Source of the DNA: Dehalogenimonas sp. 4OHTPN
Lineage (GTDB): Bacteria > Chloroflexota > Dehalococcoidia > Dehalococcoidales > Dehalococcoidaceae
Direction of reading: 5' to 3'
Length of the DNA stretch: 64,000 nucleotides
Assembly: GCF_040448695.1 (NCBI RefSeq)
Contig: NZ_CP159307.1
Location: forward strand, 806,001-870,000
Shown: positions 1 through 64,000 of the stretch, piece by piece
Layout of the letters: every line of letters begins with the position of its first letter
How positions within the stretch are numbered: position 1 is the first letter of the stretch
The notes under the pieces: model-generated
What the model was told of the DNA's origin: nothing
What the model saw: the letters and a program-made list of their open reading frames with translations, nothing else
The model's database searches: none
Position numbers and translations under genes: made by a program

Positions 1-424
1 GGCAATTCATATTCCAGTCCCCAGTTTAGGCCCAGGAAATGCCCGTGTCAATATTCGGGGCGGGACGCCATGATTTGGGAAAATAAAGATTAAGAACAGT
101 TAATACATCACGAATAAACGCCGCATTAACGAATATAAATCAGCATGGTACTAGTACTAAAGGACGATGCCTTTTGGCCAATTAGGCAATATTATATGCA
201 TATAAAAATATTAAATATATTTAGAGCCTGCTTTTTTGCGCCTACGCCAATTTGTAAAGGTCTTGAAAATTAAGTGAGCCGTGTCAGGTACAATCCTGCT
301 TTTTCGTATGTTTCGAGTGCACAGGAGGTGAAGCCGGGTTGATGACGATCGGGAGAGACCGGTTGGCGGGGGAACAGACCACAGCGCCCAGAGTTATAAC
401 CAGTAGATAAGAAAGAGAGTAAGT
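1..424 (+). promoter_or_regulatory. Upstream region of rdhA1, no gene seen
   Basis: I see no convincing coding region here and no rdhB remnant. Two features may be regulatory. TTAATACATCACGAAT (100-115) resembles TTAATACACGAAT upstream of the second rdhA (44978-44990). GTACTAGTAC (148-157) is a perfect 10-bp palindrome that recurs near 58.98 kb. A purine-rich stretch just before position 425 could serve as a weak ribosome binding site. I could not place a well-spaced -35/-10 pair with confidence. Confidence 0.45.
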
Positions 425-1978
425 ATGTCATTATTTCACAGCACTGTCTCCCGCCGCGATTTCATGAAGGGCTTGGGGCTAGTCGGCGGCATTGGCGGCG
501 CAGCCGCCGTCACGCCTGCATTCCATGATCTGGATGAGGTCATTTCAGCAGCCGAATCCACCCGCAAGCGTGCTTGGTTCGTTAAAGAAGTTGACGAACC
601 CACTGTAGAAATAGACTGGGCGCTGGTCAAGCGCCATCATGGCGGACACAGCACTCAGTCTGCTGCGGTCGTCGCCCGCTACCCCGGCCTCGAGGCATAC
701 AATGCCATGACCCGGTCCGGGAAATCCGATGCCGACCGCATGAAGGACAACGAGCCGGGCTACCGCCTGCGCGACGCGGCGCTCGGTTCTGCCAACGGCG
801 GCGTCTTCTCCGGGATATCCCTGGCAGGCAGCCCTGGTGCCGTCGGTGGCGTCATCCCAACCTGTGAAGCCGACAAATTCGGCCGCAGGAAAGTCCAGAC
901 CCCCGAACAGCGCGGTGTTCCCAAGTGGACCGGCACCCCGGAGGAAGCCACCAAGATGCTCCGTGCCGTGATGGTCTTCTTCGGCGCCGCTAACCTCGGC
1001 GTGGGTGAGCTTGACGATCACCACAAGAACTTTGTGGGTTTGACCGGCGATAACATCGGCACCCAATACTATCCTAACATCGACAAAGCCCCCACTACGG
1101 TTACCAAACCGGTAGTTTTTGCCGACCAGCCTACCTTCACCTGGGACCAGGCTAAAAATATCACCTACGTGCCCAATATTCCTCTTTGGGCTGTCACCTA
1201 CCTAATTCCCCAGCACCAGGAACTTAACATGAGGCGGCCGACTGTCCTGGGCAGAACCACCCAGACGCGCTATCGGCTGCGCCGCGAAACCACCACCTGC
1301 ACCCAGGACTTCATCACCGGCATCGGTTACCAGAGCATGGCTGATGTGCCGTACCGTGTCCTGCCTTCGGGCCCCGGCATCGTTTTAGGGGGTTTAGGCG
1401 AGAACGCCCGGCATTCCATCATGACCCTTAGCCCTGAAGTCGGCGCTTTCGGCGGCTACTTCGATATGTTGACCGACCTGGAACTGGCGCCGACCAAGCC
1501 TATCGACGCCGGCATGTGGCGTTTCTGCCACAGCTGCGGCCTGTGCGCCGACCTTTGCCCTTCGGGCTCAATCACTAAGAAAGGCGAGGCTGAACCTTCC
1601 TACGAAGTCCGGCCGAGCCATCTCACTCCCAAAGACCCACCGCTACCTGGCATGCGCGAGTCCGGCGAGTGGCACAAACTTGGGCGCAAGACTTATTGGA
1701 CCGACATGCCCGGCAGTCAGATCTATCAGAGATCGGTTGACGTATGCAATGTCTGCTGGGGCAACTGCGTTTTCAACGGCGCCAACGGTGCCATGATTCA
1801 CCAGGTGGTCAAAGGCACGGCTTCCATCACGCCGCTGTTCAACGCTTTCTTCGCCGCCATGCACGAACCTATGGGTTACGGCATGAAGCACGGCGAGGAG
1901 GTTGAGGAGTGGTGGAACATGTCCCTGCCGTCGAACGGTTTCTCCTCAACCATGATGGCCCGTCACATGGGTTACTAA
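425..1978 (+). CDS. rdhA: Reductive dehalogenase catalytic subunit (RdhA), copy 1
   Basis: Corrinoid and iron-sulfur enzyme, expected to be the terminal reductase of organohalide respiration on the outer face of the membrane. The 517-residue protein starts with a twin-arginine signal (SRRDFMKGLGLVGG, residues 9-22). The first ferredoxin motif is complete (C368, C371, C374, C378-P). The second motif has C441, C444 and C448, but its usual first Cys is Ser431 (codon AGT at 1715-1717); the paralogue at 45125 has Cys at the aligned position. The two copies are clearly similar from the signal peptide through the C-terminus. No rdhB anchor gene lies on either side, and a strong terminator follows. 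The family is certain; the substrate cannot be inferred. Confidence 0.95.
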   Translation: MSLFHSTVSRRDFMKGLGLVGGIGGAAAVTPAFHDLDEVISAAESTRKRAWFVKEVDEPTVEIDWALVKRHHGGHSTQSAAVVARYPGLEAYNAMTRSGKSDADRMKDNEPGYRLRDAALGSANGGVFSGISLAGSPGAVGGVIPTCEADKFGRRKVQTPEQRGVPKWTGTPEEATKMLRAVMVFFGAANLGVGELDDHHKNFVGLTGDNIGTQYYPNIDKAPTTVTKPVVFADQPTFTWDQAKNITYVPNIPLWAVTYLIPQHQELNMRRPTVLGRTTQTRYRLRRETTTCTQDFITGIGYQSMADVPYRVLPSGPGIVLGGLGENARHSIMTLSPEVGAFGGYFDMLTDLELAPTKPIDAGMWRFCHSCGLCADLCPSGSITKKGEAEPSYEVRPSHLTPKDPPLPGMRESGEWHKLGRKTYWTDMPGSQIYQRSVDVCNVCWGNCVFNGANGAMIHQVVKGTASITPLFNAFFAAMHEPMGYGMKHGEEVEEWWNMSLPSNGFSSTMMARHMGY

Positions 1979-1995
1979 ACACACGAACGGAAATC

Positions 1996-2038
1996 GCAAA
2001 GAAAGAGGCCGGGGGATTCCTCCGGCCTCTTTCTTTGC
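1996..2038. terminator. Bidirectional intrinsic terminator between rdhA1 and cvpA-like gene
   Basis: A perfect 17-bp stem (GCAAAGAAAGAGGCCGG, 1996-2012, with its complement at 2022-2038) with A/T-rich outer arms. It lies between convergent genes and can stop both. It ends the rdhA1 transcript directly after the gene, so no rdhB is co-transcribed downstream. Confidence 0.9.
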
Positions 2039-2051
2039 TGAAACCTACTTA

Positions 2052-2540
2052 CTATTGGAAGAATTCTTTGATGGAATCGAACTGCGATGGCAGCAGCGAC
2101 AGCACCAGGGGGAATTTGTCCAGCAGGAAAGTCGCGATGGTTGAGTCCGCCAACGATTCGCCGCCGAAGAACTGAGCCCAAACAGCCAGCGCCGCTCCGG
2201 CGATGAGCGTGCCCATGAACAATCCGAAGATCGCCCCGGCCAGCCGGTTGACCCAACCCAGCAGCACCACCGACACCAGCTTGGTCAGCAGACCGGCGAT
2301 GATGCTGAAGACAATCCAGGTAACGATCAGTACCGCTGCGAAGGCGGCGGCGTTGGCGATATCCTCATTGCTGATAAAGCTGAAGACGCTGCCGCCTAGA
2401 CTCTCGTAGAAGCGGCCAGCCAGGAAAATACCGACAATAAGCCCGAGTAAACCGCCCAGCGCCTTGATCAGACCCTGCGAAAGCCCCGAGAAAACCTGAA
2501 AAGCCAGAAAGACCAGGAGAGCGATATCAAGCCAGTTCAT
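2052..2540 (-). CDS. CvpA family membrane protein
   Basis: A 162-residue integral membrane protein that starts MNWLDIALLVFLAFQVFSG, the typical opening of the CvpA (colicin V production protein) family. About four hydrophobic segments are visible (near residues 1-20, 25-45, 65-90 and 100-125), with Gly-rich helices, as in the family. The family is widespread in bacteria and its molecular function is poorly defined, with roles in envelope homeostasis. It lies alone between the rdhA1 terminator and an MFS gene on the same strand, 58 bp downstream of that gene's start-proximal partner. Family call is good; function unknown. Confidence 0.8.
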   Translation of the reverse strand: MNWLDIALLVFLAFQVFSGLSQGLIKALGGLLGLIVGIFLAGRFYESLGGSVFSFISNEDIANAAAFAAVLIVTWIVFSIIAGLLTKLVSVVLLGWVNRLAGAIFGLFMGTLIAGAALAVWAQFFGGESLADSTIATFLLDKFPLVLSLLPSQFDSIKEFFQ

Positions 2541-2598
2541 GGCGCCATTATAGGCGCAATCATGGCATGATTCAATGGCTGTTCATACTGGCGACTAT

Positions 2599-3876
2599 TT
2601 AAGCCGCTTCGATGGCGCTGGCTTCCGGTAACGGCCGGTAGCGCCGTTTCCCCCAGACGTAGAAGGCCAGTCCCGCCGCCAGGATTACCGAGGCTATCGG
2701 CAACCAGACGGCGAGGCGCCCGTCCGGCGCCGAAGCGTCCAGAAGCGCCCCGCCCAAGGTCGGGCCGAGGGAAATGCCCAGGGTCTCCGCCAGGCCGTAA
2801 AAACCCTGGTAGCGGCCCCGCTGGTTTTTGGGGGACAACTCGCCGACGACGGTCATTGAGACGGGCGAAAATAAGATTTCGCCGATGGTGATTATACCCA
2901 TCGCCCCCAGCGCCAGCCCGTAGGGACCGACGAATCCCATCGACAGGTAGCCGACAGAATAAACCGCCATGCCGAGGAACAGTGCTTCAGCCCGTTTGAA
3001 CCGGCCGATCCAGCGCGCCGCCGGGTACTGCAGCAAAACCACCGTCACCGCGTTCAGGGTGAGCAGCGACCCGTATTGCACTGTGGAAAAACCCACCCGG
3101 TCAACTGTATAGACCGACAGAGTACTGATGAACTGCCCGAGGCCCATGAAGGCGATGACGGAAATAACTGTGAATCCCAGGAAGGTCTGGTCGCGGGCGG
3201 TGGCTAGGACAGCCTGGAGGTTGACCTTCTCGCCGTTTGAGCCGCCGAAACTCTCCTTTAGGAAACGGTAGACCAAAAACAGACAGAGCAGGCTGATAAC
3301 CGCCGCCGCAGCGAAAAGCCAGCCGTAGGAGGTGACCGCCCAAAAGTAACCTCCGATAGCCGGTCCGAAGCCGAACCCCAAGTTCTGCCCCATCCTGAGG
3401 ATGCCGTAGCCTTCGGCCAACCTGGCTTTGGGCATCAGATCAACGATCAGCGCCGAAGTCGCCGGGCGGGCGGACATCAAACCGCAACGTACCAGGACGT
3501 AGGCACTGACAATTGCCCATACCGGGGCGGTCGAGCTTATCAACAATGCCATGACGATGAACAGAACCGTCGCCAGCACCGTGCTGCCCAAAATTACCGG
3601 CCGCCGGCCGATTCTGTCGGACAGCATCCCGGAAAGCATCTGGGCGGCCGCGGCGATCAATCCGCTGCCCAGAATGATCAGCCCGACCACGGTCATCGGT
3701 ACATCCCGCTGCTGGTAGAGATAAAGCGACAAGAACGGCAGCGACACCGAAAAACCCGCCGAATTGAGAAGTCCGATAAAAGTGACCATCCAGACACCCG
3801 GAGGGAAACGCCTGAAAATAGGGTGGCTGAATAACCCCTTTTGCGGGCTGTTAAGCATTAGATTCGAATCCGGCAA
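2599..3876 (-). CDS. Major facilitator superfamily transporter
   Basis: A 425-residue polytopic protein with about 12 hydrophobic helices, the usual MFS length. The loop after TM2 carries the MFS signature in the form GMLSDRIGRRPVILG (near residues 80-95), and a related sequence recurs after the central loop (SPKNQRGRYQGFYGLAETLG). This fits a drug/metabolite efflux type of the 12-TM class. The substrate is not evident. The start could be the first Met or Met7; the first is used because the hydrophobic core begins only near residue 28 in either case. Confidence 0.85.
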   Translation of the reverse strand: MPDSNLMLNSPQKGLFSHPIFRRFPPGVWMVTFIGLLNSAGFSVSLPFLSLYLYQQRDVPMTVVGLIILGSGLIAAAAQMLSGMLSDRIGRRPVILGSTVLATVLFIVMALLISSTAPVWAIVSAYVLVRCGLMSARPATSALIVDLMPKARLAEGYGILRMGQNLGFGFGPAIGGYFWAVTSYGWLFAAAAVISLLCLFLVYRFLKESFGGSNGEKVNLQAVLATARDQTFLGFTVISVIAFMGLGQFISTLSVYTVDRVGFSTVQYGSLLTLNAVTVVLLQYPAARWIGRFKRAEALFLGMAVYSVGYLSMGFVGPYGLALGAMGIITIGEILFSPVSMTVVGELSPKNQRGRYQGFYGLAETLGISLGPTLGGALLDASAPDGRLAVWLPIASVILAAGLAFYVWGKRRYRPLPEASAIEAA

Positions 3877-4161
3877 TTGATTATTACCAAATATGTATTA
3901 GAAAAATGCTAACCAGTGTACCCCCAGGCGATATTTTTTACAATAGCCTTGAGGCTAGGGATGATATGACTTAAGACATAGGCCTGTTCTATTCTGGTTT
4001 ATAGATCGGACTTTATTTTTCTCCGGATTGAAAAACATATTGCGCTTACCCGGCTTAAATCGTACTATGGAATAAATGAACGGAAGGAGGGACGAGCGCC
4101 TGTTGCACTTTAAATTGGAGAACGCGGTAACAAACCGGATTAAAACATAAAGGAGCGCAGT

Positions 4162-4551
4162 ATGGCGACCAAATTTGAATTATTCCAGGATAAAGCCGGC
4201 GAGTACCGCTGGCGGCTCCGTCACCAGAACGGGAATATCATCGCCGACTCGGCTGAAGGTTATACTTCCAAATCCAGTGCGATAAACGGCATCGAGTCCG
4301 TTAAGAATAACGTCGGCATGGCTTCAATAAAGGACAGCGAAACCGGACAGGTTATATCCCGCCAGGCCGCCCCGCCGGCTACAGCGGCAGTCCCCCAATC
4401 GACGCCTGTGGCCGCTGCTAGTTCTACTCCTGCCTGGAAAGCGAATAATGCTGTTTCATCCGGTGACGGCATGAGCGCTGCCGCCATCGTGGCATTGATC
4501 GCGGTCGCCTGGTTTGTGCTTGGGATCGGTGTAATCCTGCTGGCAGGGTAG
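4162..4551 (+). CDS. YegP-type DUF1508 protein with C-terminal membrane helix
   Basis: A 129-residue protein. Residues 1-50 form one DUF1508/YegP domain (FELFQDKAGEYRWRLRHQNG, then NIIADSAEGY). A Pro/Ala/Thr-rich linker (residues 70-100) and one hydrophobic helix (about 107-128) follow, so the domain is probably tethered to the membrane. The start is supported by AAGGAG 7-8 bases upstream. A second, unanchored copy of the same domain follows at 4597. The molecular role of DUF1508 is unknown; some members are stress-related. The upstream 285 bp (3877-4161) holds no gene; a weak TTGCGC/17/TACTAT promoter-like pair lies near 4043-4071. Confidence 0.8.
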   Translation: MATKFELFQDKAGEYRWRLRHQNGNIIADSAEGYTSKSSAINGIESVKNNVGMASIKDSETGQVISRQAAPPATAAVPQSTPVAAASSTPAWKANNAVSSGDGMSAAAIVALIAVAWFVLGIGVILLAG

Positions 4552-4596
4552 TTCTGTTACCGGTTTCCCGAATTAGAAATGAGAGAGGTATGGATA

Positions 4597-4794
4597 ATGG
4601 CGGCGACATTTGAACTTTTCAAAGATAAAGGCGGGGAGTACCGCTGGCGGCTGCGCCACCAGAACGGTAATATAATCGCCGATTCTGCGGAAGGATATCA
4701 GTCTAGAGAAAGCGCGGTCAACGGTATCAATTCTGTTATCAGTAATGCGCCTTCGGCGCCAGTCGTTGATCAAACAGCAGAAACTAAAACCTGA
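4597..4794 (+). CDS. YegP-type DUF1508 protein, soluble second copy
   Basis: A 65-residue protein that is one DUF1508 domain (AATFELFKDKGGEYRWRLRH, then QNGNIIADSAEGYQSRESA). It is very similar to the N-terminal domain of the preceding gene, so it arose by tandem duplication. I chose the ATG at 4597 over the in-frame ATG at 4579, because AGAGAGG at 4582-4588 gives a normal 8-base spacing and homologous copies begin with MA-x-FELF. No transmembrane segment. Function unknown. Confidence 0.8.
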   Translation: MAATFELFKDKGGEYRWRLRHQNGNIIADSAEGYQSRESAVNGINSVISNAPSAPVVDQTAETKT

Positions 4795-4847
4795 CCTTTA
4801 GTTCCGTTGCCCGATAGATCACGCCTGGTGTAAAGAGCGGTGACTGA

Positions 4848-6002
4848 TTAATACCGTTTCTTCAGTTCGTTGGCAATGATGTTGCGGAGGATCTGGTTGG
4901 TGCCTTCGTACATCTGGGTGATTTTGGCATCGCGCATGAATTTTTCAGCCGGATAATCCCGCATGTAACCGACGCCGCCCATAATCTGCACCGCGTCGGT
5001 GGTGACGCGCATCGCCATGTCCGAGGCGAAAACCTTGCTCATCGAGGACTCCATGTTGCCGCTTTTCTGCAGACCGGAGTCAATGGTGCGGGCTGAGGCG
5101 TAGATGAGCGCCCGAGCGGCCTCGATGTCCATAGCCATATTGGCCAGCATGTGCTGAATGGACTGGAAGGATAGGACCGCCTCCCCGAACTGGACGCGCT
5201 CCTTGGCATGGGCGTAAGCCGCTTCGAAGGCTCCCTGGGCAATGCCGAGGGCCTGGGCGCCGATGCCGGGGCGGGATTTTTCGAACAACTTCATGGCATA
5301 GAAAAAGCCCATGCCTTCTTTGCCAATGAGGTTCTCCCGGGGAATGAGGCAGTCGTCGAATAGGAGTTCCCGGGTCGAAGATGTGCGTATGCCCATCTTT
5401 TTCTCCTTGCGGCCAAAGGAAAAGCCGGGCGTACCTTTTTCCACGATGAAGGCTGACAGACCGCGGGCGCTCTTGCCCGGTTCGGTGCGGGCGATGATTG
5501 TATAGATGGCGGCATCCCCGCCATTGGTGATAAAACGCTTGCTGCCGTTAATCACATAGCCGTCAGCGGTTTTGGTAGCTGTCGTCTTCACGGCGCCGGC
5601 GTCCGAGCCGGCGGTCTCCTCGGTGATGGCGAAGGCGCACAGCTTCTCACCGCTGGCGATATCCGGCAGAAAGCGGGCTTTCTGCTCCGGCGAGCCGTTG
5701 TCAATCAGAATATCCGAACCAAGGAAATTGGCGGCGTAAGTTACCGCGACGCCGCCACAGACACGGGCAAGCTGTTCGGTGGCGAGCACCAGCTCGAAGG
5801 AACCCCCGCTAATGCCGCCGTATTCCTCCGGGATGGCGATTCCGTAGAGGCCGGAGGCGGCGATCTCTCTAACGATAGCCCAGGGAAACTCCTCTTTTTC
5901 ATCGAGTTCGGCACGCACCGGCAGCACTTTCTCTTCGGCAATGCCGCGGGCTAAATCGCGGACCGTTGTTTGAAGCTCATTCAGGAAGTACTCCACGTTC
6001 AA
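4848..6002 (-). CDS. Acyl-CoA dehydrogenase, short-chain type
   Basis: A 384-residue FAD enzyme of normal family length. It has the three acyl-CoA dehydrogenase domains in order: N-terminal helical domain, central beta domain with the signatures AFAITEETAGSDAGAVKT and GSKRFITNGGDA, and C-terminal helical domain ending IMGGVGYMRDYPAEKFMRDA. Catalytic Glu is in QMYEGTNQI near the C-terminus, as in butyryl-CoA and related dehydrogenases. It should oxidise an acyl-CoA and pass electrons to an ETF-like partner, but no etf genes are in this window. The physiological role in an obligate organohalide respirer is not obvious. Confidence 0.92.
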   Translation of the reverse strand: MNVEYFLNELQTTVRDLARGIAEEKVLPVRAELDEKEEFPWAIVREIAASGLYGIAIPEEYGGISGGSFELVLATEQLARVCGGVAVTYAANFLGSDILIDNGSPEQKARFLPDIASGEKLCAFAITEETAGSDAGAVKTTATKTADGYVINGSKRFITNGGDAAIYTIIARTEPGKSARGLSAFIVEKGTPGFSFGRKEKKMGIRTSSTRELLFDDCLIPRENLIGKEGMGFFYAMKLFEKSRPGIGAQALGIAQGAFEAAYAHAKERVQFGEAVLSFQSIQHMLANMAMDIEAARALIYASARTIDSGLQKSGNMESSMSKVFASDMAMRVTTDAVQIMGGVGYMRDYPAEKFMRDAKITQMYEGTNQILRNIIANELKKRY

Positions 6003-6092
6003 CTCCTCGTTCAGGGGTATTTGAGCAATTGTTCAATCAAGCTGGCGGTATTATAGGCTTCGTTGAAGGGTTGTTCAAGTCTGGTAAACCGG

Positions 6093-6139
6093 TGGACAAA
6101 ACTTATGATGCAATATATCATATATATCATACTTATATG
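6093..6139 (+). promoter_or_regulatory. Promoter with AT-rich repeats before abrB-like gene
   Basis: TGGACA (6093-6098), a 17-base spacer and TATCAT (6116-6121) give a plausible sigma-70 promoter. ATATATCAT occurs twice in tandem, and TATGAT and ATCATA form an inverted pair around the -10. AbrB-type proteins bind flexible AT-rich DNA and often control their own gene, so autoregulation is likely (inference). Confidence 0.5.
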
Positions 6140-6153
6140 AGGTAAAGACTATA

Positions 6154-6408
6154 ATGACTGACAAGAAGTTCGACGAAGTCTGGGTTCCCAAGTTCTACGG
6201 AGCGACCACGATCGGCGAACGCGGCCAGATGGTCATCCCGGTAGAGGCGCGTAAAGACTTCCAGTTGACTCCCTCAGCCAAGCTGCTGGTGTTCGGCAGT
6301 CCGGGCGGACTGATGGTTGTCAAAGCGGAACATATCACCGGGTTTCTGGCGCGGGCGTCGGAGATGCTGCGGGCTCTTGAATTGGCGGCGGAAGAGCCGC
6401 TTCAATAG
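6154..6408 (+). CDS. AbrB/SpoVT-type transcription regulator
   Basis: An 84-residue protein with the swapped-hairpin AbrB DNA-binding motif: GATTIGERGQMVIPVEARKD followed by F-x-L-x-P-x-x-KLLVFG. The C-terminal helix (residues 58-80) may oligomerise. It sits 33 bp upstream of the RND exporter gene on the same strand, so it is probably co-transcribed and may regulate exporter expression. AT-rich repeats directly upstream are candidate autoregulatory sites. Confidence 0.85.
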   Translation: MTDKKFDEVWVPKFYGATTIGERGQMVIPVEARKDFQLTPSAKLLVFGSPGGLMVVKAEHITGFLARASEMLRALELAAEEPLQ

Positions 6409-6441
6409 GTGGCGTAGAAATAGAGCGGAGAACCAGTATAA

Positions 6442-8733
6442 ATGAACGGGTTTTTTAGAAAATTAGGGTTATTTATCGAATTGAGGCGTGGTTTGGTTAT
6501 CGCCGCCAGTGTTCTGCTGGTTCTGGCGGCGGTGGTGGGCGCCTCTCGATTAAGCTTCGCCACCGGTATCGAAACCATGATCTCGACAGATTCCCAGGTA
6601 TACCGGGATTATCAGGAGTTCAACGACAACTTCGGCGCTGAGACCGTCATCATTCTTGCCCGGGCAGAAGGGCTGGCAAACCTGGTCGACCTTGATAATA
6701 TCACCGCTGTTGATTCAATTGAGCAGCAATTGAGCAAAGAAGCCGGCGTGCTGTCGATAGTCGGTCCCGGATTCGCTTTGCGCCAGGCGATGGCACAGAT
6801 TGCTGGCGCGCCGTTATTGCCGCCCGACCAGGCAACACTCGAAGCGATAATGCTCGACCAGGGGGCACTTCGGTCGGAGATGAAGCATTTCTTTCCTACC
6901 GACAATTTCGGCATAGTCGTCATCACCATGGAGGGCGGAACAAGCCTGGAGCAAGTTAGCGCGGTGGTCGACGCCGCCAGGGGTGCTATCGGGAGGGCAT
7001 CATTCAACGGCATTGAAGCTTCGGTTACCGGCGCCTCGGTTATCTTCGCCAAGATGGAAGAACTCATGACCCAGAGCATGAGCACCATGATCGGTATTTC
7101 CATGCTCTTGATGCTGATGATCCTGGCTGTTGTCTTCGCCGTTCGCGGTTTTTTTGCCTGGCGCTGGCTGCCGCTGGGGGCGGTGATCATCGGCAGCATT
7201 TACGCTTTCGGCATGATGGGCTGGCTGTCCGTGCCGATCACTATGGTCACTATGGCCATCCTGCCAATCCTCATAGGACTGGGAGTGGACTATGCCGTCC
7301 AGTTTCATAACCGTTATGACGAAGAAGCCCGCCGCGGTGAAACGGTAGCTGAGGCGATCATCGATTCGGTAACCCACATCGGCCCGGCTATCCTCATTGC
7401 CATCATCGCCGCTTGCCTGGGATTTGCCGCCCTGTTTCTGTCTCCCGTGCCAATGATTCGTCAATTCGGCATGATCCTCATCATCGGCGTTGTTGCTTGC
7501 TATTTGGTCTCGCTGTTCATCCTGCTGCCAGTGTTGTATTCACACGATAGGCGTAAGAAAGCGGCATCGAAGACGGCATTGCCGAAAGACGGAAGCGAGG
7601 CTGGGATTGTCGAACGCGCCCTGGCGAAACTGGCGCCACGGATAATCCGTAATCCAGTGCTCATCATCGCCGTCGCTGCGGTATTCACCGTTATTGGAAT
7701 CGGGCTGGACAGCCGCATCGAGACCGAGACCGACGAGAACAAGTACATCTCCCAGGACCTGCCGCTGATGAAGGATTTTAACGACCTGGCGGCATTGTCA
7801 GGCGGTTCAACCGCGTTCAACGTCATGGTCCGTGCTGACGATGCGACACGGTTGGAGGTACTGGGGTGGATGCAGGCGCTGGAAGGGCGGCTGCTCAGCC
7901 AGTCGGTAGTGCCGGTACTTCGCGTGGACAGCATCGCCGGGGTGATCGCTCAGGCGGCGGGAGAGAATTTACCCTCGAGCCAAGAAACCATCGATCAGAT
8001 TCTAGGGTTGGTGCCTGAACTGGCGAAAGCCAATCTTCTGACAAGTGATAAGATTTTGGCGAATATCACCGTCATGACCGCCCCCGGCCTTTCGACAGAG
8101 GACCTTCGTGGGCTGCGGGAAACGGTTGATACTTATCTCAGCTCGCCGCCTGCGGGCGTTACCGCAGTGGTCACCGGTCAGGGAGTTATAGGCATCGAAC
8201 TCATGGATTCACTGACTACTGGCCGGGTAGAGATGACTTTGCTAGGCATCGCACTGGTGTTCCTCGGCCTGTTTGTGCTGTTCAAGTTTAACGCGGTGAA
8301 GGCTTCTATTGCCACGCTACCCATCGCCATGATTATCGGCTGGTCCAGCGTGGTGATGTATTTCGGCGGCATCAAATACACCGCTTTGACCGCCACTTTG
8401 GGTTCTCTTATCATCGGCATCGGCGTTGAATTCACTATTCTGATGATGATGCGTTACCAAGAGGAGCGGCAAAAAGGCGCTGCTCCTGCGGCTGCTATGA
8501 CTACCGCGATGACTAAGATCGGCCGGGCGGTCATCACCTCCGGCCTGACCGTGGTCGGCGGTTTCGGCGCGCTGCTTTTTGCCCGCGATTTCCCTATCCT
8601 CACCGACTTCGGCGCGGTAACGATGATCAACGTCGGCTTCGCCCTGGTCTCCAGCCTGGTAGTACTGCCGACGATCATTGTGGCCTTTGATCTGAGGAAA
8701 GAAAGAATTCTGGCGAAGGCTGCCGCCGGCTAA
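6442..8733 (+). CDS. RND superfamily (MMPL/HAE3-type) exporter
   Basis: A 763-residue protein with two copies of the RND half-unit. Each half has one helix, a large exported loop and five further helices (first helix near residue 15; helices around 210-370 in the first half and 590-755 in the second). The signature GLGVDYAVQFHNRYDEEARRG is in half one and GIGVEFTILMMMRYQEERQKG in half two. This is the MMPL/HAE3 layout without a periplasmic adaptor. Related proteins move lipids or hopanoids; the substrate here is unknown. Probable operon with the AbrB-type gene upstream; a strong terminator follows. Confidence 0.88.
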   Translation: MNGFFRKLGLFIELRRGLVIAASVLLVLAAVVGASRLSFATGIETMISTDSQVYRDYQEFNDNFGAETVIILARAEGLANLVDLDNITAVDSIEQQLSKEAGVLSIVGPGFALRQAMAQIAGAPLLPPDQATLEAIMLDQGALRSEMKHFFPTDNFGIVVITMEGGTSLEQVSAVVDAARGAIGRASFNGIEASVTGASVIFAKMEELMTQSMSTMIGISMLLMLMILAVVFAVRGFFAWRWLPLGAVIIGSIYAFGMMGWLSVPITMVTMAILPILIGLGVDYAVQFHNRYDEEARRGETVAEAIIDSVTHIGPAILIAIIAACLGFAALFLSPVPMIRQFGMILIIGVVACYLVSLFILLPVLYSHDRRKKAASKTALPKDGSEAGIVERALAKLAPRIIRNPVLIIAVAAVFTVIGIGLDSRIETETDENKYISQDLPLMKDFNDLAALSGGSTAFNVMVRADDATRLEVLGWMQALEGRLLSQSVVPVLRVDSIAGVIAQAAGENLPSSQETIDQILGLVPELAKANLLTSDKILANITVMTAPGLSTEDLRGLRETVDTYLSSPPAGVTAVVTGQGVIGIELMDSLTTGRVEMTLLGIALVFLGLFVLFKFNAVKASIATLPIAMIIGWSSVVMYFGGIKYTALTATLGSLIIGIGVEFTILMMMRYQEERQKGAAPAAAMTTAMTKIGRAVITSGLTVVGGFGALLFARDFPILTDFGAVTMINVGFALVSSLVVLPTIIVAFDLRKERILAKAAAG

Positions 8734-8746
8734 GCTGTTCAGGAAA

Positions 8747-8783
8747 AGTAAAAAGGGCAAGCTAGAAGCTTGCCCTTTTTACT
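8747..8783. terminator. Bidirectional intrinsic terminator between RND exporter and argS
   Basis: A perfect 16-bp stem AGTAAAAAGGGCAAGC (8747-8762) and its complement (8768-8783) around a 5-base loop. A-rich and T-rich flanks work in both directions. It lies between convergent genes. Confidence 0.92.
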
Positions 8784-8802
8784 TCAGTTGCGGTCCGGCG
8801 GT

Positions 8803-10476
8803 TTACATACACTCCGGCGCCGACATGCCCATGAGGTGCAAGGTGCGGGCTAGCACCGTACGCGCCGCCATAGCGAGCTTGAGGCGCGCCTGCGACAGTA
8901 GGAGGTCGGCGGATACGACGCGGCAGTCCTTGTAGAACTGGTGGAAGGCGGCGGCCAGAACGCCGGCGTAGTGGGCCAGGTGGTGCGGCTCAAAACTTTC
9001 TGCGACCTGGGCGATGACTTCGGGCAGTAGGAGCATTTTCCGAAGCAGTTCGAGTTCCGCCGGTTCGACCAGCCTGGTGACATCGCCTCCAGTGTAATCA
9101 ATAGCCTTGTCGCGGGCCAGGCTAATGATAGAGCAGATGCGGGCGTGAGCGTATTGGACATAATAGACCGGATTCTCCGCCGATTGCTTCTTGGCCAGCT
9201 CCAGGTCGAAGTCCATCTGGGAATCGGCACTCCTGGACAGGAAGTTAAAGCGACAAGCATCGGCGCCTACTTCGTCCAGCACCTCGCGCAGAGTGATGAT
9301 CTCGCCGGTGCGTTTTGAAAGTCTGACCAGTTCCTCGCCGCGGCGCAGGGTTACCAGTTGGGAGATAATGACGTGCAGGCGTGCCGGATCGATGCCCAGG
9401 GCCTGCAGCACTGCCTTCATCCGGGAGACATGACCCTGGTGGTCGGCGCCCCAGATGTTTATGCCTAAATTGAAACTGCGGCGAATGAACTTGTCATAAT
9501 GGTAGGCTATGTCCGAGGCGAAATAGGTCGGTGTGCCGTCGCTCCTGATGATGACGTTGTCCTTGCTTTCGCCAAGCGCTGTCGAAGCAAACCAGGTAGC
9601 GCCTTCCTTCTCCACGATGTAGCCGGTTTTTTGCAGCAATTCGATGACGCCGGCGAACTCGCCGCTGTCGTAAAGACTTTGCTCGGAAAACCAGCGGTCG
9701 AAGCTCACACCCAGGGCAGCCAGGTCTTGCCGGATAAGCCCCAGTATTTTCCGCAGTCCGACGGTACCGAGTTGTTCCAGCGCTTCGGCCGGCGGGAGGT
9801 CACGGAAACGGTCGCCTTCTTCCAGGAGTATGTCCCGCGCCAGGTCTGTCATGTAACTGCCGAAATAACCTTCCGCAGGCATTTCAGCATCAACGCCAAG
9901 CTGTTGGAGATATCGGGCCAGGAGCGACCGCTTGAATGACAACACCTGATTGCCGGCGTCATTGACATAATATTCCTGCTGTACCTCGAACCCCGCAGCT
10001 TTGAGGGCAAGGGCAAGCGAACTGCCTAGTACGGCGCCCCGGCCGTGGCCGACGTGGATGGGGCCGGTGGGATTGGCTGAGACGTATTCGATCTGGATCT
10101 TCCGGCCGCCGCCTGTATCAATATTGCCGTAGCACTCGCCGGAGCGGATGATCTCCTCAACCTGCTCGGTAATCCAGCCGTCTGAGATGGCGAAGTTAAG
10201 GAAACCCGGATGGGCGACGGCAACGCTCTTGATCTCTGCGGCGGCTGGTATGTACTCGGTTAAAACCGAGGCTATATCCATTGGTTTCATGCCCGTGGAT
10301 CGGGCCATCTTCAGCGGTAGGCTGGTTGCATAGTCGCCGTGAGACGGATTCTGAGGGTGCTCGAGAACGATCGGTGGCATTGCTACCACCGGCAGTCTGC
10401 CGCCGGCTTGCGCCCCGGCGATTGAGCGAGCCAGCAGGTCGGTAATCAAACCTTTTATTCCGAGGATTCCGTTCAA
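8803..10476 (-). CDS. argS: Arginyl-tRNA synthetase
   Basis: A 557-residue class I aminoacyl-tRNA synthetase that charges tRNA-Arg. The N-terminal additional domain (residues 1-115) precedes the HIGH-type motif HVGHGRGAVLG. The WGADHQGH region and a KMSK-like loop in the diverged form VRLSKRTGEIITL, usual for ArgRS, follow. The C-terminal DALR anticodon-binding domain ends the protein (residues about 430-557). It stands apart from the arginine biosynthesis operon 8 kb away. Confidence 0.97.
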   Translation of the reverse strand: MNGILGIKGLITDLLARSIAGAQAGGRLPVVAMPPIVLEHPQNPSHGDYATSLPLKMARSTGMKPMDIASVLTEYIPAAAEIKSVAVAHPGFLNFAISDGWITEQVEEIIRSGECYGNIDTGGGRKIQIEYVSANPTGPIHVGHGRGAVLGSSLALALKAAGFEVQQEYYVNDAGNQVLSFKRSLLARYLQQLGVDAEMPAEGYFGSYMTDLARDILLEEGDRFRDLPPAEALEQLGTVGLRKILGLIRQDLAALGVSFDRWFSEQSLYDSGEFAGVIELLQKTGYIVEKEGATWFASTALGESKDNVIIRSDGTPTYFASDIAYHYDKFIRRSFNLGINIWGADHQGHVSRMKAVLQALGIDPARLHVIISQLVTLRRGEELVRLSKRTGEIITLREVLDEVGADACRFNFLSRSADSQMDFDLELAKKQSAENPVYYVQYAHARICSIISLARDKAIDYTGGDVTRLVEPAELELLRKMLLLPEVIAQVAESFEPHHLAHYAGVLAAAFHQFYKDCRVVSADLLLSQARLKLAMAARTVLARTLHLMGMSAPECM

Positions 10477-10556
10477 CTATGTCTCCAGCTTGTTTTTAGA
10501 ATGGGTTAGATTATAACACACCCGGCAGCGGCGGCGTTTACGCGGTGTTTAGGGTG

Positions 10557-11663
10557 TCAGGCGGTTTCCGCCAACCTGGCCGGATTAATCCGGATCAGAT
10601 GGTCGTCGCCGGCCAGCGGTATGCCGCGGCCGTCAAGATTGTTCGTAATGACGTACAGGTAACCGTCAGGGCCGTTGACAATGTCCCTGAGCCTGCCGAA
10701 AATGCCGTTCAAATAACGCGTCAACCTCCCGGTTTGAAGGTTGTATTCAAAAATGCTCTGACCGCGAAGGCCGGTAAAATAAAGCGAACCTTGAAAAAAA
10801 GTCAGGCCTGAAGGCGCCCAGGTGTCGTTGCCGCTATGAAGTTTGGGGCCGGTCATGCCGGGAGCCGTGGTTTCGCCGCGGACAACTGGCCAGCCGTAAT
10901 TGTTGGCGGCTTCAATGAGATTCAACTCGTCGAAATTATTGGAGCCATGCTCTGTCGCCCATAGCTGGCCGAAGCCGTCCCAGGCTAAACCTTGAACGTT
11001 GCGGTGGCCGTAAGAATAGACCGCCGAGTTGGGGAAGGGGTTGTTTGAAGGGATCGAGCCATCATCGTTCAGCCGGAGTATCTTGCCGGCCAGCGAGTTC
11101 AGGTCCTGCGCGAGCGTATCAATACCTGAGTCGCCGGTGCCGATATATAGCAGTCCGTCCGGGCCGAACTTAATTCGACCGCCGTTATGGACATTGCCGC
11201 CGGGAATGCCATCGATTATGACGGTATATCCGGAGAGCGTCAGGCCATTCCCTAAAGTATAGCGGACGACCCGGTTGGCCAGCCCGCTGCCGGCGCGATA
11301 GGTATGGTAAAGATAGATCCAGCGGTTGTAATCGAAACCTGGATGGAGGGCCAATCCCAGCAGACCGCCCTCGCCGACGGCAGCCACGCCCTCAACGCCT
11401 GGCAGCGGATCAGCCCGAAGGGCGCCCGACGAGTCGATATAACGGACTCGGCCGGGGCGTTCGGTGAGCAGGATGGCTCCGTCTGATAAAAAAGCTAATT
11501 CCCAGGGAATCTCCAGACCCTCGACGACGGCTGAGGCTATCTGTGAATTGCCGTCGGGAGGCGGCGGTATGGCGCGTCGGGCTAGAAAATTCCACCAGAT
11601 AAACCCGCCGGCGACAAGTACGACAACGATGAGGATAGTAGCGATAGTGCGCGGTCTAGACAA
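10557..11663 (-). CDS. Sorbosone/glucose dehydrogenase-like beta-propeller protein, membrane-anchored
   Basis: A 368-residue protein with a single N-terminal hydrophobic helix (residues 7-27), then a six-bladed propeller of the GSDH (PQQ-type sugar dehydrogenase-like) family. Typical stretches are GLEIPWELAFLSDG, EGGLLGLALHPGF, NGGRIKFGPDGLLYIGTGD, SYGHRNVQGLAW and NNYGWPVVRG. The helix is probably an uncleaved anchor that places the propeller outside. Bacteria of this group are not known to make PQQ, so a real sugar oxidase role is uncertain. Single gene between argS and recG on the same strand. Confidence 0.85.
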   Translation of the reverse strand: MSRPRTIATILIVVVLVAGGFIWWNFLARRAIPPPPDGNSQIASAVVEGLEIPWELAFLSDGAILLTERPGRVRYIDSSGALRADPLPGVEGVAAVGEGGLLGLALHPGFDYNRWIYLYHTYRAGSGLANRVVRYTLGNGLTLSGYTVIIDGIPGGNVHNGGRIKFGPDGLLYIGTGDSGIDTLAQDLNSLAGKILRLNDDGSIPSNNPFPNSAVYSYGHRNVQGLAWDGFGQLWATEHGSNNFDELNLIEAANNYGWPVVRGETTAPGMTGPKLHSGNDTWAPSGLTFFQGSLYFTGLRGQSIFEYNLQTGRLTRYLNGIFGRLRDIVNGPDGYLYVITNNLDGRGIPLAGDDHLIRINPARLAETA

Positions 11664-11789
11664 TTAGCTGGTGCTCCTTGGATTACATCATAGGGTGTGG
11701 CGCCGGTAAGAGGCAAGAGAGACTGTGCCAGCCATTCACTGTTCATAGTTCGACAACTTACGAGAATGGTAACAGGGAGTGAATTACAG

Positions 11790-14285
11790 CTAACTCCACT
11801 CTCCCGTCTGAGGCCAGATGCGGATTAGTTCCTTATACAGGGCGCGGTGCTCCGGATTCTGCAGCCTGGGATCGTCTTCGAACAGACGTGTGGCTTCCTC
11901 GCGAGCCATTTCGAGGATGGGGACATCAGAGAGTTTGGCCATCTTAAGGTCCGGCAGACCGGACTGGCGGGTGCCGAAAAACTCGCCAGGGCCGCGGAGT
12001 TTCAGGTCTTCCTCAGCTAACACGAAGCCGTCCTGGGTCTTTTCAATAACACCCAAACGGGCGTTGGCGACATCGGACGGGTTCTCGGCCAGTAGCATGC
12101 AATAGCTCTGCTCGGTACCGCGGCCCACCCGGCCGCGGAACTGGTGCAACTGCGACAGGCCGAAGCGGTCGGCGGACTCAATGAGCATCACCGTGGCGTT
12201 GGGCACGTCAATGCCGACCTCGATAACCGGTGTCGAAACGAGAATATCCAGTTTGCCGTCCTTAAAGGCGCCCATGACCGAGTCTTTCTCCGCGGCGGTC
12301 AAACGGCCGTGCAACAGGCCGAGCCGGTATTCCGGAAAGACCTCCATTTTAAGGTTTTCGTATTCGGCGGTAGCGGCCCGTGCCTGCACGGCTTCCGACT
12401 CCTCCACCAGCGGGCAGACGATGAAGGCTTGCTGTTTCATAGCGAGCTGTTTCTTGATGAAGGCGTAGGCGCTGCCCCGCTGCTCCGGTTTGAGCCACCG
12501 GGTCTTGATGATTTGGCGTCCCGGCGGCAGTTCGTCAATGACAGAAAGATCGAGATCGCCGTATAAGGTGAGCGCCAGCGTTCGAGGTATCGGCGTAGCC
12601 GTCATCACAAGGATGTGCGGATTGCTGCCTTTCTGCCGCAGACTTTGCCGCTGCTCCACGCCGAAGCGGTGCTGCTCATCAATAACAGCTGCGCCCAGTC
12701 TCTTGAACCTCATCGATTTCTGAATCAGAGCGTGGGTGCCGATGATCAGGTCGATGCCACCGTTTCTCACCAGGTCGCGGACGGCTGACTTGCCTGACTC
12801 CTTGGCGTCACCGATGAGTAATGCCACGGTGAGCGGCCGATCCGGCATGATGCCAAAATAACTGACTGAATGGTCACTGTGCTGCTTCTGCACCGCCAGG
12901 CGATCGAGCATGGCGGTCACCGAGCGGAAGTGTTGCTCGGCCAAAATCTCCGTCGGGGCCATGAAGGCCGCCTGGAAACCGGCATTGACAGCTATAAGAA
13001 TCGCAGCAGTGGCTACTACCGTTTTGCCTGAGCCGACCTCGCCCTGAAGCAGACGGCTCATGGCTTCGGTGCGTTTGAGATCGGCCAGTATCTCGTCGAG
13101 TGACCGCCGCTGGGCACCGGTGAGTTTGAACGGAAGTGAATCAACGAATCGGGTGAGCAGTACCTGGTCGGCAGTGATGCTCGCCGCGGGTTGTGAATGC
13201 TGCCAGGCGCGTTTGCGCGCTAACACGCCGAGCTGGAGGAAGAACAATTCATCGAAGGCAAGACGCATCCTGGCCGCATTGTAAGACGGTTCGTCGGCCG
13301 GAAAATGGGCCTGGGTCACGGCTTGCGGCAGATCGGCCAGTCGCCTTCGGTCTTTAATATCGGCGGGCAGGTAGTCCTCCAGCGCCGGGGTGAAGCCGTC
13401 CACCACCTCTTTCATCAATTTTCGCAGGGCTCGCGGGTAAAGGCCGGCGGTCAAGGGATAGACCGGCACTAATCGCCCTGTGTGGACGAGTTCTTTTTCC
13501 TCCAGTTTCTCCCATTCCGGCGATTCGAAAACCAACATACCCTTCCACGCGCTCACCCGGCCGGAAATTACCAGGCGGTCGCCGTTCTTGATCTGCCGAA
13601 CCAGATAAGGATTGTTGAACCACAGGGCACGGATATTACCGGTCTCGTCGCCAAGGATCGCCTCAGTGGACCTGCGGCCGCCTGGAGTGGTCAGCCGCAC
13701 CTCCCAGACATTGGCGACGATGGTCTGATCCGGGCCGGGTGACAAAGACGAAATCTTGGCGGTACGGGAGTAATCAACGTGGCGGGCTGGGAAATGATAC
13801 AGCAGATCGCGGACGTTCTCGATACCAAGTTTTTTCAACTTGGCGGCGGTGGCGTCAGAAACGCCTTTGAAAGCGTTAACCGGCAATTCCAGGGACGTTA
13901 CCGGGGGACCTGCCGCTTTTTTGACCGAGACCTGTTTGAGCCTGTATTTCGGAGCGGATTCAGCTACGGTAAATGCCGGCTCAACTGATTCCGACGATAC
14001 CTTACCGGCGCTAGTAACCTTAGCCGCCGCCTCTAACTCTTCGGCGAACTCGACCAGCCGGTCGAGAGCGGCGGATCGCGCCGCGGCTGGTGAACCGGCG
14101 TAGTCAAAAGCGCTGATAAATTTATTGAACCGGGATAATTGAGTCCGGTTGACAATGCCTGCCGAAGTCTCCGAAGCCCAGTTAGCCAGGAACTTATCCA
14201 GCCCCCCGATGACGGCCGTATCCAGGCAACCTTTCTTCTTTTCAAGGCTGATAACGGCTTTCAGTTTTTCCAGAGACTGAGACAT
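11790..14285 (-). CDS. recG: ATP-dependent DNA helicase RecG
   Basis: An 831-residue superfamily 2 helicase that remodels stalled replication forks and Holliday junctions. An N-terminal extension of about 140 residues precedes the RecG wedge/OB domain (ISSLSPGPDQTIVANVWEVR region). Walker A is LLQGEVGSGKTVVATAA. The Walker B-like box is AAVIDEQHRFGVEQR, followed by MTATPIPRTLALT and the C-terminal helicase motifs VSTPVIEVGIDVPNA and HQFRGRVGRG. It is the end of a minus-strand run fakA-fakB-fakB-recG, a recurring gene neighbourhood in bacteria. Confidence 0.96.
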   Translation of the reverse strand: MSQSLEKLKAVISLEKKKGCLDTAVIGGLDKFLANWASETSAGIVNRTQLSRFNKFISAFDYAGSPAAARSAALDRLVEFAEELEAAAKVTSAGKVSSESVEPAFTVAESAPKYRLKQVSVKKAAGPPVTSLELPVNAFKGVSDATAAKLKKLGIENVRDLLYHFPARHVDYSRTAKISSLSPGPDQTIVANVWEVRLTTPGGRRSTEAILGDETGNIRALWFNNPYLVRQIKNGDRLVISGRVSAWKGMLVFESPEWEKLEEKELVHTGRLVPVYPLTAGLYPRALRKLMKEVVDGFTPALEDYLPADIKDRRRLADLPQAVTQAHFPADEPSYNAARMRLAFDELFFLQLGVLARKRAWQHSQPAASITADQVLLTRFVDSLPFKLTGAQRRSLDEILADLKRTEAMSRLLQGEVGSGKTVVATAAILIAVNAGFQAAFMAPTEILAEQHFRSVTAMLDRLAVQKQHSDHSVSYFGIMPDRPLTVALLIGDAKESGKSAVRDLVRNGGIDLIIGTHALIQKSMRFKRLGAAVIDEQHRFGVEQRQSLRQKGSNPHILVMTATPIPRTLALTLYGDLDLSVIDELPPGRQIIKTRWLKPEQRGSAYAFIKKQLAMKQQAFIVCPLVEESEAVQARAATAEYENLKMEVFPEYRLGLLHGRLTAAEKDSVMGAFKDGKLDILVSTPVIEVGIDVPNATVMLIESADRFGLSQLHQFRGRVGRGTEQSYCMLLAENPSDVANARLGVIEKTQDGFVLAEEDLKLRGPGEFFGTRQSGLPDLKMAKLSDVPILEMAREEATRLFEDDPRLQNPEHRALYKELIRIWPQTGEWS

Positions 14286-14346
14286 TTGAACTGATTATAC
14301 CGGAAAACACTGGATGCGGCACAGGAACGAGGTGAATTAATGGCGT

Positions 14347-15204
14347 TTACACCAATGGTAGGGCTGCCGGCTGTTGCCTGATAAATACGGCCATGATGCC
14401 CGGTCCGCCGTGGGCGCCCAACGCCGGTCCCAACTGGGAAATGTGGATTCGTGTCTTTTCAACGAATGCCGAAAGTCGTTCCTTAAGTGTTTCGGCTTCG
14501 TCCGGAGTGGTGGCGTAGACGACGGCGACATCGGCGATATCAGGGGTCTTTCTTACCAAATCGACCATTGTGTCCAACGCCCGGGCGCGAGTCCGGGCAA
14601 TACCGACCGGCCAGAATGAGCCATCCCTTAATGTCAGCAGCGGTTTAACGTTTAATATGCCGCCGATGAGCGACTTTGCGGCACCCAGCCGGCCGCTGCG
14701 GAAAGCGTACTTCAAGGTGTCAAACATGGCAAGGATGCGGGTTAAAGGCGCTGTTTGTCTGACCGATTCAATTATCTCCTCTTTGCCGGCGCCTGCCAGG
14801 GAGAGGCGCGCCGCGGTTACCGTAGCCAGTCCCAGGCCCATGGAGAGCGAAAGAGAGTCGAGTACGGTGATGCGGGCTTTCTCAAGCAACAGATCACGCC
14901 CGGATAACGCTGAGTTGAACGTTCCTGAAAGCTTGCTGGAAAGGTGAATGGAGATGATTTGGTCGTGGTCTTTGAGCAGTTCACTGTAGACAGCGGCAAA
15001 GTCGGCGGGAGACGGCTGAGAAGTGGCCGGCGGCACTTCACCAGCCAACAGACGGCGGTAAACCTCTTCCTGGGTGATGTCCACGCCGTCACGGAAAACT
15101 TCATTACCGAAGCGGACATAGACCGGTACCACGGCGATACCCAGGTCGTGTACCAAGTCTGTCGGCAGATCTGCGGTGGAATCGGTGATGATCTTGATGC
15201 GCAT
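14347..15204 (-). CDS. DegV family fatty-acid-binding protein (FakB-type), copy 1
   Basis: A 285-residue DegV protein. The opening KIITDSTADLPTDL and the TSQPSP loop (about residue 60) are the lipid-head-contacting motifs of FakB proteins, which present a bound fatty acid to the kinase FakA. The region HLSSKLSGTFNSA is typical. It lies just downstream of a second DegV gene and of fakA, all on one strand with short gaps, so a functional FakA-FakB set is the natural reading. Which fatty acid it binds cannot be told. Confidence 0.88.
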   Translation of the reverse strand: MRIKIITDSTADLPTDLVHDLGIAVVPVYVRFGNEVFRDGVDITQEEVYRRLLAGEVPPATSQPSPADFAAVYSELLKDHDQIISIHLSSKLSGTFNSALSGRDLLLEKARITVLDSLSLSMGLGLATVTAARLSLAGAGKEEIIESVRQTAPLTRILAMFDTLKYAFRSGRLGAAKSLIGGILNVKPLLTLRDGSFWPVGIARTRARALDTMVDLVRKTPDIADVAVVYATTPDEAETLKERLSAFVEKTRIHISQLGPALGAHGGPGIMAVFIRQQPAALPLV

Positions 15205-15235
15205 CCGAGTTGCCTAGGGGGTGTTTCCGGGCTCG

Positions 15236-16078
15236 CTAAGTCTTGCCCATAACAGACACCGAGAGCACGCTGGGGCCCATGTAGGCGCCTAAGACCGGAC
15301 TGACGGTTGTCCGGTAGATCCTTTCCCTGGGGTGAAGGTCTGACAGGCGGTCTATCAGTGCATCAGCCATCTCCGGCGTGGTGGCGTATTCCACGGCCAT
15401 TTCGTCAATTTGACGGTGGCCGGCGGCAAAATTGTACAGCACATCTATGGCGGCATTCATTGAGCGTACCCGCGTTAGCGGCGCCACCTGACCGTCGCTC
15501 ATCGTCAGAACGGGTTTAACCGAGAGCAAGGAACCCAGCAGTCCCTGAGCTTTGCCGATACGGCCGCCTCGGGCCAGATATTTCAGTGTATCGAAGGCCA
15601 TTACCGGCTTGGTGCAGGCAGCCTGTTCGGTCACTGCTTTTTTTAATTCGTCCAGCCCCAGGCCAGCGGCAGCCTTTTTAGCCGCCCAGATAGCCAGTAA
15701 CCCCAGAGCTGCCGCGGTGACTTCCGAGTTGACTACCTCGATGCGGCAACTGGGTTTTTCCAAAAGCTGGGCGGCGGACACGGCGGAATCAAATGTTCCC
15801 GACAGCTTTTTGGAAATGGTGATGACCAAGACGCCATCAGCGTCGCCGCAGAGCTTTTTATAAACGTTTAAAAAGGCATTGGGTGAAGGCTGAGTGGTAT
15901 GGGGAAAGATCTCTTCTGCGGCTAATCTGCGGTAAAATTCATCGGTGGAAATCTCGACCCGGTCCAGAAAAGACTCGCGGCCGAAAGACACAGTCAACGG
16001 TACGACGCTGATACCAAACTCTTTTGCCAGCGCCGGTGTGAGGTCGGATGTTGAGTCGGTAACGATCTTGACGCCCAT
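15236..16078 (-). CDS. DegV family fatty-acid-binding protein (FakB-type), copy 2
   Basis: A 280-residue protein starting MGVKIVTDSTSDLTP, with the TTQPSP lipid-binding loop and TISKKLSGTFDSA. I use the ATG at 16078 rather than an in-frame start at 16129, because AAGGTGAG sits just before it and family members begin at this point; the longer version would overlap the end of fakA. It is similar to, but clearly diverged from, the neighbouring copy, so the two may bind different fatty acids, as paired FakB proteins do in Firmicutes. Confidence 0.88.
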   Translation of the reverse strand: MGVKIVTDSTSDLTPALAKEFGISVVPLTVSFGRESFLDRVEISTDEFYRRLAAEEIFPHTTQPSPNAFLNVYKKLCGDADGVLVITISKKLSGTFDSAVSAAQLLEKPSCRIEVVNSEVTAAALGLLAIWAAKKAAAGLGLDELKKAVTEQAACTKPVMAFDTLKYLARGGRIGKAQGLLGSLLSVKPVLTMSDGQVAPLTRVRSMNAAIDVLYNFAAGHRQIDEMAVEYATTPEMADALIDRLSDLHPRERIYRTTVSPVLGAYMGPSVLSVSVMGKT

Positions 16079-16112
16079 GGGCTCACCTTCAAGGATATTC
16101 CGGTCGAGCCGG

Positions 16113-17744
16113 TTACTCCAGGGATACAATATAATCGTAATGCGGCTGGCCGCCGGAAACGACCTCTACTTGACGCCCCGGATATTTTACCGCCAGGCTG
16201 TCAGCCATGGCCCGCGCCGCCGCCTCGGTGGTGTTGGCTCCGTAATACAGGGTCATGACTTCTACCCTGGAAAGGTCGGATTTAGCCAGCAGATCAGCCA
16301 GCACTTTGTCGGATACTTCGTCCACCGCCGCCAGATGGCCGTCCAGAAGGCCGATAGCCTGGTGCTTCTTGATCACAAAACCGTTGATTTTGGTATCGCG
16401 GACAGCATGGGTAATCTCCACCGTCCGGACGTGAGCTTTGGCGTCGTTCATTCGGCTGACGTTGGTATCAAAATCAGCTTCATAATCGAACGCCAGCAGC
16501 GCCGCCACGCCCTGGGGCAGGCTCTCGGTGGGAATGATCGCCAGAGTCTTGCCTGAAAGATGCTTGACCTGCTCGGCGGCAGGAATGATGTTTTTGTTGT
16601 TGGGCAATATGATGACTTTATCAGAAGCGGCTGCTTCAACCGCCTGATAGATCTCTTTGGTGGACGGATTCATCGTTTGGCCCCCAGGGACGATTCCCGC
16701 GGCGCCGAGGGAGGCAAAGACATCGGCGAAGCCATCTCCCGCTACGATAGCCACAATAGCGATATCAATCATCGGCTGCCGGTCTTTCTGAAGCGCCAGG
16801 AAATCCTCGTGCTGTTCGTCCATATTCCGGATCGATACCTTATGGACTGTGCCCAGCTTGGTCACGTAATTCAGGACCCTGCCCGGTGCAATAGCATGAA
16901 TATGGACCCGGATAGTCGAGGCATCGCCGACGACGATGAGCGACTGACCTTTGCGCTTGAGCCTGGCGCGGATCTTTTCCAGTTCCAGGTTCTCTCCTTT
17001 CAGGAGGAACTCTGTGCAGTAACCGAAAGGCTCTTCATCGGTTGGAGATAAACGTACCGCTTTGGCCGACACCGGTACTGATGAAGCGATAACATGTGAT
17101 TTCTTGAACTGCATCTGCTCGGTCTCGCCCCGGAGGAAATGCAGCATGCCTTCCAGTACCGTATACAGGCCTTGTCCGCCGGCGTCAACGACTCCGGCAT
17201 CCCGCAGCGCCGGCAGCAGGCTCGGCGTCCGGGCGACCGATTCACAGGCGGCGTTCATCGATTGTTCAATCAAATGGACGATCGATTCGTCTTTCTCAGC
17301 CGAAGCCCGGGCGGCGGCGGCGACATCTTTCAGGACGGTCAGGATAGTGCCTTCAACGGGATTTGACAGGCCCTTGTAAGCAGTCTCAACGGACTGTGTC
17401 CAGGCTGCCGCCCAATCGCTGGCCGTGGCCGCTTCTTTATCCTTGAAGACCATGGCCACGCCCCGCCAGATCTGCGAGGAAATGACTCCTGAATTGCCAC
17501 GCGCGCCCATGAGAGCTCCCTTGGCAACAGCGCCTGACATGGCGCCAATGTCGGCGGCGGAGACTTTTCCGGCTTCTTCCACGGCGGAGCGGAGAGTGAG
17601 GAGCATATTGGTGCCGCAGTCTCCGTCAGGCACCGGGAAAACGTTCAGGGCATCAATATCGGAAGCGCTTTTTTCCAGCCAGGCGGCGGCGGCGGCCAGC
17701 ATATCGCGCATTTCCTGTCCGGACATGGTCGCGTGGGCTGACAT
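16113..17744 (-). CDS. fakA: Fatty acid kinase FakA (DAK2/YloV-type)
   Basis: A 543-residue protein. The N-terminal DAK2 (dihydroxyacetone kinase-like) ATP domain shows NVFPVPDGDCGTNMLLTL and GARGNSGVISSQI. The middle domain and the C-terminal DegV-like domain complete the YloV layout. FakA phosphorylates fatty acids held by FakB proteins, making acyl-phosphate for phospholipid synthesis. Two fakB-type genes follow at once on the same strand. The start at 17744 is supported by AGAGGTG with a 7-base gap. It is divergent from rpmB across a 139-bp promoter region. Confidence 0.93.
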   Translation of the reverse strand: MSAHATMSGQEMRDMLAAAAAWLEKSASDIDALNVFPVPDGDCGTNMLLTLRSAVEEAGKVSAADIGAMSGAVAKGALMGARGNSGVISSQIWRGVAMVFKDKEAATASDWAAAWTQSVETAYKGLSNPVEGTILTVLKDVAAAARASAEKDESIVHLIEQSMNAACESVARTPSLLPALRDAGVVDAGGQGLYTVLEGMLHFLRGETEQMQFKKSHVIASSVPVSAKAVRLSPTDEEPFGYCTEFLLKGENLELEKIRARLKRKGQSLIVVGDASTIRVHIHAIAPGRVLNYVTKLGTVHKVSIRNMDEQHEDFLALQKDRQPMIDIAIVAIVAGDGFADVFASLGAAGIVPGGQTMNPSTKEIYQAVEAAASDKVIILPNNKNIIPAAEQVKHLSGKTLAIIPTESLPQGVAALLAFDYEADFDTNVSRMNDAKAHVRTVEITHAVRDTKINGFVIKKHQAIGLLDGHLAAVDEVSDKVLADLLAKSDLSRVEVMTLYYGANTTEAAARAMADSLAVKYPGRQVEVVSGGQPHYDYIVSLE

Positions 17745-17883
17745 AATCTTACACCTCTGGAGGCGCCTGAGAGAGGCGCCGTCGTTTGTTAATTTGTAAC
17801 TCCGGGTGGGGATATGTTATATTTACCGAACGGCATTGTATATTATCGTCAAATGAATAGTCAAAGGAGTCCACATCCATCCC

Positions 17884-18069
17884 ATGAAATGCGATTATTG
17901 CGGTAAAACCCCTCAATACGGCCATAACGTGTCCCATTCCAAACGGCGCACCAACCGCCGCTCTGAACCCAACTGCCATCCGGCGCGGGTTCTCCTGGAC
18001 GGCAAATCCACCCGGTTGTCGCTGTGCACCCGCTGCCTGCGTACATTGTCAAAGATGGCCGCGGCTTAA
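17884..18069 (+). CDS. rpmB: 50S ribosomal protein L28
   Basis: A 61-residue L28 (MKCDYCGKTPQYGHNVSHSK, then RRTNRRSEPN). It is the zinc-ribbon form with two CxxC pairs (C3/C6 and C48/C51). The consensus AAAGGAG lies upstream but about 14 bases from the ATG, a longer gap than usual. Single gene followed by an intrinsic terminator; divergent from fakA, as in many genomes. Confidence 0.95.
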   Translation: MKCDYCGKTPQYGHNVSHSKRRTNRRSEPNCHPARVLLDGKSTRLSLCTRCLRTLSKMAAA

Positions 18070-18088
18070 GCCCGATTCTCCGATGAAC

Positions 18089-18122
18089 AAACTACCGCTG
18101 ATTTCAGCGGTAGTTTTTATTT
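18089..18122 (+). terminator. Intrinsic terminator after rpmB
   Basis: A 12-bp stem AAACTACCGCTG (18089-18100) with its complement (18105-18116) and an ATTT loop, followed by a T-rich tail. Confidence 0.9.
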
Positions 18123-18150
18123 TGCCAGGATTTATTCGGCTCAATGATGT

Positions 18151-19524
18151 TCAAGATTCAGCCAGTAGCTCTTTCGCCGCCACAATTGCCTCATTAACCC
18201 GCCGCCTGGCCGTGCCGCCGGGGTTGTCTTTAGAATCAATCGAGGTGTCAACGCCAAGGTTGAATACGTCCTCGCCGAAGAGCGGCGAAAACTGTCTGTA
18301 GGCATCCAGGGCAAGGTCCGGGAAGGTCTTGCCTTCTTTGGCGCAGTGGCTGACCAGCCGAGCGACGATTCCGTGCGCGTTTCGGAAGCTCTCGCCCTTC
18401 TTCACCAGGTAGTCGGCCAGGTCGGTGGCCAACAGGTAGCTGCGGTCGACCGACGTTAACATCCTGTCGGGCCGCACTTTGATCGTTCGTATCATACCGG
18501 CGGCCACCTTAAGTGACAGCAGGAGCGTATCGGCAGTGTCGAAAACTGCCTCCTTATCCTCCTGGAGATCGCGGTTGTAGGCCAGGGGCAAGCCTTTGAG
18601 CGTCGTCAACAGCCCCATCAGGTGACCGTAGACCCGGCCGGTCTTGCCACGGCAGAGCTCAGCCACGTCAGGATTTTTCTTCTGCGGCATAATGGAAGAA
18701 CCGGTAGCATAGGCATCATCTATCTCAATGAAGCCGAACTCCATGCCGCTCCAGATGACCAGTTCTTCGGATAGCCTGGAAAGGTGCATCATCGCCAGAG
18801 AAGCCGCCGCCATAAACTCAACCACAAAATCCCGATCGGACACGGCATCAAGGCTATTCCGGCTGATGGATCTAAATCCAAGTTCCCTGGCGACAAACCC
18901 ACGGTCGATGTCGTAAGCTACGCCGGCAAGCGCGCCGGACCCCAGCGGCATGACATCGGTACGCTCCAGGCAGTCAGCCAAGCGTTCCCGGTCGCGCTGG
19001 AACATTTCGAAGTAGGCCAGGTAGTGGTGAGCCAGCAGTATCGGCTGGGCGGGTTGGAGATGGGTGTAGCCGGGCAGGGCAACGCCAATATGTTTTTCGG
19101 CCAGGCCAACAAAAGCCTCCTGGAGCGTTTTAGTTGACTCGATGGTCCAGGTCAGCACGTCTTTCAAGTAAAGCCGCAGGTCGGTAGCAACCTGGTCGTT
19201 ACGGGATCTGGCGGTATGCAGGCGCCCGGCGGCTTCGCCGATTTTAGCTTTGAGGCGCGCTTCGATGGCCATATGTATGTCTTCCATCTCCGGCTTGAAC
19301 TCGAACTTGCCGTCGGTGATTTCCAGTTCAATCTCGACGAGACCTTTGATCATTGCCAGAGCGTCTTCCGGGTCGATAATCCCCTGCTTGGCCAGCATCC
19401 TGGCATGGGCAATAGAACCGCGGATATCTTCGCGATACAGCCGCCAGTCAAACGGCAAAGAAGTAGTATATTTGATGACCAGTTCGTCAGCGGGTTTGTC
19501 GAAACGGCTTCGAACGTGACTCAT
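18151..19524 (-). CDS. argH: Argininosuccinate lyase
   Basis: A 457-residue enzyme of the fumarase/aspartase superfamily, splitting argininosuccinate into arginine and fumarate. Signatures: TARSRNDQVATDLRLY, GYTHLQPAQPILLAHH and the flexible catalytic loop GSSIMPQKKNPDVAEL. Normal length. It is the last gene of the minus-strand arginine operon, 95 bp after argG. Confidence 0.97.
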   Translation of the reverse strand: MSHVRSRFDKPADELVIKYTTSLPFDWRLYREDIRGSIAHARMLAKQGIIDPEDALAMIKGLVEIELEITDGKFEFKPEMEDIHMAIEARLKAKIGEAAGRLHTARSRNDQVATDLRLYLKDVLTWTIESTKTLQEAFVGLAEKHIGVALPGYTHLQPAQPILLAHHYLAYFEMFQRDRERLADCLERTDVMPLGSGALAGVAYDIDRGFVARELGFRSISRNSLDAVSDRDFVVEFMAAASLAMMHLSRLSEELVIWSGMEFGFIEIDDAYATGSSIMPQKKNPDVAELCRGKTGRVYGHLMGLLTTLKGLPLAYNRDLQEDKEAVFDTADTLLLSLKVAAGMIRTIKVRPDRMLTSVDRSYLLATDLADYLVKKGESFRNAHGIVARLVSHCAKEGKTFPDLALDAYRQFSPLFGEDVFNLGVDTSIDSKDNPGGTARRRVNEAIVAAKELLAES

Positions 19525-19619
19525 GATTTCCCCCTCTTAACCAACAGCCGGGAGCCGAACACTAAATCCCGAACCTTCCCCGAACGATAACGTTCAAATG
19601 TTTGGTTATTGTGAACTTG

Positions 19620-20822
19620 CTATTCGGTTTTAAGTGTCTGCGCCCGCGCCTGCGTCCTGACCGGCAGACCCCAGATTTTGATGAAGCCGACGGCGGCTGA
19701 GGCGTCGAATTTATCGCCTGTCTCGTAAGTGGCCAGGCCGTGACTGTAGAGGGAATAGGGCGACTTGCGGCCGACGACGCGGAAGCCGCCGCGCTCCAGC
19801 TTGAGGCGCACCGTGCCGGTGACGTATTTTTGACTGTTCTTGATATAAGCATCGAGGTCAGTCTTGTGGGCGGAGAACCACAGGCCGTTATAGATGAGGT
19901 CGGCGTACTCCTGGGCTACCTTAGCCTTGAAGCGCGCCTGGTCCTTGGCCAGCGTCATCGCTTCCAGCGCGGCGTGTGCTTTAAGCAGGATGACAGCCGC
20001 CGGAGCTTCGTAAATCTCTCTCGATTTGATACCGACGAGTCGGTTTTCGACGTGGTCGATGCGCCCGATGCCGTGGGCGCCGGCGATTTCATTAAGCGCC
20101 GATACTATGGCGACGCCGTCCAGGCGGCGGCTATTCAACGTGATCGGCACACCGCGGCGGAAGCCGATAGTGATGTAAGCCGGTTTCTCCGGCGTGTCCT
20201 TGACCTCCCGAGTCCAGGCAAAGACATCAGCCGGGGGCTCCGTCCAGGGGTCTTCCAGCACGCCGCACTCGCACGACCGGCCCCAGAGATTTTCGTCGAT
20301 GGAGTAAGGGCTGCGGGCGGTTACGGGCAGGGGAATGTGGTATTTCCTGCAGTATTCGATGGTTTGCTGGCGGGTCATGCCCCATTCCCGTGCAGGGGCG
20401 ATGACTTTCAATTGAGGCGCCAGGGCGGCTGTAGCCACGTCAAAGCGCACCTGGTCATTGCCTTTGCCGGTGCAGCCGTGGGCGATGGCGGCAGCGCCTT
20501 CCGCCAGAGCGACATCTACCAGCAGTTTGGCGATGAGCGGCCGGCCAAGGGCGGTGGCCAAAGGGTACTCATTCTCGTATAGGGCGCCGGCGGCCAGCGC
20601 CTTCCAGATATAATCCTCTACAAATTCTTTCCTGGCGTCCACAACCAGGGCTTTTACGGCACCGACTTTGAGCGCCTTATCGCGGATGACGGTGAAATCA
20701 CGCTCGTTGCCGACGTCAATAGTCAGGGTGATAACGTCCATGCCGTAATGCTCTTTCAGCCACGGGATGGCCGCCGAGGTGTCAATGCCGCCGGAATATG
20801 CCAGGACTACTTTATCAGCCAT
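19620..20822 (-). CDS. argG: Argininosuccinate synthase
   Basis: A 400-residue enzyme joining citrulline and aspartate with ATP. The N-terminal ATP-binding loop is AYSGGIDTSAAIPWL, and other family stretches are HGCTGKGNDQVRFD and SIDENLWGRSCECG. I place the start at 20822 (MADKVVLAYSGG), preceded by AAAGG, rather than an in-frame start 11 codons upstream, because the family begins here. It lies between the unknown gene at 20918 and argH. Confidence 0.96.
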   Translation of the reverse strand: MADKVVLAYSGGIDTSAAIPWLKEHYGMDVITLTIDVGNERDFTVIRDKALKVGAVKALVVDARKEFVEDYIWKALAAGALYENEYPLATALGRPLIAKLLVDVALAEGAAAIAHGCTGKGNDQVRFDVATAALAPQLKVIAPAREWGMTRQQTIEYCRKYHIPLPVTARSPYSIDENLWGRSCECGVLEDPWTEPPADVFAWTREVKDTPEKPAYITIGFRRGVPITLNSRRLDGVAIVSALNEIAGAHGIGRIDHVENRLVGIKSREIYEAPAAVILLKAHAALEAMTLAKDQARFKAKVAQEYADLIYNGLWFSAHKTDLDAYIKNSQKYVTGTVRLKLERGGFRVVGRKSPYSLYSHGLATYETGDKFDASAAVGFIKIWGLPVRTQARAQTLKTE

Positions 20823-20917
20823 AGAAGACCTTTCTTTTAATCGCGGATAGTACATATTATGCTACAAACAGGGCTGGCGCCGCCAATGCCGGTCGCGGAA
20901 GGCGACCGGGACCGGAA

Positions 20918-21793
20918 CTAACAGCGGTTGAAATGTTTTTTTAAAAAATCACGGATAGTGTCTCGGATTAACGGATAGTTATCCCAATTATAGTCGTGGC
21001 CTGGCGCGCCGATGTAGAGCAGGACATTACCTGGCGCTGACGGATGGCGGCCGCGTAAGGCATCCCAGTTGGCTTTGAAAGCCCGCCGCCACTGCCCATA
21101 GCTGAAGGCGTCAGGTGTGGTTCCATTCGAACGCAGGTTGATAACGCGTTCGTTCTGGAAGCTCTGATACCAGAAAGGCGGCCCGAGCTCGATTGAAAAC
21201 AGCCGCGCTTCATCCGGCAGCAACCTCATCACCTGGTTGGACATAACCGTGCCGTTGCTTTCGGCTGCCATCAGGACGCGCAGACCCGGCAAATGGCGCC
21301 ACAGGAAACGCAAACGCGTCGCTAACTCAGCGGGTTTGGCGATGGACTTGGCTCCGGCATTTAATATCTCGCTGACATAACCGCGCAGAGAACGGTAAGC
21401 CCTCTGGTAATTCAACACCATCACCCGGCAGCGTCGGGCGACCAGTTCGTCTTCGATGGCGCTCACTATGGTGGCGTATCCGGAGGCTTTATCGAGCGCC
21501 GTCCAGCCATAGCCCCCGGAGTTAAAAAGTATCAGGATGTCTGAGTGGCGCAGCGCCAGATAAGTTGCCAGCATATCGCGCAATAGCCGGGTTTTTTTTG
21601 CCCGGTTGCGCCGGTGGAGCTGCCCGGCGGTGGTTTCGGCATCTTCCCGAACATCACGAGGGACGGATTCTAAATCGGCTTCCGTCAGGGGCGCGGCGTT
21701 GTAAGCCCGTCGCATCAGACCTGGTTCCGGCACCTGCCAGCTTAAAAACACCAGGACTGAAAGGATCCCGGCAATCAGCAGGAAGATCAGCAT
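20918..21793 (-). CDS. Unknown membrane-anchored protein inside the arg operon
   Basis: I do not recognise this 291-residue protein. It has an N-terminal hydrophobic segment (residues 1-19), a basic stretch (RRNRAKKTRLLRD), then a probable alpha/beta domain with ILILFNSGGYGWT, a Ser in AAESNG that could be a nucleophile elbow, and a late His in GAPGHDYNWD. An alpha/beta-hydrolase-like fold is possible but not proven. It begins 7 bp after argD ends and lies before argG, so it is transcribed with arginine genes. No link to arginine synthesis is known to me. Confidence 0.6.
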   Translation of the reverse strand: MLIFLLIAGILSVLVFLSWQVPEPGLMRRAYNAAPLTEADLESVPRDVREDAETTAGQLHRRNRAKKTRLLRDMLATYLALRHSDILILFNSGGYGWTALDKASGYATIVSAIEDELVARRCRVMVLNYQRAYRSLRGYVSEILNAGAKSIAKPAELATRLRFLWRHLPGLRVLMAAESNGTVMSNQVMRLLPDEARLFSIELGPPFWYQSFQNERVINLRSNGTTPDAFSYGQWRRAFKANWDALRGRHPSAPGNVLLYIGAPGHDYNWDNYPLIRDTIRDFLKKHFNRC

Positions 21794-21800
21794 GAGCCCT

Positions 21801-23000
21801 TTATCCCTGGCAGGAGCGCAGTCGGCATAAAGCCATCTCGAGGAGGCTTAGCGCTTCTTCGACTTCATCCTCGGTAATGTTGAGCGCCGGCATCAGCCTG
21901 AGGGCATTTGGCTTGACATCGTTTACCAGAAGGCCGTTCTCAAGACATTTCTGCGTCAGTTCCTTGGCGATATCTTCGGAGAACTGAACCGCCAGGAGCA
22001 AACCTTTGCCGCGGATTTCAGTGATCAGTGTCGGCCAGCGCTCTTTAATGCGCTTGAGTCCATCGGCAAGTCGGGCTCCCATATCGTATGCGTTGCGGGG
22101 AATATCGTTTTCAATTATGAAAGCCAGCGCGGCGTAGGCTGCGGCGCAGGTCACCGGGTTGCCGCCGAAAGTTGAACCGTGCTCGCCGGCGGTAAAGACC
22201 GAAAACTTGTCTTTGGCCATGATGGCGCCGATCGGCAAACCGCCGCCCAGTCCCTTGGCCAGGGTCATCACGTCAGGTTCAATCCCGTAAATCTGGTGGG
22301 CAAAAAGTGAACCAGTTCGGCCGATGCCGGTTTGGATTTCGTCCAAAATCAGGACGATGCCTTTTTCGTCACACCAGCGGCGGACTTCTTTAAGGTAATT
22401 AGGCGACGGAACGTTGACGCCGCCTTCGCCCTGGACAGGTTCCAGCATCACGGCGCAGACGGTGCTGGTTGTCGCCTCCATGATGGCTTCGATGCTGTCG
22501 TATGCCACGTTGATGAAGCCGGCGGGCAATGGGGTGTAGGGCTGCTGGTGTTTGAGCTGCCCGGAAGCGGAGACCATGGCCAGCGTCCGGCCGTGGAACG
22601 AGCCGGTGGCGGTAATGACCTCGTAGGCGCCGTTTAGATGCAACTTGCCGTAGCGGCGCGCCAGCTTGACGGCTCCCTCGGTGGCTTCGGCGCCCGAGTT
22701 GCACAGGAAGACTTTGTTCAGGGAGCTGTTTTCAACCAGCAGCTGAGCCAACTGCAGCTGCGGGATGGTGTAATAATGGTTTGATGTCTGGATTAGCTCA
22801 CCGACCTGGCTTTTGACGGCTTCGACCACCGCCGGGTGGCAGTGACCGAGCGAATTGACCGCCCAGCCGGCGACGAAATCTAAGTATTTACGGCCGGATT
22901 CGTCCCAGACGTAGCTGCCTTGACCCTTGACGATGGTCAGCGGCGCCCGCACCAGCGTGCGCATGAAATACTTTTTTTCCAGTTCCTTCCAGTTAGCCAT
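21801..23000 (-). CDS. argD: Acetylornithine aminotransferase
   Basis: A 399-residue PLP-dependent class III aminotransferase. It shows NSGAEATEGAVKLARRYG, the PLP-binding aspartate region VLILDEIQTGIGRTG, and the Schiff-base lysine in MTLAKGLGGGLPIGA. It makes N-acetylornithine from the semialdehyde. Its position between argB and argG supports this over other class III enzymes. argC and argF are not in the window. Confidence 0.95.
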   Translation of the reverse strand: MANWKELEKKYFMRTLVRAPLTIVKGQGSYVWDESGRKYLDFVAGWAVNSLGHCHPAVVEAVKSQVGELIQTSNHYYTIPQLQLAQLLVENSSLNKVFLCNSGAEATEGAVKLARRYGKLHLNGAYEVITATGSFHGRTLAMVSASGQLKHQQPYTPLPAGFINVAYDSIEAIMEATTSTVCAVMLEPVQGEGGVNVPSPNYLKEVRRWCDEKGIVLILDEIQTGIGRTGSLFAHQIYGIEPDVMTLAKGLGGGLPIGAIMAKDKFSVFTAGEHGSTFGGNPVTCAAAYAALAFIIENDIPRNAYDMGARLADGLKRIKERWPTLITEIRGKGLLLAVQFSEDIAKELTQKCLENGLLVNDVKPNALRLMPALNITEDEVEEALSLLEMALCRLRSCQG

Positions 23001-23016
23001 ATGTTACCCTTTGACC

Positions 23017-23817
23017 CTAAGCGGAAATCGATGTCCCGGACCCGCCTCGGGTGATCTCATTATACAGAATATGAGGCTGCCTGCCGTCGATGATGCTGGT
23101 GACCGTGCCCGCCGCCGAAGCGCGGACCGCCGCGCGTATCTTGGGCACCATGCCGCCAGTAGCTACGCCGGAATTTACAAGGTATTCCGCTTCGGCGGCG
23201 GATAACGTATTGATGACTTCGCCGCCGCTGTCCTTGATGCCCGGAACGTCGGTGAGAAAGACCAACCGCTCCGCCTGGAGAGCTGCCGCCAGTTCGCCGG
23301 CGACCGGGTCGCCATTGATGTTAAGCAGGCGCACCGGGTTGTCGGTATTGTTCAGCGAAACCGGCGACACCACCGGTACAAAGCCATCCTTCAGCAAAGT
23401 GGCGATGACGGAGGGATCGACACGCGCGGCATCGCCCATATAGCCCCAATCGGCACCGCGGGGCCGACCGCGGATCATTCCTGCGTCAACACCGGACAGG
23501 CCTGCCGCCTTGATCCCAAGGTCGAGAAGCATGGCCACCGTTTCCTTATTGACCAATCCGGCTAAGACGGCCGCTACTACATCCAGCGTGTCCTTATCGG
23601 TCACGCGCTCGCCCTGGACGATTTTCGGAGTGATGTTGAGGCGTTTCAGCCAATTGTTGACAGCAGCCGCGCCGCCATGGACGACCACCGGGAGATAACC
23701 CTCTTTTTTGAGACGGGCGACATCTTCCAGTGAGGTGTCGCGGCTGCCCAGGACTGAGCCGCCGAGTTTGACGACGACGATATTGTCGGCGTTTTCTCTA
23801 CGTTGTGTAGTCGGCAT
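23017..23817 (-). CDS. argB: Acetylglutamate kinase
   Basis: A 266-residue amino-acid kinase fold enzyme that phosphorylates N-acetylglutamate. Signatures: VVVKLGGSVLGS near the N-terminus, VVVHGGAAAVNNWL, and the C-terminal MVPKIRAAVRA. I chose the ATG at 23817; an in-frame ATG at 23829 is also possible. Either way the start overlaps the end of argJ by 20-32 bp, which indicates translational coupling. Confidence 0.93.
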   Translation of the reverse strand: MPTTQRRENADNIVVVKLGGSVLGSRDTSLEDVARLKKEGYLPVVVHGGAAAVNNWLKRLNITPKIVQGERVTDKDTLDVVAAVLAGLVNKETVAMLLDLGIKAAGLSGVDAGMIRGRPRGADWGYMGDAARVDPSVIATLLKDGFVPVVSPVSLNNTDNPVRLLNINGDPVAGELAAALQAERLVFLTDVPGIKDSGGEVINTLSAAEAEYLVNSGVATGGMVPKIRAAVRASAAGTVTSIIDGRQPHILYNEITRGGSGTSISA

Positions 23818-25003
23818 TGATGCGCACATATTCGGTACTCATATCGCAGCCCCAGCCGGTGACCGAAGCCCTGCCCAGCCCGAGGTCGAGCCGGATGTGG
23901 ACGTTCTTTCCGGCGAACTGGGCTGAGGCAAGTTTCCTGTCGAATGGCAGCGGGGCGCCGTTTTTCAACACTTCCACTTCGCCGATCTTCAAGTTTACCC
24001 GGTCGAGGTCGAATTTTGCCCCGCTGCGGCCGGCGGCGGCGATGATTCTGCCCCAGTTTGGGTCGGCTCCGTGGACCGCTGTTTTGACCAGCGGCGAAGA
24101 CAGTACTGTGCGAGTTACCTTGCGGGCATCGGCGGCTGAAGCAGCGCCGCTTACTGTCATTTCGATAAGCTTGGTGGCGCCTTCGCCGTCGCGGGCGATG
24201 GCCCTGGCAAGATCGACGCAGACGTATTCCAAGGCTTTTCCGAAGGCTCGGTAGGCGGCGGCGCCGGGCTTGAGTTCGATGCCGGCGGCCCCGCTGGACA
24301 GCAGGAAGACGCAGTCGTTCGTAGACGTGTCGCCGTCGACGGAGATGACGTTGAAAGACTTATCGACCACCCGTTTGAGCAGCCGCTGGAGGTTAGCGGC
24401 GCTTATGACGGCATCGGTGGTAATAAAGCATAACATAGTGGCCATGTCCGGGTGGATCATGCCGGAACCCTTCGCGCACCCGGCGACGGTGAAGCCATAT
24501 TCGGGCGAAATGACGGCGAATTCCTTGGGAATCGTATCTGTAGTCATGATGGCTCGGGCGAAATCATGGCCACCATCGGTCGAAAGCTCTAACCGGTCAA
24601 TCCCGGTGCGGATTTTTTCGATCGGCAGCTGAACCCCAATAACGCCGGTGGAGGCCACCAGTACACTTTGCTTGTCAATGCCTAGTTTAAGGGCTGCCGT
24701 CTCGGTCATGGCCGAGGCGTTGTTGTAGCCGATTTTCCCGGTACCGGCGTTGGCGCAACCGGCATTGACAATGATTGCCCGGACTTTCCCTGACACAAGA
24801 TGCCTTTGCGACAGCACAACCGGTGCCGCTTTGAAGCGGTTGCTAGTGAAGACGGCTGCCGCGGTGCAAGGTCTTTCAGCCGTTACCACACCCAGGTCAA
24901 GGGCACCGGCAACTTTTTTAATGCCGGCGGCGACGGCCCCAGCCCGGAAGCCCGGCGTCGAGCTGATCGACCCATCGGGGATGACCTTGAGTCTGGTGTC
25001 CAT
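23798..25003 (-). CDS. argJ: Bifunctional glutamate N-acetyltransferase/ornithine acetyltransferase
   Basis: A 401-residue ArgJ. It moves acetyl groups from acetylornithine to glutamate, recycling the acetyl group. The self-cleavage site is the conserved MIHPDMATMLCFITTDA, with Thr as the new N-terminal nucleophile of the beta chain. The C-terminus carries VHGADPNWGRIIAAAGRSG. First gene of the arginine operon; its promoter must lie in the 223-bp region shared with the divergent hydrogenase operon. Confidence 0.96.
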   Translation of the reverse strand: MDTRLKVIPDGSISSTPGFRAGAVAAGIKKVAGALDLGVVTAERPCTAAAVFTSNRFKAAPVVLSQRHLVSGKVRAIIVNAGCANAGTGKIGYNNASAMTETAALKLGIDKQSVLVASTGVIGVQLPIEKIRTGIDRLELSTDGGHDFARAIMTTDTIPKEFAVISPEYGFTVAGCAKGSGMIHPDMATMLCFITTDAVISAANLQRLLKRVVDKSFNVISVDGDTSTNDCVFLLSSGAAGIELKPGAAAYRAFGKALEYVCVDLARAIARDGEGATKLIEMTVSGAASAADARKVTRTVLSSPLVKTAVHGADPNWGRIIAAAGRSGAKFDLDRVNLKIGEVEVLKNGAPLPFDRKLASAQFAGKNVHIRLDLGLGRASVTGWGCDMSTEYVRINADYTT

Positions 25004-25125
25004 AATACGATGATAGAATATAACATAGCCTCAGGAAGGGGGCAAAGCTCTTCATTAGAAATATATATTTATTGTCCCGAAGAATTTCAGATATACGAAT
25101 GATTTCGCGGCTTGTTACGCTAGTC

Positions 25126-25139
25126 AAGTACTAATACTT
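25126..25139. promoter_or_regulatory. Inverted repeat between argJ and the hydrogenase operon
   Basis: AAGTA-CTAA-TACTT is a 5-bp inverted repeat with a 4-base centre. It lies in the divergent 25004-25226 region, about 90 bp before the hydrogenase start. It resembles the palindromes at 148-157 and 58960-58989. It may be a regulator site for either operon. A strong hydrogenase ribosome site (AAAGGGGGGAG) precedes 25227. Confidence 0.4.
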
Positions 25140-25226
25140 ATGATATACTCATTTCGCTTTTTTATTATTAGTCTCAAAATTGCACCGGCGACCTCGCCGG
25201 ATAATCCGCCATAAAGGGGGGAGTTC

Positions 25227-27545
25227 ATGCCGGAAAACTCAGTACTCATCGTTGACTCCGATCCCGCGTCCCGCGAAACCGCCGCCTGGCTCAAAGGCGC
25301 GGGTTTCAAAGTTGCCACCGCCGCCACCGGCGAGGAAGCGCTGTCGCTGATTGACAACCAGGACTTCAGCGTCATGCTTCTTGATATGCGACTGCCCGGC
25401 AAACACGGACTGGGGGTGCTGCGGGAGGTCAAGGTGAAGCGTCCCTGGCTCCAGGCGATAGTTACTACCGACCACCCGTCGGTCGAATCAGCCACTGAAG
25501 CGTTGAAGCAAGGCGCGGTGGACTACCTGGTGAAGCCTTTTTCGCCCCAGGACCTGGAAAAACTGGTAAAAGACACCATCAAGTCAGCCAGCAAGCAGAA
25601 AACGGTTCACGTCCAGATTAAAGCCAAACAGACTCCTGCCAGGATTTCCTACCAGGCCACTTTCGTCATTTCCCGCGACAGTCTAAAGAATTTAGTCAAT
25701 AGCCTTATTAAAGAGAGAGAAGCCATCGGTGTCAGAGCCAGGCAGGGTAAATTTGCTTACGATAAGGTCAAGAATTTCGATGACCTGGCGCTGGATTACG
25801 ACGTCACCGTCAACCCTCCCACCGCTTTCTTCATCCCCGCCTGCGAGACAATCCTGCGCTACAAGCTCGGTCCTACTCCGGAAATCACCCCGGTGACCGA
25901 CACCACACCCCGCGTCCTTATCGGCGTCCACCCGGATGATATCAACGCTATCAACCTCCTCGATGAAGTTTTCATGACCGGCAACCCTGATCCCAATTAT
26001 GCGGCGCGCCGTCAGAACACGCTGATTATCGGTGTGGATGTGCTGACTCCTCTGCCGTCTTCGTTCGCACCCAGCATGGGTTCTTATACCGCGGAAAGCG
26101 GCTACGATCTGTTGCTGACTGATATCGGCAACTCTTCGTATATGGTGACCGTGGGCTCGGAGGCCGGGGCTCAGGTGCTGGCTAAATATGCTCAAGTACG
26201 CGAGCCGACGGTCGCCGAGACCGCCCGTCAGAAACAGGTCAGAGATGAGGCGCTGTCTAAATACCGCCTCTTTTTAGATATGTCCCGGGACAAGATACCC
26301 AACCTCCTGGAAAACAATTACGACAATCCTTACTGGAAGATGCGATCGGAGACCTGCCTCAACTGCGGTTCCTGCATTATGGTCTGCCCAACTTGCTTTT
26401 GTTTTGATGTCCAGGACGACGTCTCCCTCAATTTGACAGACGGCGAAAGGATCAGAAAACCGGACGGCTGTATGCTGGTGGATTTTTCCCGGGTGGCCGC
26501 TGGTGCCAACTTCCGCGGCGACAAAGTTTCCCGGTTCCGCCACCGCATGTACCATAAAGGTAAATATATCCTGGATCGCTACGGGAAATTCGGTTGTGTC
26601 GGCTGCGGCCGTTGTTCTGTCACCTGCCTGGCTGAGATCGCCTCACCGCTGGAGGCCTACAATGCCATCGCCGCTTCGGAAACGGCACGAGAAAAAGCCC
26701 GGCGCACTATCACCAATACCCGGCCGCAGCCAGAACTTTATCTTCCGCACCTGGCCAGTATCGTAAAGACAACGCCTCTTTCCAGTCGTGAATCTTTATT
26801 TGAATTCAGGCTAAAAGATGGTCACAAGCTAGGCCATCGGCCCGGGCAGTTCGTGGAAGTCTACGTCTTCGGCATCGGCGAGTCGCCCATCTCGCTGACC
26901 TCGTCCCCTACCCGGGACCACACCTTCGAAGTTGCTGTGCGCAACGTCGGCAACGTTACCGGTGCTCTGCACCGCATGGAAGCCGGCGCCCCCGTCGGTA
27001 TCCGGGGGCCATTCGGCAACGGCTTCCCCCTGGAGCAGATGGAAGGAAAAGACCTGCTCTTCATCGCCGGGGGCATCGGCATCTTCCCGTTGCGATCGCT
27101 CATCCAATACGTCCTGGACAAACGTGAGAACTACGGCAAGATCAACCTCCTTTTCGGCGCCCGGTCGCCTGCTGAGCGCGTCTTTGCCGGCGAAATGGCA
27201 GAGTGGTCAAAAGCGCCGGATGTGAACTTCATGGAGACTGTGGATAAAGGCGATGAAAGCTGGACGGGCAATGTCGGTGTCATCACCACCCTAATCCCCA
27301 AGGTTCAGTTCGACCCGAAGAAGACGGTGGCTGTGGTGGTCGGACCGCCGATCATGTACCGCTTTGTCATCAACGAGCTTAAAAAACGTGACCTTGCCGA
27401 CGACAACATCATAGTCTCCCTGGAGCGCAAGATGAAGTGCGGCGTCGGCAAGTGCGGCAATTGCCAGATCAATGGCGTATACGTCTGCCAGGAGGGTCCG
27501 GTGTTCAGCCTGACCCGGCTGCGGACTTTGAGGGAGGCTATCTAA
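25227..27545 (+). CDS. Receiver domain fused to hydrogenase Fe-S and flavin electron-transfer subunits
   Basis: A 772-residue three-part fusion. Residues 5-118 are a response-regulator receiver: D10, D12, phospho-acceptor D53 in LLDMRLPG, T80/T81 and K103. The second acidic pocket position is Ser11. Residues about 130-490 match sulfhydrogenase beta (HydB/HyhB-type) with two cysteine clusters (CLNCGSCIMVCP from C376; CVGCGRCSVTC from C457). Residues about 500-772 match the gamma subunit: a ferredoxin-NADP reductase-like FAD/NAD(P) module (PGQFVEV, PISLTS, GGIGIFPLRSL) ending in the CGVGKCGNCQ cluster (C738). Small and large [NiFe] subunits follow directly. Beta and gamma subunits are normally separate proteins, and the receiver is unexpected. 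No DNA-binding domain is present. Confidence 0.9.
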   Translation: MPENSVLIVDSDPASRETAAWLKGAGFKVATAATGEEALSLIDNQDFSVMLLDMRLPGKHGLGVLREVKVKRPWLQAIVTTDHPSVESATEALKQGAVDYLVKPFSPQDLEKLVKDTIKSASKQKTVHVQIKAKQTPARISYQATFVISRDSLKNLVNSLIKEREAIGVRARQGKFAYDKVKNFDDLALDYDVTVNPPTAFFIPACETILRYKLGPTPEITPVTDTTPRVLIGVHPDDINAINLLDEVFMTGNPDPNYAARRQNTLIIGVDVLTPLPSSFAPSMGSYTAESGYDLLLTDIGNSSYMVTVGSEAGAQVLAKYAQVREPTVAETARQKQVRDEALSKYRLFLDMSRDKIPNLLENNYDNPYWKMRSETCLNCGSCIMVCPTCFCFDVQDDVSLNLTDGERIRKPDGCMLVDFSRVAAGANFRGDKVSRFRHRMYHKGKYILDRYGKFGCVGCGRCSVTCLAEIASPLEAYNAIAASETAREKARRTITNTRPQPELYLPHLASIVKTTPLSSRESLFEFRLKDGHKLGHRPGQFVEVYVFGIGESPISLTSSPTRDHTFEVAVRNVGNVTGALHRMEAGAPVGIRGPFGNGFPLEQMEGKDLLFIAGGIGIFPLRSLIQYVLDKRENYGKINLLFGARSPAERVFAGEMAEWSKAPDVNFMETVDKGDESWTGNVGVITTLIPKVQFDPKKTVAVVVGPPIMYRFVINELKKRDLADDNIIVSLERKMKCGVGKCGNCQINGVYVCQEGPVFSLTRLRTLREAI

Positions 27546-28295
27546 ATGAAACCTAAAGTCGCCTTTTTTGACTTCACCTCCTGCGAAGGCTGCCAGCTTG
27601 ACGCTTTGAACCTGGATGTCGGCGAGGTGCTGGGGCTCCTGGGCGCGGTGGAGATCGTCAACTTCCGCGAGGTCAAGACTGACCGGTCGGATGACTACGA
27701 CATCGCCTTCATCGAGGGTTCCATCACCAAGGAGTCGGAAATACCCCGAATTGAGGCTATCCGCAAGCAGGCCAAGGTTCTGGTCGCCCTGGGCGCCTGC
27801 GCCTGCACCGGCGGCGTCAACTGCTTGAAGAACGCCTATAAGCCTGACGAACTGTTAAAGGGCGTTTATGGCGAATGTGCTTCATATTACAACACCATTC
27901 TCGCCCGGCCGGTCAGCGCCGTCGTACCGGTGGACGCCTATATCCGCGGCTGCCCCCCGACGACTTCAGAATTTCTCAAGGTGGTCAAAGCAGCCCTCTT
28001 AGGCAAACGGCCGGATATTCCCAATTACCCCGTCTGTACCGAGTGCCGGATCGCCGGTAATGTCTGCGTCTTTCAACGGGGCGGCACCTGTATAGGCCCG
28101 GTAACCCGCGCCGGCTGTGACGCCCTGTGCGTATCATCCGGACGCTTCTGCTGGGGCTGTCGCGGTCTGGTAGATGACCCCAACACTAACTCGGCCAAGG
28201 ACGTGCTTGCCCGCTACGGTCTGACGCTTGACCAGATTCTTGAGCGCTTTAAAATCTACAACTCCTATTCGGAGGTATCGCAGTGCCAGAAATAA
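27546..28295 (+). CDS. [NiFe] hydrogenase small subunit, group 3 type (sulfhydrogenase delta-like)
   Basis: A 249-residue small subunit that carries electrons from the [NiFe] site through Fe-S clusters. The proximal cluster motif begins FTSCEGCQLDAL, continues with GACACTGGVNCL and RGCPPTTSEFL; the C-terminal cluster cysteines include CTECRIAGNVC and CVSSGRFCWGCRG. It begins right after the stop of the fusion gene and overlaps the large-subunit start by 13 bp. No twin-arginine signal is present, so the enzyme is cytoplasmic. Confidence 0.93.
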   Translation: MKPKVAFFDFTSCEGCQLDALNLDVGEVLGLLGAVEIVNFREVKTDRSDDYDIAFIEGSITKESEIPRIEAIRKQAKVLVALGACACTGGVNCLKNAYKPDELLKGVYGECASYYNTILARPVSAVVPVDAYIRGCPPTTSEFLKVVKAALLGKRPDIPNYPVCTECRIAGNVCVFQRGGTCIGPVTRAGCDALCVSSGRFCWGCRGLVDDPNTNSAKDVLARYGLTLDQILERFKIYNSYSEVSQCQK

Positions 28296-29554
28296 AGATC
28301 AAGGTCAACCAGCTTACCCGTGTCGAGGGTCACGGCAATATCCATCTGGAGGCGTCGGACGGCAAGCTTGAAAAGGTCCTCTGGGAAGTCACCGAATCAC
28401 CGCGCTTCTTTGAATGGATGCTCAAGGGCCGCAACTATGACGACGTTTCCACCATCTCGTCGCGCATCTGCGGCATCTGCTCCATTGCCCACACCACCGC
28501 GTCGCTCCAGGCTACAGAGGCTGCTTTCGGAATAAAGTTGACTGAGCAAGCCTGGCTTCTCAGGAAGCTGCTTTACGATGCCGAACTGCTCGAGAGTCAT
28601 GTTCTGCATGTGCTTTTCCTTATCGCACCGGATTTCCTGGGCGCAGACTCGGTCATCCCGCTCGTCGCAACCCACGGTGATGTTATCGTCATGGCCGTCA
28701 GGATGAAAAAGCTGGCGTATAACCTGGCCGAGATACTGGCCGGCCGGAAGACCCACCCCATCACTCCTATTGTCGGCGGCTGGAGCAAGCTCCCCGACGC
28801 CGACGCCCTCAGAGACGTCCGCGAGAGGTTGGTCAAGTGCCTGGACGACGCCGAAACCATGGTGGCCGTAGTTAAATCGCTCGCCCCGATGATCCCCAAC
28901 TTCAACCGTCCCACCGAATATATAGCTCTCAAGGATTCCAAGGAGTACGCTTTTATCACCGGCAAGATCGCCTCCTCCGACGGCGGCACCTTTCCGCTGG
29001 AAGACTACCAGAAGATCACCAACGAGTTCTGCGTGCCTCAGTCCTCGGCCAAATATACGAGGCACGCGCGGGCGTCATATCAGGTCGGCGCGCTGGCCCG
29101 TTTCAACCTGAGTTCGGAACAACTACTGCCGCACGCTAAAAAAGCGGCTGCCTCCCTGGGCATGAAAGCCCCTATCCACAATCCCTTCTTCATCTCTGTT
29201 GCTCAGGCGGTGGAAACAGTTCACTGCGTTGAAGATGCCATCAACATCATCGACAGGTTGCTGGCCCGGGGCCTGCATGATGAAGAGGTAAAGGTTAAGC
29301 CCCGTGCTGGCCGCGGCGTGGGTATCGTCGAAGCGCCGCGCGGCATGCTCATCCATGACTACACTTATAACGACGCCGGCGAGATTGTCTCGGCTAACTG
29401 CATCATCCCTACCGGCCAGAATCACGCCTCTATCCAGCATGATTTCGACGCTTTGGCCCCGGCAATTCTGGACAAGCCGGTAGATGAAATCAGACACACC
29501 CTGGAAATGCTGGTGCGGGCATACGACCCCTGCATCTCCTGCTCGGTGCATTAA
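28283..29554 (+). CDS. [NiFe] hydrogenase large subunit, group 3 type, without C-terminal extension
   Basis: A 423-residue catalytic subunit. The first nickel-binding motif is RICGICSIAH (C63, C66). The second is DPCISCSVH (C417, C420), and His423 is the last residue before the TAA. Most [NiFe] large subunits end a few to many residues after this His and need an endopeptidase to mature; here nothing remains to be cut. The GTG start at 28283 has GGAGG upstream. Together with the upstream genes this makes a group 3b/sulfhydrogenase-like complex coupling H2 to NAD(P)H. No hyp maturation genes are nearby. Confidence 0.93.
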   Translation: MPEIKIKVNQLTRVEGHGNIHLEASDGKLEKVLWEVTESPRFFEWMLKGRNYDDVSTISSRICGICSIAHTTASLQATEAAFGIKLTEQAWLLRKLLYDAELLESHVLHVLFLIAPDFLGADSVIPLVATHGDVIVMAVRMKKLAYNLAEILAGRKTHPITPIVGGWSKLPDADALRDVRERLVKCLDDAETMVAVVKSLAPMIPNFNRPTEYIALKDSKEYAFITGKIASSDGGTFPLEDYQKITNEFCVPQSSAKYTRHARASYQVGALARFNLSSEQLLPHAKKAAASLGMKAPIHNPFFISVAQAVETVHCVEDAINIIDRLLARGLHDEEVKVKPRAGRGVGIVEAPRGMLIHDYTYNDAGEIVSANCIIPTGQNHASIQHDFDALAPAILDKPVDEIRHTLEMLVRAYDPCISCSVH

Positions 29555-29579
29555 AGCAGAATTGCCTTGTGGATAATGA

Positions 29580-29607
29580 CAGGCGCCTCTCAAAGAGGCG
29601 CCTGTTT
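29580..29607 (+). terminator. Intrinsic terminator after hydrogenase operon
   Basis: An 11-bp perfect stem CAGGCGCCTCT/AGAGGCGCCTG (29580-29604) with a CAA loop and a short T tail. It ends the three-gene hydrogenase transcript. Confidence 0.85.
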
Positions 29608-29684
29608 GGTAATCGAATAAAATACAACCCCTGTGCGGCCAGGCTAAATCCGGTTTGCCGACCCCGGCGCATACTCGGTGGAGA

Positions 29685-29999
29685 TCACGGCAACGAACCT
29701 CCCGTCGGCCAGCCGCTCAGAGGAATCACTTTATAAACGCTCATCTTAGGGCGGTCCAGCAGTAAGCCAGCGGCATCTTCCAGGATTTGCTTCTGCACCT
29801 GCGAAGCTTTCCAGGCTTTCCAATGGTCCAGGCTTTCCCAGTTGAACTCCATGACGATGATCGAGCCCCCTTCGTCGCTTTCGAGACTCTCCATACCCTT
29901 GAAACCTTGAAAAGTCATGGCGAAAGATCGGAGTTTTTGCAGTACAGGTTGAATATCGCTGTCCGGCTTTTTATGGAACCCTATCATCACTTTAATCAT
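29685..29999 (-). CDS. Antibiotic biosynthesis monooxygenase (ABM)-like small protein
   Basis: A 104-residue protein with the dimeric alpha-beta barrel pattern of the ABM family: MIKVMIGFHKKP, a helix, then GFKGMESLES, SIIVMEFNWESLDHWKAW. The family includes heme-degrading and quinol oxygenases and many proteins of unknown function. No catalytic signature decides here. Single gene between the hydrogenase terminator and purF; the 194 bp after it (30000-30193) shows nothing clear. Confidence 0.7.
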   Translation of the reverse strand: MIKVMIGFHKKPDSDIQPVLQKLRSFAMTFQGFKGMESLESDEGGSIIVMEFNWESLDHWKAWKASQVQKQILEDAAGLLLDRPKMSVYKVIPLSGWPTGGSLP

Positions 30000-30193
30000 A
30001 CAGCCTCCGGAGGCTACCGGAAAGAAAGATTTAAACCCACCAAATACCTGATGAGATTATACCCCTTACGTCAATATACCGTTGGAAAAATGGGTGAATA
30101 TCGAGGGCGCCTGGGCGTTGTTGAAAGATAGTACTGTGAGGGAGGACCGGAAGAAGAGGAAACCGCCCGGAGCGGTGATTAGGTCAAAGAGTG

Positions 30194-31681
30194 CTAAAGA
30201 CTGACGGCTGGAATTTCTTCGGCATCCATGGAGCGGGAAAAGTTCTCCGGCAGCCGTATTTGCGTGCTGTCCTCCAAGGCTAGCTTGTCCAATTCAAGCT
30301 GCACCGGCACTGGATAATCACCGGTGAAGCAAGCAAGGCAGAAGTTTTCCTTAGGTGCGCCCACGGCGCGGATTAATCCCTCCACCGACAGGTAACCCAG
30401 CGAGTCCGCACCGATATAATTCTTGATATCCGGAACGGTCATCCGGGCGGCGATGAGTTCACGCCTGGTGGCCATATCCACGCCGAAGAAACAGGGGTGG
30501 CGGATGGGTGGGGCGCAGACGCGCATATGGACTTCTTTGGCTCCAGCCTTACGCAGGAGTTTGATGACCTGCGGGGTTGTGGTACCCCGGACGATCGAGT
30601 CGTCCACCAGTACCACCCGCTTGTCTTCCAGCACCGATTGGAGAGGATTGAATTTAAGTTTGACCCCAAGGTCGCGGATGCGCTGGGTCGGTTCGATGAA
30701 TGTCCGGCCCATATAGCGGTTCTTGATGAGACCTTCAGCCGGCGGGATGCCGCTTGCCAGGGCATAGCCGGCGCCGGCGGCAGTGGCGGAGTCCGGCACG
30801 CCCACCACCAGGTCAGCTTCCACCGGGTGTTCTTTGGCGAGCTCCGCGCCCATTGCCTGGCGGGCGGTATAGAGCAGCCGGTTATTCATGATGCTGTCCG
30901 GCCGGGCAAAATAGATATATTCAAAAATACAGAGCGCGCGGCGTCCGGAATCTTCCTTGTAACTTTCAACGCCGTTGGGATCGATGCGGACGATCTCTCC
31001 CGGCTCTATCTCCCGGACGAAGTCGGCGCCGATATGTCCCAGGGCGCAGGTTTCTGAGGCGACTACCCAGCCGGAATCGCCGAGTTTACCCAGGCACAGC
31101 GGCCGGACGCCCAGCGGGTCTCGGAAAGCGTACAAGGTTTCCCTGGTCAGCATCGTTATGGAATAAGCGCCTTGCAGCCTGCCCATCGCGTAACGAATCC
31201 GCTCTTCCATGTCGTAAAACGGAGCCGAAGATATAAGATTGGCTATGACCTCGGAATCGGTGCTGCCTTTGAAGGTGTAGCCAAGATCTTCAAGTTCCCG
31301 GCGCAGGGCGAGCGCGTTTGTGATATTTCCGTTATGAGCCAGCGCTATCTGCCTCTCGCCCTCGCCGACAACTACCGGCTGGGCGTTGCAGGAGATGCTG
31401 GAACCCGAGGTGGAGTAGCGGTTGTGTCCGATCGCCATGTGACCGGTTAACTGGGATAATGCTGACTCCGAGAAGACCTGGGACACCAGTCCCATTCTGG
31501 AATAGGAGCGTATGGTGTAGCCGTCAGCGGTAGCGATCCCGGCGGATTCCTGACCGCGGTGTTGCAGGGCAAAGAGGGCAAAGAATGATATGCGGGAAAC
31601 TTCTTCGGCGGGGGCGTATATACCAAATACGCCGCATTCCTCACGCGGCGTGTCAGTCAGCCGGTTGAACAGCCCTGTCAC
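30194..31681 (-). CDS. purF: Amidophosphoribosyltransferase (glutamine PRPP amidotransferase)
   Basis: A 495-residue first enzyme of purine synthesis. A 15-residue propeptide precedes Cys16 in EECGVFGIYA, the N-terminal nucleophile of the glutaminase domain (with HNGNITN and GHNRYSTSG). The C-terminal PRPP site is VVLVDDSIVRGTTTPQ. The cysteines MRVCAPPIRHPCFFG and FCLACFTGDYP indicate the [4Fe-4S]-containing, B. subtilis-like form. Confidence 0.96.
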   Translation of the reverse strand: MTGLFNRLTDTPREECGVFGIYAPAEEVSRISFFALFALQHRGQESAGIATADGYTIRSYSRMGLVSQVFSESALSQLTGHMAIGHNRYSTSGSSISCNAQPVVVGEGERQIALAHNGNITNALALRRELEDLGYTFKGSTDSEVIANLISSAPFYDMEERIRYAMGRLQGAYSITMLTRETLYAFRDPLGVRPLCLGKLGDSGWVVASETCALGHIGADFVREIEPGEIVRIDPNGVESYKEDSGRRALCIFEYIYFARPDSIMNNRLLYTARQAMGAELAKEHPVEADLVVGVPDSATAAGAGYALASGIPPAEGLIKNRYMGRTFIEPTQRIRDLGVKLKFNPLQSVLEDKRVVLVDDSIVRGTTTPQVIKLLRKAGAKEVHMRVCAPPIRHPCFFGVDMATRRELIAARMTVPDIKNYIGADSLGYLSVEGLIRAVGAPKENFCLACFTGDYPVPVQLELDKLALEDSTQIRLPENFSRSMDAEEIPAVSL

Positions 31682-31729
31682 TTAAACAATTATACGTTAG
31701 AAGCCGTCGTCGGTCAATCGCCGGGGCTT

Positions 31730-31942
31730 TCATTGAGCGATTTCCGCCCCTCGAGTACAGAAGTAAACGTGCCGGAAAGCTTTTTTAACCCAAAGCGGGC
31801 AACCGAGGCACAGGCAGCCCGCTTCAGCACTGATGCACTTGCTCGGTTTCGCGCCGAGGCAAAAAGCTATCGGCTCGCTGCACTCAACATACGATGGGCA
31901 TATCCGGCACAAGCAGATCTTTTCGGCGTCGGAAGATTTCAT
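31730..31942 (-). CDS. Cysteine-rich DUF2769-like protein
   Basis: A 70-residue protein with eleven cysteines in the pattern CLCRIC, ECSE, FCLG, KCIS, GCLCLGCP and FCTRG. It matches my recollection of the DUF2769 family, common in methanogens and Dehalococcoidia; probably zinc- or Fe-S-binding. It lies 16 bp downstream of the DUF1801 gene on the same strand, so the two may be co-transcribed. Function unknown. Confidence 0.65.
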   Translation of the reverse strand: MKSSDAEKICLCRICPSYVECSEPIAFCLGAKPSKCISAEAGCLCLGCPLWVKKAFRHVYFCTRGAEIAQ

Positions 31943-31957
31943 GAAATCCCTTAAATC

Positions 31958-32320
31958 CTAAACAGCCTTCTTGCGCTGTTCATTTACCCTGAATTTCACC
32001 ATCCGCTCGATAAGGTCATAGGGAATGGGACGATCGAGGGGGAACTGAACAGCACCCTTCGAGGTGCGGTATTGCTGGAGTTCTTCTTTAAAAGCTTCGA
32101 TGGCTGAAGGTGTCGGATAGAACCCGATATGGTTTTTCAAGGCGGAAAAATGGACCAGGTTGCCATTTAGCCGGAATGTCGGTATGCCGTAGGCAATCGC
32201 CTCGGTGGCTTCCGGGGCAAGTTTACTGATGAGTCGCCTCAACCTCTCGAGGATTACCTGCGTTGTAGCAGGAAATCCGCTCATAAATTCATCAATTGTC
32301 GTTGGTGCTTTTTCTATCAT
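31958..32320 (-). CDS. DUF1801 family protein
   Basis: A 120-residue protein with the DUF1801 pattern: TIDEFMSGFPATTQVILERL, EAIAYGIPTFRLNGNLVHF, HIGFYPTPSAIEAF and KGAVQFPLDRPIP. Members resemble frataxin in fold and some have been called iron chaperones (YdhG-like). No metal ligands stand out here. It is divergent from mscL across 141 bp. Confidence 0.75.
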   Translation of the reverse strand: MIEKAPTTIDEFMSGFPATTQVILERLRRLISKLAPEATEAIAYGIPTFRLNGNLVHFSALKNHIGFYPTPSAIEAFKEELQQYRTSKGAVQFPLDRPIPYDLIERMVKFRVNEQRKKAV

Positions 32321-32461
32321 ACCAAAATTATACTCCCATTTACTTTGTTCGACGTATTAGAGAATATAGGGGTTTAGTGAGTTTAAGTTAGGATAGTATA
32401 TCTTGTTTTACTGTAGGTTTGGGAGTAGTATTGAATTATCTCTTGATTTGAAAGGAGGGGT

Positions 32462-32926
32462 ATGCTCAAAGAATTCAAGACCTTCATCATGCGTGGCAAC
32501 GTTGTCGATCTGGCGGTAGGTATTGTAATAGGCGCCGCATTCGGGGCAATCGTTAACTCATTTGTTTCCGATGTTTTAATGCCTCCAATCGGTTTACTTC
32601 TTGGCAATGTTGATTTCGGCAACCTGTTCGTGGTGTTGAAAGAAGGGGCGACCTCAGCTCCGTACGATTCGTTAGCCGCTGCCAAAGCCGCGGGCGCGGT
32701 GACCATCAATTATGGTGTGTTTATCAATGCCCTGATTTCATTTCTCATTGTCGCCGCGGCCATTTTCTTCTTTATTGTTCGGCCTTTGAATCAGATGGCT
32801 GCCAAGCAAAAGGCTAAGGAAGCCGCTGCGGTTTCAGCCGCGCCGACGACCAAAGACTGTCCGTATTGCGCTACCGCTATCCCTGTTAAAGCTAAGAAAT
32901 GCCCCAACTGTACCTCTGGCCTCTAG
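32462..32926 (+). CDS. mscL: Large-conductance mechanosensitive channel with C-terminal zinc ribbon
   Basis: A 154-residue MscL. The N-terminus and TM1 are classic (FKTFIMRGNVVDLAVGIVIG, then AAFGAIVNSFVSDVLMPPIG). TM2 is near residues 80-105 (VFINALISFLIVAAAIFFFI). The basic cytoplasmic stretch RPLNQMAAKQKAKEA is followed by an added zinc-ribbon-like tail with CPYC and CPNC. It releases osmolytes on hypo-osmotic shock. A strong site, AAAGGAGGGG, precedes the ATG. Probably co-transcribed with the next gene (33 bp gap). Confidence 0.93.
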   Translation: MLKEFKTFIMRGNVVDLAVGIVIGAAFGAIVNSFVSDVLMPPIGLLLGNVDFGNLFVVLKEGATSAPYDSLAAAKAAGAVTINYGVFINALISFLIVAAAIFFFIVRPLNQMAAKQKAKEAAAVSAAPTTKDCPYCATAIPVKAKKCPNCTSGL

Positions 32927-32959
32927 TTACGGACGTGACAAAACGGATCAGGAGGAATT

Positions 32960-33364
32960 ATGGCGAATATCGCAAAAATTGAAGGCATCGGTACTAAATA
33001 CGCTGAAAAATTGAATATGGCCGGGATAAAAACAGTCGAAGCCCTGCTTGAAAAAGGCGCCAGCCGGAAAGGTCGGAAGGACCTGGCCGAGAAGGCTGGT
33101 ATTAGCGAAGCCCTGGTCCTTGAGTGGGTCAACCGGGCTGATTTGTTCCGGGTCAAAGGTATTGGAGAGGAATTCAGCGACCTGCTGGAAGCCGCGGGCG
33201 TCGATACCGTCAAAGAACTGGCCTTGCGCAAACCCGACAATTTGATGTTAAAACTCGTAGAAGTCAATGAGCAGAAGAAATTGGTCCGCCGGATGCCGTA
33301 CCCCGCGGCGGTTGCGGATTGGGTTAAACAAGCTAAAGAACTGCCCCGGGTTGTTGAATATTAA
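32960..33364 (+). CDS. DUF4332 helix-hairpin-helix protein
   Basis: A 134-residue protein with two helix-hairpin-helix-like repeats: IAKIEGIGTKYAEKLNMAGI with TVEALLEKG, and LFRVKGIGEEFSDLLEAAGV with DTVKELA. This is the DUF4332 pattern, predicted to bind nucleic acids. AGGAGG lies just upstream of the ATG. It follows mscL and ends at a terminator. No known partner. Confidence 0.75.
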   Translation: MANIAKIEGIGTKYAEKLNMAGIKTVEALLEKGASRKGRKDLAEKAGISEALVLEWVNRADLFRVKGIGEEFSDLLEAAGVDTVKELALRKPDNLMLKLVEVNEQKKLVRRMPYPAAVADWVKQAKELPRVVEY

Positions 33365-33390
33365 GGTACAGTCTATTAGACGTTAGCATA

Positions 33391-33424
33391 CGATTGAGAG
33401 GGTAACCCCTCTCAATCGTTTATT
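33391..33424 (+). terminator. Intrinsic terminator after DUF4332 gene
   Basis: A 12-bp stem CGATTGAGAGGG (33391-33402) and its complement (33407-33418) with a TAAC loop, followed by TTTATT. Confidence 0.85.
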
Positions 33425-33448
33425 GAAGCGATTGGATCAGGAGCGGAA

Positions 33449-33910
33449 ATGAAAGACCGACTACATGGTGAAATATCAGCCGAATTGGAACAGACGACTA
33501 AAACAGATAAGACAACAGTTGTAGTAGCAATTTTACTGAATGTCATCTTCATGCTGGCAAACATGGCGTTTGCGGCGGGCGCCTGGTCAACGAGATATGA
33601 TTACCGCCCGGACGGGTCGTATACCACCTCCACCGAGATGAACTTCAGCCTGCTGGCGGCGTTCTTGATACTTCTCGGCGTGACGGTAGTTTTCGATGTG
33701 ATGGTCGTTCGGGCATTATCAAAAGGAGCCGAGCGGAGGGTCAAGCTTACTGAAGGCCTGGTAAAGATGTACCAGGAGGAAGGACTGGATAAATACTACG
33801 ATCCTGAAATCGTCAGGGGTTACCAGTCCCGATACGCACTGTATAAGAATATCGTCATGATTTTAGGCGTACTGGCCGTGGCTATTCCTATCGTGTTCCT
33901 GGGAGTCTAG
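33449..33910 (+). CDS. Unknown three-helix membrane protein
   Basis: A 153-residue protein I do not recognise. Hydrophobic segments lie near residues 23-46, 65-90 and 130-152, with an acidic/basic helical loop (GAERRVKLTEGLVKMYQEEG) between the second and third. AGGAG precedes the ATG. Convergent with the protease gene that follows; no clear terminator in the 38-bp gap. Confidence 0.6.
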   Translation: MKDRLHGEISAELEQTTKTDKTTVVVAILLNVIFMLANMAFAAGAWSTRYDYRPDGSYTTSTEMNFSLLAAFLILLGVTVVFDVMVVRALSKGAERRVKLTEGLVKMYQEEGLDKYYDPEIVRGYQSRYALYKNIVMILGVLAVAIPIVFLGV

Positions 33911-33948
33911 GCGGGCAAAGCCTGTGCTGATTCCGCCATACCGAACGG

Positions 33949-34785
33949 TTACCCGGATGGGTCCAAAAACTCATAGATCCAATCGAGAACGTCCGGTAGA
34001 TCCAACCGCTGAGCGTAAGTGACCCCGTCGCAGTTAGGGTTGGTGACAAACGAATTGATGCCCAGAATAAGGTTCGTTCCGGCAAGGAGCACCGGGCCGC
34101 CGGAATCGCCGAAAGTCGCCCCGCCGCGGTTTTTCGCCGGATTGGCCGTTGTTTTCAGGAATTCGGAATTCAAAACGCCGTTTGATGTGACGATGCTAGC
34201 CGGAGCGCTGTTCCTTTGCCGGTCCCAAAACCATGAATTGGCCGGAGTGATGCCTTTTCCTTTCTCTTGAGAAGTGACCCCGTATCCCACTAAATCCACT
34301 GCTGACATCATCGGCAGGGTGTCAATCAACCCTTCAGCCGGCAGCGCCGCGTACTCAGAAATGACCCATGCCGGCACCGGTGAGTTTAGAATCACCAATC
34401 CCACGTCGTGATAGTCAAATCGCGGCAGCCCTCCCGAATTCTGGCTGGAGTAGCCTTCAATCGTCCTGGGTACGCCCCCGTACGAGTTGATACCTCCGTA
34501 AGGGTATCCTGAACTATTGGTGACCCGGTTCAGGAACCAAATTCTAGCGGTGGAGGTACCAGAAGTGCCGTGACCGGCGGTTAATACCACCGTGGGGGAC
34601 AGCAGGGATCCCGTGGTGCGCCACAGCGGCCGGTCGGCCTGATCGTAAAAGACCACCAGGCAAACATACGGGTGCTCATTGAAATCAAACTCACCATTCT
34701 GGATCGCCCCGGCGGGAATCGCAGATGAAATAAACAGAACAACACCGATTATCACCGAAGCAAGCCTGGCCGCAATTTTATTCAT
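33949..34785 (-). CDS. Secreted trypsin-like serine protease
   Basis: A 278-residue protein with a signal peptide (MNKIAARLASVIIGVVLFIS, cleaved near SAIPAGA-IQ). The chymotrypsin-fold triad is visible: His in VLTAGHGTSG, Asp in FDYHDVGLVIL and Ser in TFGDSGGPVLLAG. It acts outside the cytoplasm. I use the ATG at 34785, preceded by AGGGGGAAT, rather than an in-frame start at 34896, because the signal peptide begins here and the longer version would run through the upstream glutaredoxin-like gene. Confidence 0.88.
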   Translation of the reverse strand: MNKIAARLASVIIGVVLFISSAIPAGAIQNGEFDFNEHPYVCLVVFYDQADRPLWRTTGSLLSPTVVLTAGHGTSGTSTARIWFLNRVTNSSGYPYGGINSYGGVPRTIEGYSSQNSGGLPRFDYHDVGLVILNSPVPAWVISEYAALPAEGLIDTLPMMSAVDLVGYGVTSQEKGKGITPANSWFWDRQRNSAPASIVTSNGVLNSEFLKTTANPAKNRGGATFGDSGGPVLLAGTNLILGINSFVTNPNCDGVTYAQRLDLPDVLDWIYEFLDPSG

Positions 34786-34849
34786 CGGGTCATTCCCCCT
34801 GTTTTTTTGGTCTCGCGCTATGTGGTTGGGTCCTCCGTCTCCACAGAGG

Positions 34850-35107
34850 TCAATCAAATTTGGTAAAAGTTCGGCACTTGGCAACCAGTTCTTCATCGTC
34901 CGGTTCGACCATTATCGAACCGTCAGGGAAAACGATGGTGGGCACGCTGCGATTACCACGGTTGACTCTTTCGACGAAAGCGCAAGCCTCCCGGTCCGCT
35001 TCAATATCTAGCCAGGAATAGTCGATCCGATTCCGATCGAGAATACCTCGCGACCGGCGGGTATGGGGGCACCATGAAGTGCCATAGAGCTTGGTCGGTT
35101 GCGTCAT
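34850..35107 (-). CDS. Glutaredoxin/mycoredoxin-like protein with a monothiol CPHT site
   Basis: An 85-residue thioredoxin-fold protein. TSWCPHTRRSRGIL holds the redox Cys; the second Cys of the usual CPxC pair is Thr, so it is a monothiol type. SVPTIVFPDGS is the conserved cis-Pro loop. It could reduce mixed disulfides or act in Fe-S or redox signalling. Partner unknown. Confidence 0.8.
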   Translation of the reverse strand: MTQPTKLYGTSWCPHTRRSRGILDRNRIDYSWLDIEADREACAFVERVNRGNRSVPTIVFPDGSIMVEPDDEELVAKCRTFTKFD

Positions 35108-35228
35108 TTCTTTGCCTTGACTAGATTGTAGCCTGTTTTTGAGCTAACTTGATAATCGCCGTAGTTGAAAGTTAATTCAAGAAATTTATAATCTGGCCTT
35201 CGAAGTGGTTCAAGATCCGGCGGCGGTC

Positions 35229-35729
35229 TCAGTCCGAACGACGCTCAAACACGGCCGCGGTTTGTACTTCCTGTATGTGGCACAGCGCGCAGGCCAGGGC
35301 GTCCGCGGCATCAGCGGAGGCAGGGGCTTCTGTCATACCCAATTGCAAAGCGACCATACGGGCGACCTGATCTTTGGCAGAGGCACCGAATCCAGAGATG
35401 CGGGCTTTGATTTTTGCCGGAGGGTACTCGAAAACCGAAAGACCGGAATTGGCGGCGGCCAGGATGGCAACAGCCTGGGCTTTACCGATAGCCATGGCCG
35501 AGCGGGCGTTTTCCGAAAAAAACGGGCTCTCGACCGCGGCGCAATCCGGCCCGAATTCTCTGATGACTTTGCCCAGCTCCTCGTACAGGCGGACCAGCCG
35601 CTCGGTCATGGGTAGAGTTTCTCGGCAGTTGATGACGCCGCAGGCAACAAACGTGGTTTCCGGTCCGCTGGAGTCTATAATGCCGTACCCGAGATGCCTG
35701 GTACCGGGGTCAATACCCAGAATTCTCAT
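35229..35729 (-). CDS. ruvC: Holliday junction resolvase RuvC
   Basis: A 166-residue endonuclease that cuts Holliday junctions. Catalytic acidic residues are seen in GIDPGTRHLGYG, AVESPFF and the C-terminal SADAADALACAL. I start at the ATG at 35729 (MRILGIDPG) rather than an in-frame TTG two codons upstream. It follows yebC with a 57-bp gap, a common pairing in bacteria. ruvA and ruvB are not in the window. Confidence 0.95.
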   Translation of the reverse strand: MRILGIDPGTRHLGYGIIDSSGPETTFVACGVINCRETLPMTERLVRLYEELGKVIREFGPDCAAVESPFFSENARSAMAIGKAQAVAILAAANSGLSVFEYPPAKIKARISGFGASAKDQVARMVALQLGMTEAPASADAADALACALCHIQEVQTAAVFERRSD

Positions 35730-35786
35730 CAGCAATGACGCGAACCGGCGTCGCTCCTCGTCGTATTATTTGGAGAAGATATCGGG

Positions 35787-36536
35787 TCAAGCCTGGAATT
35801 TATCAATTACAGCAGGGTCAAAGTCGGCGTTAGAGTAAACGTTTTGGACGTCATCCAGATCTTCAAGGTTGGACAGCAGCTTGAGAACCTGCAGCGCGGT
35901 CTCTTCATCGAGTTCAACCAGAGTTTTGGGATGCTTTTCAATGCCGGCGCTCTCGATCGGGATCTTTTTGGCTTCGAGCGCTTTCCTTACTTTTTCCAAC
36001 TGATCGGGAGTAGTGAGGATTTCCAGTACGTCTTCGTCGATTTTGACGTCGTCGGCTCCGGCGTCGATGGCTTCGAGAGTCAGTTCATCAGGATCGCGGC
36101 TGCCGCCTTTGACCACGATGCTGCCCTTGGTTTCAAAAATCCACGAAACACAGCCGGCTTCGCCCAAGGCCCCTCCGGCTTTGGTGAAAATGTGGCGGAC
36201 ATCGGCGATAGTGCGGTTGCGATTGTCGGATACTCCCTGCACCAGTACCGCCACACCGCCCGGCCCGTAGCCTTCCAGATTGAGTTCGGTTAAGACCTCG
36301 CCCTCAAGCTGACCTGAGCCTTTTTTGATAGCCCGCTCGATATTGTCGGAGGGCATCCGCGCGTCTTTGGCTTTCTGCACCGCCAGCCGTAACCGGGCAT
36401 TCATATCCGGGTCGGGTCCGCCCTCTTTGGCGGCGAAAATAATTTCGCGGGACAGCTTGGTGAAGAGTTGGCCTCGCTTGGCGTCGGCGGCGCCCTTCTG
36501 GTGTTTTATGGTAGCCCATTTTGAATGTCCGGACAT
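35787..36536 (-). CDS. yebC: YebC/PmpR family transcriptional regulator or translation factor
   Basis: A 249-residue protein with the invariant start SGHSKWATIKHQKGAADAKR and the core GPGGVAVLVQGVSDNRNRT. YebC proteins bind DNA as regulators or, as shown more recently for some members, help ribosomes at proline-rich stretches. The gene lies directly upstream of ruvC, a classic order. Confidence 0.95.
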   Translation of the reverse strand: MSGHSKWATIKHQKGAADAKRGQLFTKLSREIIFAAKEGGPDPDMNARLRLAVQKAKDARMPSDNIERAIKKGSGQLEGEVLTELNLEGYGPGGVAVLVQGVSDNRNRTIADVRHIFTKAGGALGEAGCVSWIFETKGSIVVKGGSRDPDELTLEAIDAGADDVKIDEDVLEILTTPDQLEKVRKALEAKKIPIESAGIEKHPKTLVELDEETALQVLKLLSNLEDLDDVQNVYSNADFDPAVIDKFQA

Positions 36537-36653
36537 ATATCTCCTGGAAACTTCAATTCAATGATGACGTTATTCTAACATGTCGGGCGGGTGAATTAAA
36601 CGCTTTTTACCCGTGCCTGCGACGGTATTCGCGGTTAATTTCCTTTGGTATTC

Positions 36654-36683
36654 TTGACATAATACCAACCGCGCCGATAGAAT
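36654..36683 (+). promoter_or_regulatory. Promoter for a leaderless exporter transcript
   Basis: TTGACA (36654-36659), an 18-base spacer and TAGAAT (36678-36683). The next ATG in the exporter frame is at 36692, only 8 bases after the -10. No ribosome binding site lies before it. The transcript should be essentially leaderless. Confidence 0.65.
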
Positions 36684-36691
36684 GGCAGTTC

Positions 36692-38260
36692 ATGCAAGAC
36701 CAAATATCAGGCAATCCCGTTCGGAAACCCGACCAAAGATGGAAGATACTCGCGGTTGTCGCTTCAGCGGTTTTCATCGTCAATCTCGATGTCACCATCG
36801 TCAATATAGCCCTGCCGAACATCATCGATGATTTCTATACCTCCTTTGCCGCGGGCGAGTGGGTGTTGAACGCCTATATTCTTGTATTCGCCGTCCTGCT
36901 GATACCAATGGGGAGGCTGGGAGATGTTATAGGCCGGAAGAAATTGTTTATCGGCGGTATTTCCGTGTTCACCGGGGCATCGGCGCTGTGCGGTCTGGCG
37001 CCGGATGTCGGCTGGCTGATAGCTGCCCGGGCGCTGCAGGCGGCCGGCGGCGCCGCGATGATGCCGGCGACTCTTTCGATCCTCAATGTAACCTTCCAGG
37101 AAAACCAGCGAGGACTGGCGATGGGCATCTGGGGCGCGGCGGCCGGGACTGCCGCAGCCATCGGGCCGATTCTAGGCGGCCTTCTGGTTGGCCGGTTCGG
37201 CTGGCCGTGGATTTTTTTAGTGAATCTGCCGGTAGGCGCGGCTGCGGTTTATACCGGACGAAGGCTGATTCCAGAATCTCAAGAACCGAATGCCAGCCGG
37301 AAGATCGACCTTCGAGGCATTTTAGCTATATCAGCGGCGCTGGGAACGCTCACCTTTGCCCTGGTGGAAGGACAGGGTCTGGGTTGGACGTCGCCGTTAA
37401 TTATCGGTTTATTTTGCGCCAGCGTGGTAGCCTTCATCATTTTCATACACGCCGAGTCCCGAAGTCCTGCGCCGCTGGTGAATCTTTCACTCTTCCGCAA
37501 CCGTTCCTTCAGCGCTGGCAATGCTTTAGGGCTGCTGGTGATGTTCTGTCTGATCGGGGTAGTTTTTCTGATAGTCATGTATCTCCAGGTAGTGCGGCAG
37601 TTTACGCCATTGGCTACCGGTTTGATGATACTGCCGCTGCCGCTGGCGCTTGCCACAGTATCGGCTTTCGCCGGGAAGCTGGCAGATCGCGTCCCCATGC
37701 GGTGGATCATGGCGGGTGCTCTATCTCTCGTCAGCGGCTCTTTTATAATTCTTAGCAGGATTACCCTGGACACGGCATGGCCGCTGGTGGCGTTGCCGCT
37801 GGCGGCGGCCGGTTTGGGCTTGGGAATGGTTATGGCGCCCCTGGGGGCAGTAGTCATGGCGTCAGCGCCGGTTGAAAAATCCGGTTCGGCTTCCGGCGTT
37901 CTGACGTCGCTCCGGCAGACCGGGGCGGTGCTCGGCGTTTCGGTTTTGGGGGCCATCATGCAGTTCAAGCTGGTGGCCAATCTGCGGGAATTTTTTGAAC
38001 TCATTCCATTTATGCCTCAGGCGGCCAAAGATTCAATTCTAGAAGGGGTCAGCCGCGGGGGTATGAACGGTGCCTTTAGCGGCAACGCTCCTTCATTCGT
38101 CCAGAACCTGATTGGGCAGGTGATGCGCGAACAGTTTGTCGGCGCCTTAAGCACCGCGTTGTTGGGGGCTGCCGTAGCGGCGGCTTTGGGCGCTTTGACA
38201 GCTTTGTTCATTGAATACCATCCGCGGGCGGTTGGTTCCAGGCAACCCGCCGTTCATTAA
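36692..38260 (+). CDS. DHA2-type (EmrB/QacA) MFS drug exporter
   Basis: A 522-residue protein with about 14 hydrophobic helices, the DHA2 class. Landmarks: LDVTIVNIALPNI in TM1 (the class motif), GRLGDVIGRKKLF after TM2, and GPILGGLLVGRFGWPWIFLVNLP in two steps around TM5-6. A longer ORF starts at 36521, but it lacks a signal and would begin upstream of a good promoter, so I use 36692. Substrate unknown; proton antiport of hydrophobic drugs is usual. Confidence 0.88.
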   Translation: MQDQISGNPVRKPDQRWKILAVVASAVFIVNLDVTIVNIALPNIIDDFYTSFAAGEWVLNAYILVFAVLLIPMGRLGDVIGRKKLFIGGISVFTGASALCGLAPDVGWLIAARALQAAGGAAMMPATLSILNVTFQENQRGLAMGIWGAAAGTAAAIGPILGGLLVGRFGWPWIFLVNLPVGAAAVYTGRRLIPESQEPNASRKIDLRGILAISAALGTLTFALVEGQGLGWTSPLIIGLFCASVVAFIIFIHAESRSPAPLVNLSLFRNRSFSAGNALGLLVMFCLIGVVFLIVMYLQVVRQFTPLATGLMILPLPLALATVSAFAGKLADRVPMRWIMAGALSLVSGSFIILSRITLDTAWPLVALPLAAAGLGLGMVMAPLGAVVMASAPVEKSGSASGVLTSLRQTGAVLGVSVLGAIMQFKLVANLREFFELIPFMPQAAKDSILEGVSRGGMNGAFSGNAPSFVQNLIGQVMREQFVGALSTALLGAAVAAALGALTALFIEYHPRAVGSRQPAVH

Positions 38261-38294
38261 ATTGTAAGTGTTGAATGACAGTTCATTGAATGTC

Positions 38295-38324
38295 TTGACA
38301 GTGAGACATATTAGGCCTAATATG
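38295..38324 (+). promoter_or_regulatory. Promoter with an 18-bp palindrome over its -10
   Basis: TTGACA (38295-38300), a 17-base spacer and TAATAT (38318-38323) form a near-consensus promoter. CATATTAGGCCTAATATG (38307-38324) is a perfect 18-bp palindrome that covers the -10. Binding of a dimeric protein there would block the promoter. A weaker inverted repeat, GACA/TGTC, lies just upstream. Confidence 0.7.
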
Positions 38325-38383
38325 GTCGTCATTATATTATCTTGAACAGATATTCAATCTGTTCAGGGATGAAAGGGGCACCT

Positions 38384-39220
38384 ATGGCAAAACGCGGCCT
38401 GATGTTTTCCGGAGTCGCAATCATCGCCCTGGCACTGGTCTGGTTGTACCTTATCTTCCCCGGGATGGCTAAACTTCCGGCGGACTATGAAAAAACATAC
38501 CACTTTGATGGTTCAGTACAGATCGCAGGAGCAACCGGGGCGTTGAGCCCTCAGATTCCCACAAAGATGGATCGAGATCTAAAGGCGACGGATGTCAACG
38601 AATCCGACGCACTGATTATTCAGCAGGTAATAAAATTTATGACAGCCGATGGGCGACCACTGTCGACGCTTGATCCAAGACTCGCCGCCCTTGACTCAAC
38701 CGAAACCTATGCTATTGATCGGACAACCCGGGAAAACGTAGCCGGCGGCGACAAATCCCGCACCGGTCAATTCACTTTCCCGGCCAATACCAAACAGGAA
38801 ACATATCAGTTCTGGTCTGCGACCACCGGCACTGCGTTGTCTGCGGCTTTCGCTGGCGAAGAAGAAATCGACGGACTGAAGGTATATGTATTCAAGATAG
38901 ATAGCAAGGACAACGCTTACCCTAATGCTGCTAACGGCGCGCCTCAGAAAGTTGACGTTGCCACCACTATTAAAGTGGAGCCTGTGTCCGGAACGCCTAT
39001 TTTCACAACCACCAAGACTACCGTTCGGATGCAGGTAGCTGCTAATACTTTGATCCCGGTGCTGATTAATGAAAGCACCTTCACCCAGGCAACGGTAGAT
39101 GAAGCGGTGGCGGAAGGTAAATCCAATCGCAGTCTCATCCTGTGGGCCAGCGTCTATGGTTTTTGGGCGGCCGTCGGATTGGGCGCGGTGTTGCTCGTTA
39201 TCGGACTGGTAAAAAAGTAG
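38384..39220 (+). CDS. DUF3068 membrane-anchored extracytoplasmic protein
   Basis: A 278-residue protein with a hydrophobic N-terminal helix (residues 5-25), a long polar domain and a C-terminal helix (about 252-274) ending in KK. The layout and the YHFDGSVQI start of the domain fit DUF3068, known mainly from actinobacteria. The start at 38384 is supported by AAAGGGG; an in-frame start at 38342 has no such site. Its promoter carries a strong palindrome. Function unknown. Confidence 0.7.
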   Translation: MAKRGLMFSGVAIIALALVWLYLIFPGMAKLPADYEKTYHFDGSVQIAGATGALSPQIPTKMDRDLKATDVNESDALIIQQVIKFMTADGRPLSTLDPRLAALDSTETYAIDRTTRENVAGGDKSRTGQFTFPANTKQETYQFWSATTGTALSAAFAGEEEIDGLKVYVFKIDSKDNAYPNAANGAPQKVDVATTIKVEPVSGTPIFTTTKTTVRMQVAANTLIPVLINESTFTQATVDEAVAEGKSNRSLILWASVYGFWAAVGLGAVLLVIGLVKK

Positions 39221-39244
39221 AATTCACCGTTAGAAACTCGGCTG

Positions 39245-39280
39245 AAAGAGGGGGAGGCTCTACCGAGCCTCCCCCTTTGT
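39245..39280. terminator. Bidirectional terminator between DUF3068 gene and acpS
   Basis: A GGGGGAGGCTC/GAGCCTCCCCC stem extended by AAAG/CTTT arms, with a TACC loop and T-rich outer sequence, between convergent genes. Confidence 0.88.
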
Positions 39281-39281
39281 T

Positions 39282-39644
39282 TTAAACGATAGCCGATACG
39301 ATGGCGACAGCGTTCCGGCGGTCGTGCGACAGGCTGACCGCGAATTCGGTGATGCCGAGACTGCCCGCAATAGTCAAAGCACGGCCATGAAGCTTGAGTG
39401 ACGGCCGGCCATCTGATTCCGACAGGATTTCAATATCGCGGTAGATTATCTTCCGGCAGCCGAGCGCCTTAACAGCGGCTTCTTTGGCCGCGAAGCGAAC
39501 CGCCAAAGATTCGATCTTACCTTTATAGAGTTCTTTTTCCACCTGGGTGAAAACGCGGTCCAGGAACCCGTTGCCCCAGCGGGCGACCGATTCTTCGACG
39601 CGGGAAATTTCAATAATATCAACGCCCAGATACTGTTTCACCAA
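39282..39644 (-). CDS. acpS: Holo-acyl-carrier-protein synthase
   Basis: A 120-residue phosphopantetheinyl transferase of normal AcpS size. GVDIIEISRVEE carries the Mg-binding Asp, and RFAAKEAAVKALG carries the Glu/Lys pair. It converts apo-ACP to holo-ACP. It lies 6 bp downstream of the formate dehydrogenase alpha gene on the same strand and is probably in that transcript. Confidence 0.94.
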   Translation of the reverse strand: MVKQYLGVDIIEISRVEESVARWGNGFLDRVFTQVEKELYKGKIESLAVRFAAKEAAVKALGCRKIIYRDIEILSESDGRPSLKLHGRALTIAGSLGITEFAVSLSHDRRNAVAIVSAIV

Positions 39645-39650
39645 TTTATT

Positions 39651-42308
39651 CTACACTTTTTCCAGGCGGACCGCGGCCACTTTCAACTCTGGAGTTCCGG
39701 ATAACGGGTCGGAGGTCGGGTTGGTTATGATATTAGTGTTGGTCTCCGGGAAATGGAAGCTCATGAACACCACACCTGGTTTCAAACGACGGTTGATTCT
39801 CGCCTCGGCGGTCACCGCTCCCCTGCGGGAGGTCACTCTTACCACATCGCCGGGGGATATGCATAGACTGGTGGCATCGAGCGATGCTATCTCCAGGATT
39901 TCCCGCGGCTGAAGAGTCTTAAGACCGGTCACCCGCCGGGTCATGGTACCGGTGTGGAAGTGATACGGGCTGCGGCCGGTGGTCAGGATGAAGGGGAAAT
40001 CAGCGTCCAGCTGTTCAGCGGGTGGAAGATAGCCGACCGGTTTAAAAATGCCCCTGCCGCGGACAAACTGTTTCGTGTGAAGAATCGGCGTGCCGGGATG
40101 GCCCTCGTCAGGGCACGGCCACTGCAACCCCACGTTTTTAAGTCTCTGATAGGTTATTCCGCCGTAAGATGGGGTTAGGGCGTGCATTTCGCTGAAAATT
40201 TGTTCAGGACCGGAGTAGTCGAATCCCTTGCCGCCCAGCCGCTTACCCAGTTCGGCGGTAATCCACCAGTCCGGCTTGGATTCACCGGCCGGCTGAATCG
40301 CCTGTCTGAGCCGCTGAACCCGCCGTTCGGTGTTGGTGAAGGTCCCCTCTTTTTCAGCGAAGCTGGCCGCGGCTAGAATCACATGCCCGAGTTCAGCAGT
40401 TTCGGTTCTGAAGATATCCTGGACTGCCATGAATTCCAGCTTTGAAAGCGTCCGCCGTACCCGGCCGCTATCCGGCTCGGATAGAGTCAGGTTTTCACCG
40501 ACAATATAGAGAGCTTTGATTTTACCCCGGTCTATAGAATCCAGTATCTCCGGTACGGTCAGACCGCGCCGGTAAGGCAATTTCACCCCCCAGGCTGATT
40601 CGAACTTGCGGCGAGTGGCGGCATCGCTGACCTTCTGATAACCGGGATAGACATCGGGCAGAGCGCCCATATCGCAGGCTCCCTGGACGTTGTTCTGGCC
40701 GCGGAGCGGATTGACCCCACCGCCGGGTTTGCCGATATTGCCTGTCAACATCGCCAGGTTGGCAACAGCCAGGACATTATCGGTACCGTGAGAATGTTGG
40801 GTAATTCCCATAGCATACAGAATGGCAGACGGCTGGCTGGAGGCGTACAATCTGGCGGCCGCTTTAATATCCGCCAGCGGCACCCCGCATGTCTCGGCGG
40901 CCTGGTCCAGGCTGAAATCCGCCAGGGAGGCGGCAAGTTCCACGAAACCTTCGGTGCGTTCCTGGATGAAAGTATGATCGAGCAAATCTTCGGTGATGAT
41001 TACTTTGCACATGGCAGAAAGGAGCATGACATCGCTGCCAGGAGTGTGCTGGAGGTAGATGTCGGCCCTGCTGGCCAGGGGCACTGGCACCGGGTTGGCG
41101 ACGATCAACCGGGCTCCGTTCTTAATTGCCTGTTTCAGATCGAAGCCGATAATGGGGTGGCTTTCCGAGGTGTTGGCGCCGATAATGAAAAAACACGCCG
41201 CGTTTTTTAGATCCCCGATGGAATTGGTCATCGCCCCGGAGCCGAAAGCGGCGGCTAGCCCGGCTACAGTAGGCGCGTGGCAAAGCCGGGCGCAGTGGTC
41301 GACTGAATTCGTTTCCAGAACCGCCCGGGCTAGTTTTTGAATCAGGTAATTCTCTTCGTTGGTGGCCTTGGCCGACGAGATGACCGCTACCTCGGAAGGC
41401 TTGTACTGAGCCAGCCGTGAGCAGACGGTCTCCAGAGCTTCATCCCAGGGAACCGGCATGAAGACGCCGTTCTTCCTGACCTGAGGTTCTGTAAGCCTGT
41501 CCGGGTGATGAACAAAACCCGTGACACCGTATCGGCCTTTGACGCAGAGCCGGCCTTTAGAGACAGGATTCGAACTGTCGCCGGAGATGCTGACAATCCT
41601 GGCGCCTCTGGTTTTCAGGATCAGACCGCAGCCGACGCCGCAGTACGGGCAGATGGTGGCCTGCTCATTGTCAGCCAGGACGTCCAGTTTCGGCGCGAGC
41701 GCCGCCACGGGGCAGCGGACGACGCATTCGCCGCAGCTGCGGCAATTAGTTTCGGTGATCGGCCGGTCGGAGGCGGTGCCGACCCTGGAATCGTAACCCC
41801 GGCCGGTTATTTCGATAGCGTTATTGCCTGAGATTTCATCGCAGGCGCGGGTACACCGCGCGCAGAGGATGCAGTAATTGCGGTCAAGGCGGAAGAAAGG
41901 GTTCGAATCATCGATCGCCTGGACGCGGCTGCGGCGGGGTAACTGGCGGTCGGTGAAGCCGAGCCGCGCTGTAACCTGTTGGAGTTCACACCGCTGGTTC
42001 TTGACACAGGTCAGGCAGTCTAAAGGGTGCTCGGCTAGAATCAGGTCCAGCACTGCCAGGCGGGCGTCTCTTACCGCCGGGGTGTCGGTACGGACGGTCA
42101 TCCCCTCAGCCACCGGAGTGGTGCAGGCAGTTGGCAAGCCGCGCATTCGATCGATTTCAACCACGCAGAGGCGGCAGCCGCCGTAGGGCTTCAAATCAGG
42201 AGAGGAGCACAGGGTGGGGACGTAAATGCCGGCCTCCCGCGCCGCCTCTAAAACGGTTTGCCCTTCAACGGCGCGGATCTCCCGTTCATCGATGGTTATT
42301 CTGATCAT
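39651..42308 (-). CDS. Formate dehydrogenase alpha subunit, NAD-linked (NuoG-like N-terminus) type
   Basis: An 885-residue molybdo/tungsto-enzyme. The N-terminal NuoG-like part binds [2Fe-2S] (C34, C45, C48, C62), a His-ligated cluster (H94, C98, C101, C107) and two [4Fe-4S] (C146-C156 and C189-C199). The catalytic domain starts with its own cluster (C220, C223, C227, C255). VDHCARLCHAP places Cys339 as the probable metal ligand, a true formate dehydrogenase feature. The C-terminal molybdopterin domain is complete. Its ATG overlaps the beta-gene stop by 4 bp. It oxidises formate, or reduces CO2, in the cytoplasm. Confidence 0.93.
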   Translation of the reverse strand: MIRITIDEREIRAVEGQTVLEAAREAGIYVPTLCSSPDLKPYGGCRLCVVEIDRMRGLPTACTTPVAEGMTVRTDTPAVRDARLAVLDLILAEHPLDCLTCVKNQRCELQQVTARLGFTDRQLPRRSRVQAIDDSNPFFRLDRNYCILCARCTRACDEISGNNAIEITGRGYDSRVGTASDRPITETNCRSCGECVVRCPVAALAPKLDVLADNEQATICPYCGVGCGLILKTRGARIVSISGDSSNPVSKGRLCVKGRYGVTGFVHHPDRLTEPQVRKNGVFMPVPWDEALETVCSRLAQYKPSEVAVISSAKATNEENYLIQKLARAVLETNSVDHCARLCHAPTVAGLAAAFGSGAMTNSIGDLKNAACFFIIGANTSESHPIIGFDLKQAIKNGARLIVANPVPVPLASRADIYLQHTPGSDVMLLSAMCKVIITEDLLDHTFIQERTEGFVELAASLADFSLDQAAETCGVPLADIKAAARLYASSQPSAILYAMGITQHSHGTDNVLAVANLAMLTGNIGKPGGGVNPLRGQNNVQGACDMGALPDVYPGYQKVSDAATRRKFESAWGVKLPYRRGLTVPEILDSIDRGKIKALYIVGENLTLSEPDSGRVRRTLSKLEFMAVQDIFRTETAELGHVILAAASFAEKEGTFTNTERRVQRLRQAIQPAGESKPDWWITAELGKRLGGKGFDYSGPEQIFSEMHALTPSYGGITYQRLKNVGLQWPCPDEGHPGTPILHTKQFVRGRGIFKPVGYLPPAEQLDADFPFILTTGRSPYHFHTGTMTRRVTGLKTLQPREILEIASLDATSLCISPGDVVRVTSRRGAVTAEARINRRLKPGVVFMSFHFPETNTNIITNPTSDPLSGTPELKVAAVRLEKV

Positions 42309-44179
42309 GACACGGCCACCGCGCCTAATTTACAGACATCGCGGCAAACCCCGCACCGATTACACAGTTTTTCGTCAAGGAGCACCGGCTGTCCCTTGGC
42401 GACAAAGCTTATCGCCCCGGCCGGGCAGGGTTTGACGCATTTGCGGCAGCCAGGGCATTTGTCGCTCACGATAGAATAAGTGATCAGAGCTTTACAGACT
42501 CCGGCCGGACACCGCCCTTCGTTTATGTGGGCTTCATATTCATTCAGAAAATATTTTAGGGTCGTCAGGACGGGATTGGGAGACGTTCCGCCGAGGGCGC
42601 ACAATGATGAAATCTTTATCTGCTTGGCCAGTTCTTGAAGCCTGTCAATATCTGCCGGCTGACCTTCACCCCGGGTGATCCGTTCCAGGATATCGAGCAT
42701 CTGCCTTGTTCCCAGCCGGCAGGGCGTGCATTTACCGCAGGATTCGGCCTGGACGAATGAGAGAAAATATCGGGCGACATCGACCATGCAATTGTCTTCG
42801 TCCATGACGATCAAGCCGCCCGAACCCATGATGGCGCCGGATTTTGCCAAAGACTCGTAATCAAGGCCGGTTGAAATCAAATTAGCCGGCAAACAGCCAC
42901 CCGACGGGCCGCCGATCTGTACCGCCTTGAGAGGTTTGCTCTCGGCGATGCCGCCGCCGATGCCGTAAATGACTTCCGAGAGCGGCGTGCCCATCGGCAC
43001 CTCAACCAGACCCATGTGATTGATGTTCCCGGCCAGGGCGAAGACGCACGTCCCTTTGCTTCTCTCCGTTCCAATCGCGGCGAACTTATCGGCCCCCTCG
43101 GCCAGTATGTAGGCTGCCATGGCCAGCGTTTTTACATTATTGATGCAGGTGGGTTTCCCCCAGAGACCGGAGGTTGCTGGAAAGGGGGGTCTGGTACGAG
43201 GCAACCCCCGCTTGCCTTCTATGCTCGCCATCAGCGCCGTTTCCTCGCCGCAGACGAAAGCTCCGGCGCCCTCTTTAATGTGAATGTCGAAATCGAAGCC
43301 TGAACCCATGATATTCTGTCCGAGCAAACCGTACTCCCGAGCCTGCGCCACGGCGTGTTTAATGGTGGTCACCGCCAGGGGATACTCGGCGCGGACATAG
43401 ATGAAACCCTCAGCGGCGCCGATGGCGTGGGCCGCAATCGTCAGCCCTTCGACAACAGAATGAGGGTCGCCCTCCAGTATGGAGCGGTCCATGAAAGCGC
43501 CGGGATCGCCCTCGTCGGCATTGCATACCACGTATTTCGGCGTGGCCGCGGCGTCGCGGCAGTACTGCCATTTCTGACCGGTAGCAAAGCCGGCTCCGCC
43601 GCGCCCGCGCAGCCCGGATTTAAGAATCTCATCGATGACCGTTTGGGGAGTCATTGTCGAAAGAGCGCGGGACAAACCTGCGTAGCCGTTGCGGGCGATA
43701 TAATGATTGATGCGCAGCGGATTGATATGACCGCAATTCCGTATAGCGATACGGTGTTGCCCCTTGAGCATCGGCATGTCATCGAAGGGTGTAATACCTT
43801 CGATTCGGCCGTCGCCGATTGTGCAAAGCGCCAGGTCAGGCCGCGGATTGTGATGAATTATATAATCTTCGATGATACGGCTGGCTTTTTCGGGCGTCAT
43901 GAATCCGTAGCTGATGCGTGGTTGTCCCGGCAGGGCGATGTCCATGGTAGGTTCGGCATAGCACATGCCGAAGCAGCCTACCTGGGTCACCGTGGCTTTG
44001 ATGCCCAGTCGTTCAAGCGTGGCGGTTATCGCTTCGTAGACGCTCATTGCCCCGGAGACCTTGCCGCAGGTCGCCGTGCCAATGAGGATATGAGGCGTTC
44101 GGCTTTCAATCAACTCCTGCCAGGAACGCTTGGCTTCAGCCTGGAGCGTGGTGAAAGCGGTCAATCCCGGCATGGGCAC
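42305..44179 (-). CDS. Formate dehydrogenase beta subunit (NuoF-like, FMN/NAD)
   Basis: A 624-residue flavoprotein. An N-terminal [2Fe-2S] thioredoxin-like domain has GTATCGKVSGA and GCFGMCYAEP. The NuoF core has the NADH/FMN glycine loop GLRGRGGAGFATGQKW and the SCGKCTPCRLG cluster. A C-terminal two-cluster ferredoxin has CPGCRKCVKPCP and CNRCGVCRDVC. This is the layout of NAD-reducing or electron-bifurcating hydrogenases and formate dehydrogenases. It overlaps both neighbours (19 bp and 4 bp), so expression is coupled. Confidence 0.94.
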   Translation of the reverse strand: MPMPGLTAFTTLQAEAKRSWQELIESRTPHILIGTATCGKVSGAMSVYEAITATLERLGIKATVTQVGCFGMCYAEPTMDIALPGQPRISYGFMTPEKASRIIEDYIIHHNPRPDLALCTIGDGRIEGITPFDDMPMLKGQHRIAIRNCGHINPLRINHYIARNGYAGLSRALSTMTPQTVIDEILKSGLRGRGGAGFATGQKWQYCRDAAATPKYVVCNADEGDPGAFMDRSILEGDPHSVVEGLTIAAHAIGAAEGFIYVRAEYPLAVTTIKHAVAQAREYGLLGQNIMGSGFDFDIHIKEGAGAFVCGEETALMASIEGKRGLPRTRPPFPATSGLWGKPTCINNVKTLAMAAYILAEGADKFAAIGTERSKGTCVFALAGNINHMGLVEVPMGTPLSEVIYGIGGGIAESKPLKAVQIGGPSGGCLPANLISTGLDYESLAKSGAIMGSGGLIVMDEDNCMVDVARYFLSFVQAESCGKCTPCRLGTRQMLDILERITRGEGQPADIDRLQELAKQIKISSLCALGGTSPNPVLTTLKYFLNEYEAHINEGRCPAGVCKALITYSIVSDKCPGCRKCVKPCPAGAISFVAKGQPVLLDEKLCNRCGVCRDVCKLGAVAVS

Positions 44180-44658
44180 CCGGCTCCCGGTTTATGATTC
44201 GCTAATTCATCGATGATTTGCCTCGGGGAAGCGCGGCCGAAAATATCGTCGTTGATGATGACCACCGGCGCCAGGGCGCAGGCACCGACGCACGCGACGG
44301 TATCGAGCGAATACTCCCCTCCGGGAGTGGTTTCCCCCGGCTTGATACCGAGGTCGCGCTGCAACTCGGCTATGATCCTCTCGCCGCCGCCGACATGGCA
44401 GGCGGTGCCGCGGCAAACCTTGATCTTGTCCCGGCCTGGCGGCTGAAATTTGAATTGGGTGTAAAAAGAAGCCACGCTGAAGACCGTTGTTTCCGACAAC
44501 CCGAGATGTTCTGCGGCGGCAGTGATAGCTTCCGCTGGTAAATAGCCGATGGCTTGCTGCAATGACTGAAGCAAGGGAATCAGATTGGACTGGTCGCGCC
44601 GGAAGCCGGCGAGCAGGCGCGGAATCTCAATTGAACTGGAGCCGAAGTCGGCGGCCAT
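44161..44658 (-). CDS. Formate dehydrogenase gamma subunit (NuoE-like)
   Basis: A 165-residue [2Fe-2S] protein of the NuoE family. The four ligands lie in CRGTACHVGG and VACVGACALAPV. The N-terminal helical bundle has LIPLLQSLQQAIGYLPAEAI. It is the first gene of the operon and relays electrons between the FMN subunit and the other partners. Confidence 0.94.
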   Translation of the reverse strand: MAADFGSSSIEIPRLLAGFRRDQSNLIPLLQSLQQAIGYLPAEAITAAAEHLGLSETTVFSVASFYTQFKFQPPGRDKIKVCRGTACHVGGGERIIAELQRDLGIKPGETTPGGEYSLDTVACVGACALAPVVIINDDIFGRASPRQIIDELANHKPGAGCPCRD

Positions 44659-44771
44659 TTCTACCTTCCGGGCGGCAGGCCAACCCGCAATTTCATGTGA
44701 GGGACGGGTAATTATAGTCTTTCAGGCCATTTCACGGCAAACGAAAGCCGCAGCGCCCCCAGCCTGTAGAA

Positions 44772-44800
44772 TTGACACCGATGGCCAGGAATGGGATAAT
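44772..44800 (+). promoter_or_regulatory. Promoter for the initiator tRNA
   Basis: TTGACA (44772-44777), a 17-base spacer and GATAAT (44795-44800), with the tRNA starting 16 bases later. Near-consensus and well spaced. Confidence 0.85.
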
Positions 44801-44815
44801 AAACCTCTCAGTCGC

Positions 44816-44890
44816 CGCGGGGTGGAGCAGTGGCAGCTCGTCGGGCTCATAACCCGAAGGTCATAGGTTCGAATCCTATCCCCGCTACCA
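44816..44890 (+). tRNA. Initiator tRNA-fMet (CAT)
   Basis: A full cloverleaf with a CAT anticodon in TCGGGCTCATAACCCGA. The three G-C pairs of the anticodon stem and the unpaired first acceptor position mark it as the initiator. That position is C1 opposite U72 here, where C opposite A is usual. The CCA end is encoded. Confidence 0.95.
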
Positions 44891-44903
44891 ATTCTGAATA
44901 TAA

Positions 44904-44951
44904 AGCCCCTCATTTGAGGGGCTTTTCTTTTTTAAGCCCGATATTGGGCTT
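44904..44951 (+). terminator. Double terminator after tRNA-fMet
   Basis: An 8-bp stem GCCCCTCA/TGAGGGGC (44905-44922) followed by a T tract. Directly after it comes a second small hairpin AAGCCC/GGGCTT (44934-44951). Both lie before the rdhA2 upstream region. Confidence 0.85.
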
Positions 44952-44964
44952 TGTTAATTCTTTA

Positions 44965-44984
44965 GTATTAATGATTATTAATAC
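44965..44984. promoter_or_regulatory. Inverted repeat upstream of rdhA2
   Basis: GTATTAAT-gatt-ATTAATAC is a perfect 8-bp inverted repeat about 140 bp before rdhA2. Its right arm leads into TTAATACACGAAT, which resembles a site upstream of rdhA1. It is a candidate operator for dehalogenase regulation. Confidence 0.5.
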
Positions 44985-45124
44985 ACGAATTGATTTGAGG
45001 ATTAATAAAAATAAATCGGTAGAAATACGAATTTACTGTTATCGGGAAATGCTGTAGGTTTCAAGTCGGGTCATAATTAATGTAATGCAGGGACGACGCA
45101 GGAAAACAATAAGAGGAGGGAAAA

Positions 45125-46687
45125 GTGAGCAGGTTTCATTCAACACTCAGTCGCAGGGATTTCATGAAAGGCTTAGGTCTTGTCGGCGCCGCCTCCGCGG
45201 TGGCGCCAGCTTTCCACGACATCGATGAGCTATCCGCTGCCCCCAATAACACCCGGAAGCGAGCCTGGTGGGTAAAAGAAGTGGATCACCCAACGGTGGA
45301 TATTGACTGGCAGATGATGGCCCGGCATCACGGCTTTCACAGCACCCAGTCCGCCGCCATCGTCGCCCGGTACTTCGGTTTGTCGGATTACAATGCTCAA
45401 ACCCTGCCCAGCACGACCGAACGATTAAAGAATAACGAGCCCGGATACCAGCTCCGCGATGTCGCCTTTTCCTCGGCGGCTGGCACCTGGGAAGGTCCGC
45501 TGGGTTTCGGGTTCGGTTCTTGGCGGGTTACCGGCGGTCCTTCATCAAACAAAGCATATTTGGGGTATCAACGCGTTTCAACGCCTGAGCAGTTGGGCGT
45601 CCCGAAGTGGACCGGCTCCGCCGACGAGGCGGCCAAAATGCTTCGTTCTGCCATGATCGCCTACGGCGCCTCCGATGTGTCTTTCGGTGAACTTCACGAC
45701 GATCACCTGAAACTGGTCGGCACCCATGGCGACAATATCTCGACCGCCTTCTACCCGCCGAAATTCCCCCCGCCGGACACTGTTATCAAGCCCCAGGTAT
45801 TCGAAGATGTACCGGTCGGCTATGTAGATGAAAAGACCGGCAAGCACGTGCTGCCGAGCAAGGTGCCCCTATATATCGTCACCTGGTCCATGCCCATGCC
45901 TCAGGAAATGGCCAAAACGGCTCATTCTCAACTCATGGGCGCCGCCAATACCAGCCGCTATCGCCGCGACGAGCACGTAACCTACTGCACCCTGGAATTC
46001 TTGCGGGGTCTCGGTTATCACGGCTACAGCGACACCAACTACCGCGCCATCCCTACCGGCGCCGACGCGGTGCTTCAAGGCCTGGCCGAGAACGGCCGTC
46101 ACACCATTATGGCCCTCAGCCCGGAATTCGGCGCCTGGTGCGGCTTCTTCCACCTGATCACCGACCTGCCGCTGGCGCCCAGCAAACCCATTGACGCCGG
46201 TATGTGGAATTTCTGCCACAGCTGCGGCCAGTGCGCCAACGCCTGCCCCTCGAACTCTATCGAGCATAAAGGCGACCGGGAGCCTTCCTATGAACCTTAC
46301 CCGTCATCCATCACGCCGAAGGATCCGGCCCTGCCGGGCCTGGGGTGGGACAAGCCGACCCCGGGCGAATCTGACTACTATAAAACCGGGCGGAAGACGT
46401 ACTGGACCGATATGATCACCTGCTGGGGATACCGGCGAACGGTCGATAACTGTTTGCGCTGCTTCCCGTCCTGCGTCTTCAACAGCCCACGAGGTGCGAT
46501 GGTGCACGACATCGTGAAAGCCACCGCGGCCAATATCGGTATTTTCAACAGCTTCTTCGCCTCAATGCATGAGGCGTTCGGCTACGGGGTGGTCGAAGGC
46601 GAAGAAAAAGAATTGTGGTGGGATATGTCGCTGCCGGCATACAACATCAACAGCATCGTCGGCGCCCAGCACGGCGGATACAAGTAA
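45125..46687 (+). CDS. rdhA: Reductive dehalogenase catalytic subunit (RdhA), copy 2
   Basis: A 520-residue RdhA with the twin-arginine signal SRRDFMKGLGLVG (residues 9-21). Both Fe-S motifs are complete: CHSCGQCANACP (C364, C367, C370, C374), and C433 with C443, C446 and C450 as the spaced second motif. It is a paralogue of the first copy, with long shared stretches such as HSTQSAA and NEPGY. The GTG start has GGAGGG close upstream. It is flanked by terminators and has no rdhB gene, so the membrane anchor must come from elsewhere. Substrate unknown. Confidence 0.95.
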   Translation: MSRFHSTLSRRDFMKGLGLVGAASAVAPAFHDIDELSAAPNNTRKRAWWVKEVDHPTVDIDWQMMARHHGFHSTQSAAIVARYFGLSDYNAQTLPSTTERLKNNEPGYQLRDVAFSSAAGTWEGPLGFGFGSWRVTGGPSSNKAYLGYQRVSTPEQLGVPKWTGSADEAAKMLRSAMIAYGASDVSFGELHDDHLKLVGTHGDNISTAFYPPKFPPPDTVIKPQVFEDVPVGYVDEKTGKHVLPSKVPLYIVTWSMPMPQEMAKTAHSQLMGAANTSRYRRDEHVTYCTLEFLRGLGYHGYSDTNYRAIPTGADAVLQGLAENGRHTIMALSPEFGAWCGFFHLITDLPLAPSKPIDAGMWNFCHSCGQCANACPSNSIEHKGDREPSYEPYPSSITPKDPALPGLGWDKPTPGESDYYKTGRKTYWTDMITCWGYRRTVDNCLRCFPSCVFNSPRGAMVHDIVKATAANIGIFNSFFASMHEAFGYGVVEGEEKELWWDMSLPAYNINSIVGAQHGGYK

Positions 46688-46711
46688 GGCCTGCCATAAC
46701 AGTCAATATGG

Positions 46712-46748
46712 GAGAGGGGGCTGATTCCAATCAGCCCCCTCTCTTGTT
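46712..46748. terminator. Terminator after rdhA2
   Basis: A 13-bp perfect stem GAGAGGGGGCTGA/TCAGCCCCCTCTC with a TTCCAA loop and a TTGTTTT tail, between convergent genes. Confidence 0.9.
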
Positions 46749-46767
46749 TTCGCGACACGGCGTTTAA

Positions 46768-47922
46768 TTAACGGTTAGTGTACTTCAACCCCACCGGCCG
46801 GCGCAGTCTCCAGTACAGGAACCCGCCGAGGGCCAGTGCCACTACGACCGAAACGATCAAGATGGTCGTCAAGTTGGATCCGGGTTTCGGTGTCGGTCCA
46901 ACGGTTGCGGTTGGAATCGGGACAGCCGCCGTCGTCGTCGGAGGCGGCGGTTGGGCAATCGTCACCGACACTGACGCATAGACCGGCGGATTGAACGGCG
47001 TCCGGTCATTCTGCACTAATTGCACGCCGATGGTGTGAGTTCCGGGCGCCAGGTTGTTCCAGGTGTAGGAAGTGAGCGCGCTTTCGACATAAGTCCCCGG
47101 CGCGGTCAGTGCTGACTGGCCCGGTGCTGTCGGTATGCTGACATCGAGATAGTAGATCGCCCGTCCTTCGCCGGGGATGTTGGCACTCTGGCCGCTGATG
47201 AGTTTCAGGTTGCCGGCGCTGATTGAGACGCTGACGGTTCCCGCTTCGAAAGAGGACCCTGCCGCCGGGGTATTGATCTTAAGTGTCGGCGGTGGAGGCG
47301 GCGGCGGCGCCGGGGCAAACAGGGCGAAGGCAGTGAAGTGAGACACCGATGCCGTGACGGTGTTAGCCTCCGTATCCACAACACCGGTCAGCATCACCCA
47401 CTGGGAGCCGTTCCACCAGGCGATGACCAGATCGACTTCGCGGGTCCCCGGCGGCACCTGGGCGTCGGTGTACTTGAAGGTCATCGAGATGGCCGGGTTG
47501 AAGGTGACGCCGGTCGGGCCCATTTCGTAAGCAAAGACCAGTATGTTCTTATCCGGGCTCGCCGGAGGATCGGTCAAGGGCACCGCCGAAAGGAAGGGCT
47601 GCGCCGCGCCGGCGGCGTTCCAGACAAAGGTGCCGATGGGAATGTTCAGGGTGAGCGTTCCGTCCGGTGTGGCCACGGTACCGGCGGTGATGGCCTTGCC
47701 GTTGCCATCCATCCAAGGGGAGGTGCCGGCAAGCCCGATACCAACGAGCTGGGACCCGAAGCCTCCGCCTCCGCCTCCTCCACCACCGCCGCCCCCCGCG
47801 GAACCAACTGTCGAGCCAGAAACGACTACCTCAGTATCTTCGGCCAACAGATGAGTTGTTGGGATAAAGAGTAGAAGAGCGAGTGGAATAAATAACCAAT
47901 AAAAGAAACGTCTAGGATTCAC
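46768..47922 (-). CDS. Surface protein with polyglycine tract, ZU5-like domain and C-terminal anchor
   Basis: A 384-residue exported protein. It has a signal peptide (residues 1-27), a run of about twelve glycines (near 42-54), a beta domain (about 75-205, ZU5-like by pattern, ending SVSHFTAFALF), a PPPPPPP linker, an Ig-like domain (about 215-325), a Pro/Thr linker, a transmembrane helix (about 350-370) and a basic tail RLRRP. The GTG start overlaps the end of the shifted lipoprotein frame by 11 bp. Probable cell-surface role; domain names are pattern-based. Confidence 0.7.
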   Translation of the reverse strand: MNPRRFFYWLFIPLALLLFIPTTHLLAEDTEVVVSGSTVGSAGGGGGGGGGGGGFGSQLVGIGLAGTSPWMDGNGKAITAGTVATPDGTLTLNIPIGTFVWNAAGAAQPFLSAVPLTDPPASPDKNILVFAYEMGPTGVTFNPAISMTFKYTDAQVPPGTREVDLVIAWWNGSQWVMLTGVVDTEANTVTASVSHFTAFALFAPAPPPPPPPTLKINTPAAGSSFEAGTVSVSISAGNLKLISGQSANIPGEGRAIYYLDVSIPTAPGQSALTAPGTYVESALTSYTWNNLAPGTHTIGVQLVQNDRTPFNPPVYASVSVTIAQPPPPTTTAAVPIPTATVGPTPKPGSNLTTILIVSVVVALALGGFLYWRLRRPVGLKYTNR

Positions 47923-48351
47923 TCACCCGCTCCACCAAGATCGTACCAAAATACGAGCCCAATATTTCTCCTCGTATGTTAACGGTAATAATCCCATTTG
48001 TTTTGGGTTCAATAGTCGGCGTGAAGTTGAACGTTACCACTTGCGAAATCGTACCCGTAACCCGTACAGATATGATCAACTTATGGGCATCAGGGTTGGT
48101 GACCCCAATTGTAAAAGAGGCTTTATCCCCTTTTTTATTGTCCCGAGATCAGCTAATTCATCGGTTATTTTACCGAGGACAATGTTCTCCCCGATTATGA
48201 CCTTAACATCCTGCTCGTGAAGAACGGTGGGTTTAGTTGGAATATTTTCAGTGGGTGCGCTAGTATTTTCGGTACTACCGGTCACACACCCGGTGATACC
48301 CATCATGATGAATAGCAACATCACGCTTAAGAAGGTGTATTTGTTGACCAA
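47912..48351 (-). pseudogene. Lipoprotein gene split by a -1 frameshift
   Basis: Frame one runs from a TTG start at 48351 (RBS GAGG) through a lipoprotein signal (GITGCVTG lipobox) and about 70 residues, then goes out of frame and stops at 48076. The -1 frame continues as a plausible beta-rich sequence (DKASFTIGVTNPDAHKLIIS, then VRVTGTISQVVTFNF) to a TAG at 47912-47914, overlapping the next gene start by 11 bp. The switch point is A-AAA-AAG (48136 to 48130), which is in the correct zero-frame phase. So either programmed -1 frameshifting makes a full protein of about 145 residues, or one A was lost from a homopolymer by mutation or sequencing error. Confidence 0.75.
48130..48136 (-). promoter_or_regulatory. 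Slippery heptamer A AAA AAG in the lipoprotein gene
   Basis: The minus strand reads ATA AAA AAG GGG in the incoming frame, so the heptamer has the X XXY YYZ phase of bacterial -1 sites such as dnaX. I see only a weak possible hairpin around it and no strong upstream Shine-Dalgarno stimulator. Confidence 0.5.
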
Positions 48352-48371
48352 CCTAACCTCAGTTCAAATAG

Positions 48372-48403
48372 CTTGGAAGGAGAGCTGAAGCTCTCCTTCC
48401 AAG
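48372..48403 (-). terminator. Strong intercistronic hairpin in surface-protein operon
   Basis: A 15-bp perfect stem CTTGGAAGGAGAGCT/AGCTCTCCTTCCAAG lies between the first and second genes of the operon. No T tract follows on the minus strand, so it may be an attenuator or an RNA-stability element giving more of the first protein, rather than a full terminator. Confidence 0.55.
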
Positions 48404-48412
48404 TAAAACAAG

Positions 48413-48862
48413 CTAGCTTATCGTTAGAGTGATCACTATGTCGTCCCATACTCCAATAGTGCCACCCGTGGTTGCTTTAAGATCCCATTCATCGTTCTCT
48501 AACATAGTTGCCGTACCCGAAATGGTATACGCTTGACCAGCACCTGAAGTACCAGGCGCGGTGATCGTAATTTTTGACGTAACTCCGTCCATGTATTCTA
48601 GCTTCGTTAAGCACCCAGTTACATAAGCAGCGGTTGTATTTGCAACTGTAACTGTCACAGTAGAATCATATGTAGCAGTGACAACCCCTGTAAGCGTTTT
48701 TACGCTCGAAGCGGGCATAGCGCCGAATTGAGCGGTCGTCGAGATTGTGTAGGAGGACGCAGTGCTACCGGTCACAGTAGTATCAGCAGCAGAAAAAGTT
48801 GGCATTACCATGATTGCTAGAAGGGCAAAACAAAAGGCAATAGATACAATTCGTTTTTTCAT
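48413..48862 (-). CDS. Small secreted Thr/Ser-rich beta protein
   Basis: A 149-residue protein with a signal peptide (MKKRIVSIAFCFALLAIMVM, cleaved near PTFSA-AD) and a mature part rich in Thr, Val, Ser and Ala in alternating beta-like strands. I use the ATG at 48862 (AAAGGA upstream); a longer in-frame reading from 48991 has no signal. It resembles fimbrial or surface-layer accessory proteins in composition only. It is first in an apparent three-gene surface operon and is followed by a strong hairpin. Confidence 0.65.
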   Translation of the reverse strand: MKKRIVSIAFCFALLAIMVMPTFSAADTTVTGSTASSYTISTTAQFGAMPASSVKTLTGVVTATYDSTVTVTVANTTAAYVTGCLTKLEYMDGVTSKITITAPGTSGAGQAYTISGTATMLENDEWDLKATTGGTIGVWDDIVITLTIS

Positions 48863-48911
48863 GTCAAATCCTTTCTTTAGGAGTAATGTTTTGTTCATTA
48901 AGGAGTTTTTC

Positions 48912-48970
48912 AGTTGCCCCAGACCGACCGGCTTGTGCGATGTAAAAAGAGCGCGCCCAGGGGCACAACT
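48912..48970 (-). promoter_or_regulatory. Structured 5' leader of the surface-protein operon
   Basis: On the minus strand AGTTG(T)GCCCC (48970 to 48960) pairs with GGGGCAACT (48920 to 48912), closing about 40 bases that include GC-rich segments. It lies some 50 bases before the secreted-protein start. I cannot match it to a known riboswitch. The rest of 48863-49109 holds no other clear feature. Confidence 0.35.
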
Positions 48971-49109
48971 TTGAGATGGATTTGCGCACATAATACTCCT
49001 TTCGCCAAGAGGTTACAATACTTAATCGGTATGAATTTAAAAAGATATTAAGGAAAAACGACAAAAGTCGCTTGACAGGGGAAGGGAACACGTGTGCTAC
49101 AATAGCATC

Positions 49110-49712
49110 ATGAATGAAAACAGCAGCCCGTCTAAATTTGATCCTTTAGCTAATACCCCGGTTTCCCTTGACACATCAGCCGCTTGGCAGCGCGAACGCG
49201 CTGCCAACAAACAAGCGTCGCCTCCACCAGGGACAATACAAGAATCAGGCTGTCCACCACGGCAGCGTGGTGGACAGCCTGGCAACCAGAATGCTCGTAA
49301 ACACGGATTCTATGCTGAACATATGAACGCCCGTGAACGCCGATTGTTCGAATCAGCCTCAGAGTTGGGTGGTACTTCCCAGGAAACCATTCTCTTACGC
49401 TGCAAACTGGCAGAAATGCTGAGAGCGGCTAAGCCTGACGTCGCTCTTATCGCCCGTCTCATCAACCTAATCAACCGTCTTGAGAAGGATCGTAAAATAA
49501 CCGACAACAACGCCGGTCAAGGTAGAGCGGAAAAAGCGAGTAAGATCTTAAAATGGATGGCTTGGTGTCCGCGTGGAACCGAAGGGCGCCATTGTGGACG
49601 CTATGAAGAAGGTCTAAGGCTTCAGCAACAAGGCGTAGACATCGGTGCGTTGACAGGCACCCCTGGGGATCCTTGGAGTCCGGAATATGTAAATGGAAAT
49701 GATTCGACCTAA
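49110..49712 (+). CDS. Protein with GNxNAxKHGFY motif
   Basis: A 200-residue protein. The motif GGQPGNQNARKHGFYAEHM near residue 60 is shared by a large group of small bacterial and phage-like proteins, some annotated as terminase-small-subunit-like or as transposon-linked. The rest is helical (ERRLFESASELGGTSQE, LINLINRLEKDRK). The start could be GTG at 49092 or ATG at 49110. TTGACA at 49072 and TACAAT at 49098 are 20 bases apart, a poor promoter unless activated. Possibly a mobile-element trace next to the tRNA. Confidence 0.6.
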   Translation: MNENSSPSKFDPLANTPVSLDTSAAWQRERAANKQASPPPGTIQESGCPPRQRGGQPGNQNARKHGFYAEHMNARERRLFESASELGGTSQETILLRCKLAEMLRAAKPDVALIARLINLINRLEKDRKITDNNAGQGRAEKASKILKWMAWCPRGTEGRHCGRYEEGLRLQQQGVDIGALTGTPGDPWSPEYVNGNDST

Positions 49713-49847
49713 GAAACGAAAACCACGTTTGTCTCAAAGCTGGCTTTTCTAATTCGTTCCTTAAAAACTCATTCGAAGTGTTCTAGCGAAATTGCCCTTG
49801 CAGTTGGCTTTACAACTTGTCTTCCATCAAGTTAAAATTGAAACTGC

Positions 49848-49920
49848 GCGGGTGTAACTCAGCTGGCAGAGTGCCTGCTTCCCAAGCAGGTTGTCGCGAG
49901 TTCGAATCTCGTCACCCGCT
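49848..49920 (+). tRNA. tRNA-Gly (CCC), no encoded CCA
   Basis: The acceptor stem GCGGGTG/CACCCGC, the anticodon stem CCTGC/GCAGG with loop TTCCCAA and the T arm are all intact. The anticodon is CCC (49881-49883). The 3' end is T followed by TTT, so CCA must be added enzymatically, unlike the other two tRNAs in the window. A possible promoter is TTTACA/17/TTAAAA at 49809-49837. Confidence 0.93.
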
Positions 49921-51300
49921 TTTTCTTTTTTCTGAGACAATCCCCAGCCAGTAGCTGACCAATTCCTTCAGCCTGCGGTAAAACTCCCGCGGCCTGCTGA
50001 TCACCGAGATAAAATACACCGGATTATGCCGGAGCATGAACCTCACCCGGCGCGCGGCGTAAGATTTGCGGTAATTCGCCAGCGTGCTGTTCAACAACTC
50101 GCGGGATACCTGGCTGAAACTCCGCCGCATGCAGTCGGCTGCAAAATCAGACCAGCTTTCCAGGGTTTCCGGTATCTGGATGAGAGATTCACGGCGGCAA
50201 TACTCGTAAAGGTCGGTTCCGGGGTAGGGAATGAACTTGAGTAACAGGCAGGGCGGATAATCCAGCCGGCGAATCAGGTCGAGGGTGGCCTTAAAATCAG
50301 GTTCGGTCTCACCGGGGTAGTCGTAGTTAACGTATAGCGTGGGGACGATGCGGCGGCGAACCAGCCGATGAAATGTCCGCTCCACCGCGCTGATGTCGCC
50401 CTTGCCGATGAAGTCCCGGAGCCTCGGACTGCCGCTGCCGACATCCAGCAACACCGAGGTACAGCCGGCTTTGGCCATCAATCGGGCCGTCTCGTCATCA
50501 AGCTCCCGGGAAACAGGCAATCTCCAGGGCAATTTCAGGCCGAGGCCGATTAACGCCTGACAGAACCGGCGCAGGTTGTCCGGGTTTCCGGTTAAACCCA
50601 CTCCGGACAGATAGACGCTTTTCACACCGTGGTTCCGGGCGAGGTCCTGCATTTGTCGGGCGAGGCGGGATGGAGTCACAGTCTTACCGGCATCACCGGC
50701 GGAGTCGCTGAAAAAAGTACAGGCGTATAGCCCGCCGCGGGCGGTATTTAAGTTGACGTCAGGATAGCGCCGGACATCGGCCAAATGCCATGCCGGGTCA
50801 GGTAAACCATCAGGATCGATATTAGCATCGGGTGGGTTGACCGCCGTCGCGGCTGAAGTGCCTTTAAACCCCAATCCGCGTATCGCTGAAAAATCTTTCC
50901 CTTGTTCGATGCATGAAGCGAGTTCATTGACCGGCTTCTCGGCGCACCCGATGACGATAAAATCAACAAATTCTTCGTGCAGGGTTTGATTCGGGAAAAC
51001 GGTAGGATGGCAGCCGATCCAGACAATCTTGACGTTGACGATGGCCTTTTTCAGCGATTGAGATCTGGCTGCGGCGTCGGCTATTTCCGGCCCTGTGCCG
51101 ACATAAAAAACCGCGATCCCAGGATTGAATGCGGCTATCTTGTCATGGTCAGGATCGGGGTTGACGTTATAATCGGCGCATGTGATTTGGTGGCCGCTTC
51201 TTTCTAAGGTCCCGGCGACTGACAGGAGTTCATCTGGGAAATCAGCATACCCGGGCGTACCATGGTAAGCTCGGGATGGAATAATCAGAGCGATTCTCAT
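49912..51300 (-). CDS. B12-domain radical-SAM-like protein lacking the cluster cysteines
   Basis: A 462-residue paralogue of the B12-binding radical SAM proteins upstream. The N-terminal cobalamin-type Rossmann region (FNPGIAVFYVGTGPEIADAA; IVWIGCHPTVFPNQTL) is present. At the cluster site it reads RGGLYACTFFSD: only Cys194 remains of the CxxxCxxC triplet (Gly190 and Phe197 replace the others). It should not bind the usual [4Fe-4S] cluster or cleave SAM. The reading frame is open and well kept, so it may be a structural partner. The last codons lie inside the 3' end of the convergent tRNA-Gly gene. Last gene of the cluster. Confidence 0.88.
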   Translation of the reverse strand: MRIALIIPSRAYHGTPGYADFPDELLSVAGTLERSGHQITCADYNVNPDPDHDKIAAFNPGIAVFYVGTGPEIADAAARSQSLKKAIVNVKIVWIGCHPTVFPNQTLHEEFVDFIVIGCAEKPVNELASCIEQGKDFSAIRGLGFKGTSAATAVNPPDANIDPDGLPDPAWHLADVRRYPDVNLNTARGGLYACTFFSDSAGDAGKTVTPSRLARQMQDLARNHGVKSVYLSGVGLTGNPDNLRRFCQALIGLGLKLPWRLPVSRELDDETARLMAKAGCTSVLLDVGSGSPRLRDFIGKGDISAVERTFHRLVRRRIVPTLYVNYDYPGETEPDFKATLDLIRRLDYPPCLLLKFIPYPGTDLYEYCRRESLIQIPETLESWSDFAADCMRRSFSQVSRELLNSTLANYRKSYAARRVRFMLRHNPVYFISVISRPREFYRRLKELVSYWLGIVSEKRKSG

Positions 51301-51338
51301 CGGTTGGCTGCAGGATCCCTGCTAATAAAAATATTACC

Positions 51339-52646
51339 CTAGCTATTGTCAGCTTGAGTATCGCTATGATTGAATGCTGAGCAGGTAACAAACTGGTCGG
51401 AGAGAATTTCTGTCGCTTGGCTCGGACTGATTTGAACTTTGACCGGGATACCCTCGATGAAAGCTCCGACTCGGCGCATGAACTCGGGATTACGGGCTCG
51501 GGCATTAGCAAAGTAGGCGTAGCGGAATGCCGCATCCCAATCGCCCAACTGCGAAGCTGCTACAGCGGCGGCGAACGCAGCCATGTCGGTTTTTTCAAGC
51601 AGGCTGGCGCAATTGAACATCTCAACCGCAGCCTGAGGTGTCCCGGCTTCGATAGCCCGGTACATTCGGACTTCAAGGCTCGTTTTTTGTTCTTCATCCG
51701 GATCAGGATGCCAGGCCAGGCAGCCGCCATTGCAACGGCCTTTTTTAAAATGGACGCATTCGATGCAGGCGGAATAGCAGCCACCATGCATCATTGTTTG
51801 ATCAAGGTGTTTTCGAAACCATTCTTCGAGGGCTTCCTCTGATGGATAATCCATTAGTTTGATCCTGGAAGCTTTGGACAGGGCGAAGCAGCGGATTACC
51901 TCCAGTTCCGGGGTGACATCCAGTACGGGGTCGCACGGGCCCATGCCGGAAGTGGTTTCGGGATGAAACTGCCTTACCCAGGCTAACTGGGAGTCCGAGA
52001 AAAAACATAGCGGCAAAGGGCAATCAAGCGTACCTTCGACACCAAGTCTGGCTGCTTCCTGTAGCATTGAAAAACAGCGGTCTGACAGGAGGCCGAAATC
52101 CGTTGCCGGGACGATCTTGGATTCACAGCCTTTAATTGGGTTGGCTACAGTCCAGGTGAAATGTCCCAACCCGAGACGATGCGTTAAGCTCGGAATAAAC
52201 GTTGGGTCGAAATCCAAGCGCCAGACATTAAAACCGATTGATACTTTGAAACCTTTTCGCATCGCGTTTTCGACATTGTTGATGACTTTGGTGAAATGCT
52301 TGGGGTTGCGGTAATCACCTGGCTCATTGACATTGAACACCAAAGCGGCGTCCTCTGGGGATAAATTATCGAGTATGTCCTTGTTAAAAACACCGCCTGT
52401 TAAAATGCGTAGAGACGTTCCGGGGCACTGTTGCCTGAATATTTTTACGATGTCCGGCAGTTTGGGATGCAGGAACGGTTCGCCACCCAGTAAAGACAGG
52501 TAGGGGAGCCGTGAAGCGCGAGCCCATTTGGCGAACAGCCCAATATTATCCATGGAGATCAGTCCCTGCTTTCGGTCTTCCCTTTCGGCTGCTTCGAAGC
52601 AATAGGGACAGGAGTTAGAACATTCCCGAATAAGAACGAGATTCAT
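51339..52646 (-). CDS. Radical SAM enzyme with SPASM/twitch-like C-terminus
   Basis: A 435-residue radical SAM enzyme. The cluster motif is at the very start, ECSNSCPYCFEAA, followed by LSLLGGEPFLHP (the SAM-binding GGE). Further cysteines (GPCDPVLDVTPELEVIRCF, CYSACIECVHFKKGRCNGGC) match auxiliary-cluster SPASM patterns, common in peptide-maturing and other modifying enzymes. A helical tail of about 100 residues (ASLLEKTDMAAFAAAVAASQ) follows. It is separated from the preceding gene by 191 bp with a hairpin. Confidence 0.88.
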   Translation of the reverse strand: MNLVLIRECSNSCPYCFEAAEREDRKQGLISMDNIGLFAKWARASRLPYLSLLGGEPFLHPKLPDIVKIFRQQCPGTSLRILTGGVFNKDILDNLSPEDAALVFNVNEPGDYRNPKHFTKVINNVENAMRKGFKVSIGFNVWRLDFDPTFIPSLTHRLGLGHFTWTVANPIKGCESKIVPATDFGLLSDRCFSMLQEAARLGVEGTLDCPLPLCFFSDSQLAWVRQFHPETTSGMGPCDPVLDVTPELEVIRCFALSKASRIKLMDYPSEEALEEWFRKHLDQTMMHGGCYSACIECVHFKKGRCNGGCLAWHPDPDEEQKTSLEVRMYRAIEAGTPQAAVEMFNCASLLEKTDMAAFAAAVAASQLGDWDAAFRYAYFANARARNPEFMRRVGAFIEGIPVKVQISPSQATEILSDQFVTCSAFNHSDTQADNS

Positions 52647-52750
52647 TTACGGCTCCATCTGATGTATGGGGGTAAACATGTTTAAGCCTCAAATATCCTT
52701 ACATAAAGAACATCATATCACAGGACCAGCTGTATCGAAGCGGTTGTTCT

Positions 52751-52785
52751 CCGCGGACGAATTCAAGGGAAGCGTTCGTCCGCGG
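52751..52785. repeat. Intercistronic hairpin in the radical SAM cluster
   Basis: CCGCGGACGAA (52751-52761) and its complement TTCGTCCGCGG (52775-52785) form an 11-bp perfect stem. It lies in the only long gap of the cluster (52647-52837). No T tract follows on the minus strand, so it may be a processing or stability element. Confidence 0.55.
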
Positions 52786-52837
52786 GGATCCATTTTTCAA
52801 TGTCTTCAAATCGAGAAGCGGCGATCGAGGTTCAGGA

Positions 52838-54328
52838 TTATACGACCGTCTTTGAGTTGCCCGAACGAGACAGCGAGAGGACATCAGGATTGACGAGTTT
52901 CTCCCGCTGCTCTTTAACTACCGTCCGATGGTAATTGTGTACCTGAGCCTGGTACTTCCACAAACCCTGGAGTTCCTTTAAAAACTTCAAGGGATTCTTG
53001 AAGATGATCCAAAAATACGATTTATCGTGTTTCAGTGTGAAGCGGAAACGCTGCATTGCATAGGTCGTCGACCATTTGAGAACCGCTGCTTCAATTATTT
53101 CCTGCGGCACTTCGCAAAGATTAGCCTTGTGACCGTAATATTTGACGTACTCCGGCCACTCTTCAAGGGTGGTGGGGACTTTTATCAGATTGTGTTCGAC
53201 GCAGTAGTCATACATAGCCGACCCGGGGAATGGTACATAGCGATGGAACATGTAGTAAGGTCTGTCCAATTTCTCCGTTAGGAATCTTTGGGTAGTCTCG
53301 AAATCCTCTACGGTTTCGGTCGGCATTCCGTAAAGAATGTACACCGAAGTGCGGATTTTGTATTTGATAAAATTCCAGAAGGTTGCCGCCATTTGCTCTG
53401 CGGTGACATCTTTTTTTATGAACTCCAGCATTCTGGGGCTGCCGCTTTCGATGCCTAAACCGATATCAACGCAACCGCTTTTTGCCATTAATGCTATATC
53501 TGCCTCCGAGAGGTCAGCCCGGGCGTCGCAGCTCCATCTGATCTTGCGCTTGCGGGTGATCAACAAATTGCAGATCTCGCGCAGGCGCTTTCGGTTGAAG
53601 GTGAAGTTGTCCTCATTAAACCGGATATATTTGATTCCATAAGTATTCTGAAGGTGGTCTATCTGTTTGATTATCTTTTGGGCGGAGACCCAACCGGTGT
53701 AGCCTTGATTATATGATTTGTTATAACAAAAAGTGCATTGATTGACGCAGCCACGTGAAGTGTTAAGTCCCGGAGTGGAATATTTTTTAACATCGATTAG
53801 ATGCCATGCAGGATCGGGCAACGCTTCCAGATCCTTGATGAACGGTCGCCGCTCATTTATAACCGGCTGGCCGTTTACTTTGAAGCCCAAGCCCTTGATC
53901 TCTGTTAAGGCCGGCGTTCCCGTTTCTAGGTGCTGCACCAGTTCCAACATGGTGAACTCCCCGGCGCCGACGGCGACGTAATCAATGTATTCCGGAGCTA
54001 CCGTCTGTTCTGGCAGTACGCTGGCATGGACGTCCCCCCAGACGATCTTCACCCCAGGCAAAAGTGCCTGGAATTCTTTCGACAACGAAATCGAACCTTC
54101 CATGTTCGGTCCCGCGATTACTGAAAAACCTATTAGCTGGGGATTAAAAGCTACAAAGTCCTTGGCCTTCCGGAAATCAACGAATCCATCCCAGACTTGA
54201 ACGCTGTGGCCGTGCTGTTCCAGCACCGCCGCTATTGACAACAAGCCGTAGTCAAATGTTGTGTACGCATTGGAATTGTAATACTTGATATAGTCCAGGG
54301 CAGGAGCATTAACCAGGAGTACTCTCAT
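52838..54328 (-). CDS. B12-binding radical SAM protein, paralogue 3
   Basis: A 496-residue class B-type radical SAM protein. The N-terminal cobalamin-binding-like domain includes FNPQLIGFSVIAGPNMEGSI and IVWGDVHASVLPEQTV. The cluster motif is SRGCVNQCTFCYNKSYN, with SAM-site elements IRFNEDNFTFNRKRL and GLGIESGSPRMLEF. A C-terminal extension of about 130 residues is shared with its neighbours. Members of this class methylate or rearrange unreactive carbons. The start MRVLLVNAP at 54328 has GAAAGG upstream; an in-frame start exists nine codons earlier. Closely related to the next gene upstream. Confidence 0.92.
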   Translation of the reverse strand: MRVLLVNAPALDYIKYYNSNAYTTFDYGLLSIAAVLEQHGHSVQVWDGFVDFRKAKDFVAFNPQLIGFSVIAGPNMEGSISLSKEFQALLPGVKIVWGDVHASVLPEQTVAPEYIDYVAVGAGEFTMLELVQHLETGTPALTEIKGLGFKVNGQPVINERRPFIKDLEALPDPAWHLIDVKKYSTPGLNTSRGCVNQCTFCYNKSYNQGYTGWVSAQKIIKQIDHLQNTYGIKYIRFNEDNFTFNRKRLREICNLLITRKRKIRWSCDARADLSEADIALMAKSGCVDIGLGIESGSPRMLEFIKKDVTAEQMAATFWNFIKYKIRTSVYILYGMPTETVEDFETTQRFLTEKLDRPYYMFHRYVPFPGSAMYDYCVEHNLIKVPTTLEEWPEYVKYYGHKANLCEVPQEIIEAAVLKWSTTYAMQRFRFTLKHDKSYFWIIFKNPLKFLKELQGLWKYQAQVHNYHRTVVKEQREKLVNPDVLSLSRSGNSKTVV

Positions 54329-54361
54329 CTCATTTTGCCTTTCTATAACTGGCAAGCATTC

Positions 54362-55840
54362 TCAACGGGCGACGGCGGCAGCCGATTTGGTATATTCGTT
54401 TGCTGATTTGGGAGCCTCGGGCGCCGCCAAAGTCTTTTTAACGACTTTGTAGTAACCGTTCACTTGGATGTGGAACTTGGCGAGATCCCAGAGCTCACGA
54501 AAAAACTTCTTCGGGTCGGTTATGGCTGTCCAAAAGTAAGCTGGGTTATGTTTGAGGGTGAAACGGAACCGCTGCGCCGCGTAGGACATGCGCCACCGGG
54601 CGGCTGCTTCCGCCATAATATCATCCGGCACTTCTGAAATATTTACCTGATTGGAAAAACGCATAAGATAGGGAGGCCACTCCTCGATTCTTTCCGGCAG
54701 ATTTACAAGACCATGATCAACACAGTATTCAAATAAAGCGCTGCCCGGGAAAGGAACGAAGCGGTTATACATGTAGTAAGGATTGTCGAGTCGCTTGAGC
54801 ATTTCATGAGTGGCTCCAAAATCTTCGAGTGTTTCGGTTGGGAAGCCGTACATGATATACACCGATGTTCGGATCTTGTATTTGACCAGGGTCCAAAAAG
54901 TCCTTTCCATCTCGGGGATGGTGATGTCCTTCTGGATAAAATCAAGCATACGCTGGCTGCCGTGTTCCAATCCAAGACCGACGGCAGTACAGCCTGCTCG
55001 TTTCATCAAGGCGACGTCCGATTCTGACAGATCGGCGCGTGAGTCGCACGACCAGCTGATTTTTATTTTACGGTCGATAATCATTCGGCAGAATTCGCGC
55101 AAACGTTTACGGTTAAAGGTGAAATTGTCTTCGTTGAAGCGGACATGTTTCGCCCCGTATTCTTTTTGAACGTGCTGGATCTGTTCGATGATGCGCTCTG
55201 CTGGCAAATAGCCGATATAATCTTTGTTATAGGATTTGTTGTAGCAAAAAGCGCAGCGGTGAGCGCAGCCGCGGGAGGTGTTTAAGCCTATACCTGAGTA
55301 TTTCTTTACGTCCACCAGATGCCAGGCCGGGTCAGGCATGTCTACGAGGTTCCGGATAAATTCACGTTTCTGGTTGAGGACTATTTCACCCTCGCGCCGG
55401 AAAGCAAGTCCTTTGATCTCATCGAGCGCCGGGGTACCGATTCTAAGGTGTTCCAAGAGTTCGAGCATGGTGTATTCGCCGGCACCGATGGCAACAAAGT
55501 CAACGCAGTCCTCAAGCAGTGTTTGGGTTGTCATGATCGATGGATGGACGTTACCCCACACAATCTTTGTTTTCGGCAACAACGATTTAAATTCACGCGA
55601 TTGGATCAGTGATCCTGCCAGGTTTGGTCCCGTTATAACTGAAAAACCTATGACATCAGGATTGAAATCGACGAAGTCCTTCGGTTCACGGTCGTCGACG
55701 TACCCATCATAAATCTGCACCTGGTGGCCGTGGCGTTCGAGGAATGAGGCGATATACAACAGGCCGTTGGGCAGGTTGGTATATGCCTGATAATAATGGC
55801 GGTAGGCTTTATCCGCTGATGTTACGAGCAGGACTTTCAT
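54362..55840 (-). CDS. B12-binding radical SAM protein, paralogue 2
   Basis: A 492-residue protein very similar in order and sequence to paralogue 3. It has FNPDVIGFSVITGPNLAGSL, IVWGNVHPSIMTTQTL, the cluster motif SRGCAHRCAFCYNKSYN, VRFNEDNFTFNRKRL and GLGLEHGSQRMLDFIQKD. Its ATG overlaps the stop of the upstream gene in TGATG, so the two are translationally coupled. The pair with paralogue 3 looks like a tandem duplication kept for different steps or substrates. Confidence 0.92.
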   Translation of the reverse strand: MKVLLVTSADKAYRHYYQAYTNLPNGLLYIASFLERHGHQVQIYDGYVDDREPKDFVDFNPDVIGFSVITGPNLAGSLIQSREFKSLLPKTKIVWGNVHPSIMTTQTLLEDCVDFVAIGAGEYTMLELLEHLRIGTPALDEIKGLAFRREGEIVLNQKREFIRNLVDMPDPAWHLVDVKKYSGIGLNTSRGCAHRCAFCYNKSYNKDYIGYLPAERIIEQIQHVQKEYGAKHVRFNEDNFTFNRKRLREFCRMIIDRKIKISWSCDSRADLSESDVALMKRAGCTAVGLGLEHGSQRMLDFIQKDITIPEMERTFWTLVKYKIRTSVYIMYGFPTETLEDFGATHEMLKRLDNPYYMYNRFVPFPGSALFEYCVDHGLVNLPERIEEWPPYLMRFSNQVNISEVPDDIMAEAAARWRMSYAAQRFRFTLKHNPAYFWTAITDPKKFFRELWDLAKFHIQVNGYYKVVKKTLAAPEAPKSANEYTKSAAAVAR

Positions 55841-57342
55841 CAGGATATCTCTCCCCCTCGGGTAACTTGTTTGGGTTGCAGGCGGGGATTATCCGATCCG
55901 CCGCTGGACCTATTCTTCCGCACAAGCTTGGATAGCCATGACTGAGAGCCGTTGGTCGGATCGAGAATTATATCGATGTAATATTTCCCGAGGTCCCATA
56001 CCGACCGGAAAAATTCACGGGGCCGCTTTACAGCATCTAAGAAAAAGGCGGGATTATGACGGAGCATGAAACGGACCCGGCGTGTAGCATAGCTGCGCCT
56101 GAAATCCGACATCGCTTCATCCATCTTTTGTTGAGGTACTTGGGACAAATTAATTTCGTTGGCGCACTGAATGGGGAAGTTCGCCCACTCTTGAAGTGTC
56201 CGTGGGGTCTTCAATAGCCCGTGTTCGAGGCAGTAATCAAAAAGGACGGTACCCGGGTAAGGCACAAATTTCATATACAGATATGGCGGGGAGTCGAGGC
56301 GCTTCATGAACGCCAGGCTCTCGTTGAAATCCTCAATCGACTCGGTCGGGTACCCGTACATCATGAAAAGGGTGGGAATAATATGATGCTTTACAAGTAG
56401 CCAGAAGCTGGATTCCATCTCTGAGACGGTACCTTTGTTGATGAAGGAGAGCATCTTCTGGCTGCCGGTCTCGATTTCAAAGAGCACGGAGGTGCAACCA
56501 GCCTTTTTCATCAGCCGGACGGTTTCTTCATCAAGAGCGCCTGATACCGGGGCATTCCAAGTGATTTTCCACTTCTTATGGATCACCAACCGGCAAAACT
56601 GATGCAGCCTTTCACGGTTAATAACAAAACGTTCACCGGAAAAATAGATATGCTGGATGCCGTACTCTTCGTGAAGCATCTCCATTTGGGCAACGATCCG
56701 TTCTGCCGAAAGGTCGCACATATTGCCGCCGTAGAATGTGGGATCAGAACAGATGGTGCATTTGAAAGGGCAGCCGCGTGAAGTATTCAAGGTCACATCA
56801 GAATATCTATTAACATCGATAAGATGCCAGGCTGGATCCGGCAGGCTATCCAAATCGGCCATAAAGGGTCGTGGTTCATTGATGGTAATCATGCCGTCGC
56901 TGTTTTTAAAAGCCAGGCCTTTTATAGAAGAGAAATCGGTAGAGTTTTTCTCCAGATGATCTGCAAGTTCGGCAATAGTGAGTTCACCAGGCCCTATCAC
57001 GGCATAATCGGCGCACGATTCCTTTAGCACCTCTGCAGGGTAGGCGCTGGCGTGACGGAAGCCCCAAGCAATCTTTACCCCGGGGATCAGGTTTTTAAAG
57101 TCAGACGACTGAGTTAATGCATCGGTGATATTCGGGCCTGTGGCGACGCAAAAACCTACCAGCTGGGGATTATAATCTAGAAAATCTACCGGGCGCTTTT
57201 TATCGAGGTTGCAATCGACGAGCTTGACCTGATGACCGCGGCTCTCAAGCATACCCCCGATAGACAGCATTTCATCAGGGAACTTGGTATATCCGGGAAT
57301 AGTACCGTAAGACCGGGATGGAATAACAAGAAGGATCCTCAT
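55840..57342 (-). CDS. B12-binding radical SAM protein, paralogue 1
   Basis: A 500-residue protein with a cobalamin-type N-terminal domain (YNPQLVGFCVATGPNITDAL; IAWGFRHASAYPAEVL), cluster motif SRGCPFKCTICSDPTFYGG, and GERFVINRERLHQF in the SAM barrel. Its cluster region is the closest match to the degenerate protein at 49912, so that gene probably derives from this branch. I use the ATG at 57342 (MRILLVIPS); a GTG at 57351 is also possible. It starts 14 bp after the activase-like gene ends. Confidence 0.92.
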   Translation of the reverse strand: MRILLVIPSRSYGTIPGYTKFPDEMLSIGGMLESRGHQVKLVDCNLDKKRPVDFLDYNPQLVGFCVATGPNITDALTQSSDFKNLIPGVKIAWGFRHASAYPAEVLKESCADYAVIGPGELTIAELADHLEKNSTDFSSIKGLAFKNSDGMITINEPRPFMADLDSLPDPAWHLIDVNRYSDVTLNTSRGCPFKCTICSDPTFYGGNMCDLSAERIVAQMEMLHEEYGIQHIYFSGERFVINRERLHQFCRLVIHKKWKITWNAPVSGALDEETVRLMKKAGCTSVLFEIETGSQKMLSFINKGTVSEMESSFWLLVKHHIIPTLFMMYGYPTESIEDFNESLAFMKRLDSPPYLYMKFVPYPGTVLFDYCLEHGLLKTPRTLQEWANFPIQCANEINLSQVPQQKMDEAMSDFRRSYATRRVRFMLRHNPAFFLDAVKRPREFFRSVWDLGKYYIDIILDPTNGSQSWLSKLVRKNRSSGGSDNPRLQPKQVTRGGEIS

Positions 57343-57356
57343 CGTTTTCACTCAAG

Positions 57357-58172
57357 TTAAGCATACACCAGGTGGCGGGATTCCACTGCTGGCGCCAATT
57401 CGGCGGCATCTAGTTCGGCCTCAGTCGGGAAAATGCTTTTCACTCCGAACTCCCGCGGCTCCGAACCTTTGTATGCGTAAACATTATTCAGGTGCTTCGA
57501 AGCTGCCTCCACTGCCCGGTCGACCTCATCTGCCGTCGGTCTTCGCCACGGATTATTTCCAGCTTTGAAATAGGCATCAATCTGGTAGCGGATGTTCTTA
57601 TCAACACTTGCGATGAATTTCGCGATTTGTTCTATCTCCTGATAATCGATGTAGCCTGGAATGAGCACCGTCTCAGCCATCATCGGAACACCTGAGTGGA
57701 ATATTCTGGGGAAGTTTTCCAGGATAGTTTTGTTGGATTCGCCGGTATACTCACGGTGGAGGGTTTCGTTAAAAGCTTTCAACCCGACGGCGACTTTGTC
57801 AAAATGTCTCAGATCAGGCATGACAAAGGCATTGGTCAGGAGTACGTTGGTAGTTCCAAGATGCCTGTGAAGCGCTTCAGCGATGGACGGCATTTGGGGA
57901 TCCAGCGAAGCCTCCTGGCCTTCAAAGAGTACCCACTTAGCTTCCAAACCAACCAGTGTTTCGATGACGTCGTTAAGTGCTATGAACCGTTCCGGAGCCG
58001 CCGCCAGACCCCTGGGTTCCGCCAGGTGCAGGTGCATATTCCGGTCCAGCATGAAGTCATAGACCACCTTCTGGCAGACGCAGCCTTTGCACTTGATATT
58101 GCATCCCCAAAAATGAAGGTAGGCCTGCTTGGTAGATTCAGCAAAAGCGATGTTGTAGACGTTTGTTTGCAT
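57357..58172 (-). CDS. Activase-like radical SAM enzyme
   Basis: A 271-residue radical SAM protein with the cluster motif WGCNIKCKGCVCQK near residue 23 and no B12 domain or SPASM tail. Size and layout resemble glycyl-radical-enzyme activases and small 7-carboxy-type radical enzymes. The SAM-site glycine region is in the diverged form WVLFEGQEASLDPQMPS. AGAGGG precedes the ATG. It is the first radical SAM gene after the structured leader, so it may act first or prime the pathway. No glycyl radical enzyme is in the window. Confidence 0.85.
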   Translation of the reverse strand: MQTNVYNIAFAESTKQAYLHFWGCNIKCKGCVCQKVVYDFMLDRNMHLHLAEPRGLAAAPERFIALNDVIETLVGLEAKWVLFEGQEASLDPQMPSIAEALHRHLGTTNVLLTNAFVMPDLRHFDKVAVGLKAFNETLHREYTGESNKTILENFPRIFHSGVPMMAETVLIPGYIDYQEIEQIAKFIASVDKNIRYQIDAYFKAGNNPWRRPTADEVDRAVEAASKHLNNVYAYKGSEPREFGVKSIFPTEAELDAAELAPAVESRHLVYA

Positions 58173-58196
58173 TATTCCCTCTTATCCAATTAAGTT

Positions 58197-58323
58197 CGGC
58201 AAGCCCGGCGGTGAACCCCGATTACACCCAGGGCTGCCCACGGGAGGGGTTCCACAGTACCTTCCAAGCCGGCTGAGTCGCGCAACCAGCTTTCCCTGGT
58301 TTCCCCCACCGCAGAGCTTGCCG
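58197..58323 (-). ncRNA. Candidate structured leader RNA before the radical SAM genes
   Basis: On the minus strand CGGCAAGC (58323 to 58316) pairs with GCTTGCCG (58204 to 58197), then across a 3x3 loop GCGGTG (58312 to 58307) pairs with CACCGC (58213 to 58208). Inside, AACCAG/CTGGTT (58301 to 58284) and AACCCC/GGGGTT (58251 to 58214) form two further hairpins. All arms are perfect. The element ends 25 bases before the radical SAM start. I cannot match it to a known riboswitch. It could be a ligand sensor, an attenuator or a mobile-RNA remnant. Confidence 0.55.
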
Positions 58324-58340
58324 CGATACCATTCGCTTAT

Positions 58341-58556
58341 TCAGAGCCCACGATTAAACGATAATGAATAGTAATTAGATTCTGACTGGTGGCTGCATTT
58401 TGTCGTCCAGATCCGATCAGCCTGTATGACGCAAGCTGCGTCCAGCGAGGTATAAGCAAACGGCAGTCGCATGACGAAAGGCTTTTCCGGGTCGCCGATT
58501 TCGATAGGTGTATTGGATTTGAGCCTAGAGGTTATGGATGGCTGGACTGTTTTCAT
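58341..58556 (-). CDS. Small unknown ORF, coupled to the ORF before it
   Basis: A 71-residue ORF starting MKTVQPSITSRLKSNTPIEI. It has GAGGAG nine bases before the ATG and its start overlaps the previous stop in ATGA, a strong sign of real, coupled translation. The middle (PEKPFVMRLPFAYTSLDAA) looks protein-like; the end has Cys54 and several Ser/Tyr. No family recognised. It could be a peptide substrate of the downstream enzymes, but nothing proves it. Confidence 0.5.
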   Translation of the reverse strand: MKTVQPSITSRLKSNTPIEIGDPEKPFVMRLPFAYTSLDAACVIQADRIWTTKCSHQSESNYYSLSFNRGL

Positions 58557-58840
58557 GACAACTGACTCCTCGGTTCGGTCGGCCTGATAAGGTCATGAGT
58601 TAGGCTATTGACGCCGGGTTTGAGGCAGACAACCATGCTCCGATGAGGCAACAAAAATCTGTCTCTGACACGCTGGGGTTTTTGTTTCCTGGCCAGCCTG
58701 CAGGCTAAAGCGGCCGCTGATCCAATTGCATGCTCATTAGCATCCCGCAAGGTTTTGGTGAGTCTATTAGCCGATCTTAAGAAAGTCCGATCTTCCTTCC
58801 CATCCTGATATCCACCAACACATTTCGATTTCTTAATCAC
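58553..58840 (-). CDS. Small basic unknown ORF, first gene of the radical SAM locus
   Basis: A 95-residue ORF from a GTG start (IKKSKCVGGYQDGKEDRTF). It is rich in Arg and Lys (RLARKQKPQRVRDRF) and has three Cys. No family recognised and no clear ribosome binding site. It ends in the ATGA overlap with the next small ORF. It lies directly downstream of the TTAACT repeats. Real but unknown is my best reading; a spurious ORF is possible. Confidence 0.4.
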   Translation of the reverse strand: MIKKSKCVGGYQDGKEDRTFLRSANRLTKTLRDANEHAIGSAAALACRLARKQKPQRVRDRFLLPHRSMVVCLKPGVNSLTHDLIRPTEPRSQLS

Positions 58841-58863
58841 GGGTACACTTTACAATGGAAAAG

Positions 58864-58900
58864 CGTTAATTATCAGTTAAGAAGAGTTAAAATGAGTTAA
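58864..58900 (-). promoter_or_regulatory. Four TTAAC direct repeats, candidate OmpR-family box
   Basis: On the minus strand TTAACT occurs three times at exactly 10-bp spacing (58900, 58890 and 58880 downwards), followed by a fourth TTAACG unit 11 bp on. Direct repeats at one helical turn are typical of PhoB/PhoP/OmpR-type regulators; Bacillus PhoP boxes have TTAACA-like units. The adjacent gene encodes such a regulator. Confidence 0.6.
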
Positions 58901-58959
58901 CATGTTGGCAGTCTAAAGCTAAACCAAATAAAAAATCAGTATAAATGCTTAGACAGAAG

Positions 58960-58989
58960 TTGTACTAAAGTACAATAGGTACTAGTACC
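58960..58989. promoter_or_regulatory. Two adjacent palindromes upstream of the radical SAM locus
   Basis: TTGTACTAAAGTACAA (58960-58975) is a perfect 7-bp inverted repeat with a 2-base centre. GGTACTAGTACC (58978-58989) is a perfect 12-bp palindrome 2 bases further on. A minus-strand -10-like TATACT (near 58945) follows at a distance that would put the first palindrome over the -35 position. Likely operators. Confidence 0.55.
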
Positions 58990-59055
58990 ATATTAAGAAA
59001 TAATTATACTTTGGTCGCGGTCCAAAATAACCTGGTGTGGATTCCAACGACCCAT

Positions 59056-59730
59056 TTAGTCAGGCGAAAACATATAACCCTGACCGGGCTTGTTGACGAT
59101 CAATTTAGAGTCGCTTGGGTCAAGCTTTTTTCGAATGTGGTGAATATGGACTCTGAGATCGTCTGCGGTGGCGGCGTGGTGTTCACCCCAGATTTTTACC
59201 GCCAGTGTTTCAGCGCTGACAAACTGTCCGGCTTGTTTTATCAGGGTCTGCATTATCTGTCCCTGTATAGGGGTCAGATGAAACACCTGCTGGCCGTGAT
59301 ACAACTCCGTTAATGTCTTTCCGAAACGCCACAGTCCATGGCTGACTTTAAGGTCCTGATCCCCCTGGTGGCTTCGACGGGTTATCGCCTTGATCCTTGC
59401 CAGAAGCTCCATCTGCCGGAACGGCTTGGTCAAATAGTCGTCGGCCCCAAGCGTCAGAGCCTTCACGACGTCGCGTTCGTCGATTCGGACTGTCAACATG
59501 AGAATGGGAACGTCAGAAAACAGCCTTATGGCTTTAACAATTTCAAAACCATTGGTGTCAGGCAAACCGATATCCAAAATGACCGCATCCGGGGGTTCGC
59601 TCTCAAGCGCATTCATACCTTGTTCACCGGTTACCGCTTTAATGAGTTTGATGTCAGGCCAGCCGAGTTCGAAGGTGAGCTCTACCAGTTCAAGCACATT
59701 TGGGTCATCTTCGATTATCAGTATTTTCAA
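59056..59730 (-). CDS. OmpR/PhoB-family response regulator
   Basis: A 224-residue two-domain regulator. The receiver has E7, D8 and D9, phospho-acceptor D53 (ILDIGLPDTNG), T80 and K102, all intact. The C-terminal winged helix (VFHLTPIQGQIMQTLIKQAG; DDLRVHIHHIRKKLDP) binds DNA, usually as a dimer on direct repeats. It overlaps the kinase gene by 4 bp. It lies just upstream of, and on the same strand as, the radical SAM locus, whose promoter holds four TTAAC repeats. Confidence 0.95.
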   Translation of the reverse strand: MKILIIEDDPNVLELVELTFELGWPDIKLIKAVTGEQGMNALESEPPDAVILDIGLPDTNGFEIVKAIRLFSDVPILMLTVRIDERDVVKALTLGADDYLTKPFRQMELLARIKAITRRSHQGDQDLKVSHGLWRFGKTLTELYHGQQVFHLTPIQGQIMQTLIKQAGQFVSAETLAVKIWGEHHAATADDLRVHIHHIRKKLDPSDSKLIVNKPGQGYMFSPD

Positions 59731-60824
59731 ATTTGAAGCTCCAAGGTGGCGGACATAGCTGGCTCAACTGGCAGAGTGATCTCAAAGCAGCAGCCCCTGG
59801 AATTATCAGTAACCTTCACATCGCCGCCATGTAACTCGATTAGCAGTTTGGACAGGGTTAATTCCAACCCGAGAGTACTGAAATGATCCCGATCCAGTGT
59901 CAATACGGAATAAGGCGCTGAGATAACCGCAGATAGTCGGTCAGGAAAGCTAATGCAGGTAGTGATAATACGAACTATCATCGCCTGGTTAAACAATCCA
60001 ATCGTCAACCGCACCTCCGCGCCGACGCTGCTTCGTTTAATGGCGCATTTAACAAGATGTCCCATGCTTTCACGCAGCCGTCGCCGGTCGCCGGTCACCT
60101 CATAACTACGGTCCGTCGACTCGACGTGGAGGTTTATTCCCTTGTCTGCAGCCTCGGATTGAAGAGATTCAACTACCTGTTGGCATAACTCGCCGAGTTC
60201 TACCTGCTGGTAATCGAGTACCAGCGTTCCCATTTCGCCGCGGATCAACTCGAACAACTCACCGATCCGCGAATTCAACTCTATGGCGCCGAGGTTGATC
60301 TGTTTTGCGAGTCGGGCCGGAGTCCCATCCGGTAGACGGTTGACCAGCATCTCGCTCGCCGCCAGAATCGGAGTCAGGGGATTTTTTAACTCATGGACGG
60401 CGGCTCGAGTGAGGTTTGACTGGCGCTGTCGCCGGTTTTCGTCTGATACAACGGGGCTTTCTGTTGCAAATCCGAAAATATTAACATAATCGTGGTCAGG
60501 GACCGGGACGATTTGGAGTCGATAGGTAATACTGTCAACCTTCTCATGGGACCATCGAGTAGACATGGTCTGAAGAGCGTCCTCAATGAGACGTATATAA
60601 GGTTTGGGCACTGGTCCTCCGAAAGCGCAATCCCACTTTCGGCACAATTCGAGACTTCCTGGATTGGAATAAAGGATAGTCCCATCCTTGGAAGCCCGGA
60701 TTACGGGATTGGGATTTTCTTCGTATATACCCAGTCCATCAATAGGGTTTAGTCCGGTACCCAAAACACCGCCTAGAGATTCAGCTCGGGTGTATTCGCG
60801 GACCAAATCCTCACTCCCCTCCAT
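59727..60824 (-). CDS. Soluble PAS-type sensor histidine kinase with degenerate ATP domain
   Basis: A 365-residue protein with no transmembrane helix. A PAS-like sensor (residues about 30-125) is followed by a HisKA domain with H144 in AAVHELKNPLTPI. The ATPase domain is aberrant: the N-box reads GHLVKCAIKRS, with His256 and Cys260 where two Asn are expected, and the G1 box DxGxG is replaced by TTCIS (288-292). The G2 region LGLELTLSKLLIELHGG is partly kept. It may not bind ATP and could act as a phosphatase, phosphoacceptor or redox switch. Operon with the regulator. Confidence 0.88.
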   Translation of the reverse strand: MEGSEDLVREYTRAESLGGVLGTGLNPIDGLGIYEENPNPVIRASKDGTILYSNPGSLELCRKWDCAFGGPVPKPYIRLIEDALQTMSTRWSHEKVDSITYRLQIVPVPDHDYVNIFGFATESPVVSDENRRQRQSNLTRAAVHELKNPLTPILAASEMLVNRLPDGTPARLAKQINLGAIELNSRIGELFELIRGEMGTLVLDYQQVELGELCQQVVESLQSEAADKGINLHVESTDRSYEVTGDRRRLRESMGHLVKCAIKRSSVGAEVRLTIGLFNQAMIVRIITTCISFPDRLSAVISAPYSVLTLDRDHFSTLGLELTLSKLLIELHGGDVKVTDNSRGCCFEITLPVEPAMSATLELQI

Positions 60825-61177
60825 GGCACCAACTCAAATAGTGGCTGAAGTTAAGACAAGAGTTTCAAAAGATTATGATAGAGTTGCCGAACGTTAACTA
60901 TTATAATGTGCCATTCTAGGGAAATCAACGGAGTTGTAGACAGGTGAGATGGGAATAAATACACTAATCAAGGCTACAAACTCTCAATAACAATGCTGAA
61001 GGCTTATCATTAGTATTAACGCATTCGGAGGAATCCGTCCAGATATCGAAAAATACAGAATATACTCATTAACAGTTTGTGAAGAATAAAGGTGGCTGGC
61101 AAAAGAAGGCTTTGAGACACTGTGTTTTTACTCCTAAGGTTGAGGGAAGAGGATAGAAGTCTATCGACCGAAAATTA
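60825..61177. other. Intergenic region upstream of the kinase gene
   Basis: No gene seen in these 353 bp. On the minus strand TTGATT (60928-60923), a 17-base spacer and TATAAT (60905-60900) give a strong promoter for the kinase-regulator pair, with GTTAACG just downstream of the -10 as a possible autoregulatory half-site. The part from 60930 to 61177 shows nothing clear. Confidence 0.5.
60900..60928 (-). promoter_or_regulatory. Promoter of the two-component system
   Basis: TTGATT (60928-60923), a 17-base spacer and a consensus TATAAT (60905-60900), reading towards the kinase gene, whose start is about 75 bases further on. Confidence 0.75.
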
Positions 61178-61254
61178 TGGTGGGCGGTAGTGGTCTCGAA
61201 CCACTGACCTCTGCGATGTCAACGCAGTGCTCTAACCAACTGAGCTAACCGCCC
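61178..61254 (-). tRNA. tRNA-Val (GAC)
   Basis: The acceptor stem GGGCGGT/ACCGCCC, the anticodon stem CTGCG/CGCAG with loop TTGACAT and a standard T arm. The anticodon GAC reads GUC/GUU. CCA is encoded. Confidence 0.95.
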
Positions 61255-61276
61255 GAGAAGCAGCTTGGATTGTAGC

Positions 61277-61909
61277 TTAAAAGGGGCGTGACGGCAAACG
61301 AGATCCGTCTGTGGCATTTCTTTTTGGAGTGATAACCATGCCAATTAACGCGGCAATAAAGATTTTGATAACGTCGCCGGCAATAAAAGGCAGTACACCC
61401 ATGGATATTATAGACGAGACATTAACCTCACGCCCCGATAATCCCAGCCATGAACCAAGCCATAAGCAACCGGGGATATAAATGAGGAACACGCAGGCCC
61501 CCGCCATTAAACCGAATATGCGAGAAAAAGAAAATCCCTGGCTAATTCTGTCTGTTAAGTAGCCGATCAAGGTTGCCGCAAGGATAAATCCGAATAGGTA
61601 GCCAAACGTAGGACCGAATCCACTACCGCCGTTGGCAAACCATGGTATTCCCGCAATACCCAAACCTGCGTATAGTGCCATTGACGCACCGCCCCACCAC
61701 CGGCCTAGCGTGACACCTGCAAGGAGTACAGCGAAAGTCTGCATCGTAACCGGCACCGGTGTGAATGGGAGATAAAATTTGATCTGGGCTAGTAGACCTG
61801 TCAGGACCGCGAAACCTAAGGCTAAACTTAGTTTAGCCGGAATGGACAAGGCTGTTCGGCGTTGGAAAAGGTCATATTTGAAGCTTTCGAAGCGGGCTGA
61901 CAGTTCCAT
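61277..61909 (-). CDS. bioY: BioY family biotin transporter substrate-binding component
   Basis: A 210-residue membrane protein with about six helices and BioY signatures: PFTPVPVTMQTFAVLLAGVT, ALYAGLGIAGIPWFA, GSGFGPTFGYLFGFI and SMGVLPFIAGDVIKI. It is the S-component that binds biotin, alone or with a shared ECF module. No ECF genes here, so it may use a shared one. Biotin uptake fits an auxotrophic lifestyle (inference). Confidence 0.93.
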   Translation of the reverse strand: MELSARFESFKYDLFQRRTALSIPAKLSLALGFAVLTGLLAQIKFYLPFTPVPVTMQTFAVLLAGVTLGRWWGGASMALYAGLGIAGIPWFANGGSGFGPTFGYLFGFILAATLIGYLTDRISQGFSFSRIFGLMAGACVFLIYIPGCLWLGSWLGLSGREVNVSSIISMGVLPFIAGDVIKIFIAALIGMVITPKRNATDGSRLPSRPF

Positions 61910-61924
61910 GGCACACTCCGGGTG

Positions 61925-62158
61925 TTATTTTCTGATGGTAGGCTTCTCGCTGGCGAGAAGCGTGTAGGTACTGGTCTTGCCGCAGCCGGAGCAGGTTACC
62001 GATAAGGTTATCGGTTGGCTCATTACGCGCTCAGCCACGTTGGTGAGGATGGAATCCATATTATCCAACCGTTCATCCAGCACAGAAAGCTGCTGCGAAA
62101 GATTTTCCAGTGTCGGTTCGACAATTGCGTGAGTATGCTGTTTGGGTTTTTCTGCCAA
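61925..62158 (-). CDS. Small coiled-coil protein with a CxxC pair
   Basis: A 77-residue protein. Residues 15-48 are a heptad-like helix (LENLSQQLSVLDERLDNMDS). A CSGCGK pair near residue 56 follows, in a short beta-like end. It may dimerise and bind zinc through the paired cysteines. It lies 15 bp upstream of bioY on the same strand, suggesting co-transcription. Not recognised. Confidence 0.55.
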   Translation of the reverse strand: MAEKPKQHTHAIVEPTLENLSQQLSVLDERLDNMDSILTNVAERVMSQPITLSVTCSGCGKTSTYTLLASEKPTIRK

Positions 62159-62277
62159 AATACGCTCCGGGGAATTGATGCCGTATTATAGGTATTCCAG
62201 CCTGTGAGTGTCAAAAACCGCATGATGAATGCAGCACACTCTCGCCGTTAGAGGGAGGCCAATAGTTTGAACCGGGG

Positions 62278-62745
62278 CTAAGTTAGGTTCTTAATTAAGT
62301 TGGCCATTTCGATCGCCTGAACAGCGGCATCGAAACCTTTATTGCCCATCTTAGATCCAGCTCGTTCGATAGCTTGTTCTAAGGTTTCGGCGGTAATAAC
62401 CCCGAATATTACCGGCAGACCCGTTTCAATGTTTACAGCGGCAACTCCTTTGGCAACTTCGTTAGCTATATAATCAAAATGTGGGGTGTTGCCTTTGATG
62501 ACCGCTCCCAGACAAACTACGGCATTATATCGGCCTGAAACGGCAAGCTTTTTAGCCACCAGGGGAATTTCGAAAGCCCCTGGTACCCAGGCTAAGTCGA
62601 TATCGGATTCAGTGACTCCGTGTCTGAGGAAGGCATCCTTGGCACCGGCAACCAGCTTGCCGGTCATGAATTCGTTGAAGCGTGACACTACTACGGCAAA
62701 TTTGAGCCCCTGCCCGATTAGTGAACCTTCATAGCTAACCACCAC
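62278..62745 (-). CDS. ribH: 6,7-dimethyl-8-ribityllumazine synthase
   Basis: A 155-residue enzyme of normal size that joins the pyrimidine and butanone phosphate in riboflavin synthesis. Signatures: [45 protein letters not shown] and [18 protein letters not shown]. It lies 8 bp after ribBA in the same operon. Confidence 0.97.
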
Positions 62746-62753
62746 TTGCTCCT

Positions 62754-63977
62754 TCAGCCTTTGACGGCTTCCTTAAATAATAAATGCCCCATCTTTCGGC
62801 GCTTGGTCTCGAGGTATTTTTTGTTATGCGGGTTGGGTGGCATTTCTATCGGTATAGTTTCTACCACTTTCAGCCCGTAACCTTCAAGACCAACAACTTT
62901 TTTGGGGTTATTGGTAAGTAATTTGATCTGGCGCAAGCCAAGATCGGCGAGGATTTGGGCACCGATACCATAATCACGCAGGTCCGCTTCGAAACCGAGT
63001 TTTTCGTTGGCTTCCACCGTATCCAACCCTTGGTCCTGGAGTGCATAGGCGCAAATTTTATTGTGGAAACCGATGCCCCGGCCTTCCTGGCGCATATAGA
63101 GGAGGACACCAGCTCCAGCAGCGGCAATCTGCCGCAGCGCAAAATCGAGCTGCTCGCCGCAATCGCATCTCAAACTTCCTAGAACATCACCGGTCAGACA
63201 TTCGGAGTGAACGCGGGTTAGGATCGGCTTACTTTCGGTGGACAAGTTGATCTCACCATAAACCAGGGCTAAGTGCTCCCCGGGATCGACTTCACTGCGG
63301 TAGCCGATGGCGGTGAAGTCGCCGTACCGGGTGGGGAGCTTAGCCTCAGCTACTCTCTTAACGAGCTTTTCCGTACGCCGCCGATAGGCAATAAGGTCGG
63401 CGACGCTGCCTATTTTGAATCCCCATTCATCAGCCAGTTTTTCTAATTTGGGCAGTCGAGCCATGGTGCCGTCGTCATCCATGATTTCGCAAATAACTCC
63501 GGCGGGATAAAGACCAGCAAGACGCGACAGGTCGACTGAAGCTTCGGTATGTCCGGCGCGCACTAGCACGCCGCCGTCGCGGGCTCTCAACGGAAACGTA
63601 TGCCCTGGTTTAAGCAGATCTCCCGGAGAAGTTCGGGGGTCAATAAGCGTTCTTACCGTTTCAGCACGGTCTGCCGCAGAGATACCCGTTGACACCCGGT
63701 TCCGGGCTTCCACCGAAATAGTGAAAGCAGTGCAGTGTTTGGATGAATTCTCCTGTACCATCAGCGGGATGCCGAGCGCGTCCAGTCTGGCGCCGGTCAA
63801 CGAGACGCAGATAAGCCCGCGGGCGTTTTTAGCCATGAAATTGATCGCTTCCGGGGTTATCTTCTCAGCTGCGATGAATAAGTCGCCCTCGTTTTCCCGA
63901 TCGTCGTCATCGACGATAATCACGAATTTTCCCGATTGAATATCGGCGATGATCTCGGGTATTGTAGCTATGCCCAT
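62754..63977 (-). CDS. ribBA: Bifunctional DHBP synthase / GTP cyclohydrolase II
   Basis: A 407-residue fusion. Residues 1-200 are dihydroxybutanone phosphate synthase ([38 protein letters not shown]). Residues 205-407 are GTP cyclohydrolase II with zinc ligands in [16 protein letters not shown] and the active-site [12 protein letters not shown]. Both halves look intact. AGGAGC precedes the ATG. Upstream (63978-64000) a TAG at 63983-63985 on this strand may end another riboflavin gene outside the window. Confidence 0.96.
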
Positions 63978-64000
63978 TGAAATATGCTCCTAGGCGAAAC

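Follow-up and report, generated by a model that had tools for sequence, protein, structure and literature searches.

A six-gene radical SAM locus of Dehalogenimonas with a pseudoknotted leader RNA and a genomic link of its gene families to rdhA and cobamide genes

The window, a 64,000-nt stretch of the Dehalogenimonas sp. 4OHTPN genome, carries six genes of radical SAM families on its minus strand, running from position 58172 down to 49912, as the initial annotation had proposed. ACT (57357–58172), the first gene 3' of a leader RNA, encodes a PflA-like radical SAM enzyme with the motif CNIKCKGC. It is followed by three genes for B12-binding radical SAM enzymes, b (55840–57342; CPFKCTIC), c (54362–55840; CAHRCAFC), and d (52838–54328; CVNQCTFC), by e (51339–52646; CSNSCPYC), a radical SAM enzyme with SPASM-like C-terminal cysteines, and by f (49912–51300), a B12-binding radical SAM paralogue devoid of the cluster motif. 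The junctions, which had been described as tight or overlapping, are so for ACT/b (14 nt), b/c (1-nt overlap), c/d (33 nt), and e/f (38 nt), but not for d/e, where 191 nt separate the two genes. Pfam B12-binding and Radical_SAM domains were both matched in b, c, d, and f; b, c, and d combine them with the CxxxCxxC motif, which they share with known B12-binding radical SAM enzymes (AprD4, PDB 6fd2; CysS, PDB 9n1b), in line with their earlier designation as three intact B12 radical SAM proteins. A gene-neighbourhood check revealed that the genes are kept together in relatives: the block is complete in the close relative G007 and is retained with a different last gene in G004.

The set contains no rdhA, the closest one being located on the opposite strand about 3 kb past f. 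Gene f indeed retains only one of the three CxxxCxxC cysteines (the position of the cluster motif reads R-G-G-L-Y-A-C-T-F-F) and no longer has the conserved E of the 'GLExGS' motif, and its protein has evolved 2–8 times faster than its paralogues. One might thus suspect a decaying operon that has lost its rdhA, with f dying and the remainder lacking present function. However, dN/dS values relative to G007 amount to 0.05 for ACT, 0.10 for b, 0.07 for c, 0.03 for d, and 0.08 for e, f is still under purifying selection at 0.21, and the block persists in G007 and G004. We rejected simple decay of the locus on the basis of the low dN/dS values and consider any version of this scenario very improbable. 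Instead, the product of f may act as a partner of b, c, and d that lacks catalytic activity.

The designation of ACT as activase-like was appropriate as far as sequence resemblance to PflA (PDB 3can, 3c8f) and YjjW is concerned. Yet, glycyl radical enzymes and NrdD (PF01228 and PF13597) were absent from 8/8 genomes of the genus while being detected in the controls, and ACT genes are linked to rdhA, nrdJ, and cbiZ. Since the genus lacks the partner enzyme, ACT is no ordinary activase, and a role in glycyl radical activation was dismissed. For e, the 'SPASM-type' label draws on conserved C-terminal cysteines (Cys 238, 253, 294, 297, 305, and 309), no SPASM match having been obtained in Pfam or NCBIfam. 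The B12 radical SAM proteins resemble the BchE, HpnJ, ApyD, and PhpK types (TIGR02026, TIGR03471, NF050148, TIGR04479) in the order of a B12-binding followed by a Radical_SAM domain; unlike these, they form a subfamily that is linked to rdhA and scores far below every curated NCBIfam cut-off, the best value being 155 of 481 bits. Scanning genome contigs outside the order disclosed no B12 radical SAM relative above 31% identity. An AlphaFold2 model of c, built from the four window paralogues alone, reached a mean pLDDT of 59 and was set aside.

Directly upstream, at 59056–60824 on the same strand, we found the two-component system that had been proposed for this region. It consists of a histidine kinase (59727–60824; Pfam HisKA and HATPase_c; dN/dS 0.17) with no obvious membrane segment and with orthologues of the same cluster at loci L031 and L037, and of an OmpR-family response regulator (59056–59730; Response_reg and Trans_reg_C; dN/dS 0.01). 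A two-component system next to rdhAB operons has been described for Dehalogenimonas (PMC13390414); the present locus shares this arrangement, but has radical SAM genes where rdhA and rdhB stand in those operons. Between regulator and genes, two palindromes (58962–58989) comprise GTACTAAAGTAC at 58962 and GGTACTAGTACC at 58978, the latter identical in G007 and G004. Four GTTAA repeats follow at 58865, 58876, 58886, and 58896 (58865–58900, spacing 10–11 nt), representing a candidate operator for the response regulator. Conserved operator-like elements, as postulated previously, are thus present, their role being a candidate one. Identity to the G004 orthologue is 66–72% in the promoter region, 30–55% in most of the small-ORF region, and 84–92% in the RNA.

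Two small ORFs had been noted on the minus strand between promoter and leader RNA. The downstream one, smORF71 (58341–58556; 71 aa), ends just 5' of the RNA, has the core LPFxYTxxDxAC and a 69-aa relative in G004, and yields dN/dS values of 0.39 versus G007 and 0.36 versus G004. The upstream one, smORF95 (58553–58840; 95 aa), lacks a G004 orthologue and has a dN/dS of 1.03 versus G007. From these values, smORF71 plausibly encodes a small protein, whereas smORF95 is probably not a gene, such that only one of the two ORFs appears to be protein-coding.

A structured leader had been mentioned in the initial annotation as a detail, but is the most novel part of the locus. The 142-nt RNA (58191–58332, minus strand) comprises a closing helix P1, helices P2, P4, and P5, and a pseudoknot, P3. 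Its structure is strongly confirmed by covariation: 96.6% of alignment cells are paired and 112 cells carry double changes, a level attained in 0/500 shuffles, with slid controls far lower. P3 is 100% paired, with double changes in 5/6 pairs. A DNA palindrome instead of an RNA was ruled out, because covariation of a non-nested helix cannot arise from a palindrome. The leader defines a family of folded, pseudoknotted RNAs that is uncatalogued in Rfam 15 and putatively regulatory. With a conserved, covarying structure located 5' of same-strand genes, the family has the structural hallmark of a riboswitch class. A CCCUCC segment could pair with the Shine-Dalgarno sequence at most sites, this anti-SD pairing being weak at some of them (e.g., L075 and L078).

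It could be argued that the leader is an already described element, since its copies within the genus precede B12-related genes, as does the cobalamin riboswitch RF00174, and since the rdhA motif WRC-34-1, a candidate cis-regulatory RNA located directly in front of rdhA and chiefly in Dehalococcoides, has been reported (PMC11109978) and shares with the leader the bacterial family and the link to dehalogenases. However, searches of Rfam 15 at gathering and permissive thresholds returned nothing relevant. The RF00174 model does not match the leader at gathering score and finds its matches elsewhere in the same genomes. When 30 rdhA loci of Dehalococcoides were scanned with our own RNA model, R2, their upstream regions gave no hit, unlike the location published for WRC-34-1. 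Together with the covariation of the non-nested helix, which excludes a mere DNA palindrome, this renders identity with a known element quite unlikely.

Across the order, about 150 copies of the leader family occur in 61/156 genomes. The genus has 27 copies, and 26 of them precede nrdJ (14), ACT (8), rdhA (3, one of them with an intervening lipoprotein gene), or a B12 radical SAM gene (1). At L153, the RNA leads an ACT-cbiZ-ACT-nrdJ series followed by genes that are cobO-like and cbiB-like by sequence; cbiB was Pfam-confirmed in L029. In G001 and G002, the gene families occur without the RNA. Outside the genus, copies precede transporters, molybdenum enzymes, and methyltransferases; in Dehalococcoides, with two copies per genome, and in other relatives, the RNA is mainly found by peptide ABC/TRAP transporters, molybdenum hydroxylases, and others. 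As these neighbours are mainly non-B12 genes, B12 is at most a candidate ligand. A broader reading, which we put forward tentatively and hold to be distinctly less probable than our main one, is that a new ligand-sensing RNA class, to date encountered in Dehalococcoidia alone, gates respiration and uptake operons, and in Dehalogenimonas would control a hitherto undescribed set of B12 radical SAM and PflA-like enzymes maturing RdhA or cobamides in operons that lack RdhB.

With regard to function, 12/17 B12 radical SAM loci have an rdhA (identified with TIGR02486) at a distance of at most 3 kb, compared with 1.6 expected under rotation and with 0/5000 rotations reaching the observed value. Short-gap operons of the types ACT-rdhA-B12rSAM, ACT-B12rSAM-rdhA, and rdhA-ACT-B12rSAM-nrdJ recur, 0/16 RdhA proteins of related operons are accompanied by RdhB, and ACT and B12 radical SAM genes also adjoin cbiZ, cbiB, and nrdJ. 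Because the same families share operons with genes for reductive dehalogenase (rdhA), B12-dependent ribonucleotide reductase (nrdJ), and cobamide salvage, the context suggests a role in corrinoid metabolism and organohalide respiration. This bears on the initial suggestion of peptide or natural-product modification. A stand-alone RiPP pathway with smORF71 as precursor peptide would be compatible with tandem B12 radical SAM enzymes adjoining a SPASM-like one, with ApyD and other RiPP C-methyltransferases being among the best distant NCBIfam models, and with a short ORF that is plausibly coding here and in G004. But no precursor-like ORF is common to the related rdhA, nrdJ, and cbiZ operons, the NCBIfam scores stay below every cut-off, neither transporter nor protease is encoded within the set, and smORF71 has no match in Pfam or NCBIfam. 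The stand-alone interpretation is therefore not supported, and we regard such a pathway as unlikely. The accompanying claim that no known pathway fits the set still holds, as no curated pathway model matches the six genes and our literature search on radical SAM genes in Dehalogenimonas retrieved no earlier description.

We slightly favor the interpretation that the locus belongs, as a member without rdhA, to an operon family specific to Dehalogenimonas in which rdhA is normally combined with ACT and B12-binding radical SAM genes, and whose enzymes would modify corrinoid-dependent machinery. According to this model, the two-component system would sense a signal and switch on transcription via the GTTAA-repeat operator, giving a transcript with the pseudoknotted RNA just 5' of the first radical SAM gene. 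In the folded RNA, the conserved CCCCUCCCG segment is predicted to be held in helices P2 and P5; upon unfolding, it might base-pair to the ribosome-binding site and thereby prevent translation. The enzymes may then perform radical chemistry, most likely methylation or another modification, on reductive dehalogenases, on the neighbouring class II RNR, or on cobamide itself. What we favor is thus that corrinoid enzymes, or the cofactor they use, are modified by radical chemistry under the control of this RNA. In a narrower variant, which is conceivable although we would not expect it, the cobamide itself is the target, its corrin ring or nucleotide loop being modified or remodelled by the radical SAM enzymes, and the rdhA neighbours only use the product. 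The associated genes for CbiZ (cobamide remodelling), CbiB, and CobO-like proteins, a B12rSAM-cbiZ locus (f8) kept across the genus, and a weak resemblance to the lower-ligand enzyme BzaD would be in line with such tailoring. However, all scores fall far under the BzaD cut-off, and the subfamily is expanded in Dehalogenimonas to up to 10–14 paralogues per genome, scattered among single rdhA genes, which exceeds the need of a shared pathway.

In Dehalogenimonas, most rdhA genes occur without rdhB, and the question of what they do is open (PMC4918011, PMC13390414). If our preferred reading of a modifying operon family applies, a genus-specific radical SAM set by rdhB-less rdhA genes would provide a testable reason, namely a maturation or cofactor step missed by heterologous expression. 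The leader family, in turn, marks energy-metabolism operons in Dehalococcoidia that are difficult to culture, and identifying its ligand would reveal what these bacteria sense. Within genomes, the divergence of rdhA and that of B12 radical SAM genes are weakly correlated (r 0.33, P 0.02). As a side aspect, the expansion of the B12 radical SAM subfamily could also reflect many substrates, a point that weighs against our preferred reading.

All six genes on the minus strand, and the two-component system as well, were found where the initial annotation had placed them. B12-binding and Radical_SAM domains occur together in genes b, c, d and f, and Radical_SAM is the only one of the two in ACT (PflA-like) and e (SPASM-like). 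None of the six proteins reached a curated NCBIfam cut-off, all scores lying far below; for b-d the closest models were BchE, ApyD, HpnJ and PhpK, whereas ACT came nearest to glycyl radical activases. We rejected ACT as a normal glycyl radical activase, since Gly_radical or NRDD domains were present in 0/8 genus genomes, with control genomes positive in the same search. Relative to the orthologous block of the close relative G007, f had a dN/dS of 0.21 and the other five genes 0.03-0.10; f keeps the family sequence with two of three cluster cysteines and one conserved glutamate gone. By this ratio f has been retained as a paralogue, probably without catalytic activity. G007 keeps the block as it is here, and a second relative, G004, keeps it with another gene in last place. 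The 3' end of f overlaps tRNA-Gly(CCC) (49848-49920, plus strand) by 9 bp, and downstream of the operon an rdhA gene on the opposite strand (45125-46687) encodes a Tat signal and two Fe-S motifs, its PF13486 score (721.6 bits) being the highest in this genome.

Genus operons in the neighbourhoods examined mix ACT, B12 radical SAM, rdhA, nrdJ, a Dph6-like PP-loop gene and at times the SPASM-like gene; the six-gene block is built like one of these mixed operons, minus rdhA. The closed 1.75-Mb genome analyzed here, assigned to Dehalogenimonas by its gene content and its relatives, carries about 36 rdhA genes and about ten members of the B12 radical SAM subfamily, G004 (2.07 Mb) about 50 dehalogenases and 14 members, and G001 and G002 two members. 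The sister genus retains only proteins of about 27% identity, and no relatives above 31% were found across ~85,000 species' genomes, a scan that may omit close kin. In three genomes, 12 of 17 B12 radical SAM loci lay within 3 kb of an rdhA gene, as mapped in full with TIGR02486, versus 1.6 expected (0/5000 rotations reached 12). An RdhB-like ORF was missing for 16/16 RdhA genes directly adjoining a B12 radical SAM gene and present for 5/39 of the remaining RdhA genes in these loci, a difference that is a trend only. Within genomes, RdhA and B12 radical SAM divergence correlated weakly (r 0.33, P 0.02).

Both ACT and B12 radical SAM genes also adjoin cbiZ (adenosylcobinamide amidohydrolase). 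This gene has one or two B12 radical SAM genes as direct neighbors at L030:8338-12245 and at the corresponding places of other genus genomes; the core locus so formed is conserved and usually contains no rdhA. Our favored reading is a radical modification of corrinoid enzymes or of their cofactor, as it is the only theme uniting rdhA, nrdJ, cbiZ, cobO/cbiB-like genes and B12-dependent radical enzymes; as far as sequence goes, the enzymes could act either on the proteins (modification) or on the cofactor (tailoring). The natural-product reading of the initial annotation is weaker because members of the family share genes of respiration and corrinoid metabolism as neighbors.

Of the two small ORFs proposed upstream of ACT, smORF71 (58556-58341) looks coding (dN/dS 0.39, core conserved in G004) and smORF95 (58840-58553) does not (1.03). 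The promoter region, with candidate operators (four GTTAA repeats spaced 10-11 nt and two palindromes), is 66-72% identical to G004. smORF71 stops shortly 5' of the leader RNA, as do DUF2795-type small proteins in other operons (L155:1284-1562, L154:7454-7732), which end ~20 nt 5' of it.

The leader RNA itself (58191-58332, minus strand, 142 nt), between smORF71 and ACT, is 84-92% identical to G004, as against 30-55% for most of the small-ORF region, and has further copies elsewhere in this genome and its relatives. Across 40 sequences, helices P1, P2, P4 and P5 plus the non-nested P3 (CCAGGG/CCCUGG) were paired in 96.6% of cells, P3 alone in 100%, with double changes in 19/27 pairs; 0/500 shuffles scored as high and the slid structure collapsed. 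The alignment (A4) was built on sequence from matches to a model with a partly different nested structure from which P3 was absent.

A first covariance model located 27 strong copies, spread over six of the eight genus genomes; 11 of the copies were model-building sequences. The next gene was nrdJ (14), ACT (8), rdhA (2), B12 radical SAM (1) or other (1), and in one case a lipoprotein gene followed by rdhA. A divergent copy in G004 (L040:14234-14353, 32 bits) directly precedes nrdJ. Several class II (B12-dependent) ribonucleotide reductase paralogues of ~590-605 aa occur per genome (L029, L156, L153, L026, L027), an unusual number in one cell, often adjoining rdhA and headed by the leader RNA. 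Divergent members occur throughout the order: a second model placed the family in 61/156 order genomes, at about 150 places, with up to 16 copies per genome, some in tandem, and the family is also present in a few of the class's other orders. With the first model, no genome outside the class was positive among 400 of the phylum. Rfam 15 gave no match, and the classical cobalamin riboswitch is located elsewhere in the genus genomes. The published rdhA motif is described as lying upstream of Dehalococcoides rdhA (PMC11109978); our model had no match there.

Within the genus, the genes behind the leader RNA look like a B12 regulon. In the rest of the order it is followed by peptide ABC binding proteins, Mo hydroxylases, Mo transport, AOR and corrinoid methyltransferase systems, with TRAP transporters in G624. 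This range is not covered by a common cofactor but would be by a general signal or by ligands that differ between lineages. At most sites the invariant CCCCUCCCG could pair with the ribosome-binding site, which makes a Shine-Dalgarno mechanism possible. Four copies ~5 kb apart mostly head TRAP-transporter-like operons at L241 (G624:C4), and tandem copies (two or three) precede peptide ABC transporter genes at L164 (G140:C162) and L134 (G037:C52).
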